DNA of 42,125 nt, taken from NCBI GenBank assembly GCA_017540175.1, contig JAFYBN010000065.1, forward strand, positions 1-42,125, in the 5' to 3' direction. The position numbers and the translations under genes were made by a program. The notes under the pieces were generated by a model that had not been told where the DNA came from, did no database searches, and was given only the letters and a program-made list of their open reading frames with translations. Of this stretch, positions 1 to 42,125 are shown piece by piece (the stretch's first letter is position 1; every line of letters starts with the position of its first letter). This stretch comes from Clostridia bacterium (GTDB lineage Bacteria > Bacillota > Clostridia > Oscillospirales > CAG-272).

Positions 1-757
1 GCTGAACGCGCCCGTGTAATGCGCGTTTATGAGCGCATGAGGAAATTCGCGCGGGCGCGAATTTCCAAGTTTCGGCTGCAGCGTATTTAGTTCGCGCTGA
101 ATCTGTTCAAGTCCAGTCCCCTTGACACTTGCTGTTCGCCGACAAGTACCGCTGAATAGGTGAGAGGAGTGAAGCTGCGCTGTCGGAGCCGCTCCGGTGA
201 TGATAGAAGCACAGATGTAATGGCCAAGGGGACCCGCACAGCGCGACTGCGTCGGCGCAGGGGGCATGCGGCCTGAGCTGCCCCTCCGTGCCGCCGCCCG
301 CGCAGGGCAATATCTCGTACTACAAACACGGAAGTTCGCCGCGCCGAGTGCGACAGCGTCGGCACGGCAGTCGCGCTGCGCGCGAATTCCACGAGTTCGC
401 AAAGCGAACTCGTGCGCAGCGTTTGTTTCCTTAAAGCCCTCTCCGTCACCGTCTGACGACGGTGCCACCTCTCCCACGCGCCAAGTGCGACAGCGTCGGC
501 ACGGCAGTCGCGCTGGCGAGGCAAGAGGTCAACCCACATCGACGCAGTCAGGCTGGGCAATACAAATCCGTAATTCCAAACACGGAAGTTCACCGCGCCG
601 ACGCAGTCGCGCTGCGCGAACTCGGGCGAAGCGTTTGTTCCATTAAAACCATGCGGCACGAGCAAACTCCATCTCACCGCCGTCGGGCGCCCCCGCCCCC
701 GCGAGCGAATAAATCCCAAACTCCCCAAACTTTACCCCAATCCCCCCGGATTCCCCC
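1..757. repeat. Gene-free, repeat-rich intergenic region
   Basis: No frame here has a ribosome site plus a recognisable protein. The stretch is made of repeated pieces. A perfect 12-bp inverted repeat with a 2-nt loop lies at 41-66. A block beginning near 308 (CAAACACGGAAGTTCGCCGCG and onward) recurs in shortened form near 556-650. A perfect 10-bp stem with loop AAA is at 391-413. Two copies of the AGTGCGACAGCGTCGGCACG hairpin repeat lie near 347 and 484. A CCCTCTCCGTCACC stretch near 439 recurs near 6753. This suggests accumulation of non-coding interspersed elements rather than a decayed gene. Confidence 0.6.
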
Positions 758-786
758 TTGTATTTTCTTTCATAATATGGTAAAAT
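758..786 (+). promoter_or_regulatory. Sigma-A-type promoter of the aminotransferase gene
   Basis: TTGTAT at 758-763 and TAAAAT at 781-786 are separated by 17 nt, about 90 nt upstream of the ATG. The flanks are AT-rich compared with the surrounding DNA. The assignment rests on consensus match only. Confidence 0.55.
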
Positions 787-877
787 ATCAGAATGAAAAC
801 ACGCGCGGCATGCGCTGACCCCCGCCGCGCGGAACGAACCAAACGAACCATTTGAAACGAACGGAGCGTGAAAACCC

Positions 878-2071
878 ATGGAATACCGTATTTCCGATAA
901 GCTCGCGGCGCTGAAGCCCTCCGCCATCCGCGAGATCTTCAAATCCCTAACCGACCCCACCATCATCAGCTTCGCCGCCGGGAACCCCTCCCCGCTGTCC
1001 TTCCCCGCCGCGGACCTCGCCGAGATCGGCGCGGATATCTTCGCCCATCAATCCACCGCCGCCCTCCAGTATTCGATCACCGAGGGCTATCCGCCCTTCC
1101 GCGCCGCCGTGCGGGACCGCATCCGCGAAAAGTTCGGCATCGGACGCGAGGGTGACGAGCTCATCATCACGACCGGCGGTCAGCAGGGCATCGAGCTCTG
1201 CTGCAAGGCAATGTGCAACGAGGGCGACGCGGTGATCTGCGAGAACCCCTCCTTTATCGGCGCGCTCAACGCCTTCCGCTCGAACGGCGCGCGCACGATC
1301 GGTGTGCCGCTTGCCGAAGAGGGCATCGACCCCGAAAAGCTCGAGTGCGTGCTCAAAAACGAGCCCCGCGCGAAGATCCTCTACGTCATACCCACCTTCC
1401 AGAATCCCGCGGGCGTGACCTCCACCCTCGAAAACCGCAAAAAGGTCTACGCGCTCGCGAAGAAGTACGGCGTGCTCATCCTCGAGGACAACCCCTACGG
1501 CGAGCTACGGTTCGCGGGCGAGGATGTGCCGACCTACAAGTCCTTCGACGAGGACGGCATCGTCATGTACTGCTCGTCCTTCTCGAAGATCCTCTCGGCG
1601 GGCATGCGCATCGGCTACGTGTGCGGCCCCGAAGAGGTCGTCTCGAAGATGGTCGTCGCGAAGCAGGTCGAGGACGTGCACACGAACATCTATTTCCAGA
1701 TGCTGTGTTACCGCTATATGACGGAGCGCGATCTTGACGCGCACATCGCCGAGATCCGCAAGCTCTACGCCCACAAATGCGGGCTCATGCTGTCCGAGCT
1801 CGACCGCCATATGCCGAAATCGGTGAAATACACCCGTCCCGAAGGCGGACTCTTCATCTGGTGCACGCTTCCGGGCGGCGCGGACTCCGCACCCTTCATC
1901 AAGAAGGCGCTCGAGAGAAAGGTCGCGGTCGTGCCGGGCACGGCGTTCAACTGCGACACATCGGCGCCCTCCGATTCCTTCCGCCTCAATTATTCGACTC
2001 CCTCGGACGAGGACATCACGCGCGGCATCGCCATCCTCGGCGCGCTCGCTTCCGAAATGTTCGGGGACTGA
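878..2071 (+). CDS. PLP-dependent aminotransferase (2-aminoadipate / aromatic type, class I/II)
   Basis: A fold-type I aminotransferase of 397 residues, predicted cytoplasmic, that transfers amino groups between an amino acid and a 2-oxo acid. Visible family marks are the NPAG stretch at 176-179, EDNPYGELRF from 203 (D204 would contact the pyridine nitrogen of PLP), and SSFSK with the Schiff-base lysine at K237, followed by the phosphate-binding R-I-G. The N-terminus lacks the GntR DNA-binding domain of MocR regulators, so this is a stand-alone enzyme of the LysN/2-aminoadipate transaminase group. The ATG at 878 follows ACGGAGCG and a promoter at 758-786. The precise substrate (aromatic, branched or aminoadipate) cannot be read from the sequence. 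obgE follows after 66 nt on the same strand. Confidence 0.85.
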   Translation: MEYRISDKLAALKPSAIREIFKSLTDPTIISFAAGNPSPLSFPAADLAEIGADIFAHQSTAALQYSITEGYPPFRAAVRDRIREKFGIGREGDELIITTGGQQGIELCCKAMCNEGDAVICENPSFIGALNAFRSNGARTIGVPLAEEGIDPEKLECVLKNEPRAKILYVIPTFQNPAGVTSTLENRKKVYALAKKYGVLILEDNPYGELRFAGEDVPTYKSFDEDGIVMYCSSFSKILSAGMRIGYVCGPEEVVSKMVVAKQVEDVHTNIYFQMLCYRYMTERDLDAHIAEIRKLYAHKCGLMLSELDRHMPKSVKYTRPEGGLFIWCTLPGGADSAPFIKKALERKVAVVPGTAFNCDTSAPSDSFRLNYSTPSDEDITRGIAILGALASEMFGD

Positions 2072-2134
2072 TACCGCCCGCGCCCGGGACGCGCGGAAAC
2101 GCGTATTATACGGGCAAACAGACCGAGGAGGTAA

Positions 2135-3451
<1,317 letters not shown>

Positions 3452-3654
3452 GGTCGGGTGTGGAGAGCTTTTTCTCCCACGCGCTCCGGAAATCTTTTGA
3501 CAGACCCGACCGGCGGACATTATGAGACCGGATCCTTTTGAGGCTTTATGAAAGACCGTTTCCGGGACGTGCCCCGGAGAAAAACAAAGCAGGCGGAGAG
3601 CGGACGCTTTTTCCGAAGTCTCCCCTCCGTCTGACCGACAAAGGAGGTTTTTCC

Positions 3655-5163
3655 ATGAAAACTCTGCGTGTGATCGCTCTTCTTCTCGCCGCCGTCCTGC
3701 TCCTGCCCCTTTTCGCCGCCTGCGGCGAATCGAAGGAGAATACCGACGGTCCGGCCAAAACCGGAGAGCCGGCGACGGCCGACGGGGCTTCCCACTCCGC
3801 GGGTGACGAAATCGAAACCGAGGCCGACGACGGCAAATCGCATACCGAGCTGCCCGCCGATCTCAACTTCGGCGGCGCGTCCTACCGCATCCAGAACATC
3901 GAATGCGCGTCCTATTACGACACCATCATCGCCCTCGAGCAGACCGGCGACAAGCTGAACGACGCGATCTACGACCGCGACGCCCGGCTGATGACCGACA
4001 TGAACTTCGTCTTCGAGGAAGTCGTCGTGCCGAATGACTCGGCGGTGAACACCATCCGGCAGATCGTGTCGTCCGGGGACGACGCCTTCGAGCAGTACGT
4101 ATCCGTCGACTGGCGCGGCTACACGCTGGCGCAGGAAGGGATCGCGCTGCCGATCTCCGCACTGCCCTATGTGGACGTGACCAGGGAATACTGGGCGCAG
4201 TCCATCCACAAGGACATGTCCATCCGCGGCAAGCTCTACTATGCCTTCGGCGACCACAACCTTTCGACCTATGACAGCGTCAACCTCCTGCTCTTCAACA
4301 AATCCATCGCGGCGGACCTCAGTCTCCGGGACCATTACGAAGCGATCCTTGAAGGCGCGTGGACGCTCGATCTCATGCAGGCAAACATGATGCTCGCCAC
4401 AAATGACGCAAACGGCGACGGCCAGTGGACCGACGCGGACACCTACGGCATCACGTCCGCTTCGAAGCAGGTGCTCCCGTGCTTCTGGATCGCGGCGGGA
4501 CTGCGCTGCATCGACAAGGACGAGGAGGACGTTCCCTATTTCGCCCTGTCCGGCAGCGAGAAATTCGAAGACCTCTACCAGCGCATCCTCTCGATGATGC
4601 ACAACGACCATCTGCTCTTCATGTCCGACAGCCTGCCGGATTACGCGAACAACACGGTCTTCATCGGCGGCACCATCCTCTACAACATCGTCCGCACGGC
4701 GTTTCTGCACTTCTACCGCGACATGGACATCGACTACGGCATCATCCCCTACCCGAAGTACGACGAGACGCAGGAAACCTATTACAGCCGGACGGAAGGC
4801 GCGTACATCCACATTTATCCGATCACGCTGACCCAGTACGAGCTCGCGGGCGCGGTCACGGAAGCGATGGCGTGCGAATCGCGCAACATGGTCATTCCGG
4901 TCTACTACGACGAGGTGCTGAAATCGAAATACACCCGCGACCGCAACTCAACCGCCATGCTCGATCTGATCTACGGCAACCGATTCTACGACCTCGGCGA
5001 CACCCTCTTCTGCTCCGTCATCCGCGACGGCGTGTTCGCGGGCAAGTTCAAGGAAAACGACAAGAACCTCCAGAGCACGATCAAAATGGTTTCGAAGATG
5101 GCGGAAAAGACGATCAAGAACTACGTCAAGGCGTTCGACAAGCTGGAGGAATCGGCGGGCTGA
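3655..5163 (+). CDS. Extracellular solute-binding lipoprotein (paralogue 1)
   Basis: A 502-residue secreted lipoprotein of the ABC solute-binding (family 1-like) type. The signal peptide runs from MKTLRVIALL to the lipobox LFAAC with lipidated Cys23, followed by an acidic, low-complexity linker (about 24-65) typical of surface-anchored binding proteins. At 251-262 there is a DxNGDGQWTDAD stretch, an EF-hand-like calcium loop seen in two of the other three paralogues here. The ligand is probably a sugar or oligosaccharide by family, but this is inference. No permease or ATPase gene lies nearby. The ATG at 3655 is chosen over an upstream in-frame start because AAAGGAGG sits just before it and it begins the signal peptide. 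It is followed 65 nt downstream by a diverged paralogue. Confidence 0.85.
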   Translation: MKTLRVIALLLAAVLLLPLFAACGESKENTDGPAKTGEPATADGASHSAGDEIETEADDGKSHTELPADLNFGGASYRIQNIECASYYDTIIALEQTGDKLNDAIYDRDARLMTDMNFVFEEVVVPNDSAVNTIRQIVSSGDDAFEQYVSVDWRGYTLAQEGIALPISALPYVDVTREYWAQSIHKDMSIRGKLYYAFGDHNLSTYDSVNLLLFNKSIAADLSLRDHYEAILEGAWTLDLMQANMMLATNDANGDGQWTDADTYGITSASKQVLPCFWIAAGLRCIDKDEEDVPYFALSGSEKFEDLYQRILSMMHNDHLLFMSDSLPDYANNTVFIGGTILYNIVRTAFLHFYRDMDIDYGIIPYPKYDETQETYYSRTEGAYIHIYPITLTQYELAGAVTEAMACESRNMVIPVYYDEVLKSKYTRDRNSTAMLDLIYGNRFYDLGDTLFCSVIRDGVFAGKFKENDKNLQSTIKMVSKMAEKTIKNYVKAFDKLEESAG

Positions 5164-5228
5164 CGGATTCAGCGTCCGAGGCATACGCAGCTTCCCGCCG
5201 CGGCCCATATCACAAGGAGGATACTAAC

Positions 5229-6734
5229 ATGAAAAAACTCACAACCCGTTTGACATCGCTGCTCATCCTGCTCGCCCTCGTCCTCACCGCCTGCTCCGGC
5301 GCGACGGAAAACGCGCAGACGGAAACGGAGGGGAAGGACGCGCTCTCCCCTGCCGTACCGACGGATGCTTCCGCTCCGGCGGCGGAGGAAGAAGAGACGG
5401 AGGAGAGCATCCCCGAATACCCCTATGAAACGGCGGATCTCGGCGGGAAAACCTTCACCTTTCTGAACGTCGCCGACAATCTGTGGCAGGGGACATTCCA
5501 TGTGCTTGACTACGAAGAGGAATCCGGCGAGGGCGTCAGCGACGCGCTGTTCCGCCGCGCCCGTATGACCGAAGAGGTCTTCAACTGCACGATCAACGTC
5601 GAAAAGCCCTCGGGCGACATCGGTCAGGTCTATCAGACCCTCGGCCGCGCGGTCACCGCGGGCGACGCCGCCTATGACGCGGCGTACGTCGGGCTCGCCT
5701 CGTTCGGCGACGCCCTGAGCGGAGAATACGGCATCAACCTGCGCGACATCGAAACGCTGCGGATGGACGAGCCCTGGTGGAATCAGATGTTCATCGAAAA
5801 CATGACGCTGAACGGATGCCTCTTCGCCTCCATCGACTATGTGTGCATGATGGGCTACGGGTATTCGAACGTGCTGTTCTTCAACCAGCCCCTCTTCATC
5901 GACCGCGGCATCCCCCTTCCTTACGATCAGGTCCGGGAGGGCACGTGGACGTACGACGCCATGTACGCGGATATGGACGCGGTCGTCGATCTGAACGGGG
6001 AGGATGCCTTCCGGCCGACCGACTCGAACTCGACCGCCCTCTGGGGTTACGCCATCCAGCACAAGGAAGGCACGATGGTCATGCTCGACGGCTCCGGTGA
6101 ATTCCTCGTCACGCGGGACGCCGACGGACAGCCGGTCCTGCGCTCCGATTTCGAACGGCTCCACTCCGCGTATTCGCGGCTCTGCGAGATGTTCTCGCAG
6201 GACGGCTACTGCCTGAACGCGAACGGTCCCGCCATGAACGCGTTCGTCCGCGGGGACGCGCTGTTCTTCCAGACGGCGCTCGGCGTCGCGGCGGATACCT
6301 TCCGCGAAATCGAATTCGCGTACGGCATCCTGCCCCTGCCGAAGTATGAGGAATCCCAGAAAGACTACTACACGATGATCTCCGAATACACCCTCGCCCT
6401 GCAGATCCCGAAGACCGTCGCCGACCCCTCCGTCTCCGGCAGGGTGATCGACTTCATGGCGTACCACGGGTATTACGACATCGTCCCAGTCATGCAGAAC
6501 ACGTTCTGCTACAAGGGCATGCGGGACGAGGACTCCATCGAGATGATGAACATCACGCTCGACACGATGACGGTGGACTTCGGGTATCTGTACGGCTGGA
6601 CGAAGGATTCCGTCAATACGCTCGCGACCAACATCGCGGACGGAAAGGACACCTTCGCCTCCTCCATGAAATCCGCCGAAAAGATGACCAAGCGGCAGAT
6701 CGAGAACACGATGAAGAAGTGGGCGAAGCAGTAA
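5229..6734 (+). CDS. Extracellular solute-binding lipoprotein (paralogue 2)
   Basis: A 501-residue lipoprotein with signal peptide MKKLTTRLTSLL and lipobox VLTAC (Cys22), then an acidic linker rich in E, T and P. The mature part shares order of motifs with the preceding gene (a tryptophan-rich PWWNQMF stretch, a YGILPLPKYEESQ stretch near the C-terminal half, and a charged C-terminal helix), so the two are likely old tandem duplicates. The calcium-loop position is degenerate (DLNGEDAF), unlike paralogues 1, 3 and 4. The ATG follows CAAGGAGGATACTAAC. Probable sugar binding at the outer face of the membrane is inferred from family. No transporter membrane subunit is encoded beside it, so it either serves a distant permease or acts as an orphan binder. 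Confidence 0.85.
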   Translation: MKKLTTRLTSLLILLALVLTACSGATENAQTETEGKDALSPAVPTDASAPAAEEEETEESIPEYPYETADLGGKTFTFLNVADNLWQGTFHVLDYEEESGEGVSDALFRRARMTEEVFNCTINVEKPSGDIGQVYQTLGRAVTAGDAAYDAAYVGLASFGDALSGEYGINLRDIETLRMDEPWWNQMFIENMTLNGCLFASIDYVCMMGYGYSNVLFFNQPLFIDRGIPLPYDQVREGTWTYDAMYADMDAVVDLNGEDAFRPTDSNSTALWGYAIQHKEGTMVMLDGSGEFLVTRDADGQPVLRSDFERLHSAYSRLCEMFSQDGYCLNANGPAMNAFVRGDALFFQTALGVAADTFREIEFAYGILPLPKYEESQKDYYTMISEYTLALQIPKTVADPSVSGRVIDFMAYHGYYDIVPVMQNTFCYKGMRDEDSIEMMNITLDTMTVDFGYLYGWTKDSVNTLATNIADGKDTFASSMKSAEKMTKRQIENTMKKWAKQ

Positions 6735-6965
6735 GTCCGACCTTTGAGTTACCCCCTCTCCGTCACCTTCCGCGGCGGTGCCGCCTTCTCCCACGCGCCG
6801 AGTGCGACAGCGTCGGCACGGCAGTCGCGCTGGCGAGGCAAGGGATGCAACGTTCCTACTTGGCTCCCCCTTGGGGGAGCTGGAAGCTGACTGAGAGGGT
6901 TTATTCATTCGTAATTCACAATTCATCATTCTTAATTCAGAACTTCCCACTGCAGGAGACATCCC
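6735..6965. repeat. Composite intergenic repeat
   Basis: The gap after the second lipoprotein gene is filled by repeat pieces. CCCTCTCCGTCACC near 6753 matches a stretch near 439. The AGTGCGACAGCGTCGGCACG element starts at 6801 and runs to GGCGAGGCAAGGG. A hairpin GCTCCCCC/GGGGGAGC (6863-6880) is followed by AAGCTGACTGAGAGGG, a design common in interspersed repeats of gut Firmicutes. An AATTC-rich stretch (about 6907-6945) resembles one near 34935-34962. No gene is visible in it. Confidence 0.7.
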
Positions 6966-7979
6966 ATGCTGACAAAAGACGAGGTTCGCGCCGCGATCCG
7001 ATTCGGGCATCCTCCCCGCCCGCCCCGCGCGTTCACGAAATGGTGGGGCGAGGGGCTCGGGGCGCAGTACGGCGCGCAGCTTTCCCGCTTTGACCGCTAC
7101 GAAGAAGACGTCGTGGTCGTTCCGTTTCCCACGCCGTCCTTCACGCCGCGGGACGACGGTTTTTACTGGCGTCTGCCCGAGATCGACCGTTCCCGGATCA
7201 CGGGCATGGATTCCGCCGCCGCGCTCCCGGACTGGGACGATCTGCCCGCCCTGCTCGCGGACCTGCCCGATACCGACGCGCCGGGGCTCTTCGACGGAGC
7301 GGTGCAGACGGCGGCAAAGGCGCGCGCGGAGGGGAAGTACGTCCTCATCCACCATTGGTCCCTCATGTACGAGCGCATCTGGAACTTCCGCGGGATGCAG
7401 CAGCTCCTCATGGACTATTACGATTACCCCGACGAGGTCCACGCCCTGCACCGCGCCGTGTGCGATACGGAAAAGAAGCTCTTTCTGCGTGCGGTGCGCG
7501 AGGTGGAGCCCGACGGGTACATGATCAGCGACGACCTCGGGACGCAGCGCTCCCTCATGATGAGCCCGCCCGTCTTCCGGGAATTCATCAAGCCCTATTA
7601 CAAAGAACTGTGGGGACTCGTCCGGGAGAACGACGTCGACGTCTGGCTGCACACCTGCGGCAACGTGAGCGAGATCATCGGCGATCTCATCGAATGCGGC
7701 CTCTCCGTTCTGCATCCGATCCAGAAGCGCACGATGGACTGGAACGAGACCGCTGCAAGGTGGAAGGGAAAGATCGCCTTCTGGGTCGGCATGGATGTGC
7801 AGGACACGCTCATCAACGCCTCCCCGGAGGACGTGCGCCGCGAGGTGCGGCTGATGCGGGACACGTTCGACTCCCCTGCGGGCGGCTTCCTCTACGCCGC
7901 CGGAAACGGGATCGTCGGCGGGACCCCGCTCGAAAACATCGAAGCGTTTCTCAACGAATGCCTCGTTTACGGGAACTGA
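6966..7979 (+). CDS. Uroporphyrinogen decarboxylase-like (URO-D fold) protein
   Basis: A 337-residue TIM-barrel protein of the URO-D/cobamide methyltransferase superfamily. Visible marks are SDDLGTQRSLMMSP at 188-201 and WLHTCGN around H229 and C231, which in methyltransferase members of the superfamily help bind zinc. HPIQ follows at 250-253. True HemE usually starts with a conserved arginine-rich substrate loop that I do not see, and no haem gene is nearby. A methyl-transfer or other unknown reaction is therefore more likely than haem synthesis. The start ATG is preceded by GCAGGAGAC. araD follows after 59 nt, pointing to a carbon-source role shared with the two lipoproteins upstream, but this is context only. 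Confidence 0.75.
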   Translation: MLTKDEVRAAIRFGHPPRPPRAFTKWWGEGLGAQYGAQLSRFDRYEEDVVVVPFPTPSFTPRDDGFYWRLPEIDRSRITGMDSAAALPDWDDLPALLADLPDTDAPGLFDGAVQTAAKARAEGKYVLIHHWSLMYERIWNFRGMQQLLMDYYDYPDEVHALHRAVCDTEKKLFLRAVREVEPDGYMISDDLGTQRSLMMSPPVFREFIKPYYKELWGLVRENDVDVWLHTCGNVSEIIGDLIECGLSVLHPIQKRTMDWNETAARWKGKIAFWVGMDVQDTLINASPEDVRREVRLMRDTFDSPAGGFLYAAGNGIVGGTPLENIEAFLNECLVYGN

Positions 7980-8038
7980 AGACCGCAAAAGCGGAAGCAT
8001 GAATAACGACATCTCAGAATGCGGAAAGGACAACCGAT

Positions 8039-8749
8039 ATGCTTGAAGAACTGAAACAAGAGGTTTACGAGGCCTGCATGAAGATCCCCGCGTGGAATCT
8101 CGCGATCTTTACCTGGGGCAATGTCTCCGGCATCGACCGGGAAAAAGGGCTCGTCGTCATCAAGCCCTCCGGGGTGGAGTATCCCGATCTCGCGCCGGAG
8201 CTTTTCCCGGTCGTCGATCTGGAGACCGGAAAGCGCGTGGAGGGGGATCTCAATCCCTCGTCCGACACGCCGACCCATCTGGAGCTCTACCGCCGTTTCC
8301 CCGCGCTCGGCGGCGTGACCCACACCCATTCGACGTGGGCGGTGATCTACGCGCAGGCGGGCCGCGGCATCCGTCCCTACGGCACGACGCACGCGGATCA
8401 CTTCGGCGGCGAGATCCCCTGCACCCGCGCGATGACGGCGGAGGAGATCACGGGCGAATACGAGCTTGAGACGGGCAAGGTGATCTGCGAGACCTTCGAG
8501 CGGCTGGGACTGGATCCCATGCGCATCCCCGCGGCGCTCGTGCGCGCGCACGGTCCCTTCACCTGGGGAAAGAGCCCGATGGATTCGGTGGAGTGCGCGA
8601 TGACCCTCGAAGCGGTGGCGGACATGGCGTTCCACACGGAAATCCTCGCGGCGGCCCCCCGCCTGCCGGACATGGACAACACTCTGCTGCACAAGCACTT
8701 CGACCGCAAGCATGGGCCGGGGGCGTATTACGGGCAGGGGAAGAAATAA
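8039..8749 (+). CDS. araD: L-ribulose-5-phosphate 4-epimerase
   Basis: Interconverts L-ribulose 5-phosphate and D-xylulose 5-phosphate, feeding arabinose-type pentoses into the pentose phosphate pathway. The 236 residues align in numbering with the well-studied E. coli enzyme: D76 in SSDTPTH, zinc ligands H95 and H97 in THTHSTW, catalytic D120 in THAD, and H171 in HGPFTWG. All zinc-site histidines and the acid/base aspartate are present, so it should be active. The ATG follows GGAAAGGACAACCGAT. No araA or araB is in the window, so the pathway would be completed elsewhere. A perfect palindrome lies just after the stop codon. Confidence 0.93.
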   Translation: MLEELKQEVYEACMKIPAWNLAIFTWGNVSGIDREKGLVVIKPSGVEYPDLAPELFPVVDLETGKRVEGDLNPSSDTPTHLELYRRFPALGGVTHTHSTWAVIYAQAGRGIRPYGTTHADHFGGEIPCTRAMTAEEITGEYELETGKVICETFERLGLDPMRIPAALVRAHGPFTWGKSPMDSVECAMTLEAVADMAFHTEILAAAPRLPDMDNTLLHKHFDRKHGPGAYYGQGKK

Positions 8750-8757
8750 ACGGAAAC

Positions 8758-8799
8758 GGAAACGGAAAAGGAAGCCCGCGGGCTTCCTTTTCCGTTTCC
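8758..8799 (+). terminator. Perfect 42-bp palindrome after araD
   Basis: Bases 8758-8778 are exactly inverted in 8779-8799, giving a 21-bp stem with no spacer, centred on CCCGCGGG. It begins 8 nt after the araD stop. It has no U-tract on the plus strand, so it may act as an RNA-stabilising 3' hairpin or a Rho-independent-like stop without a tail rather than a textbook terminator. Confidence 0.55.
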
Positions 8800-8862
8800 G
8801 GTTACGGGCTTTCCGCGAACGCGGGGTTTTTGTACTTTGCTTTCATAGTTCTCTGGAGTTGA

Positions 8863-8921
8863 CCCCTTGCCTCGCCAGTGCGACTGCCGTGCCGACGCTG
8901 TCGCACCGGTGAGGCAAGGGG
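8863..8921 (-). repeat. Hairpin-forming copy of the interspersed repeat, inverted orientation
   Basis: CCCCTTGCCTC at 8863-8873 pairs perfectly with GAGGCAAGGGG at 8911-8921. The stem continues through a G-T pair and one mismatch into GTGCGAC/GTCGCAC (878-884 with 900-906 of this block). Read on the minus strand its interior is the same AGTGCGACAGCGTCGGCACG-type sequence found at about 347, 484 and 6801. Confidence 0.75.
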
Positions 8922-9028
8922 ATGACCTTCTCTTTGAGCGGTTCCGCAGACTCCATCAAGAACGTGCGGCGTGAGCAGAATTCCCCCTCCCCCAGCCCGT
9001 TTTCCTCCCACGAAAACACAAAAAACTC

Positions 9029-9057
9029 TGTACAAACCCGCCGTTTCATGGTATAAT
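9029..9057 (+). promoter_or_regulatory. Promoter of the DUF951-yfhO-ruvA run
   Basis: TGTACA at 9029-9034 and TATAAT at 9052-9057 with 17-nt spacing, about 60 nt before the GTG start of the DUF951 gene. The -10 is perfect and the -35 is weak. Confidence 0.65.
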
Positions 9058-9117
9058 GAAAGAAATCGTCCGTGCCCGGCAGGACTGCCGCCGCGCGGCG
9101 CGAAGGAGGCGGAAAGC

Positions 9118-9327
9118 GTGAACATCCCGAAAATCAGCGTGGGCGATATCCTGACGCTTAAAAAGCAGCACCCCTGCGGCTCGCTCGAATTCGAGGTCCT
9201 TCGCGTCGGGAGCGATATCCGCATGATCTGCCGCGGATGCGGACGCGACCTCACCCTCCCGCGGGAAAAGGTCGAAAAGGCGATCAAAAAGATCACCGCG
9301 CCCACGGCTGGGGAGGAAACGCCATGA
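9118..9327 (+). CDS. DUF951 family small protein
   Basis: A 69-residue cytoplasmic protein of the DUF951 (YyzM-like) family found across Firmicutes; its biochemical role is not known to me. The family core is visible: VGDILTLKKQHPCG, then EVLRVGSDIR and ICRGCGRDLTLPRE. C20, C38 and C41 could form a small metal-binding knuckle. The start is a GTG, chosen because AAGGAGG sits about 8 nt upstream and because the family begins at this point. Its stop TGA overlaps the ATG of the next gene (ATGA), which implies translational coupling with the YfhO protein. Confidence 0.88.
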   Translation: MNIPKISVGDILTLKKQHPCGSLEFEVLRVGSDIRMICRGCGRDLTLPREKVEKAIKKITAPTAGEETP

Positions 9328-12008
9328 CCGAGCTCTCGACCTCGCCAAAGACCCGGCGGACGACGCTCTTTCTCTGCTTCGCCGTGCCCGCGCTTCTCAT
9401 GGCCGTGACGTATTTCGCCCTCGGCGTGACGCCCTTCGGCAAGAAATCCGTCCTCGTGCTCGACCTCAACGCGCAGTACATCTACTTTTTCGAAGAACTG
9501 CGCGAGATCCTGACGGGCGGCGACTCGATCGTCTATTCCTTCAAGCGCGCGCTCGGCGGGGAATTCATGGGCATTTTCGCCTATTACCTTTCGAGCCCCT
9601 TTTCCCTCATTGTCGCGCTCTTTCCGAAAAAGCTCATTCTCGAAGCCATGTTCACGATGCTCGTCGTGAAATGCGGCTTCACCGGGCTGACCTTCGGATA
9701 CCTCATCCAGAAGAAATTCGATTTCCGCCGCTCTGTCACCGTGATGTTCTCGGTGCTCTACGCGTTCTCGTCCTATGCCGTCATCATGCAGCACAACGTG
9801 ATGTGGACGGACAACCTGATCGCGTTTCCCCTCCTGCTGCTCGGCATGGACGCGCTCATCACGCGCGGCAAGTACAAGATGTTCGTCCTCTCCCTCGCCT
9901 ATGCCGTGCTCTCGAATTTCTATCTCGGCTGGATGGCGTGCCTCTTTGTGCTGATCTGGTTTTTTGCGCGCTACTTCATGCTCTCCCCCGAAGAGCGCAA
10001 TCCCCTCGGCGAAGAGCGGCATTTTGTGAAATCCCTCGTACGCGTTGGGCTTTGGTCCCTGCTCGCCCTCCTCATGTCCGCGGTCATCCTGCTGCCGATC
10101 TATTACTCTCTTTCCTTCGGCAAGCTCGAGTTCAGCACCCCGGACTGGAAGCCGAAGCAGCTCTTCCCCTTCCTCGACCTTCTGACCAAGGCGTTTTTCG
10201 GCTCCTACGACACCGTCCGGCCGACCGGCATGCCCCATCTCTACTGCGGCACGCTGGCGCTTGTGCTCTGTCCGCTGTACTTCTTTGCGAAAAAGATCCC
10301 GAGGCGGCGCAAAATCGGCTTTCTCGCCGTGCTCGGCTTTCTCGTTTTGAGCTTCAATCTGTCGACTCTCGACATTATATGGCACGGGCTGCAGCGCCCG
10401 AACTGGCTCAACGCCCGCTTCGCTTATATGTTCGTCGCCCTTCTGCTCCTGCTGGCCGCCGAAGGCATGCGGCACCTCGGGGAGATTGGCGGGCGCGCGG
10501 TCATGCTGTCGGCGATCCTTTGGTGCGGCGCGCTGCTCGTGTGCGATAAGATCGGCTATGAGAATCTTCCGGATTTCCGCGCGGTGTGGGCGGGTGTGTT
10601 CTGTTTCGCCCTTGTCGCCGCCTGCGTTCCGCCGATCGCCGCGAGGCTGCGGCAGGGGCTTGACCCCGGGCGGGCGTCGGCGGTCCTGTGCGCCGTCGTG
10701 ATCGCGGAGGCGTTCGCGAACGCCGTGGTTTCGCTCTACGCCCTCGACGAGGACGTGTCGTTCTCGAAGCGCACCTCGTACCGCCAGATTCTCGATACCT
10801 ATGAACCCGCCGTCGCGATGACGGAGAGCGACGAGAGCTTCTTCCGCCTCGAAAAGCTCATCCACCGGAAAAAGAACGACAATTTCGCGCTCGGCATCCG
10901 CGGGCTGTCCAATTCGACCTCGACCCTGAACGCCCGCACCATCGCCCTGCTTGCGCAGTTCGGCTACGGCTCGCAGTCCCACTGGTCGATGTACGCGGGC
11001 GCGACCGCCGTGACCGACGCGCTGTTTGACATCAAATACGTGCTCGCCGACGAGACCGCGCCGAAGGCCGTCATGCGCTACATCCACGATCTCTATGACC
11101 ACGTCGGCACGACCGACACCGCGATCGACGTGTATAAGAATCCTTACGCGCTGGGCATCGCCTACGCCGCACAAGACGCGATCCTCAGCTATGACGCGCC
11201 CGCTCCCGCGAACGAGGAGAAGGATTACGTCGATCCCTTCACCTACATGAACGGCGTGCTGTCCGCGCTGACCGGGGAGAAGATCACGGTCTGGAGACGG
11301 GCGGATCCCGCCTACTCCGACAACGAGGGCTGCGAGCTTGTGTTCGCGACCGGTCACCGGGGCTATCAAAAGGAGGGATCGGGCGGCGCGAACATCAGCT
11401 TCACGATCGACATCGAATCGACCGACGACCTCTACTGTTACTTCCCCTCCCGCTGGCCGCGGGAATGCACCCTCCACGTGAACGACAATAAGCTCGGCAC
11501 GTATTTCGACAGCGAAAACCTCTCCGTCCGGGAGCTCGGTTCGTTTGAGCCGGGCGAGGTCGTTCACGTTCAGCTCGTTTTGAAAAAGGACGATCTCTAC
11601 ATCCGCTCCGGCGTGCCGTATTTCTGGTATTTCGACGAGGATGCCTTCCTTTCCGCCGTCGCGCTTCTCGAGAACGGCGCCATGGAGGCGAAGTCGGATT
11701 CCGACGCGCACATCACGGGCACGGTCACCGTCCCCGAGGGCAGGGACGTGCTCTTTACCACCATTCCCTACGACAAGGGCTGGCGGATCACCGTGGACGG
11801 AAAGCAAGCCGCGCTGATCCCCGTTTTGAACGAATCCCTGATCGCCGTGCGCGTCACGCCCGGGGAGCATCGGGTGGAATTCACCTACGACCCGGACTGC
11901 GTGCGCCACGGTCTGAACATCACGCTCGGCTCGACGCTCTTCTTCGCCCTCATGTGGGTGTGGGGAGGACGCTTCGAAATCCATTTACCGAAGAAAAAGA
12001 AAGCGTAA
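9324..12008 (+). CDS. YfhO-family multi-spanning membrane protein (GT-C-like)
   Basis: An 894-residue integral membrane protein of the YfhO family. In Firmicutes these proteins are associated with cell-envelope glycosylation (for example of lipoteichoic acid) and have a GT-C glycosyltransferase-like architecture. The N-terminal part carries the family mark VLVLDLNAQYIYFFEE and ALGGEF, then about a dozen hydrophobic segments to about residue 500. A large extracytoplasmic region follows with GWRITVDGK and PGEHRVEFTY close to the end, and then a last membrane helix and a KKKKA tail. The ATG at 9324 overlaps the upstream stop and is preceded by GGGGAGGAAAC. ruvA begins only 8 nt after its stop, an unusual pairing of envelope and repair genes. 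Confidence 0.85.
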   Translation: MTELSTSPKTRRTTLFLCFAVPALLMAVTYFALGVTPFGKKSVLVLDLNAQYIYFFEELREILTGGDSIVYSFKRALGGEFMGIFAYYLSSPFSLIVALFPKKLILEAMFTMLVVKCGFTGLTFGYLIQKKFDFRRSVTVMFSVLYAFSSYAVIMQHNVMWTDNLIAFPLLLLGMDALITRGKYKMFVLSLAYAVLSNFYLGWMACLFVLIWFFARYFMLSPEERNPLGEERHFVKSLVRVGLWSLLALLMSAVILLPIYYSLSFGKLEFSTPDWKPKQLFPFLDLLTKAFFGSYDTVRPTGMPHLYCGTLALVLCPLYFFAKKIPRRRKIGFLAVLGFLVLSFNLSTLDIIWHGLQRPNWLNARFAYMFVALLLLLAAEGMRHLGEIGGRAVMLSAILWCGALLVCDKIGYENLPDFRAVWAGVFCFALVAACVPPIAARLRQGLDPGRASAVLCAVVIAEAFANAVVSLYALDEDVSFSKRTSYRQILDTYEPAVAMTESDESFFRLEKLIHRKKNDNFALGIRGLSNSTSTLNARTIALLAQFGYGSQSHWSMYAGATAVTDALFDIKYVLADETAPKAVMRYIHDLYDHVGTTDTAIDVYKNPYALGIAYAAQDAILSYDAPAPANEEKDYVDPFTYMNGVLSALTGEKITVWRRADPAYSDNEGCELVFATGHRGYQKEGSGGANISFTIDIESTDDLYCYFPSRWPRECTLHVNDNKLGTYFDSENLSVRELGSFEPGEVVHVQLVLKKDDLYIRSGVPYFWYFDEDAFLSAVALLENGAMEAKSDSDAHITGTVTVPEGRDVLFTTIPYDKGWRITVDGKQAALIPVLNESLIAVRVTPGEHRVEFTYDPDCVRHGLNITLGSTLFFALMWVWGGRFEIHLPKKKKA

Positions 12009-12015
12009 AGCAGTC

Positions 12016-12657
12016 ATGATTGAAACACTGTACGGCAAGATTTTTGAAGTGAGCGCCGCCGCCTGCGCCGTCATTCTCGAATGCGGCGGGGTTGGTTACC
12101 GAGTCGCCGTGACGGCGAACACCCTCTCGACGCTCCCGTCCCCCCGGTTCGCCCCGGACGGCACGACCATCGACGCCGAAGCGCCGACCGTGCGCATCTA
12201 TACCCATATGGCGGTGCGGGAGGACGCCGTGGAGCTCTTCGGCTTCGCGACGCGGGAGGAGCTCGACGCCTTCCGCCTCCTCATCGCGGTGTCGGGCATC
12301 GGTCCGAAGGCCGGCATGTCCATCCTCTCCCTGCTCACGCCGAAAAAACTCGCCTCCGCCGTCGCCTCCGGGGACGCGAAGACCATCGCGCGCGCGCCCG
12401 GCGTCGGTCCGAAGACTGCCGCCCGCGTCGTCATGGAGCTGAAGGACAAGCTCGCGAAGCTCTATCCGGCGGGCGTGCGGGACGAGGGCGGCAAGCCCGC
12501 GGCTCCCCTCTCCGACGGCATGGCGGACGCCCGCGACGCCCTCGTAGCGCTCGGCTATTCCCGCTCGGAGATCGCCGCCGCCATGAAGCACGTCGACCCT
12601 GCGTCGGACGCGGAAACCATCATCAAGGCTGCGCTTGCCGTGCTCATGAAAAACTGA
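12016..12657 (+). CDS. ruvA: Holliday junction DNA helicase subunit RuvA
   Basis: Binds four-way Holliday junctions as a tetramer and loads the RuvB motor for branch migration. The 213 residues show the N-terminal OB-fold (MIETLYGKI...GYRV). Two helix-hairpin-helix units follow, with GIGPKAGMSIL and GVGPKTAARVV, then a linker and the C-terminal UBA-like domain that contacts RuvB (ALGYSRSEIAAA). The loop between about 40 and 55 is longer than usual. The ribosome site is weak (GAAAGCG), and expression probably depends on read-through from the yfhO gene 8 nt upstream. ruvB follows after 138 nt, without ruvC in sight. Confidence 0.95.
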   Translation: MIETLYGKIFEVSAAACAVILECGGVGYRVAVTANTLSTLPSPRFAPDGTTIDAEAPTVRIYTHMAVREDAVELFGFATREELDAFRLLIAVSGIGPKAGMSILSLLTPKKLASAVASGDAKTIARAPGVGPKTAARVVMELKDKLAKLYPAGVRDEGGKPAAPLSDGMADARDALVALGYSRSEIAAAMKHVDPASDAETIIKAALAVLMKN

Positions 12658-12795
12658 GAGGCGGGGGTACGCGGCTTTCTGTAGAAAGCACGGCGATAGC
12701 CGGCAAAGACTTTTATACGAAACATAAACATCAGGATATCCGGAGTTTTAGGTTTCCGGCGGCTTTTTCTGTTATTTGCATGAAAGGGATATAGA

Positions 12796-13899
12796 ATGGA
12801 CGAAGAATTTGATTTTGAAAACCGGATCATTTCTCCCTCACACCGGGACGAGGACGCCGAAAGCGACAACACGCTCCGTCCCCGGACCCTGCGCGAATAC
12901 ATCGGGCAGGAGAAGGCGAAGGAAAACCTCGAGATCATGATCGGCGCGGCAAAGCTCCGCGGCGAGCCGCTCGACCACCTTTTGTTCTACGGACCGCCCG
13001 GACTGGGCAAGACGACGCTCTCCATGATCATTGCGCAGGAGATGGGCGTGAATCTGCACATCACGGCGGGGCCCGCCATCGAAAAAAAGGGCGACCTCAC
13101 CGCGCTGCTCGCCAATCTCGCGGAGGGGGATGTGCTCTTCATCGACGAGATCCACCGCCTGCCCCGGCAGATGGAGGAGATCCTTTATCCCGCGATGGAG
13201 GACTACGCCATCGACATCATGATCGGCACGGGGCCCGCGGCGCACTCCATCCACCTCACCCTTGCGCATTTCACCCTCATCGGCGCTACGACGCGGGCGG
13301 GTCAGCTCTCCACCCCGCTCCGCGACCGCTTCGGCGTGCAGATGCGGCTGGAGCTTTACACCCCGGAGGAGCTTTCCACCATCGTCCGCCGCTCGGCGTC
13401 CATTCTCGACGTTCCGATCACAGAACAGGCGGCGCTCGAGCTCGCGAGCCGGTCGCGCGGCACGCCCCGCATCGCGAACCGCCTCCTGAAGCGGGCGCGG
13501 GACTACGCGCAGGTGCGCGGGAACGGAAGGATCGATCTGAGAATGGCACAGGAATGCCTCGCCATGATGGAGATCGACGAGCTCGGGCTCGATCCCACCG
13601 ACCGGAAAATGCTCGAGACGATCGTGCGGTTTTACGGCGGCGGCCCCGTCGGCATGGCGGCGCTCGCGGCGACCGTGGGCGAGGAAGCCGTCACGCTGGA
13701 GGACGTCTGCGAGCCGTATCTGCTCCAGATCGGATTCCTCGCGCGCACGCTCCGCGGACGCGTGGTGACCCGTCTCGGCTACGAGCATCTCGGCATCCCC
13801 TATCCCGAAAAGCTTCGCGCGGAGCAGCCGGGAGCGGGCGGCGTGCCGGACGAGCAGATTTCGTTCTCCGAAAGCTACGCGGAGGACTCGGAAGACTGA
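12796..13899 (+). CDS. ruvB: Holliday junction DNA helicase subunit RuvB
   Basis: AAA+ motor that drives branch migration with RuvA. It has 367 residues, slightly longer than usual because of an acidic C-terminal tail. Walker A GPPGLGKT is at 66-73 and Walker B with DEIH at 117-120. Sensor and arginine-finger region LRDRFGVQ follows, then a winged-helix DNA-binding domain containing [17 protein letters not shown]. The start ATG follows GAAAGGGATATAG. The 138 nt before it carry no recognisable gene and no clear promoter, so it is probably transcribed with ruvA. Confidence 0.96.
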
Positions 13900-13957
13900 A
13901 CCGGCCGAAGAGCGTTCCGGACCCCAAGGGTTTTACGGAAGAAGGAGAAGGGTAAAG

Positions 13958-14626
13958 ATGGGATTATCCAAAACGGATTTCATGCGCGGGATGCAGTGCC
14001 CGAAAATGCTGTGGCTGGACGCGCACAAGCCCCGGCTCAGAAAGATTTCGGACGAGAAGGAGCTGCAGCTGCAGCGCGGGGATGAATTCGGCGAGCAGGC
14101 AAAGGCCATGTTCGGGCCGTATGCGGACGTCACGGACTACATCCCCAACTCGAAATACCTCGACAAGAGAAAGATGATCCAGAACACCAAAAACGCCATG
14201 AGGAAGGGCGAGGAAAACATCTGCGAGGCGTCGTTCGAGTACGGTGGGATCTTCTGCGCGGTCGACATTCTGCACCGCGTCGGGGACGATCTGTGGGAGC
14301 TGTACGAGGTGAAGAATTCACCCGAGGTCCGGCAGGAGCATATTGAGGACGCGGGCTATCAGGCGTGGGTGCTCGGCAAATGCGGCATCAGGCTCGACGG
14401 CGTGTTCGTCGTTTATCATTACGACGACGAGGATGACCCCTTCGAACCGGTCGACGTGACCGAGGAGGCGGAGGCGTTCGGGAAAACGGTGGAAGAAAAT
14501 CTGGATCGGCTTTTGAAGATCAAGGGCGCGAAGGAAGAGATCCACATCCCGCGCGGCGAGCACTGCGAGAAACCGCACGAGTGCTGGTACCAGGATTACT
14601 GCCGGATGCTGGAAAACAAAACGTGA
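13958..14626 (+). CDS. Cas4/AddB-like PD-(D/E)XK nuclease with a predicted Fe-S cluster
   Basis: A 222-residue protein resembling the nuclease part of DUF2779-type and Cas4-like proteins. The start MGLSKTDFMRGMQCPKMLWL carries Cys14. The nuclease core is visible as E90, D103 and E117-x-K119 (ELYEVK), then a helix with Q135. Three more cysteines lie at C203, C209 and C215 near the end. One N-terminal and three C-terminal cysteines is the arrangement of the 4Fe-4S exonucleases (AddB, Cas4), although the x5-x5 spacing differs from the usual x2-x5. No CRISPR array or cas gene is nearby; the setting directly after ruvAB (58 nt) suggests DNA repair. It follows AGAAGGAGAAGG. Activity is inferred from motifs only. 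Confidence 0.75.
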   Translation: MGLSKTDFMRGMQCPKMLWLDAHKPRLRKISDEKELQLQRGDEFGEQAKAMFGPYADVTDYIPNSKYLDKRKMIQNTKNAMRKGEENICEASFEYGGIFCAVDILHRVGDDLWELYEVKNSPEVRQEHIEDAGYQAWVLGKCGIRLDGVFVVYHYDDEDDPFEPVDVTEEAEAFGKTVEENLDRLLKIKGAKEEIHIPRGEHCEKPHECWYQDYCRMLENKT

Positions 14627-14688
14627 ACGTTTTCCGCGCGGCTGATCAATCATAATCAATTTGAGAATTGAGAAAAGGAGACTCAAAC

Positions 14689-16182
14689 ATGAAACGGATC
14701 ATTGCCCTTATGCTGGCGCTCAGCATGCTTTCCTTCATGCTGTTCTCGTGCAGCGAGAGCAAAAACGCTGCCGACGATACCGAGACGGAAGCGGCGGCTC
14801 CGGACGACACTCCGAACGCGGCGGGCTTTGAAGAAGAAACGGAACCCCCGGATCTCGCCGACCTCATTGAAAAAAAGGATTTCGAAGGATACGGCTTCCG
14901 CATCCTCAACAACATCTCGAACTTCGCCTATACCAACATCGGCGAGGAGGGTCTGACCGGCGAGGCGCTGGACGACGCGGTCTTCAACCGCAACAAGACG
15001 GTGGAGGACCTGCTCAACATCACGTTCAAGCTTGAGAAGAGAGAGGTCGGCGACACGAACGCCACCATGCAGAAGCTGGTCGCGGCGGGTCAGGACGAAT
15101 ATGACGTCTATACGCTCGATCTGAATATGCAGCTCGGCATCGTGTCGAGCGGGGGCAACATCGACGCCGCAACGATCTCCACGCTGGACTTCGACAGCCC
15201 GTGGTGGAACCGGCAGGCGATCGATTCCATTGCCATCGACGATTCGGTTTACTGCTTCTTCGGCGATCTTCACACCGGCTATTTCGAAAGCCACGCCGTC
15301 GCGGTGTTCAACAAAATTATTCTGAACAACCTCAATCTCGCTGATCCCTACGAGCACGTCTACAACAATACCTGGACGATGGACAACATGATCACGATGA
15401 TGGACGCGGCGAAGATCGATATGAACGGCGACGGCAAATGGACCGTCGATGACCAGTACGGCTTCTCCATGTTTGAGGGCAACTTCTCCACCGCTTTCAC
15501 GGTCGGAGGCTACGCGGATCTCATCGAACGCGACGAGAGCGGTTATCCCGTGTTCAACGGCCTCAGCGAGCGTTTTGTCGACATCTACAACAAGGTGGCG
15601 GGCACGATCTTCTCCGACCGGACGAACAATGCGATCAACGCCAGGGGCTCGCTGCCCGGCAGCCTCGAGCTGTACCGCCTGATGTTCATCTTCGGCAGAT
15701 CCCTCTTCCTCGTTACGCAGATCGGCGTCCTGAAGGACATGCGCGACGTGGACTTTGAGCTCGGCGTCGTTCCCATGCCGAAATTCGACGAGGAACAGCC
15801 GGATTACCGCTCCCTCATCTTCCAGGGCGCGAACGCGGTAGGTATTCCGATCACGAATCCTGATCCCGACAGAACGGGGCTTGTGCTCGAACATATGGCG
15901 GCGCGTTCGACCGGGACCGTGCGCGACGTGTACCTGAATCAGACGCTTGATTTCAAGTACATTCAGGACCGTGAAAGCCAGGAAATGATGGATATCATCC
16001 TGAACACCGGGCTGTTCGAGCTCGCGTCCGTGTACGGCTGGGGCGGGCTGAACGGCACGATCCTCGACGGCATCAACAGCGGAAACATCAACCTCGTCTC
16101 CAAGGTGGCGAGATTCTCGAAGGCCGTAAACAACGGCATCCAGAAGACCATCGCTCAGTACGAAAAGCTGAAGGATCGATAA
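14689..16182 (+). CDS. Extracellular solute-binding lipoprotein (paralogue 3)
   Basis: A 497-residue lipoprotein with signal peptide MKRIIALMLALSM and lipobox LFSC (Cys21), followed by an acidic D/E/T-rich linker to about residue 55. The mature domain has DSPWWNRQAIDS, the EF-hand-like loop D244-M-N-G-D-G-K-W-T, and the YGWGGLNG and C-terminal charged helix shared with the other three paralogues. The internal ATG at 14689 is chosen because AAAAGGAGACTCAAAC precedes it and the signal peptide starts there. It begins 62 nt after the nuclease stop without an obvious promoter. No ABC permease is adjacent. The ligand is unknown; a carbohydrate is the likeliest by family. Confidence 0.85.
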   Translation: MKRIIALMLALSMLSFMLFSCSESKNAADDTETEAAAPDDTPNAAGFEEETEPPDLADLIEKKDFEGYGFRILNNISNFAYTNIGEEGLTGEALDDAVFNRNKTVEDLLNITFKLEKREVGDTNATMQKLVAAGQDEYDVYTLDLNMQLGIVSSGGNIDAATISTLDFDSPWWNRQAIDSIAIDDSVYCFFGDLHTGYFESHAVAVFNKIILNNLNLADPYEHVYNNTWTMDNMITMMDAAKIDMNGDGKWTVDDQYGFSMFEGNFSTAFTVGGYADLIERDESGYPVFNGLSERFVDIYNKVAGTIFSDRTNNAINARGSLPGSLELYRLMFIFGRSLFLVTQIGVLKDMRDVDFELGVVPMPKFDEEQPDYRSLIFQGANAVGIPITNPDPDRTGLVLEHMAARSTGTVRDVYLNQTLDFKYIQDRESQEMMDIILNTGLFELASVYGWGGLNGTILDGINSGNINLVSKVARFSKAVNNGIQKTIAQYEKLKDR

Positions 16183-16216
16183 GACGCAAAACGTGAAAGC
16201 GTTGATACGGTCTGAC

Positions 16217-16330
16217 GGTCGATCGGTCTGACGATCGGACGGTCTGGCGATCGGACGGTCTGGCGATCGGACGGTCTGGCGATCGGACGGTCTGGCGATC
16301 AGACGGTCTGGCGGTCAGACGGTCAGTCGG
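16217..16330. repeat. 16-bp tandem repeat tract
   Basis: GATCGGACGGTCTGGC occurs four times without change at 16233, 16249, 16265 and 16281. A one-base variant follows at 16297, then a degenerate unit at 16313. A degenerate unit also precedes at 16217. The tract lies 35 nt after the stop of the third lipoprotein gene. The 16-nt period is not a multiple of three, and no spacers exist, so it is neither a coding repeat nor a CRISPR. Confidence 0.9.
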
Positions 16331-16387
16331 ACGCGGGCGCGCCGCGTTATGCGCGGCTTTCCCTCCTGCGCCGGTTTATACAACGAT

Positions 16388-16430
16388 ATCCCCCGTCCGG
16401 CGGCGAATGAGCCGCTGCCGGACGGGGGAT
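16388..16430 (+). terminator. Strong hairpin downstream of lipoprotein 3
   Basis: ATCCCCCGTCCGGC (16388-16401) pairs perfectly with GCCGGACGGGGGAT (16417-16430); a further GGC/GCC pair can form in the loop. No U-tract follows. Its role as a terminator is plausible from position but not proven. Confidence 0.45.
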
Positions 16431-16541
16431 CGGGTTTCCCGCCCGCCGCAAACCGCGCGGGTGGGATCGGATCACGTCGTCGTCTTCGCGAACCGGAGAA
16501 GGGCGGAAGGGAAGAGTTCCTGCTGAGTGGCGAATCAAACA

Positions 16542-16590
16542 AGGGCTGACGCGCTTTCTCCGGATTTCGGAGTTTGTGCGTCAGCCCTGT
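16542..16590. terminator. Possible bidirectional terminator between lipoprotein 3 and argD
   Basis: AGGGCTGACGC (16542-16552) pairs with GCGTCAGCCCT (16578-16588). An inner CTCCG/CGGAG stem adds to it. The hairpin is flanked by AAAC on the left and TGTTTA on the right, so each strand ends with a short U-rich tail. It separates the converging lipoprotein and arginine transcription units. Confidence 0.6.
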
Positions 16591-16600
16591 TTACGTTGTA

Positions 16601-16763
16601 TCTTATACTCTCCTTATGCTCAACAAGAAGAATGCGAAAATGGTTCATCGTTGCGCATCACGTTACCCCGAGCTGCACGCTGAGAGAACGCTGAACCAGT
16701 TGCATTAAAGTTTCTTGCCGCACAGCTTGCTGTGCAGGGCTTCATTTTCAAAGAAGCCGCGTT
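16601..16763 (-). repeat. 3'-flanking interspersed repeat, copy A (after argD)
   Basis: About 160 nt resembling 28575-28735. Shared blocks include ATACTCT, CGAAAATG, TACCCCGAGCTGCACGCTGA, ACGCTGAACCAG and CAAAGAAGCCGCGTT. On the minus strand it starts about 24 nt after the argD stop and opens with a GCTTC...GAAGC hairpin; this copy has an extra stem GCACAGC/GCTGTGC. No protein is recognised in it. Confidence 0.75.
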
Positions 16764-16786
16764 TCCCCTTTCGTCCGAGCTTCGTA

Positions 16787-17968
16787 TCAGTTTTCTTCCC
16801 CTGCGAGCTCCGCTGCGGCTTCCTTGATCGCCGCGACCGCTTTGGCGAGCACGTCCGCGGGGATGTTCAAGGCGGGCAGGAGCCGCACCTTCGTCTTCGC
16901 CGTGAGGCAGAGCACGCCCTTTTCGATGCAGCGGTTCACCACTGCCGCGGCGGGGGCTTCCGTTTCGATGCCGATCATCAGCCCGAGCCCCGTCACGCCC
17001 TTGATTCCGGGCGCGCCCGTCAGCTCGCGGAAGATGAAATCACTCTTTTCCCGCACCCCGGCGAGCAGTTCGTCGTCGATGCGTCCGAGAATGCTCAGCG
17101 CCCCGGCGCAGGAAACCGGATTTCCGCCGAAGGTCGAGCCGTGGTCGCCGAAGCCGAAGACGTTCTCCACCTTTTCGCCGAGCATGGTCGCCCCGATGGG
17201 GAGTCCGCCGCCCAGCCCCTTCGCGGTGGATACGATGTCGGGCTTCAGACCGTAGCGCATATAGGAGTACAGCGCGCCGCAGCGTCCGTTTCCCGTCTGC
17301 ACCTCGTCGACGATGAGCAGGATGTCGTGCTTTTCAAGATACTCGGAAAGCTCCTTCACGAACGCGGGATCGAGCGGGACCACGCCGCCCTCGCCCTGCA
17401 CGCATTCGATCATGACCGCCGCCACGCCGTGCTTGGCGGAGATCGCCTCGAGCTCGCAGAGATTCCCCGGCTCCATGGAGGAGAATCCCGGGGTCAGGGG
17501 CTGGAACAGCTCGTGGAATTTCGCCTGACCGGTCGCGGCAAGCGTCGTCAGCGTGCGTCCGTGGAAGCTGTTCGCGAGGGTCACGATGGTATAGCAGTCC
17601 GCGCCCTTCTTTTCGGCGGCGTACTTGCGCGCAGCCTTGATCGCGCACTCGTTCGCCTCCGCGCCGGAATTGGAGAAGAAGACCTTCTTCATTCCCGTCC
17701 GTTCGCACAGAAGCTGTGCGAGCTTCGCGCACGGCTCGGTGTAATAGAGGTTCGAGACGTGCTGGAGACGGGAAAGCTGTTCGGTCACCGCCGCCTGCCA
17801 TGCGTCGTCCGCGATGCCGAACGCCGTCACGCCGATGCCCGAGCCCATGTCGATGTAGGTTTTGCCCGCCGTGTCCTTCACGAGGGAACCCTTGCCCTCG
17901 ACAAGCTCCACGGGGAAGCGCTTATAGGTTCCGGCCACATACGTCCGGTCAAGTTCGCTGATGGTCAT
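16787..17968 (-). CDS. argD: Acetylornithine aminotransferase
   Basis: PLP enzyme that converts N-acetylglutamate semialdehyde to N-acetylornithine. It is the last gene of the argCJBD operon. The 393 residues show the class-III aminotransferase marks: DMGSGIGVTAFG near the start, FSNSGAEANE for PLP phosphate binding, FHGRT, VDEVQTGNGR, and the Schiff-base lysine in STAKGLGGGLPIG. The ATG at 17968 is separated from the argB stop by one base, and its AGGAGG ribosome site is formed by the last codons of argB. Coupled translation is therefore likely. A 3'-flanking repeat follows on the minus strand. Confidence 0.93.
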   Translation of the reverse strand: MTISELDRTYVAGTYKRFPVELVEGKGSLVKDTAGKTYIDMGSGIGVTAFGIADDAWQAAVTEQLSRLQHVSNLYYTEPCAKLAQLLCERTGMKKVFFSNSGAEANECAIKAARKYAAEKKGADCYTIVTLANSFHGRTLTTLAATGQAKFHELFQPLTPGFSSMEPGNLCELEAISAKHGVAAVMIECVQGEGGVVPLDPAFVKELSEYLEKHDILLIVDEVQTGNGRCGALYSYMRYGLKPDIVSTAKGLGGGLPIGATMLGEKVENVFGFGDHGSTFGGNPVSCAGALSILGRIDDELLAGVREKSDFIFRELTGAPGIKGVTGLGLMIGIETEAPAAAVVNRCIEKGVLCLTAKTKVRLLPALNIPADVLAKAVAAIKEAAAELAGEEN

Positions 17969-17969
17969 G

Positions 17970-18833
17970 TTATCCTCCTACGATCATCGTGCCCGCGCCT
18001 TCGTCGGTCAGCAGCTCCATCAGGATGGAGTGGGGCACGCGCCCGTCCATGATGATGACGCGCTTCACGCCGCGGCGAATGGCCTCTACGCAGCAGTCCA
18101 CCTTCGGGATCATGCCGCCCGTGACGACGCCCTCTTCTCTGAGCCGCGCCGCCTCCTCCGTCGTGATTTCCGGGATCAGGGTCGAGGGGTCGTCCCTGTC
18201 GCGCAGGATCCCGGCGATATCGGTCATGAGGATCATTCTCTCCGCGCCGAGCGCTCCCGCGATCTGCGCCGCCGCGGTGTCCCCGTTGATGTTGTAGGTG
18301 TTCCCCTCGCCGTCGCAGCCGAGGGTGGAGATCACCGGAATGTAGCCCTTTTCGATCAGGTCGGTCACGGGCGCGATGCGGATCTTCGTGATCTCGCCGA
18401 CCCAGCCGAGCCGTTCGTCCTTCTTTTTCGCCTCGATCATGCGCCCATCCATGCCGGAGAGCCCGATCGCCCGTCCGCCCTTCATCTCGAGCAGGTTCAC
18501 GAGCGTCTTGTTGACCTTCCCGGCGAGCGCCATCTGCACGATGTCCACGGTCTCCCGGTCGGTCACGCGGAGCCCGTCGACGAACTCGGGCTTCTTGCCG
18601 AGCTTTTCCATGAGCGCACTGATCTCCGGGCCGCCGCCGTGCACGAGGACGACCTTCACACCCACGAGCCGGAGCAGGACGATGTCCTCCATGACCTGCT
18701 GCTTCAGAGTCTCGTTCACCATCGCGCCGCCGCCGTATTTCACCACGACGATCTTGCCTGTGTACTGACGGATATAGGGGAGCGCCGCCGTCAGGACCTC
18801 CGCGCGCTCCGCGTTCGAAAACAGCTTGTTCAT
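17970..18833 (-). CDS. argB: Acetylglutamate kinase
   Basis: Phosphorylates N-acetylglutamate, the second step of arginine synthesis and the usual point of arginine feedback inhibition. It has 287 residues counted from the ATG at 18833. Visible marks are VVKYGGGAM for the phosphate-binding glycine loop, LVHGGGPEIS, the ING(D)TAAA stretch, and ALGAERMILMTDIAGIL. An in-frame GTG two codons earlier is possible, but GAGG lies five bases before the ATG, so I prefer that. The gene starts about 8 nt after the argJ stop. The N-terminal helix linked to arginine sensing (LFSNAERAEVLTAALPYIRQY) is present, so arginine inhibition is plausible. Confidence 0.93.
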   Translation of the reverse strand: MNKLFSNAERAEVLTAALPYIRQYTGKIVVVKYGGGAMVNETLKQQVMEDIVLLRLVGVKVVLVHGGGPEISALMEKLGKKPEFVDGLRVTDRETVDIVQMALAGKVNKTLVNLLEMKGGRAIGLSGMDGRMIEAKKKDERLGWVGEITKIRIAPVTDLIEKGYIPVISTLGCDGEGNTYNINGDTAAAQIAGALGAERMILMTDIAGILRDRDDPSTLIPEITTEEAARLREEGVVTGGMIPKVDCCVEAIRRGVKRVIIMDGRVPHSILMELLTDEGAGTMIVGG

Positions 18834-18840
18834 GTTCACC

Positions 18841-20055
18841 TCACGTGCGGTAATCGCCGTTGATCTTCACATAGTCGTAGGTCAGGTCGCAGCCCCACGC
18901 CGTCGCCTCAAAGGAGCCGTCGTTCAGGGAGACGAGGATGTCGATCTCCTTTTCGCTGAGGATCTTCTTCGCCTCGTCCTCGGAAAACTCCACGCCCGCG
19001 CCGCCCTCGCATACGAGGATCGTCCCCGCGGCGCTTTCGAACCGCACGTCGATTTTGTCGACGTCGACCGGAGCGCCGCTGTAGCCGATGGCGCAGAGCA
19101 CCCGGCCCCAGTTCGCGTCAGCGCCGAACATGGCGGCCTTCAGAAGGGACGAGCAGATGACGGACTTCGCGACCGTCTTCGCCGTTTTGAGATCCGCCGC
19201 GCCGTCGACCCGGCATTCGAGCAGCTTCGTCGCGCCCTCGCCGTCCCCGGCGATCATGCGGCAGAGTCCGACTGTCACGGTGTTGAGCGCTTTCATGAAG
19301 ACGGCGTAGTCCCCGTTCTCCTCCGTGATCTCACGGTTGCCCGCCATGCCGTTCGCGAGCACGGTCACCATGTCGTTCGTGGAGGTGTCCCCGTCCACGC
19401 TCACCATGTTGAAGGTATCGGCGATATCGGAGGACAGCGCCTTTTGAAGCAGGGCGGGGGAGATCGCCGCATCGGTCGTGATGAAGACGAGCATGGTCGC
19501 CATGTTCGGATGGATCATGCCCGAGCCCTTGGCGATGCCGCCGATGCGGCAGAGTGCTCCGCCGAGCTCGAATTCGACGGCGACCTCTTTTTTCACGGTG
19601 TCCGTCGTCATGATGCCCTCCGCGGCGGCGTCACAGCCGTCCTTCGAGAGCGCCTCGACGAGCGCGGGGATGCCCTTTTTGATCGGCTCGAGATCGAGGG
19701 GCTGCCCGATCACGCCGGTGGACGCGACGACGATGTCGTCCGGGGAAACGCCCAGCGCCTCTGCCGCCGCCTCGCTCATTTTCTCGGCGATGTAAATACC
19801 GTCCGCGTTGCAGGTGTTGGCGTTGCCGCTGTTGCAGATCACCGCGCGGGCGATGCCGTTTTCGAGATGCTTTTTCGTCACGAGAAGGGGCGCGCCCTTC
19901 ACGAGATTGGTCGTATAAACCGCTGCGGCGGACGCCGGGGTTTCGCTTACGATCAGCGCGAGATCCCTTTTCGTCCGGCTTTTGCGGATGCCGCAGTGCA
20001 CCCCCGCCGCCGTAAACCCTTTCGCGGCGCAGACGCCGCCGTCGATCATTTTCAT
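18841..20055 (-). CDS. argJ: Glutamate N-acetyltransferase (ArgJ)
   Basis: Transfers the acetyl group from N-acetylornithine to glutamate, closing the acetyl cycle; many family members also use acetyl-CoA. The 404-residue precursor carries the self-cleavage site in KGSGMIHPNMATML, where T187 would become the N-terminal nucleophile of the beta chain. The oxyanion-hole region STGVIGQ is at 112-118. The ATG follows AAAGGAGTTTC. The gap of 166 nt from argC holds a short GGAAAGCC-type hairpin but no gene. Presence of ArgJ explains the absence of argA and argE here. Confidence 0.93.
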   Translation of the reverse strand: MKMIDGGVCAAKGFTAAGVHCGIRKSRTKRDLALIVSETPASAAAVYTTNLVKGAPLLVTKKHLENGIARAVICNSGNANTCNADGIYIAEKMSEAAAEALGVSPDDIVVASTGVIGQPLDLEPIKKGIPALVEALSKDGCDAAAEGIMTTDTVKKEVAVEFELGGALCRIGGIAKGSGMIHPNMATMLVFITTDAAISPALLQKALSSDIADTFNMVSVDGDTSTNDMVTVLANGMAGNREITEENGDYAVFMKALNTVTVGLCRMIAGDGEGATKLLECRVDGAADLKTAKTVAKSVICSSLLKAAMFGADANWGRVLCAIGYSGAPVDVDKIDVRFESAAGTILVCEGGAGVEFSEDEAKKILSEKEIDILVSLNDGSFEATAWGCDLTYDYVKINGDYRT

Positions 20056-20221
20056 ATTGAAACTCCTTTATTCGGATGCTGTAAACTTTGTTGAGAAGCC
20101 GTGAGCCGCCGGCCTTCGGCTCGAAACCTGCCCGTCCGCGGGGAAGCGGAAGGACAAGTCTTCACCGCCCGGAAAGCCGCGGCGGTTTTCGCTTTCCGCG
20201 TCACGCCTGCTTCTTGCCGGG

Positions 20222-21148
20222 TCAGAGCGCCAGTCCTTCGGTTTCCGCCGCGCCGATGAGCAGATTCATGTTCTGCACCGCCGCGCCGGACGCGCCCTTG
20301 CCGAGATTGTCGAACCGCGCCGTGAGGACGATCCGCTCCGTGTTTCCCGTGACGGCGATCTGCATGTCGTCCCGCCCGGCGAACGCCGACGCCGAGAGGA
20401 ATCCTCCCTCGTCCGCGTTTTCGGCGAAGCGCACGACGGGGCTTGTGTGATACGCGTCCCGGTAAATCTGCTTCAGCAGCTCCGCGTCCCCGTTCAGCAT
20501 GTCGGCGAAGAGGGGGACGACGACCTCCATCCCGGCGTAGTACGGAGCGACGACGGGGCAGAAGACGGGGCTGTTTTCGAGTCCCGCGACGACGCGCATT
20601 TCGGTGAGGTGCTTGTGCTCCTGCCCGAGTCCGTACATCCGCGGCGCGTCGAAGAGGGGATCGCGCTCCTGCGCTTCGTATTCGGCGATCATTTTCTTGC
20701 CGCCGCCGGAATATCCCGTGAGGGAGAAGCAGGACAGCTTCGCCTGCGGGCTGACCGCGCCGTATCGCACAAGCGGTTCGACGAGGGCGAGAAAGCCGCT
20801 CGCGTGGCAGCCCGGATTGGCGATCCGTTTGGACGCAGCGATCTGCGCGCGCCGCCCGCCGAGCTCCGGAAAGCCGTAGGTCCAGCCGTTTGCCGTCCGG
20901 TGCGCCGTGGAGGTGTCGATCACGGCGACGGCGGGATTCTCGATCATTCCGACCGCTTCCTTCGCCGCCGCGTCCGGGAGGCAGAGAAAGGCGATGTCCG
21001 CGCGGTTCAGGGCGTCCCGTCTTGCTTCGGGATCCTTGCGCCGCTCCTCGCCGAGCTCGATCAGCTCGAGATCGCGCCGGGCAGAGAGCCGCTCCCGGAT
21101 CCTGAGTCCGGTCGTGCCCGCGCTGCCGTCGATAAAGATTTTCGTCAT
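20222..21148 (-). CDS. argC: N-acetyl-gamma-glutamyl-phosphate reductase (type 2)
   Basis: NADPH-dependent reduction of N-acetylglutamyl phosphate to the semialdehyde, third step of arginine synthesis. At 308 residues it belongs to the shorter type-2 group. It begins FIDGSAGTTGLRIRERL (nucleotide-binding loop) and has the catalytic Cys114 in ANPGCHASG. A longer in-frame extension exists up to 21277, but the ATG at 21148 has GGAGG seven bases upstream and matches the family start. The -10 of the promoter lies inside that extension, so the shorter start is firm. First gene of argCJBD. Confidence 0.92.
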   Translation of the reverse strand: MTKIFIDGSAGTTGLRIRERLSARRDLELIELGEERRKDPEARRDALNRADIAFLCLPDAAAKEAVGMIENPAVAVIDTSTAHRTANGWTYGFPELGGRRAQIAASKRIANPGCHASGFLALVEPLVRYGAVSPQAKLSCFSLTGYSGGGKKMIAEYEAQERDPLFDAPRMYGLGQEHKHLTEMRVVAGLENSPVFCPVVAPYYAGMEVVVPLFADMLNGDAELLKQIYRDAYHTSPVVRFAENADEGGFLSASAFAGRDDMQIAVTGNTERIVLTARFDNLGKGASGAAVQNMNLLIGAAETEGLAL

Positions 21149-21190
21149 GCCCGCCTCCGATTCGGTATATTTTTTCGTCGTTTGCGCATA

Positions 21191-21219
21191 ATTATACATC
21201 AAATTCCTTTCCGCGTCAA
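21191..21219 (-). promoter_or_regulatory. Promoter of the arg operon
   Basis: On the minus strand TTGACG (21214-21219) and TATAAT (21191-21196) are 17 nt apart, about 43 nt before the argC ATG. AT-rich sequence covering the -10 could hold an ArgR site, but I cannot see a convincing one. Confidence 0.75.
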
Positions 21220-21483
21220 GAGCGGGCGGGAAGAAAAAACGGGGTTTTGAAAAAAACGTGATAATGCCCACAGACATGAGTTCGGGGATACGGGTTTTTG
21301 GGGAGGGTACACGAAAGGGGCGCGGTGCGGCACGGGGGCCGCGGCTTCAGCCGGACACCGTCAAAAACCGTGCGGTTACAGCAGCCTTCCCCCATCTCCC
21401 CGCGTGAGAAAAGGCTGCCGCACGCTCCTTCTCACAAGGATCCCCTGCGACAGCCGACGTCAAACGTCACATAGTGAAACCGC
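21220..21483. other. Gap between arg operon promoter and the PyrE-like gene
   Basis: No gene is recognised. On the minus strand, downstream of the PyrE-like gene, CAGCCTTTT and AAGGCTG (about 21390-21416) can pair and may end its transcript. Otherwise nothing stands out. Confidence 0.4.
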
Positions 21484-22119
21484 TCAGATCTCCGTCACGC
21501 CGCCCGTGTTGATGACGCCGTCGAGCTTGCGCCCCGCTTTGCAGAACGGGCACTCGTCGCTGCGGTAGCTGTTGTAGCTGCTCAGGTCGCCGCGGCGGAA
21601 AATGCTGACGATGGGCATGCCCCCCGATTCGTCGATGGCGGAAAACACCGACCCGATGCCGACGAGGCGGCCGCCGTAATAGCGGATGCATTCCATCGCG
21701 CGGGCAAGGCTGCGCCCCGTGGAGACCGTGGAGAGCAGGAGCAGGACGCTGCGGTTCGTGACATAGGGCTGCAGATCGGTCGGGAACATGAGCTGGTTGT
21801 TCGAGTTGATCTGCGGGGTGACCGCGTGGATCTCCGCGCCGCTGTTGATCTCGTGCCCGGGCTGGGAAAGCTCGCGCGCCACATAGGCCCCGATGATCTG
21901 GGTGTATTCAAGGCAGATGACGGTGTCGATCTGCGTGTTCCGGAACTGCTTCGCGAGCTCGTGTCCGGCCTCCTCCGCCATGGTGCAGCTCGTCCGAACC
22001 TCGGTCATGCTGAAATAATTGTCGACATGGGCGTGGCTCGTGGTGAAGTGACCCGGGTAGATATTGAGCTTGATCTTTTTGTTTCCCTTGGCGGGGACCG
22101 TCAGATAATGCGACAGCAT
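21484..22119 (-). CDS. PyrE-like phosphoribosyltransferase-fold protein with a CPFC motif
   Basis: A 211-residue cytoplasmic protein of a clostridial family usually named orotate phosphoribosyltransferase-like. The PRPP-loop position reads VLLLLSTVSTGRS (125-137): the glycine and threonine that grip phosphate are kept, but the acidic pair of true transferases (VDDV-type) is replaced by L-S. A C-terminal C190-P-F-C193-K motif follows. From memory, other clostridial members share both traits, so this is a family property and not damage. It may bind a nucleotide ligand without being a pyrE enzyme; no other pyr gene is near. The ATG follows CCGGAGGTCACACC and a good promoter. Confidence 0.75.
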   Translation of the reverse strand: MLSHYLTVPAKGNKKIKLNIYPGHFTTSHAHVDNYFSMTEVRTSCTMAEEAGHELAKQFRNTQIDTVICLEYTQIIGAYVARELSQPGHEINSGAEIHAVTPQINSNNQLMFPTDLQPYVTNRSVLLLLSTVSTGRSLARAMECIRYYGGRLVGIGSVFSAIDESGGMPIVSIFRRGDLSSYNSYRSDECPFCKAGRKLDGVINTGGVTEI

Positions 22120-22161
22120 GGTGTGACCTCCGGTTCAGAGTTTTGATATGTTTATTGGTAT

Positions 22162-22190
22162 ATTATAGCACAGATTCGGGCGGCGCACAA
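22162..22190 (-). promoter_or_regulatory. Promoter of the PyrE-like gene
   Basis: On the minus strand TTGTGC (22185-22190), 17 nt, then TATAAT (22162-22167), about 40 nt before the ATG at 22119. It lies between the zinc-ribbon gene and the PyrE-like gene and gives the latter its own transcript. Confidence 0.7.
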
Positions 22191-22271
22191 GGGAGGAAAG
22201 CAAAAAAACCGGTCCGATGCCCCGGTTTTTTGCGTTGTTTTTCGTCATTTTCCGCGTCATACCCGGTTTTC

Positions 22272-22718
22272 TCACGCCGAAAGGAAGCGGCGCAGAAAAC
22301 GCGGGAAGCGTTCGCGGGTCTTCGGCGGCATCAGAGCGGGAAGGGAAGGACGGCACACGCCGACGCGGCACCCACAGTTCTCACAGCGGCATTCCTCGTC
22401 GTGCCACGGCTCGAGCGAGCGGAGCGAGGGCGGCAGAAGAACGAGGGAGGACACGCGCTCCGGACGATCCTCTTCGAGCTCCCGCATCCGCGCGCCGCAT
22501 CTCGGGCAGCGCAGCTTTTTCGCGCGGCGGAATCTCTTCTTCTCACCCGGGAAGCGGCAGACGATCGGCTTCTTCATCGTCACGAGCTGCCATTTCGGGT
22601 CGGACGCCAGATCGAGGATCAGCCTCCAGTCCCAGACCTCGTTCAGTCCGACGACGTGCTGGTACCGCCTGCCGTCGAGCAGGACGGCTTCTTTGAAATA
22701 ATGCGTACAGTCGTTCAT
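22272..22718 (-). CDS. Hypothetical zinc-ribbon protein
   Basis: A 148-residue protein that I do not recognise as a named family. It is supported as real by GGAGGAG six bases before the ATG and by a paired-cysteine pattern. CPRCG lies near residues 70-74, and a second cluster CRCENCGC near 110-117, the usual layout of a zinc ribbon. The N-terminal half (VVGLNEVWDWRLI...WQLVTMKKP) looks like a small globular domain, and the C-terminus is very basic (RERFPRFLRRFL). It lies 207 nt after lexA on the same strand and could be co-transcribed with it. Function unknown. Confidence 0.6.
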   Translation of the reverse strand: MNDCTHYFKEAVLLDGRRYQHVVGLNEVWDWRLILDLASDPKWQLVTMKKPIVCRFPGEKKRFRRAKKLRCPRCGARMRELEEDRPERVSSLVLLPPSLRSLEPWHDEECRCENCGCRVGVCRPSLPALMPPKTRERFPRFLRRFLSA

Positions 22719-22746
22719 CTTCTCCTCCGTTCCCGGACACCGGTCC

Positions 22747-22780
22747 GGCCGCCGTTATCGGCCGCCGTTATCGGCCGCCG
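22747..22780. repeat. Short 13-bp tandem repeat
   Basis: GGCCGCCGTTATC occurs twice in a row (22747-22772) and is followed by a partial third unit GGCCGCCG. It sits in the 207-nt gap between lexA and the zinc-ribbon gene. Confidence 0.7.
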
Positions 22781-22925
22781 CTTCCGGCTTCCGTTTCGGC
22801 CGCGGATTTCGGATCGCCCGATCCGGGTCCGCGAAACAAATCCTATCTTCCTGTCTCACGCCCGCCCTTCCTGTCGGGAAAGAGCGGCGTCTCCGCCCGC
22901 GCTTTCCCCTGAGCGCGGCGGGGGC

Positions 22926-23537
22926 TTATTTCACACCCTTGATGATCTTCACGGCGACGCCCTGAATGCGGAAGTCCGCCATGCGCTCCCCGGGGATGAC
23001 GATGTCCTCGTACGCTTCGTTCTCAGGCTTCAGCACAATGCGGTCTTTTTCCGGGAAGAAGCGCTTGAGCGTCGTTTCGTTCCCGTCGAGCGCGACGATC
23101 ACGTCGCCCTTTTCGGCGCTCTCCTGACGGCGGATGACCACGAGATCGCCCGGCTCGATGCCGATGTTCTTCATGGAATCGCCGTCCGCCTCGAGGATGA
23201 AGAACTCACCCTCGCCGACCCACGAACGCGGCAGGCGCACCGTTTCCGTGATGTCCACGAACGGATCGTTCGGCGCGCCGCATTTGATCGTCCCGTAGCA
23301 GGGCGCGAGTACCGACTCGCCGATGGTCTTCGAGAAGGCGTTGCGCGTGCCCCGGCGCTCCCCGTATTCGATCTCCCCGTTTTCCTTCATCGCCTGCAGA
23401 TACCGCTGCACCGTGATCCGCTGGATGCCCGTGCCCGCCTCGATGTCCCTGGTCGACGGTCCGTGTCCGTTTTCCATGTAGTAGCTGTTGATGAACTCCC
23501 GGATCACGCGGAAAATCTCCTCGTTCTTGTGTCTCAT
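22926..23537 (-). CDS. lexA: LexA-type SOS repressor with Cys-Gly cleavage site
   Basis: Self-cleaving repressor of the DNA-damage response. The 203 residues comprise an N-terminal winged helix (1-65) and an S24 peptidase domain. The catalytic serine S121 lies in DGDSMKN and the lysine K158 in ETTLKR. The scissile bond should be C86-G87 in IKCGAPND; most LexA proteins have Ala-Gly, whereas UmuD uses Cys-Gly. The recognition-helix region GIQRITVQRYLQAM differs clearly from the Bacillus/E. coli style (SSSTVHGHL or SRNAAEEHL), which predicts another operator. The ATG follows GGGAGGCACGC. It is divergent from uvrA, and its promoter holds a matching palindrome. An S24-family regulator other than LexA is the alternative. 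Confidence 0.85.
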   Translation of the reverse strand: MRHKNEEIFRVIREFINSYYMENGHGPSTRDIEAGTGIQRITVQRYLQAMKENGEIEYGERRGTRNAFSKTIGESVLAPCYGTIKCGAPNDPFVDITETVRLPRSWVGEGEFFILEADGDSMKNIGIEPGDLVVIRRQESAEKGDVIVALDGNETTLKRFFPEKDRIVLKPENEAYEDIVIPGERMADFRIQGVAVKIIKGVK

Positions 23538-23575
23538 GCGTGCCTCCCATTTCGTTTCCTTTTCGGTTCACATAG

Positions 23576-23604
23576 ATTATAACACACCAAAACGGTGCTG
23601 TCAA
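23576..23604 (-). promoter_or_regulatory. lexA promoter
   Basis: On the minus strand TTGACA (23599-23604), exactly 17 nt, and TATAAT (23576-23581), both perfect consensus. The start codon lies about 40 nt downstream. The spacer is almost completely filled by the palindrome CACCAAAACGGTG. Confidence 0.85.
23585..23597. promoter_or_regulatory. Candidate LexA operator 1 (CACCAAAACGGTG)
   Basis: A 13-bp imperfect palindrome placed between the -35 and -10 of lexA, where a bound repressor would exclude RNA polymerase. Its 11-bp core ACCAAAACGGT differs by one base from the second copy at 23625-23637. Assignment to LexA is inferred from position and autoregulation logic. Confidence 0.6.
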
Positions 23605-23624
23605 GTGCCTTTTTGAATTTTTTT

Positions 23625-23637
23625 GACCAAAATGGTC
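23625..23637. promoter_or_regulatory. Candidate LexA operator 2 (GACCAAAATGGTC)
   Basis: A palindrome with perfect 5-bp arms GACCA/TGGTC around AAA, 40 bp from operator 1 (near four helical turns). It lies about 20 nt upstream of the lexA -35 and about 28 nt upstream of the uvrA -35, so it could serve both genes. Confidence 0.55.
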
Positions 23638-23665
23638 CGGAAAGCGGAAAATTTTATAATTCCTC

Positions 23666-23694
23666 TTGACATTAAATAATCTTTCTGATATAAT
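23666..23694 (+). promoter_or_regulatory. uvrA promoter
   Basis: TTGACA (23666-23671), 17 nt, TATAAT (23689-23694), both perfect, about 70 nt before the uvrA ATG. Confidence 0.85.
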
Positions 23695-23763
23695 TCAATC
23701 GCACTTACGGAATCCGAACAAATCATCCAATTATGATGAAAGACGATCATACAAAGGAGCGCC

Positions 23764-26598
23764 ATGCCTCAGTATATCAGCGTCCGCGGCGCGCGGATGA
23801 ACAACCTCAAAAACATCGACGTCGACATCCCCCGCGACAAGCTCGTCGTCTTCACGGGTCTCTCCGGCTCGGGCAAATCCTCCCTCGCGTTTGACACCAT
23901 CTACGCCGAGGGACACCGGCGCTTCGTCGAATCCCTGTCCTCCTACGCCCGGATGTTCATCGGACAGCTCGACAAGCCGGACGTGGACGCCATCGAGGGG
24001 CTTTCCCCCGCGATCTCCATCGACCAGAAGACCACCTCGAAAAACCCGCGCTCCACGGTCGGGACGGTGACGGAGATCTATGACTACCTCCGTCTGCTGT
24101 ACGCGCGGCTCGGCATCCCCCACTGTCCCATTTGCGGGCGCGAGATCCGCCAGACCTCCGTGGACACCATTCTCGACTCCCTCATGGAGCTGCCCGAGGG
24201 CGAGCGCTTCATGGTGCTCTCCCCGGTCGTCCGCGGCAAGAAAGGACGGCATGAAAAGGTGTTCGCCGACGCGAAGAAGAGCGGCTATGTCCGCGCGCGG
24301 GTCGACGGCATCCTCTACGATCTGAACGAGGAGATCGCCCTCGACAAAAACCTGCGGCACACCGTGGAGATCGTCATCGACCGCCTCGTCATGAAGCCCG
24401 ATCTGCGCACCCGCCTCACCGACTCGGTGGAGTGCGCCCTGAGAGAATCGGAGGGCTCCCTGCTCGTCGTCACCGTGCCGCGGGACGGCGGGACGCCGCG
24501 GGAGATGGAATTCTCGACGAACTACGCCTGCCCCGAGCACGGCGTCAGCTTCGGCGAGCTCGAGCCGCGCATGTTTTCCTTCAACAATCCCTTCGGTGCG
24601 TGCCCGACCTGCTCCGGGCTCGGCGTGCTCCGCTCCATCGATCCCGCGAAGGTCATTCCGGACGACTCGCTCAGCCTCCGGGAGGGCGCGATCAACGTCA
24701 ACGGGTTCAAAACCATGGACGAAGAAAGCTGGAACGGTCCCCTGATCGCCGCGGTGACGGAGAAATACGGCGCGAGCCTCGACATGCCCCTGCGCGATTT
24801 TCCGAAGGCTGCGCGCGACGCCCTGCTCTACGGCTGCCCCGATACCTTCACGGTCGACCGCGTCTTCGGGAACCGGGTCAATCACGTGACGACCTCCTTC
24901 GAGGGCGTGCTTAAGATCATGGAATCGAGAGCCCAGCCCGGCGCGTGGAACGCGGAATACTACGACGAATTCATGACCGAGCGCGACTGCCCCGAGTGCC
25001 GCGGCGCGAAGCTCAACCACGAGGCGCTCGCCGTCACCGTCGGAGGGCTGAATATTCACCAGTTCTGCAAAATGTCCGTGACGGATTCCCTCGCGTTCAC
25101 GAACACCCTCTCCTTCTCCGAAACCGAACGGCAGATCGCGCGGGACATCATAAAGGAGCTGCGCGCGCGGCTGGGCTTCCTCGTGTCGGTCGGACTGGAT
25201 TACCTCTCCCTCGCCCGCCGCTCCGCGACCCTGTCCGGGGGCGAGGCGCAGCGCATCCGGCTCGCGACGCAGATCGGCTCCTCGCTCGCGGGGGTGCTCT
25301 ACATCCTCGACGAGCCGTCGATCGGACTGCATCAGCGCGACAACTCGAAGCTCATCGCCACCCTCAAAAGCCTGCGCGACCTCGGCAATTCCGTCATCGT
25401 GGTGGAGCACGACGAGGAAACCATGCTCGCCTCGGACTATATCGTGGACATCGGCCCCAAAGCGGGCATCCACGGCGGCGAGGTCGTTGTCTGCGGGACC
25501 CCCGCCGAAGTCGCCGCCTGCGAGGAGTCGATCACCGGCGCCTATCTCTCTGGCAGGCGGGAGATCCCCGTTCCGAAAATCCGGCGCGCGGGGAACGGGA
25601 AGCACGTCCGCGTGATCGGCGCGCGGGAAAACAACCTCAAAAACATCGACGTGGATTTCCCGCTCGGCCGCTTCATCTGCGTGACGGGCGTGTCCGGCTC
25701 GGGCAAATCCTCCCTCGTGAACGCGATCCTCTACCGCTCCCTCGCGCATACGCTCAACCGCGCGGTCACCTTCCCGGGCGACCACGACCGGATCGAGGGC
25801 GCGGAGGCGCTCGACAAGATCATCGCCATCGACCAGTCCCCCATCGGGCGCACCCCGCGCTCCAATCCCGCGACCTACACGGGGCTGTTTACGGACATCC
25901 GCAATCTCTTCGCCTCGACGCCGGGCGCGAAAACCCGGGGCTACGCGAGCGGCCGCTTCTCGTTCAATGTGCGCGGCGGGCGGTGCGAGGCGTGCGAGGG
26001 CGACGGCGTAAAGAAGATCGAAATGCACTTCCTCCCGGACGTGTACGTCACCTGCGACGTCTGCCGCGGCAAGCGCTACAACCGCGAGACCCTCGAGGTG
26101 AAATACAAGGACAAGAGCATCGCGGACGTGCTCGAAATGACGGCGGACGAGGGCGTGGAGTTCTTCCGCGACATTCCGCGCATCGGGAACCGGCTGAAGC
26201 TGCTCTGCGACGTCGGGCTCGGGTATATCAAGATCGGGCAGTCCTCCACCACCCTCTCAGGAGGCGAGGCGCAGCGGGTGAAGCTCGCGACGGAGCTTTC
26301 GAAGCGCTCCACCGGCAAGACCCTCTACGTGCTCGACGAGCCGACCACGGGTCTGCACACCGCCGACGTCGAGATGCTCATCGCCATTCTCGATCAGCTG
26401 GTCGACGCGGGCAACACCGTCGTGGTGATCGAGCACAACCTCGACCTCATCAAATGCGCGGACCACATCATCGACCTCGGCCCCGAGGGCGGCGACGCGG
26501 GCGGCACGGTCATCGCCGAGGGCACCCCGGAGGAGGTCGCCGCCATGCCGCAGTCCTTCACCGGTCAGTATCTGCGTAAAAAACTCGGAATGGATTGA
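23764..26598 (+). CDS. uvrA: Excinuclease ABC subunit A
   Basis: Damage-recognition ATPase of nucleotide excision repair. The 944 residues hold two ABC ATPase halves: Walker A GLSGSGKS at 32-39 and GVSGSGKS at 642-649, and signature LSGGEAQR at about 490 and 831. Each signature is followed by ILDEPS or VLDEPT. The C-terminal zinc module (CEACEG... CDVC) is intact. The first zinc module reads C256-P-E-H259 ... C280-P-T-C283, so histidine stands for the usual second cysteine; zinc binding could still work. The ATG follows AAAGGAGCGCC. uvrB is not in the window. Shared control with lexA is suggested by the intergenic palindromes. Confidence 0.97.
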
Positions 26599-26621
26599 GC
26601 GTTCTCTCATCAAATTCTCAT

Positions 26622-26653
26622 CTTCCCCGCCTTGACACGGACGGGGAAGTTGT
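26622..26653 (+). terminator. uvrA terminator hairpin
   Basis: CTTCCCCG (26622-26629) pairs perfectly with CGGGGAAG (26642-26649), followed by TTGTTT. It begins 23 nt after the uvrA stop. The loop contains the -35 of the next promoter. Confidence 0.65.
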
Positions 26654-26660
26654 TTATAAT
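26632..26660 (+). promoter_or_regulatory. Promoter of the membrane protein gene, embedded in the uvrA terminator
   Basis: TTGACA (26632-26637), 17 nt, TATAAT (26655-26660), both perfect. The -35 lies in the loop of the upstream terminator hairpin and the spacer in its right arm and tail. The gene starts about 41 nt further on. Confidence 0.8.
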
Positions 26661-26701
26661 GGGAATGTTGATTACCGCCTCTTTACCGAAAGGAGACCGT
26701 C

Positions 26702-28423
26702 ATGCCCGAAAACGTGAGAATCATCAAAAATCCGCACCGAAAGAATAAAGGAAAAAACAAGCCCCTGCTCGTCGCTTTATGGATCCTTGCCATGCTGATC
26801 CTCATCGGGCTTGTGTACTACGTCGCGCTGCCTCCGCTGAACATCCATTCCGGCAGCTTCTGGACCTTTGTCTTCTTCCTGCTCGCCCTCGTGCTCGCGT
26901 CGTACTTTGTGATCGGCGCGATCACGGAAAAGATCTTCCGGGAAACGGTGCGTTTCCCGTCCGGAATGATCGATTTCAAGACCTCGATGGAGGGAACCGG
27001 GAAGAAATTCCCGAAGATCGTCATCCTGACGGCCGCCGCGCTCGCCGTGTTCCTGTTTGCCGGCACCCTCATCGGCTCGCAGATTTTCCGCGCGAAGACC
27101 TATTCTTCCCTGATCACGGTCGATCGGGTGCCCTTCGCCGACGGGATCGACGAGACCGAATACGTGACCGACATCGCCCTCATGGACACCGCCTCCGCCC
27201 GCATCATCGGCGCGCGTACGCTCGGTACGCTGTCCGATCTGGTGTCGCAGTACGAGGTTTCAAGCGATTATACCCAGATCGCCATGCGGGACAGCACGGG
27301 GGACAGCCATCCCTACAAGGTCGCGCCGCTGGGATACGCTTCCTTCTTCAAATGGATCAAAAACAGACAGACGGGCATTCCCGGCTACGTGAAGGTGGAC
27401 CCGGTCCACTTTGAAGCCGAGTTCGTGCGCCTGACCGGGGAGGAAAACATCCGCTACAGCCCGTCCGCCTATTTCTCGAAAAATCTCGAGCGCGCCCTCC
27501 GCTTCGCCTGCCCGACCGCGATCTTCGGCAACATCCACTTTGAGGTGGACGACAACGGGCACCCCTTCTGGGTCGCCGCCACGATGAAGCCGAACGCGGG
27601 GCTGTTCGGCGCGATGGACGTGGAATCGGTCGTCACGCTCGACGCGTGCACGGGCAAGGTGGAAGAATACGCACCCGCCGATTCCCCGGATTGGATCGAC
27701 GTGGTCTATTACGGCACGCTGATCTGCGAGAAATACGACTGGTACGGCATGCTCAGCGGCGGCTGGCTCAATTCGGAGTTCAGCCAGGTCGACTGCGTGG
27801 TCACCACGGACGATTTCGGCTATAAGATCATCGGCAACGACGTCTATATCTTCACGGGCGTGACCTCGACCTCCAACGACGAGGCGAACATCGGCTTCAT
27901 TCTCGCGAACAGCCGGACGGGAAGCTATCAGTTCTTCCCGGTCGCGGGCGCGGAGGAGTATTCCGCGATGAGCGCGGCGGAGGGCTCGGTCCAGCAGTAC
28001 GGCTACCGGGCGTCCTTCCCCTCCCTCATCAACGTGGGCGGCGAGGCGACCTACATCATGGTCCTGAAGGACGCCTCCGGGATCGTCAAGATGTATTCGA
28101 TGGTGAACGTGAAGAACTACAACATCGTCGTGACGAGCACCACGCAGGAAGAGGCCTTCCAGAAGTATAAGGCCGCCCTGAAGCAGTCCGGCGCCGTCGT
28201 CGTCGACGACGTCGTCCCGGGCAGCGCAGCGGTGCGGGAGATCATCTTCGTCGTGGAAAACGGATCGACTGTCGCCTACATCAAGTCCGACGCGCAGATC
28301 TTCCGCTCCGAGTTCTCCGAAAAGCTGCTCTTCCTTGAGCCCGGCGACGAATTCACCTATTTCGAAACGGACGTCACCGAGGCGGGCGTGCACAACGTGA
28401 TCGGAGTGGAGAAAAAGAGCTGA
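26702..28423 (+). CDS. Conserved membrane-anchored protein of unknown function
   Basis: A 573-residue protein. The first 20 residues are basic; hydrophobic segments lie at about 21-43, 53-74 and 105-127. The remaining 440 residues are predicted outside the membrane. Within that part, residues about 275-330 read like a PepSY-style unit (FEVDDNGHPFWVA ... VVTLDACTGKVEEY), a fold found in inhibitors and membrane-associated regulators. I do not recognise a catalytic motif. It has its own promoter and a CGAAAGGAGACCGTC ribosome site, and ends before a clear terminator, so it is a single-gene unit. Similar long proteins of this type exist in Firmicutes, but I cannot name a function. Confidence 0.8.
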   Translation: MPENVRIIKNPHRKNKGKNKPLLVALWILAMLILIGLVYYVALPPLNIHSGSFWTFVFFLLALVLASYFVIGAITEKIFRETVRFPSGMIDFKTSMEGTGKKFPKIVILTAAALAVFLFAGTLIGSQIFRAKTYSSLITVDRVPFADGIDETEYVTDIALMDTASARIIGARTLGTLSDLVSQYEVSSDYTQIAMRDSTGDSHPYKVAPLGYASFFKWIKNRQTGIPGYVKVDPVHFEAEFVRLTGEENIRYSPSAYFSKNLERALRFACPTAIFGNIHFEVDDNGHPFWVAATMKPNAGLFGAMDVESVVTLDACTGKVEEYAPADSPDWIDVVYYGTLICEKYDWYGMLSGGWLNSEFSQVDCVVTTDDFGYKIIGNDVYIFTGVTSTSNDEANIGFILANSRTGSYQFFPVAGAEEYSAMSAAEGSVQQYGYRASFPSLINVGGEATYIMVLKDASGIVKMYSMVNVKNYNIVVTSTTQEEAFQKYKAALKQSGAVVVDDVVPGSAAVREIIFVVENGSTVAYIKSDAQIFRSEFSEKLLFLEPGDEFTYFETDVTEAGVHNVIGVEKKS

Positions 28424-28507
28424 GACCGCGCCAAGGAGCATTTAATGACTGACCGGCTGAACGGATCGGTCGGCAGTATGAACATAAGACCGGAGAAAAT
28501 CAATATG

Positions 28508-28544
28508 AAAAAACCGGACTGCCCGCATGGGTGATCCGGTTTTT
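28508..28544 (+). terminator. Rho-independent terminator
   Basis: AAAAACCGGA on the left pairs with TCCGGTTTTT (28535-28544), with an inner CCCGCATGGG stem. The A-rich left arm and T-rich right arm also make it usable on the opposite strand. It lies about 85 nt after the membrane protein gene; nothing else is seen between 28424 and 28507. Confidence 0.85.
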
Positions 28545-28574
28545 GTATGGCTTTTGTGTAATGACGCCGCGCGT

Positions 28575-28735
28575 CTCATACTCTTCTCATGCGAAAACGA
28601 CAATGTCATCGTGAAGAGTTCGAAAATGATTCGTCGGTGCGCTGCACACTACCCCGAGCTGCACGCTGAGAGGACGCTGAACCAGTCGTATGAAAGTTTC
28701 TTGGCAGGCTTCTTTTCAAAGAAGCCGCGTTCCCC
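28575..28735 (-). repeat. 3'-flanking interspersed repeat, copy B (after the SDR gene)
   Basis: Related to 16601-16763 over its whole length, with the same order of blocks. On the minus strand it begins about 20 nt after the SDR stop with the hairpin GGCTTCTT/AAGAAGCC. Both copies follow the last gene of a minus-strand operon. Confidence 0.75.
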
Positions 28736-28755
28736 CTCTCTGCCCGGGATCAGTC

Positions 28756-29526
28756 TCACAGCTTTTGGATCGTCATTCCTCCGTCGACGCCGATGACCTG
28801 TCCCGTCGTATAGGCGAGCGCGCCGTCCGCGAGGGCGAGGACCGCTTTGCCGACGTCCTCCGGCCGACCGATGCGCGGGATGGGGCACAGGCCTTCTGCG
28901 ATGAGCCGGTCGTATTTTTCGCGCACGGGGGCGGTCATGTCCGTCGCGATGATGCCCGGACGGACCTCGTAGACGCGGATGCCGTATTCCGCGAGCCGGT
29001 CGGCGTAAAGCGTCGCCGCCATCGAAAGCCCCGCCTTCGAGATGCAGTACTCCCCGCGGTTGACGCTCGACACCGAGGCCGAGACGGACGTGACGAAAAT
29101 CACCGCGCGGAAGCGCTCGGTTTTTTGCTCTGCCATGCGCAGGGCGACCGCCTGCGTGAGGAAAAACGCGCCTTTCAGATTGATCCCGAGCACGCGGTCG
29201 AAGCTCTCCTCCGTCATGTCGAGAAGGTCCGCGCGGACCTTCGGCGCGACGCCCGCGTTGTTCACGAGCACGTCGAGTACGCCGAGCCCGTCGAACGCCG
29301 CGTGGGCGATCGCGGCGCGGTCATCCGCACTTGCGATGTCGCCCCGGATGTAAAAGGAGTCGGGGGAGAGGGCTTTTATCTCGTCCATTGCGGCGGAGAC
29401 CGCCGCCTCCTCCCGCGTCCCGACCGCGGCGACGGTATAACCCGCCCCGGCGAGGGCGCGCGCGATGCCGAACCCGATTCCGCGGGCTCCGCCGGTCACA
29501 AGGGCGGTCCGTTTTTCGTTGTTCAT
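28756..29526 (-). CDS. Short-chain dehydrogenase/reductase
   Basis: An NAD(P)-dependent oxidoreductase of the classical SDR type, 256 residues. The cofactor loop is TGGARGIG at 11-18 and the structural NNAG at 89-92. The catalytic set is S147, Y160 and K164 (TSVSAS...EYCISK). Annotation as 3-oxoacyl-ACP reductase would be the default, but no fatty-acid gene is near. As last gene of a four-gene catabolic operon it more likely reduces or oxidises a hydroxy/keto intermediate there. The C-terminus IGVDGGMTI is standard. The ATG follows AAAGGACTC; the gap to the upstream flavoenzyme gene is 39 nt. Confidence 0.88.
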   Translation of the reverse strand: MNNEKRTALVTGGARGIGFGIARALAGAGYTVAAVGTREEAAVSAAMDEIKALSPDSFYIRGDIASADDRAAIAHAAFDGLGVLDVLVNNAGVAPKVRADLLDMTEESFDRVLGINLKGAFFLTQAVALRMAEQKTERFRAVIFVTSVSASVSSVNRGEYCISKAGLSMAATLYADRLAEYGIRVYEVRPGIIATDMTAPVREKYDRLIAEGLCPIPRIGRPEDVGKAVLALADGALAYTTGQVIGVDGGMTIQKL

Positions 29527-29565
29527 CGTAGAGTCCTTTCTCCGCGGAAAACCCTTGCCGCGGTC

Positions 29566-30897
29566 TTACGCGCCGTCCGACGCCGTTTTCGACGGGAACA
29601 GCTCCCGGTACATCGGCAGATAGACCGCCTGATCCCGCACCGGGCAGCCGGTCGCGTGGATTTTGCGCATCATCATCGTGCATTTGGAGCAGGTGAGACA
29701 GACCTTTTTCGCGTCGAGCGCGCCTGATTCGAGAATGTCCCGCGCGAAATCCGGGTACGCGAACGCCATGCGTCCGAAGCCAGCCGCGTCCGCCGTGCCC
29801 GCGCCGACCGCGCCCGCCGCGATCTGCGGCGCGAAAACGCGCGGATAGGTGTAGCCCGTGCCGATGAGGGTGATCTCGGGAACGGTCCTTTTCATGTGCG
29901 CCGCCGCGTCGATGAGGCGGCAGACGCCGACGAGCCGGTCCTCCGGGGGTTCCTCCCCGCCGAGATCGTAGGGGCGGTTGATATAGGGATTATAATACGG
30001 CGAGCCGAGGGTCATGTCGACGAGGCGCACGCCGTTTTCAGCCATCAGACGGTACAGCCGGTCGGGCTCGTCCCAGTCGATCGCGCCGTTTTCATCGGTC
30101 CCGAACCCCCACGGATACGGGATCATGTCGCACGGCCCGAAGCGGGAGGCGATCACGAAATCCCGGCTCCGGTGAACGGCGGCGGCGCGGATCGCGTCGA
30201 GAAAGAGCCTCGTCCGGTTCTCGAACGAGCCGCCGTACCGCCCTTCGCGCCTGTGCGCCGAGAGCAGTTCGCTGAACAGATACTTGTGACAGCACTTGAC
30301 GTCCGCGCCGTCAAAGCCCGCCGCCTTCGCCATCGCCGCGGCTCTGCCGAATATCTCCGGCAGGGAATCGAGGTATTCGTCCGTGACGACGGGGTAGGAG
30401 GGATCGAGGCGCATTTTTTCGTTCATCACGGGATTGTGCTGCGCGATCACGGGGCGGGGCGTGTCGTCCGGGCGGGAAAAGCGCCCGGAATGCGTGAGCT
30501 GCAGGATCACCGGCACGCCGCCGGACGCCTCGTGCGCCGCCTCGGCGAGCCTTTTGAACGAGTCGAGGTTCTTTTGAGTGATCCAAAGCTGGGAGCGGCT
30601 CGTGCGCCCCTCCTCGACCACGGAGGTCGCTTCGATCCAGACAAGCCCCGCGCCGCCCGCCGCCATGCGCTTCACGCGGCGGAAGGTCAGCTCGCCGGGG
30701 GAGCCGTCCGCCTCGCCGTCAAAGCCCTCCATGGGGTGCACGGTCAGGGCGTTTTTCAATTCCACATTGGAGTCGGCGATCTTTGTTTTTCTTTTCAGAA
30801 CGGAGAGGTCGTCCGAGAAGGGCAGGGAAACCCCCGCTCTTTCCTGTGCCGCGAAAAACTCTTCCCGCGTTCTGTACGAAAACCGCTCGCCCGTCAT
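29566..30897 (-). CDS. Old Yellow Enzyme-family flavin oxidoreductase with Fe-S cysteines
   Basis: An FMN TIM-barrel oxidoreductase of 443 residues. Family marks are QLTHSGR, the active-site CCHKYLFSELLSAHRR stretch, and RYGGSFENRTR for FMN phosphate binding. A C-terminal cysteine set C400, C403, C406 and C418 resembles the 4Fe-4S site of 2,4-dienoyl-CoA reductase, but with C-x2-C-x2-C instead of the usual C-x2-C-x3-C. The flavin- and NADH-binding C-terminal domains of that enzyme are absent, so electrons must come from another protein. Reduction of an activated double bond is the family chemistry; the substrate is unknown. Its ATG overlaps the stop of the upstream gene by four bases, so translation is coupled. 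Confidence 0.85.
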   Translation of the reverse strand: MTGERFSYRTREEFFAAQERAGVSLPFSDDLSVLKRKTKIADSNVELKNALTVHPMEGFDGEADGSPGELTFRRVKRMAAGGAGLVWIEATSVVEEGRTSRSQLWITQKNLDSFKRLAEAAHEASGGVPVILQLTHSGRFSRPDDTPRPVIAQHNPVMNEKMRLDPSYPVVTDEYLDSLPEIFGRAAAMAKAAGFDGADVKCCHKYLFSELLSAHRREGRYGGSFENRTRLFLDAIRAAAVHRSRDFVIASRFGPCDMIPYPWGFGTDENGAIDWDEPDRLYRLMAENGVRLVDMTLGSPYYNPYINRPYDLGGEEPPEDRLVGVCRLIDAAAHMKRTVPEITLIGTGYTYPRVFAPQIAAGAVGAGTADAAGFGRMAFAYPDFARDILESGALDAKKVCLTCSKCTMMMRKIHATGCPVRDQAVYLPMYRELFPSKTASDGA

Positions 30898-31901
30898 GCC
30901 ATCGTCTCCAGCATGGCGAGGGTGACGCGGTACCGGGTCGGTTTGCCCGCGTCGAACGCCTCGTATTCCTCCGCCATGTATTCGCTGAGGCGGTGCACCT
31001 CGTTGCCGAACGAGCCCGCAAGGTGGGGGGAGAGGAAGACGTTCGGCAGGGTGTAAAGCGGGCTGGACGCTTCCGGCGGCTCGGGCCAGGTCACGTCGAG
31101 GATCGCGGCGCGCGTGGGAACGGCTTCGAGCGCGGCGCAGAGATCGGCTTCCACGACCTGCGCGCCCCGACCCGTGTTGATGAACGCGGCGTGGGGCTTC
31201 ATCTTCGAGAACAGAGCCCCGTTCAGCATCCCGACCGTCGCCGGATTGTTCGCGAGGTGATTCGTGATGACGTCGCTCTCGGAGAAGATCTCATCGAGAG
31301 AGGTCTTCTTCACCCCGAGCTCTTCTGCTTTTTCGTCCGGCAGGAAGGGATCGAAGACGAGGATCTCGGTGCGCCCGAGGGTTTTCAGCTTTTCGATGAC
31401 CATTTTGCCGATCATGCCCGCGCCGATGACGCCGACCTTGATCTCAAAGCTGCCGGGGAAGGAAACGCCGACGCTGCGGTTCTTCCATTCCGCGCCGTCG
31501 CTCTGACGGTGCAGACGCTGGTAATAGCCCTTCGAGGCGAGGATGATCTCGGCGAAGGTGAATTCCGCGACGGGGACGCCGTTCGCCGCCCACGCGCTGA
31601 ACACGGCGATCCCCTCCTCGATGAATTCCCGTGCGAAGTGCTGGACCGAGCCCGCGCCGTAGAAGACGGCCTTCAGGTTCGGCAGGTATTCCCGGATCTC
31701 TTCCTTCTCAAAATGCGGAAAGCCCCAGGTGGTGAAGATGTAGTCCGTCCGGGCGAGGATGCCGCGGCACCGCTCGAGATCGGCTTTCGTGAGGGTGTCC
31801 TCCGTCTCGAAATTGAGGGATGAGTGAAGTCTTTCTACGGTCGCGGGGGCGTAGACCTCGCGCAGTCTGTTCCCACCGAAGAATACGGCGTTTTTCATCA
31901 T
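30894..31901 (-). CDS. D-isomer-specific 2-hydroxyacid dehydrogenase
   Basis: A 335-residue NAD(P)-dependent enzyme interconverting 2-hydroxy and 2-oxo acids. The Rossmann loop G160-A-G-M-I-G165 is clear. The catalytic triad of the family is present as R245 (NTGRG), E274 (TWPEPP) and H293 (SPHLAGS). The N-terminal substrate domain is diverged from PGDH or lactate dehydrogenase, so the substrate is unclear. The ATG at 31901 follows AAGGAGACAGC. It is the second gene of the operon, 31 nt after the amidohydrolase and overlapping the flavoenzyme gene by four bases. Confidence 0.88.
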   Translation of the reverse strand: MMKNAVFFGGNRLREVYAPATVERLHSSLNFETEDTLTKADLERCRGILARTDYIFTTWGFPHFEKEEIREYLPNLKAVFYGAGSVQHFAREFIEEGIAVFSAWAANGVPVAEFTFAEIILASKGYYQRLHRQSDGAEWKNRSVGVSFPGSFEIKVGVIGAGMIGKMVIEKLKTLGRTEILVFDPFLPDEKAEELGVKKTSLDEIFSESDVITNHLANNPATVGMLNGALFSKMKPHAAFINTGRGAQVVEADLCAALEAVPTRAAILDVTWPEPPEASSPLYTLPNVFLSPHLAGSFGNEVHRLSEYMAEEYEAFDAGKPTRYRVTLAMLETMA

Positions 31902-31932
31902 GCTGTCTCCTTGTCCTTGATATGTTCCGTGC

Positions 31933-33075
31933 TTATACGACGCGCTTTCCGTCGAGGAAGACCGCGGACGGTCCGGTCGCGGAAAGCAGGATGTCGCCTT
32001 CGGTCAGCACGAGATCGGCGTCCTTGCCGACCTCGATCGAGCCGACGCGGTCCTCGATGCCGATGTGGCGCGCGGGGTTGATGGTGATCGCCCGCAGCGC
32101 GTCGAAGGGATCCATGCCCGCCTTCACGGCGAGTCCGGCGCACAGGGGCAGGTATTCCTGCGGAATGACCGGCGCGTCCGTGATGATGCTCACAGCAAGT
32201 CCCGCGCGGGCGAGGATGCCGGGGGTCTCGAAGGTTTTGTTCGAGAGCTCGGTCTTGCTCGCGGACGAGAGGGAGGGACCGACCGCCGCGGGATAGCCTG
32301 CCTCGGCGAGGATGTCCGCGATGAGGTGCCCCTCTGTACAGTGCTCGAGGGTCAGCTTCACGCCGAATTCCTTCGCGATGCGGATCGAGGTGCAGATGTC
32401 GTCCGAGCGGTGCGCGTGCGCCTTGAGCGGGATCTCGCCGCGCATGACGGGAAGGAGGGCGTCGAGCTTGATGTCGAACGCGGGCAGCTTCGAGGCGTCC
32501 CCCTCCGCCGCGTCGATTTTCTGCATGTATTCCCGCGCCTTGAAGAGCGTTTCGCGCAGCTTCGCCGCCGTCGTCATCCGTGCGGATATGCCCTTGGACT
32601 GATAGCACCGCTTCGGGTTCTCGCCGAACGCGCATTTCATGGCGGCGGGGCTTTTCACGAGCATTTCATCCACGCACCTGCCGTGAGTCTTGACGGCGAT
32701 GAAGGTGCCGCCGAGCACGTTCGAGCTCCCGGGTCCCGTGCAGACGGTGGTGACGCCCGCTTTCAGCGCGTGGCCGAGTGCGGGGTCGAAGGCGTAAAAG
32801 CTGTCGAGGGCGCGGAGCTGGGGCGTGACGGGGTCGTTGTACTCGTTGTAGTCCTGACCGGGCTGACCGATGCCGTAGTCGTCGAGCCCGATGTGGGTGT
32901 GGGCGTCAATGAGCCCGGGATAGACCCTGAGTCCGTCGGCGACGAAGACTTCCTCACCCTCTTCGGGAGCGAGCGAGGGGGAGATATCGGTGATTTTGCC
33001 GTCCGCAACGCGGATATCCGCTTTGAAAGGATCCCGGTGAACGGCGTCGAACAAGAGACCGCTTTTGATCAACAT
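31933..33075 (-). CDS. Amidohydrolase (imidazolonepropionase-like)
   Basis: Metal-dependent hydrolase of 380 residues. Metal ligands of the amidohydrolase barrel are visible: H59-T-H61 in DAHTHIG, H220 and H222 in KAHAHRSDD, H245 in LEHCTEGH, and D300 in SIITDAPV. The C-terminal NPARHIGIEDRVGSIEVGKDADLVL is the typical composite beta-sandwich return. Substrates in this group are cyclic amides, imides or lactams; which one is not evident. An extended in-frame start at 33270 is rejected because the ATG at 33075 has GGAGG upstream and the promoter lies inside the extension. First gene of the minus-strand operon. Confidence 0.85.
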   Translation of the reverse strand: MLIKSGLLFDAVHRDPFKADIRVADGKITDISPSLAPEEGEEVFVADGLRVYPGLIDAHTHIGLDDYGIGQPGQDYNEYNDPVTPQLRALDSFYAFDPALGHALKAGVTTVCTGPGSSNVLGGTFIAVKTHGRCVDEMLVKSPAAMKCAFGENPKRCYQSKGISARMTTAAKLRETLFKAREYMQKIDAAEGDASKLPAFDIKLDALLPVMRGEIPLKAHAHRSDDICTSIRIAKEFGVKLTLEHCTEGHLIADILAEAGYPAAVGPSLSSASKTELSNKTFETPGILARAGLAVSIITDAPVIPQEYLPLCAGLAVKAGMDPFDALRAITINPARHIGIEDRVGSIEVGKDADLVLTEGDILLSATGPSAVFLDGKRVV

Positions 33076-33156
33076 GGGGTACCTCCGTACATTTTGTTCC
33101 GTGCTTTTGGGATTTGCCGTTTTGAATCCGGACGGCAAAATCTCATTTCCGACTTC

Positions 33157-33185
33157 ATTATACCAAAGCCTTTTCCGCTTGTCAA
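33157..33185 (-). promoter_or_regulatory. Promoter of the amidohydrolase operon
   Basis: On the minus strand TTGACA (33180-33185), 17 nt, TATAAT (33157-33162), both perfect. It is divergent from the lipoprotein 4 promoter, with the two -35 boxes 32 nt apart. Confidence 0.82.
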
Positions 33186-33217
33186 CCGGGCTTTCTTCTG
33201 TTTTTGAGCCGCGGCGG

Positions 33218-33246
33218 TTGACAAGGCGGGGGCGGGGTGCTATAAT
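33218..33246 (+). promoter_or_regulatory. Promoter of lipoprotein 4
   Basis: TTGACA (33218-33223), 17 nt, TATAAT (33241-33246), both perfect, about 40 nt before the ATG. Shares a 211-nt divergent region with the amidohydrolase operon. Confidence 0.82.
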
Positions 33247-33286
33247 TGGAATGATACAATGAATTCCCACGGAGGAGGGACCTCAC

Positions 33287-34801
33287 ATGAAAAAAAGATG
33301 GCTTGCCCTGCTTGTCGCGGTGCTGATGCTCGCGCCGTCCTTTGCGGCGTGCTCGTCCGGAACGGAGAACGCCGGACAGGAGCCGGAGAAGTCCGACGCT
33401 GTCCCCGCCGCTCAGACAGCCGACGGGACGCCCGCCGAGGAGGAGACCGAGTCGAACCTCGACGTGAACGGATATCTGAAGGACGATCTGCCCGAGCTCG
33501 ATTACGGCGGACAGACCGTGTCCGTCCTCTACTGGAGCGACGTGGAGAACGCGGAGTTCGACGTGGAGGAGCTGACCGGAGAGATCGTGAACGACGCGAT
33601 CCGCCAGCGCAACGTCGACACGGAGGAGAGGCTCCACATCGTGTATAACTGGGTCGGAACGCCCGGCAACAACGGCTCGAAGGACAAGTACGTCGCGGTC
33701 GCGCAGGCGAGCGTTCAGGCGGGGGACGGCGCGTACGACATTTACGCCGCCTATTCCCGCACCATCGGCGCGTCCACGGTGAATAACCTGACCCGCGCCC
33801 TGCAGGATTCGGAATACATCGACTACGAGAAGCCGTGGTGGCCGGACAACCTGCTCGAGGAATCGATCATCCACGACCGGCTGTATTTCGTCTCCGGCGA
33901 TATCTCGACGAACCTCTTACACATGATGTACTGCATTTACTACAACAAGCAGCTTCTCGAGGATTATCAGCTTCCCTCCCCGACGGATTACGTGTTTGAG
34001 GGCAAGTGGACGGTCGAACAGCTCGTCAGCATGACGAACGACACCTACCGCGATCTCAACGGCAACGGAAGAAAAGACATAAACGACAGCTTCGGCTTTA
34101 CGCTCGTCGACTTCCACAACGACGCGTTCTATACCGGCGCTGGTCTGAAGCTCGTGGAAAAGGACCCCGATCTGGTATTGAAGATCTCCGACGACTTCTA
34201 CAGCGAGCGCGCCGTGGACCTGCTCGCCGTCGTGGGACCGTGGGAGGCGACCGACGTCGTGTACCAGGCGGGCGACTATGAGACCCCGTTCACCGAGGGC
34301 CGCTCGCTCTTCACCGTGAACCGGGCGCACTACGCGTCGAAGGCGCTGAGAGATTCCGAGCTCGTGTACGGCATCCTGCCCGTGCCGAAGTTCACCGAGG
34401 ATCAGGCGAATTACCGCACCGTCATGGGCAACCCCGTCACGCTCTACGCCGTCTCGATCGACAGCCGCATCCCCGTGACCGCGGAAGCCGTCCTCGAGTG
34501 CATGGCGAGCGAAGCGTACCGTCTGACCACACCCGCCATTTTCGAGAACAACATGAAGAAGAAGTATTCCGTCGACGACATCAACGCGCAGATGTACGAC
34601 ATCGTCCGCGAAACCGTTTCGTTCGAGCTCGGACGCTTCTTCAACCAGTATCTGAGCAACATCACGGACCTCTACTTCCAGGCGGTTGCCGGCAACAGCC
34701 AGAACTGGGCGTCCACGTCCCAGAAATACAGAAAGGTGCTCGACCGCTCGCTCGCGAGCGTCGTGACGAAGGTCCTCGCGAACGAGGAACTGCAGGAATA
34801 G
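33287..34801 (+). CDS. Extracellular solute-binding lipoprotein (paralogue 4)
   Basis: A 504-residue lipoprotein with signal peptide MKKRWLALLVAVLM and lipobox SFAAC (Cys22), followed by an acidic linker. The calcium-loop position has DLNGNGRKDIND from D256. YGILPVPKFTEDQANYRT matches the YGILPLPKYEESQ stretch of paralogue 2, supporting common descent of all four. It is divergent from the amidohydrolase operon, with strong promoters back to back, so it probably captures a compound that the operon degrades. The ATG follows CGGAGGAGGGACCTCAC. No permease is present. Confidence 0.85.
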   Translation: MKKRWLALLVAVLMLAPSFAACSSGTENAGQEPEKSDAVPAAQTADGTPAEEETESNLDVNGYLKDDLPELDYGGQTVSVLYWSDVENAEFDVEELTGEIVNDAIRQRNVDTEERLHIVYNWVGTPGNNGSKDKYVAVAQASVQAGDGAYDIYAAYSRTIGASTVNNLTRALQDSEYIDYEKPWWPDNLLEESIIHDRLYFVSGDISTNLLHMMYCIYYNKQLLEDYQLPSPTDYVFEGKWTVEQLVSMTNDTYRDLNGNGRKDINDSFGFTLVDFHNDAFYTGAGLKLVEKDPDLVLKISDDFYSERAVDLLAVVGPWEATDVVYQAGDYETPFTEGRSLFTVNRAHYASKALRDSELVYGILPVPKFTEDQANYRTVMGNPVTLYAVSIDSRIPVTAEAVLECMASEAYRLTTPAIFENNMKKKYSVDDINAQMYDIVRETVSFELGRFFNQYLSNITDLYFQAVAGNSQNWASTSQKYRKVLDRSLASVVTKVLANEELQE

Positions 34802-34979
34802 GCGAGTGAAATTCCGCTTCGCCGCGTCGACGCAGTCACGCCAGTGAAATTCGCCTTGGGCGAGTTGCGGTACAAACGCTGGCGCGTTTGAAATGATTTG
34901 AAATTCGTGCGGCGGATTTCCGACGTGCTTCCTCCATTCTGAATTCTTAATTCTGAATTCGCAGCTTCCCGAGCTCCCT
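34802..34979. repeat. Repeat remnants between lipoprotein 4 and lepA
   Basis: The 178 nt include GACGCAGTCACGCCAGTGAAATTCG, related to repeat pieces near 600 (GACGCAGTCGCGCTGCGCGAA). An AATTC-rich stretch (CATTCTGAATTCTTAATTC) near 34935 resembles the one near 6909-6945. No gene is seen. Confidence 0.55.
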
Positions 34980-35015
34980 CCCCGGCGGGATTTTTCCGCC
35001 GGGGGTTGTTTTTTT
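34980..35015 (+). terminator. Rho-independent terminator before lepA
   Basis: CCCCGGCGG (34980-34988) pairs perfectly with CCGCCGGGG (34996-35004), followed by TTGTTTTTTT. Ends the upstream transcript. Its T-tract overlaps the -35 of the lepA promoter. Confidence 0.88.
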
Positions 35016-35034
35016 GCGCGCGGTCTGCTATAAT
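35006..35034 (+). promoter_or_regulatory. lepA promoter overlapping the terminator tail
   Basis: TTGTTT (35006-35011), 17 nt, TATAAT (35029-35034), about 50 nt before the lepA ATG. The -10 is perfect and the -35 partial; the latter is the start of the terminator U-tract. Confidence 0.6.
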
Positions 35035-35084
35035 AAGGTAAAATAGGGGAAAAATCCGATCCATTCATGACGGACGAGGTATTT

Positions 35085-36902
35085 ATGGCATCCGAAAAGC
35101 AAAAGCACATCCGCAATTTTTCGATCATCGCGCACATCGACCACGGCAAATCCACGCTCGCCGACCGCATTCTCGAGTTCTCGAACACCGTCGCGGCGCG
35201 GGACATGGAGGAGCAGCTTCTCGACAATATGGACCTTGAAAGGGAGCGCGGCATCACGATCAAGGCGCGCGCCGTCCGGATCGATTACGACGCGCCCGAC
35301 GGGGAACGCTACGCCCTCAACATGATCGACACGCCCGGGCACGTGGACTTCAACTACGAGGTTTCCCGCTCCCTCAACGCGTGCGAGGGGGCGCTGCTCG
35401 TGGTGGACGCGACGCAGGGCATCGAGGCGCAGACGCTGGCGAACGCCTACCTCGCCGTCGACGCCGATCTCGAGATCGTGCCCGTCATCAACAAGATCGA
35501 TCTGCCCTCCGCCATGCCGGACAAATGCAAGGCGGAGATCGAAGACGTCATCGGCATCCCCGCGGAGGACGCGCCGGTCGTCTCGGCGAAAACGGGTCTG
35601 AACATCGCCTCGGTCATGAGCGCCATCATCGATCAGATCCCCCCGCCGGACGGGGACGAGAACGCGCCCCTTCGCTGCCTGATCTTCGATTCCGTCTACA
35701 ACAGCTATCTCGGTGTGGTGGTGTACATCCGTGTCGAAGAGGGCACGCTGAAAACGGGCGACCGCATCCGCCTCATGCACACCGGCGCGGAGTTCGACGT
35801 CGTGGAGGTCGGGGTGATGGATCCCTTCGGGCTCCGTCCCACCGGCATGCTCACCGCGGGCGAGGTCGGCTACCTCACCGCATCGATCAAGAACGTCTCG
35901 GACACGCGCGTCGGCGACACCGTGACGCACGCGGACGCGCCCGCGGACGAGCCCCTGCCCGGCTTCAAAAAGGTGCAGTCCATGGTCTACGCGGGCATCT
36001 ATCCCTCCGACGGCGCGCGCTACAACGAAACGAAGGACGCGCTCGAAAAGCTCCAACTCAACGACGCGGCGTTCACCTTCGAGCCGGAGACCTCCATCGC
36101 GCTCGGCTTCGGCTTCCGCTGCGGCTTCCTGGGGCTGCTCCACATGGAGATCATCGAGGAAAGACTGGAAAGAGAATTCAACCTCGATCTCATCACGACC
36201 GCGCCGAGCGTTATCTATGAGATCAAAAAGAAAAACGGCGAGGTCGTGCGCATCGACAACCCGACGAACTATCCCGCGCCGGACGAGATCGAGACGGCGT
36301 CCGAGCCCATCGTCGCGGCGTCGGTCATCACGCCGACGGAATACGTGGGCGGCATCATGGACCTCTGTCAGGACCGCCGCGGGGTCTTCATCGACATGAA
36401 ATACCTCGATCCCACCCGCGTGGAGCTGCATTACCGCCTCCCGCTGAACGAGATCATCTACGATTTCTTCGACGCGCTGAAAAGCCGCAGCCGCGGCTAC
36501 GCCTCGCTGGACTACGAGCTCTCGGGCTACGAGCCGTCGAACCTCGTGAAGCTCGATTTCCTGCTCAACGGGGAACTTGTGGACGCCCTGACCTTCATCG
36601 TCCACGCGGACAAGGCGTACGCCCGCGCCCGCAAGATCGCCGAAAAGCTCAAGGACAATATCCCGCGCCAACTCTTCGAGGTCCCGATCCAGGCGGCGAT
36701 CGGCTCGCGCATCATCGCCCGCGAGACCGTCAAGGCTCTGAGAAAGGACGTGCTCGCGAAGTGCTACGGCGGCGACATCACGAGAAAGAAAAAGCTGCTT
36801 GAAAAGCAGAAGGAAGGCAAAAAGAAAATGCGTCAGCTCGGCTCCGTTGAAGTCTCTCCCGAGGCGTTCATGGCGGTGCTCAAGCTCGACGACGATCAGT
36901 GA
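35085..36902 (+). CDS. lepA: Elongation factor 4 (LepA)
   Basis: Ribosome-associated GTPase linked to back-translocation and translation initiation quality. The 605 residues have G1 AHIDHGKST at 16-24, the switch ERGITIK, DTPGH, NKIDLP and the SAKTG stretch. The EF-G-like domains II, III and V follow, then the LepA-specific C-terminal domain ending [24 protein letters not shown]. The ATG at 35085 is preferred over an upstream in-frame ATG because GAGGTATTT sits before it and the family begins near here. hemW starts 16 nt after its stop. Confidence 0.96.
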
Positions 36903-36918
36903 CGCGGTCTGTACGGCT

Positions 36919-38124
36919 ATGAACAGAACGGAAACATACGGCGCGCCGAGGCTCGGGATCTACGTTCACATCCCGTTCTGCCTCTCGAAATGCGCGTACT
37001 GCGACTTCAATTCCGCGGTAGAAGAAGACCGCGGTGTCATGACGAATTACGTGAACGCCGTGATCGCCCACATGGAGAGCTATCGCTCTGCGGCGGGGGA
37101 TTACGACGTCGACACGGTCTTTTTCGGGGGCGGAACGCCCACCGCGCTGCCCCCGGACGAGCTTCTGAGACTCATCCGTGCCGTGAAGAGGATCTTTCAC
37201 GTCGCGAAGGACGCGGAGTTCACCGTGGAGGCTAATCCGGCGACGGTGAGCTACGCGACGCTTTCCCGCATGCGCCGGCTCGGGGTGAATCGGCTCAGCA
37301 TGGGACTGCAGAGCCCGCACGAGAACGAGCTGAAAGCGCTCGGGCGCATCCACACCCGGGCGGACTTTGTCCGCTCGTTCCGCATGGCGCGCGACGCGCG
37401 GTTCGACAACATCAACGTCGATCTGATGTTCGGCATCCCGTATCAGACGAGGGAGAGCCTCGCGCACACCCTCAGGTACGTGACGCGGCTCGGACCGGAG
37501 CACATTTCGCTCTATGATCTGAAAATCGAGCCGGGAACGCCGTTTTACGCGAATTACGCCGCCATAGCCCCGACCCTTCCGGGGGAGGACGCGGAGGCGG
37601 AAATGTATTTTGATTCCATCCGGACCCTGGCCGAGGCGGGATATCCTCAGTACGAGATCTCGAACTTCGCACGGCGCGGGTATGCCTGCCGCCACAACCT
37701 CCGCTACTGGAACTGCGACGAATACCTCGGTTTCGGGGTGTCCGCGCACTCGTATTTCAGCGGGCACCGCTTTTCGATCATCCCGGACGTGAAGCAGTAC
37801 ATCGAAGGCGCGACGGTGAAGGAAAGCCGGATCATGCTGACGGCGGAAAACGAGGAGATCGGCGAGCGGGAGCGGATCGGGGAATATGTGATGCTGAGGC
37901 TGCGGCTGCGGGCGGGCATTGACGAATACGAATTCCGCAGCCGGTTCGGACTCTCCTTCGAGGAGCTTTACGGCGAGCGCTGCCTGCGGTTCGTGCGGGG
38001 CGGCTTTATGACGCGCCGCCGCGGCGTGACCGCGCTCACCCCGACGGGGATGTTCGTGTCGAATACCATCCTGTCCGATCTGCTGGAGTTTGAGGATCTG
38101 GGGAGGTATAATTTCGGGGGGTGA
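36919..38124 (+). CDS. hemW: HemW-type radical SAM protein (oxygen-independent coproporphyrinogen oxidase-like)
   Basis: A radical SAM protein of 401 residues. The [4Fe-4S]/SAM site is C21-LSK-C25-AY-C28 in HIPFCLSKCAYCDF, and GGGTP at 70-74 binds SAM. YEISNFARRGYACRHNLRYW is the HemW signature and the C-terminal HemN-type domain follows. HemW proteins bind haem and act as haem chaperones rather than CPO; the position next to lepA is common in Firmicutes. The ATG at 36919 has no clear ribosome site, so translation may be coupled to lepA, whose stop lies 16 nt upstream. The preceding in-frame extension lies inside lepA and is rejected. Confidence 0.9.
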   Translation: MNRTETYGAPRLGIYVHIPFCLSKCAYCDFNSAVEEDRGVMTNYVNAVIAHMESYRSAAGDYDVDTVFFGGGTPTALPPDELLRLIRAVKRIFHVAKDAEFTVEANPATVSYATLSRMRRLGVNRLSMGLQSPHENELKALGRIHTRADFVRSFRMARDARFDNINVDLMFGIPYQTRESLAHTLRYVTRLGPEHISLYDLKIEPGTPFYANYAAIAPTLPGEDAEAEMYFDSIRTLAEAGYPQYEISNFARRGYACRHNLRYWNCDEYLGFGVSAHSYFSGHRFSIIPDVKQYIEGATVKESRIMLTAENEEIGERERIGEYVMLRLRLRAGIDEYEFRSRFGLSFEELYGERCLRFVRGGFMTRRRGVTALTPTGMFVSNTILSDLLEFEDLGRYNFGG

Positions 38125-38129
38125 GGAGC

Positions 38130-38603
38130 TGCCTCCCCGGAGCGGAGTTGGCCGCGCTCGGAGCTTTGGAGTATTGCTGAGCGAAATGCCGGAGAATGCG
38201 TTGCATTCTCCGGGTTCGGTTGAGCGAACGAAAATCCGACGGAAAGGGGTACGGGGCGCTTCAGACCGTCCGCCGACCGTGGGGGTCGAACCCCGTGTTT
38301 CGCCGTTCGCGCTTCGTGATCAAAGTGCGGCTGAGCGAAACCCCGCATTTCGCCCTTAGCGCCTCGAGCTTTGGAGTATTGCTGAGCGAAATGCCGGAGA
38401 ATGCGTTGCATTCTCCGGGTTCGACCGCTTGAGCGAGAGAAAATCAATACCCTCCCCCTCTGGGAGGGGTTACGGGGCGCTTCAGGACGACCGTGGGGGT
38501 CGAACCCCGTGTTTCGCCGTTCGCGCTTCGTGATCAAAGTGCGGCTTAGCGAAACCTCGGAGAATGCGTTGCATTCTCCGGGTTCGACCGGTTGAGCGAG
38601 AGA
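38130..38603. repeat. Interleaved repeat cluster next to tRNA-Leu
   Basis: Three copies of the palindrome GGAGAATGC-GTT-GCATTCTCC lie at 38191-38211, 38396-38416 and 38559-38579. The first two sit in about 57 bp of matching direct repeat (38161 and 38366). A second unit, about 67 bp with one mismatch, starts at 38275 and 38489 and contains GGGGGTCGAACCCC, which looks like a tRNA T-arm. TACGGGGCGCTTCAG precedes each at 38250 and 38471. No coding potential is visible. Confidence 0.85.
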
Positions 38604-38643
38604 AAATCAATACCCTCCCCCGGGAGGGGGAGGGTATTGATTT
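38604..38643 (-). terminator. Long hairpin after tRNA-Leu
   Basis: AAATCAATACCCTCCCC (38604-38620) pairs perfectly with GGGGAGGGTATTGATTT (38627-38643). On the minus strand it starts 2 nt after the tRNA 3' end, so it probably terminates the tRNA transcript. A truncated half of the same hairpin recurs near 38440-38460. Confidence 0.65.
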
Positions 38644-38644
38644 C

Positions 38645-38726
38645 TGCCGGTAGCGGGGGTCGAACCCGCACGCCTTGCGGCAACGGATTTTGAGTCCGCC
38701 TCGTCTGCCAATTCCAACATACCGGC
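38645..38726 (-). tRNA. tRNA-Leu (anticodon CAA)
   Basis: A class II tRNA of 82 nt with acceptor stem GCCGGTA/TACCGGC and discriminator A, D-arm region TTGGCAGACGAGGCG, and anticodon loop CTCAAAA with anticodon CAA at 38690-38692, reading UUG. A long variable arm (TTGCCGCAAGGCG) marks it as leucine-type, and the T-arm is GCGGGTTCGACCCCCGC. The 3' CCA is not encoded. A 17-nt-spaced promoter lies upstream and a hairpin downstream. Confidence 0.93.
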
Positions 38727-38735
38727 GTGTCTGTA

Positions 38736-38764
38736 ATTATACCGCACCGCGCGCCGGATTGCAA
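38736..38764 (-). promoter_or_regulatory. tRNA-Leu promoter
   Basis: On the minus strand TTGCAA (38759-38764), 17 nt, TATAAT (38736-38741), ending about 10 nt before the tRNA 5' end. Confidence 0.75.
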
Positions 38765-38837
38765 GAGGTTTTGTGAAATTTCTCCCCGCACGGAAGGGGA
38801 GTTCATTCATAATTCTATCGTTAAGGAAGGTGATACC

Positions 38838-39731
38838 ATGATCCTCTCCACGCAGACCGACCATTTGTTCCATGTGTTCCCGGCGGAAAAAGCGCTCGCG
38901 ATCTTCGCCGAAGCGGGGTTCGACGCTGTCGACTATTCGATGTTCGACATGACGGGCGACAGCTGCCCGCTGAACACAGTCGACCCGGAGGCGTACGGCG
39001 CGAAGCTTGCCGGAGCCGCCCGCGCGGTCGGTCTCTCCTTCAATCAGGCGCACGCCCCGTTCCCGTCCATGCGCTGGGGGAACGAGGACTACAACGCGAA
39101 GATCCCTCCGCGGGTCGAGCGGTCCGTCCGCATTGCGGGCGCGCTCGGCGCGAAGGTCATTGTGGTGCATCCCATCGTCGTCCCGGGCGGCGGCGAGGAG
39201 CAGAAGCGCTTCAACTGCGCGTACTACCGCACGCTCGCGGGCGCGGCGCGGGACTACGGCATCAAAATCGCCCTTGAGAACATGTGGGGCTACGACTCCA
39301 GACGGAATTACATCATCCCGAACGTGTGCTCCTTCGGCGCGGATCTCGCGGAGTATTTCGACGAGCTCGCCGACCCGGAGGTCTACACCGTCTGCCTCGA
39401 TCTCGGGCACTGCGGGCTCGTCGGCGAGGAGCCGGACGCGGCGATCCGGGCTCTCGGCGGCGAACGGCTCGGCGCCCTCCACGTCCACGACAACAACTAC
39501 CGCGACGACAGCCACACCCTCCCGTACGACTTCGGCATGAAGATGAACTGGGACGCGATCTGCACGGCCCTCGGCGAGATCGGCTACAAGGGCGATTTCA
39601 CGTTCGAGGCGGACAATTTCCTGCCCCGCTTCGGCGCGGATACCATTGCCGACGCCGTCGGCTTCATGGCGAAGATCGGCAGGCGGCTCATCGCGAAGAT
39701 CGAAGCGGCGCGCCCCGCGCGAAACGGCTGA
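38838..39731 (+). CDS. Sugar phosphate isomerase/epimerase (AP endonuclease 2-type TIM barrel)
   Basis: A 297-residue TIM-barrel protein of the xylose-isomerase-like superfamily. Likely metal ligands of the barrel are visible: the glutamate in ALENMWG, the aspartate in CLDLGHCGL with its histidine, LHVHDN, and the final glutamate in FTFEADN. Members act on sugars, inositols or sugar phosphates, or are endonucleases; an isomerase role is likelier because no DNA-binding feature is seen. An in-frame extension to 38727 is rejected because AAGGAAGGTGATACC precedes the ATG at 38838. It is alone on its strand between tRNA-Leu and the exoprotein gene. Confidence 0.82.
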   Translation: MILSTQTDHLFHVFPAEKALAIFAEAGFDAVDYSMFDMTGDSCPLNTVDPEAYGAKLAGAARAVGLSFNQAHAPFPSMRWGNEDYNAKIPPRVERSVRIAGALGAKVIVVHPIVVPGGGEEQKRFNCAYYRTLAGAARDYGIKIALENMWGYDSRRNYIIPNVCSFGADLAEYFDELADPEVYTVCLDLGHCGLVGEEPDAAIRALGGERLGALHVHDNNYRDDSHTLPYDFGMKMNWDAICTALGEIGYKGDFTFEADNFLPRFGADTIADAVGFMAKIGRRLIAKIEAARPARNG

Positions 39732-39965
39732 TCCGCGCCCCTGACGGAAAGCTGCGAACAGGTTAATATTTTACACACAGTTTCGCGCCTCCGGGGATAA
39801 ATTGTACAAGATTCATCGGATTCCGTTCACAATTCCGTGCGGCATCCGCGGCGGCAGGAAAGGGTAAAAACAGCGGAAAACGGTATGTTTTGCCGTCTGA
39901 GACCGTTCCCCGATTTCTGAGCGCCCGTTATTTATTCAAAAATTTAAGAAAAACTCAAAAATCTA
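39732..39965. other. AT-rich gap before the exoprotein gene
   Basis: No gene recognised. The base composition drops towards AT near the promoter. Confidence 0.4.
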
Positions 39966-39994
39966 TTGACAAATCAACGCTTTCGCGCTACAAT
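39966..39994 (+). promoter_or_regulatory. Promoter of the exoprotein gene
   Basis: TTGACA (39966-39971), 17 nt, TACAAT (39989-39994), about 58 nt before the ATG. The leader contains ATAAGG and CCTTAT that could form a weak stem ahead of the ribosome site. Confidence 0.78.
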
Positions 39995-40052
39995 AAGAAT
40001 AAGGTTACTTTTTCTTCAAAGAGAGCCTTATCGAAATTTTCAGGAGGACAAC

Positions 40053-42125
40053 ATGAAGAAATTCGCATTGGTCTTTGCGCTGGCGCTTGCCATGCTGCTC
40101 ACCGTCTCCGCTCTCGCGGCTGATCCGGTCATCAGCATCGACTTCGCGGACGGCGCGGGCGACGTGGAACTCGTCAACGCGGAAATCGTAAGCGACGTGA
40201 CGCGCGGCAACGTGCTGAAGGTCAACGGTCAGGGCCCCGGCACCAACCGCAGCTCTTACGGTCTCTACAAAACCGACGTGTTCGAAAACACCGACTGGGA
40301 AAACGGTCTGACCGTTTCCTGCTGGATCCAGACGGACGTCGGCTCCGAAACCCTCGACCCCCACGCGCCGATCATCTCGATCGACGCCACGATGGCGCCT
40401 CAGGGCTACATCTCAGCGATCATTTCCGGCGAAACCACGATGAACACGGACGGCAACCAGCCTGAAACGGGCATTTCTCCCCGCTGCTGGAACGACCCGA
40501 ACTGGGCAACCGTGAACCGCACCGAGGAGGGCATCTGGCAGCTCCTCACCGTTGTCTACGATCCCATTGAAGACAACGTCCGCTACTACCTCGACGACGA
40601 GCTGATCAACACCCAGACGCTCGGCGGCGGCACCATCGACTACGTGCTCTTCGAGCTCGAGTTCTATGATCTCGTCCGTCTCGGCTCCTGGGGCTGCACC
40701 TGGTGGAACACCGGTGACTACGAAGGCATGATCGACGACGTCGCCATCTACGCGACCGCCCTCACCGAGGACGAGATCGTCGACCGTCTGAACGCGACGA
40801 AGGTCGCCCAGACCGTCGTCATCAAGGCTCCCACCCTCGAAGAGAAGTACACCGCTGCCGACCACACGCCGGTCGCCGTCATCGATTTCGAGGACGCGTC
40901 CGCGTTTGAGCTCAACAACGCCGAGCTCGTGAACGGCAGAACCGGCAAAGCCGTGAAAATCAAAGGCTCCGGCCCCGACAACACCGGCTCTTCCTACGCG
41001 CTTTACAACACCGACCTCTTCAAGAATACCGACTGGTCCAAGGGCGTTACCCTGAATTTCTGGGTCAACGCGGACGCCTCCGACACTCTGACCGGCACGG
41101 CTCCGTATTACTCCTTTGACCTCGGCAACCAGGGCTACATCGCGACTGTCTGCTCCATCCAGTCCGCCATCAACACGGACGGCAACCAGGACATCGGCAT
41201 CGTTCCGCGCTTCTGGAATGACCCCGCCAACATTGGCAGCAGCACGAACGACACGACTCCCGGCGAATGGACGCTCATCACCGTCGTCTACAATGAAGGC
41301 GGCAAGAGCATGGCGATCTACAAGAACGGCGAAGCCGTCGGCAAGCCGGGCATCAACCTCGGCACGCAGTTCGGCGAAGGCACTCCCGAGCAGTTCTTCG
41401 AACAGGTCGGCATGGTCGAGACCATCCGCTTCGGCTCCTGGCTCTGCGACTGGTGGAAGTTCGGCGATTATGAAGGCATGATCGACGACTTCGAAATCTA
41501 CAACGAAGAGCTCAACCCGCTCGAAGTGAAGTACCTCTTCACGGGCAAACCGGATGCGGCCGAAACTCCGGCTGAACCCGCTGTCGAAAAGACGATCTCC
41601 ATGCCGAAGACCGAGTTCACGGTCGGCGAGCCCGTTCTCGTGACCGCGACCGGCGAAGGCACCGACTGGGTCGGCCTCTACAAGGAAGGCGACGTCCCGG
41701 GCGGCCCCTCCTCCACCGCATGGTATTATGTGACCGAGCACAACGGAGAGGAATATGCCATCACCGATTCTCTCCCGGCCGGCAATTACACGATGGGTCT
41801 CTACCTGAACGACGGCTATGACCTCTACGGCGAAGTCATCCCGTTCACGGTTGTGGACGCCGCTGCGGCGTACCCGGCTTCCGGTGAATCCGGCAACGCT
41901 CTTATCGGCACCGTGATCGGCAACGAGACCGGTTGGGGCGGAAACGCCGACGCCGGCGCTGCTGCTGCGTTCGACGGCAACCCTGCCACGTTCTTCGATC
42001 CGCTCGGACAGGGCGACGGCTACTGCGGCATGGATATGGGCAGGAAGGTCGTTCTTGACAAGGTCGTCATCCTCTCCCGCGCCGATTGGAACGCCCGCTT
42101 CAAGGGCGCCGAGATCCGCGGCAAC
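40053..42125 (+). CDS. Secreted LamG-repeat / discoidin-like protein (3' end cut by window)
   Basis: At least 691 residues, open to the right edge. A signal peptide (1-22, cleavage after SALA) leads into two concanavalin/LamG-like domains, about 25-250 and 275-500, that are clearly duplicated: both carry GYI, NTDGNQ, and a strand ending WWxxGDYEGMIDD. A third beta-rich unit (about 511-600, TDWVGLYKEGD to GLYLNDGY) follows. From about 615 an F5/8 type C (discoidin) domain begins and is cut. Such architectures bind glycans or matrix and often flank glycoside hydrolases; no catalytic domain is visible yet. The ATG follows CAGGAGGACAAC. No lipobox or sortase motif is seen in the visible part. Confidence 0.85.
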   Translation, partial: MKKFALVFALALAMLLTVSALAADPVISIDFADGAGDVELVNAEIVSDVTRGNVLKVNGQGPGTNRSSYGLYKTDVFENTDWENGLTVSCWIQTDVGSETLDPHAPIISIDATMAPQGYISAIISGETTMNTDGNQPETGISPRCWNDPNWATVNRTEEGIWQLLTVVYDPIEDNVRYYLDDELINTQTLGGGTIDYVLFELEFYDLVRLGSWGCTWWNTGDYEGMIDDVAIYATALTEDEIVDRLNATKVAQTVVIKAPTLEEKYTAADHTPVAVIDFEDASAFELNNAELVNGRTGKAVKIKGSGPDNTGSSYALYNTDLFKNTDWSKGVTLNFWVNADASDTLTGTAPYYSFDLGNQGYIATVCSIQSAINTDGNQDIGIVPRFWNDPANIGSSTNDTTPGEWTLITVVYNEGGKSMAIYKNGEAVGKPGINLGTQFGEGTPEQFFEQVGMVETIRFGSWLCDWWKFGDYEGMIDDFEIYNEELNPLEVKYLFTGKPDAAETPAEPAVEKTISMPKTEFTVGEPVLVTATGEGTDWVGLYKEGDVPGGPSSTAWYYVTEHNGEEYAITDSLPAGNYTMGLYLNDGYDLYGEVIPFTVVDAAAAYPASGESGNALIGTVIGNETGWGGNADAGAAAAFDGNPATFFDPLGQGDGYCGMDMGRKVVLDKVVILSRADWNARFKGAEIRGN

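Follow-up and report, generated by a model that had tools for sequence, protein, structure and literature searches.

Inverted repeats at a phage-type lexA in a gut Clostridia lineage and a candidate second SOS box at recA

The window, the whole 42,125-nucleotide stretch of Clostridia DNA that was analyzed, carries a lexA-like gene, lexA2, facing away from uvrA and followed by an open frame, orfX (Table 1). Both lexA2 and uvrA have perfect sigma-70 promoters, which point apart. The lexA2 promoter, TTGACA-N17-TATAAT from 23604 to 23576 on the minus strand, matches at 12 of 12 positions. The initial annotation had described two palindromes between the genes, the first of them in the spacer of this promoter, and both descriptions are accurate: CACCAAAACGGTG and GACCAAAATGGTC are found where they had been placed, 40 bp apart. 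A third dyad, GAACCGAAAAGGAAA, is additional to that pair and starts 6 bp past the lexA2 -10. Its counterparts in an alignment of lexA2 promoters are GTACCGCAAAGGAAC in genomes G002 and G006, and GAACCATAAAGGAAC in G024 (the window genome is G000; all are members of one genus).

Table 1. Features of the lexA2-uvrA region, in window coordinates
Feature	Position	Strand	Remarks
orfX	22272..22718	-	two Cys-X2-Cys pairs in the protein; follows lexA2 at 6/7 loci of relatives
lexA2	22926..23537	-	S24-peptidase repressor, 203 aa; phage-type LexA paralogue by profile scores and tree
Dyad 3, GAACCGAAAAGGAAA	23555..23569	-	9/10 to GWWCC-N5-GGWWC; aligned with relatives' dyads
lexA2 -10, TATAAT	23576..23581	-	promoter-box match
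Dyad 1, CACCAAAACGGTG	23585..23597		fills the lexA2 -35/-10 spacer
lexA2 -35, TTGACA	23599..23604	-	promoter-box match
Dyad 2, GACCAAAATGGTC	23625..23637		upstream of both promoters; ends 28 bp before the uvrA -35
uvrA promoter, TTGACA-N17-TATAAT	23666..23694	+	12/12 match; no dyad inside
uvrA	23764..26598	+	excinuclease subunit A; adjoins lexA2 in the window genome only

The pair of palindromes exceeds chance. The exact sequence ACCAAAAYGGT has three copies in the 3.9-Mb draft genome: dyads 1 and 2, and one at position 16844 of contig C12, inside a long open frame. The chance that two of three random sites fall within 41 bp is near 6e-5, and that of two ACC-N5-GGT in 226 bp is about 1e-3. When one mismatch is allowed, the window alone has three matches against 0.66 expected, a number reached in 4 of 100 shuffles. 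The dyads are thus non-random, and their placement is that of operators. The Bacillus-type box is indeed lacking, as had been noted: a scan of the 230 bp before uvrA, enough to span the intergenic region with the lexA2 promoter, gave no GAAC-N4-GTTY at 7/8 or better. Nor do the other seven lexA2 genes have an exact GAAC-N4-GTTY in the 300 bp that precede them.

The proposal that ACCAAAAYGGT is a lineage-specific SOS motif did not survive comparison with relatives: the literal sequence is missing from the lexA2 promoters of all seven, an outcome that the initial annotation had named as refuting, and the narrow motif was rejected as an SOS box. From the aligned promoters, a better description of the putative motif is GWWCC-N5-GGWWC, with ACC-N5-GGT as its core. 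It occurs at 10/10 in seven copies in the lexA2 promoters of four of the seven relatives (two each in G002, G006 and G024, one in G011); dinucleotide shuffles of the eight lexA2 promoters together give ~0.015 full dyads. The seven copies are not independent throughout, G002, G006 and G024 being close kin whose dyads are partly common by descent. Dyads 1 and 2 of the window keep only the core, 7/10 by hand count. When spacers of 0 to 12 were compared at 9/10 or better, spacer 5 ranked highest (10 versus at most 6); at the looser 8/10, spacer 5 gave 13, fewer than spacers 11 (20), 0 (16) and 10 (15). At 9/10 or better, no dyad is found at lexA2 of G003, G012 and G019, three of the eight carriers. 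Other symmetries were seen in these promoters. GGATCC-type inverted repeats flank the lexA2 -35 in G002, G006 and G024, and a CAT...ATG symmetry is present at lexA2 of G003, G012 and G019; to judge by eye alone, recA and lexA2 of the latter three also resemble each other in a GAAT-WW-TTCG stretch.

The S24 domain of the lexA2 product scores 89 bits with PF00717 in a profile search. With TIGR00498 the protein scores 107.9 bits, below the curated equivalog cut-off of 110.95; among its orthologues, that of G006 is also below (109.4) and the other six are above (111.2-117.7). The LexA winged-helix DNA-binding domain, PF01726, gives 19.2 bits against a cut-off of 23.7, compared to 65.0 for the LexA1 of the same genome. 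Thus the DNA-binding part is unlike that of canonical LexAs, as had been suspected. An alignment with solved LexAs spans nearly the entire length of LexA2. The residues Cys86-Gly87, Ser121 and Lys158 are invariant in all eight LexA2 proteins; roles were assigned to them from this alignment and from the E. coli residues quoted in PMC3091678. The window gene is not the main lexA of its genome. A canonical LexA1 (contig C101, 203 bits with TIGR00498), with a GAACACCTGTTT box (GAAC-N4-GTTT) in its promoter, is present as well, and by profile scores and tree the window protein is a second, phage-type LexA, LexA2, rather than the housekeeping one.

In the LexA tree, 12 canonical LexAs split off with support of 100/100, and the opposite side holds LexA2, other paralogues and four LexA-like proteins from phages. 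The input held 7 of the 17 LexA1 proteins and five of seven order members, and the tool warned of long branches among the phage rows. The idea that LexA2 is a recent copy of LexA1 was dropped, as the trees give it no support. Further LexA-like paralogues, 37-43% identical to LexA2, occur in the genus on G012 contig C94, on G024 contig C73 and at two G015 loci. A tblastn search with LexA2 matched 70 phage records, and in 18 of these the coverage was 80% or more. The best matches are human-faeces contigs (MT835511, MT838014, MT835493 and MT836354; 40.6-42.1% identity over the full length), while a scan of viral contigs by peptide patterns gave no relative. By script, a dyad stands downstream of the -10 and ahead of the start in three of the four phage lexA-like genes; the fourth shows, by eye, only an imperfect one. 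One of the four genes is followed immediately by a gene that looks umuC-like by eye.

The phage dyads bear on whether LexA2 is the protein that binds. Another regulator, such as the XRE-S24 repressor encoded on contig C34 of the window genome, might occupy the dyads, with the LexA2 targets lying elsewhere. The presence of that repressor favors this idea, and so does the lack of a dyad at lexA2 in three of eight carriers with nearly the same recognition helix. It is nevertheless improbable, given that dyads stand at autoregulatory positions of lexA2 in five of eight carriers (9/10 in G000, 10/10 in the four others) and that one is found shortly before the start, beyond the -10, in three of the four related phage genes.

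LexA2 was found in eight of 25 genomes of the genus (G000, G002, G003, G006, G011, G012, G019 and G024), and no close match in 15 genomes from other families of the same order. When 84,980 species genomes were scanned by two short peptide patterns, a method limited to loci that match both, the hits apart from the window genome were the seven other carriers already listed. All seven are drafts titled Oscillospiraceae, Ruminococcus or Clostridia, and three of the titles name the ruminant stomach. In 17 of the 25 genomes LexA1 reaches 170 bits or more; G014 has 102 residues of it where a contig ends. No LexA1 was detected in the carriers G003, G011, G012 and G019, or in the non-carriers G010, G020 and G021, of which G021 gives a weak and partial match. 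Thus LexA1 and LexA2 occur together in four of the eight carriers. Absence of LexA1 in 4/8 carriers versus 3/17 non-carriers, all of them drafts, does not reach significance (Fisher 0.116). Assuming that each of the four carriers does have LexA1, incompleteness would hide it in every one with a chance of about 0.0013.

The recA promoters were surveyed at 24 loci in 24 genomes, with the recA of G011 not found and the G005 stretch only partly covered. A LexA1-type box at 7/8 or better (e.g. CGAAAATATGTTCG), usually just past the -10, is present upstream of recA in 12 of 17 non-carriers by script, in G018 by eye once the start is corrected, and in the carriers G002, G006 and G024. No such box is found at recA of the carriers G000, G003, G012 and G019 or of the non-carriers G010, G020 and G021. 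In the window genome, recA1 has instead a perfect dyad, GTACCGAAGCGGTAC, 13 bp past the -10, at the place of the LexA1 box in relatives. A LexA2-type dyad is lacking at recA of G002, G003, G006, G012 and G019, and G024 has just a weak TCC-N5-GGT upstream of the -10. In two non-carriers with no full-length LexA found, GTACC-N6-GGTAC (G021) and GTACC-N6-GGTAT (G020) lie upstream of the recA -10. The window genome also has a second recA on a likely mobile element (contig C116, 18000-34000), which also encodes a umuC-type polymerase, an SRAP peptidase and a serine recombinase with a C-terminal match to SpoVT_C, as well as an XRE-like regulator and an ImmA-like protein, both named by eye. Around this second recA/umuC/SRAP set, ACC-N5-GGT is upstream of none of six genes; TCC-N5-GGT is far upstream of two.

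With the recA1 dyad in hand, one may ask whether a regulator is needed at all. The dyads could reflect promoter or RNA symmetry, for example a 5'-leader hairpin at recA: TTGACA and TGTTATAAT create symmetry by themselves, and GTACC-GAAGC-GGTAC could pair in RNA. Dyads 1 and 2, however, lie upstream of the lexA2 transcript, and exact cores 40 bp apart exceed chance, so that we regard this explanation as very improbable indeed.

Copies of the dyad were also counted in whole genomes. Looser forms (GWACC-N5-GGWWC, ACC-N5-GGW) were in use before recA was examined, and the exact GTWCC-N5-GGWAC was fixed only afterwards. Sites of this form are rare; against a reversed-pattern control, they number 8 and 2 in the window genome, 15 and 5 in G002, 12 and 5 in G006, 3 and 3 in G011, and 9 and 6 in G024; the control is thus near the actual count in G011 and G024. 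The surroundings of all eight window-genome sites and 38 of the 39 others were inspected, a codon score under -10 being taken as non-coding. Fifteen copies are non-coding by this score: five at lexA2 promoters, one at recA1, one in the promoter of a UmuC-type polymerase of G024 (PF00817, 93 bits) and eight at places without a known SOS role. Of these eight, one precedes mraZ, one is at a blaI-like gene, one is in what looks by eye like a dnaX/SRP-RNA region, two are at places resembling promoters, and the remaining three include two that may be coding. A promoter-like stretch at position 8263 of G002 contig C73 has GTTCCTGTATGGTAC overlapping its -35/-10 spacer. Among ten other SOS-type upstream regions of the window genome, uvrB included and some inside operons, ACC-N5-GGT is present at recA1 only. 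Recurrence at repair genes, which had been set out as a check of the motif, is thus a divided result: the literal ACCAAAAYGGT is at no other repair gene, and a related dyad is at recA of the same genome and at the umuC-type gene of G024.

The neighboring uvrA had been considered a partner in the control by the dyads. It is not beside lexA2 in the loci of the seven relatives, some of which end at contig ends, and none of 19 other uvrA upstream regions has ACC-N5-GGT; hence the link of uvrA to lexA2 is probably incidental, and uvrA makes a weak LexA2 target. The 20 uvrA regions compared, the window's included, contain a single full LexA1-type box: GAACACAAGTTC in G006, 36 bp before the gene; at a further uvrA locus no start was obtained. 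A second UvrA-like protein, ~36% identical to the window UvrA over partial length, is encoded on contig C38 of the window genome (40000-45196). The other neighbor, orfX, has no Pfam family, and its NCBIfam and PHROGs matches are weak, far below cut-off. It is a candidate for an effector controlled by LexA2.

The reading that we prefer, at a probability of roughly 0.6, has LexA2 repressing its own gene and, in this lineage, recA1 by way of a new SOS-type box. From the sequence comparisons we infer that LexA2 is the binder, that it is cleaved and that it represses. A LexA2 dimer would bind GWWCC-N5-GGWWC (core ACC-N5-GGT; best copies GTWCC-N5-GGWAC) around its own promoter, at one site in the -35/-10 spacer, one at about +1 to +15 and one upstream, and so shut itself off. 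On recA1 it would act as a repressor at GTACCGAAGCGGTAC, shortly after the -10 of recA, the place of the LexA1 box in relatives. Upon DNA damage, RecA filaments would trigger self-cleavage of LexA2 at Cys86-Gly87, with Ser121 and Lys158 as the predicted catalytic residues, and the lexA2 and recA1 promoters would be freed. Several observations count against this account, among them that G003, G012 and G019 are dyad-free at lexA2 (at 9/10 or better) and at recA, though they have no detected LexA1, that most of the repair genes examined have no dyad, and that uvrA adjoins lexA2 in the window genome only.

A narrower role would suit part of the same data. LexA2 might be a local autoregulator, like the repressor of a phage or mobile element, that controls itself and perhaps orfX, the matches at recA and umuC being coincidental. 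The dyads are most repeated at lexA2 itself, orfX follows lexA2 in six of seven relatives, phage proteins are among the nearest kin of LexA2, and G002, G006 and G024 have kept LexA1 and the LexA1-type recA box. Coincidence would have to account for a perfect 15-bp dyad at recA1, which has no LexA1 box, and for another at the umuC-type promoter, where about 0.006 matches per genome are expected in 13 promoters of 230 bp. We consider the restriction of LexA2 to its own locus rather unlikely.

Repression of both lexA2 and recA1 by LexA2 would invite an evolutionary scenario, which we put forward tentatively as a possible one. In it, one clade of gut Clostridia would have acquired a LexA from a phage, and this LexA would now be displacing the older control of the SOS response by means of the new box GTWCC-N5-GGWAC, with the successive stages preserved in the genus. 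These would run from LexA1 alone, to both LexAs with recA under LexA1, to both with recA at a LexA2 box (the window genome), to loss of LexA1. In the RecA tree (seven carriers) and the UvrA tree (six carriers), G011 being in neither, the carriers group with G018, in which LexA2 was not found. The RecA tree puts G000, G003, G012 and G019 together (SH-aLRT 94). The LexA2 tree joins G000 with G002, G006 and G024 (99/96) and not with G003, G012 and G019, which counts against a simple hand-over. As the two trees disagree on G000, any order of events is provisional; as the stages apparently coexist in one genus, that order could be tested. The lineage may have been caught midway in the replacement of one SOS switch by another: intermediate stages seem to be present together, and recA seems to have moved while the old LexA remains. 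If LexA2 is truly of phage type, it would add one more SOS regulator of phage origin.

The binding site of LexA changes between phyla. A literature search that covered few subscription papers gave no GGTAC-type LexA box outside cyanobacteria and no report of LexA in this lineage. LexA2 resembles the canonical Gram-positive LexA/DinR (GAAC-N4-GTTC) in being a predicted S24 self-cleaving repressor with a putative operator in its own promoter and a predicted response to damage; it differs in a DNA-binding domain below the PF01726 cut-off and in its putative box, and the canonical type is separately present as LexA1. The gut-phage LexA-like proteins are similar to LexA2 in identity over the full length and in the dyad past the -10 (3/4), although the phage dyad sequences differ and the phage genes, unlike lexA2, are on contigs labelled phage. 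Leptospira interrogans reportedly also has two LexAs in one cell. The boxes of the two-LexA bacteria probably differ from the LexA2 dyad, and the second LexA here, unlike in P. putida, X. axonopodis and L. interrogans, is phage-type.

The two LexAs of Pseudomonas putida and of Xanthomonas axonopodis have independent binding sequences (PMC9578287), and Clostridioides difficile LexA has GAAC-N4-GTTT/C boxes at recA, lexA and uvrBA (PMC4234289). The cyanobacterial box is given as RGTACNNNDGTWCB; its GTAC-type half-site is like that of the LexA2 dyad, but the gap between GTAC and GTWC is 4 bp there and 7 here (PMC3091678). According to PMC8565304, lexA duplications accompany new motifs, and in the model given there a diverged LexA takes the regulon back once the first is lost. 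Hand-over stages in this genus would fit that model, except that the second LexA looks phage-type and not like a LexA1 copy. The same paper describes a non-canonical LexA in Bacteroidetes, a phage-like S24 repressor of SOS genes that acts via GGA-N5-TCC and CTAA-N5-TTAG. LexA2 has in common with it the phage-like S24 character and the N5-spaced dyads. The Bacteroidetes protein has a CI-like HTH and its hosts lack a canonical LexA, whereas LexA2 can be aligned to solved LexAs over nearly all its length and is accompanied by LexA1 in four of its eight carriers.
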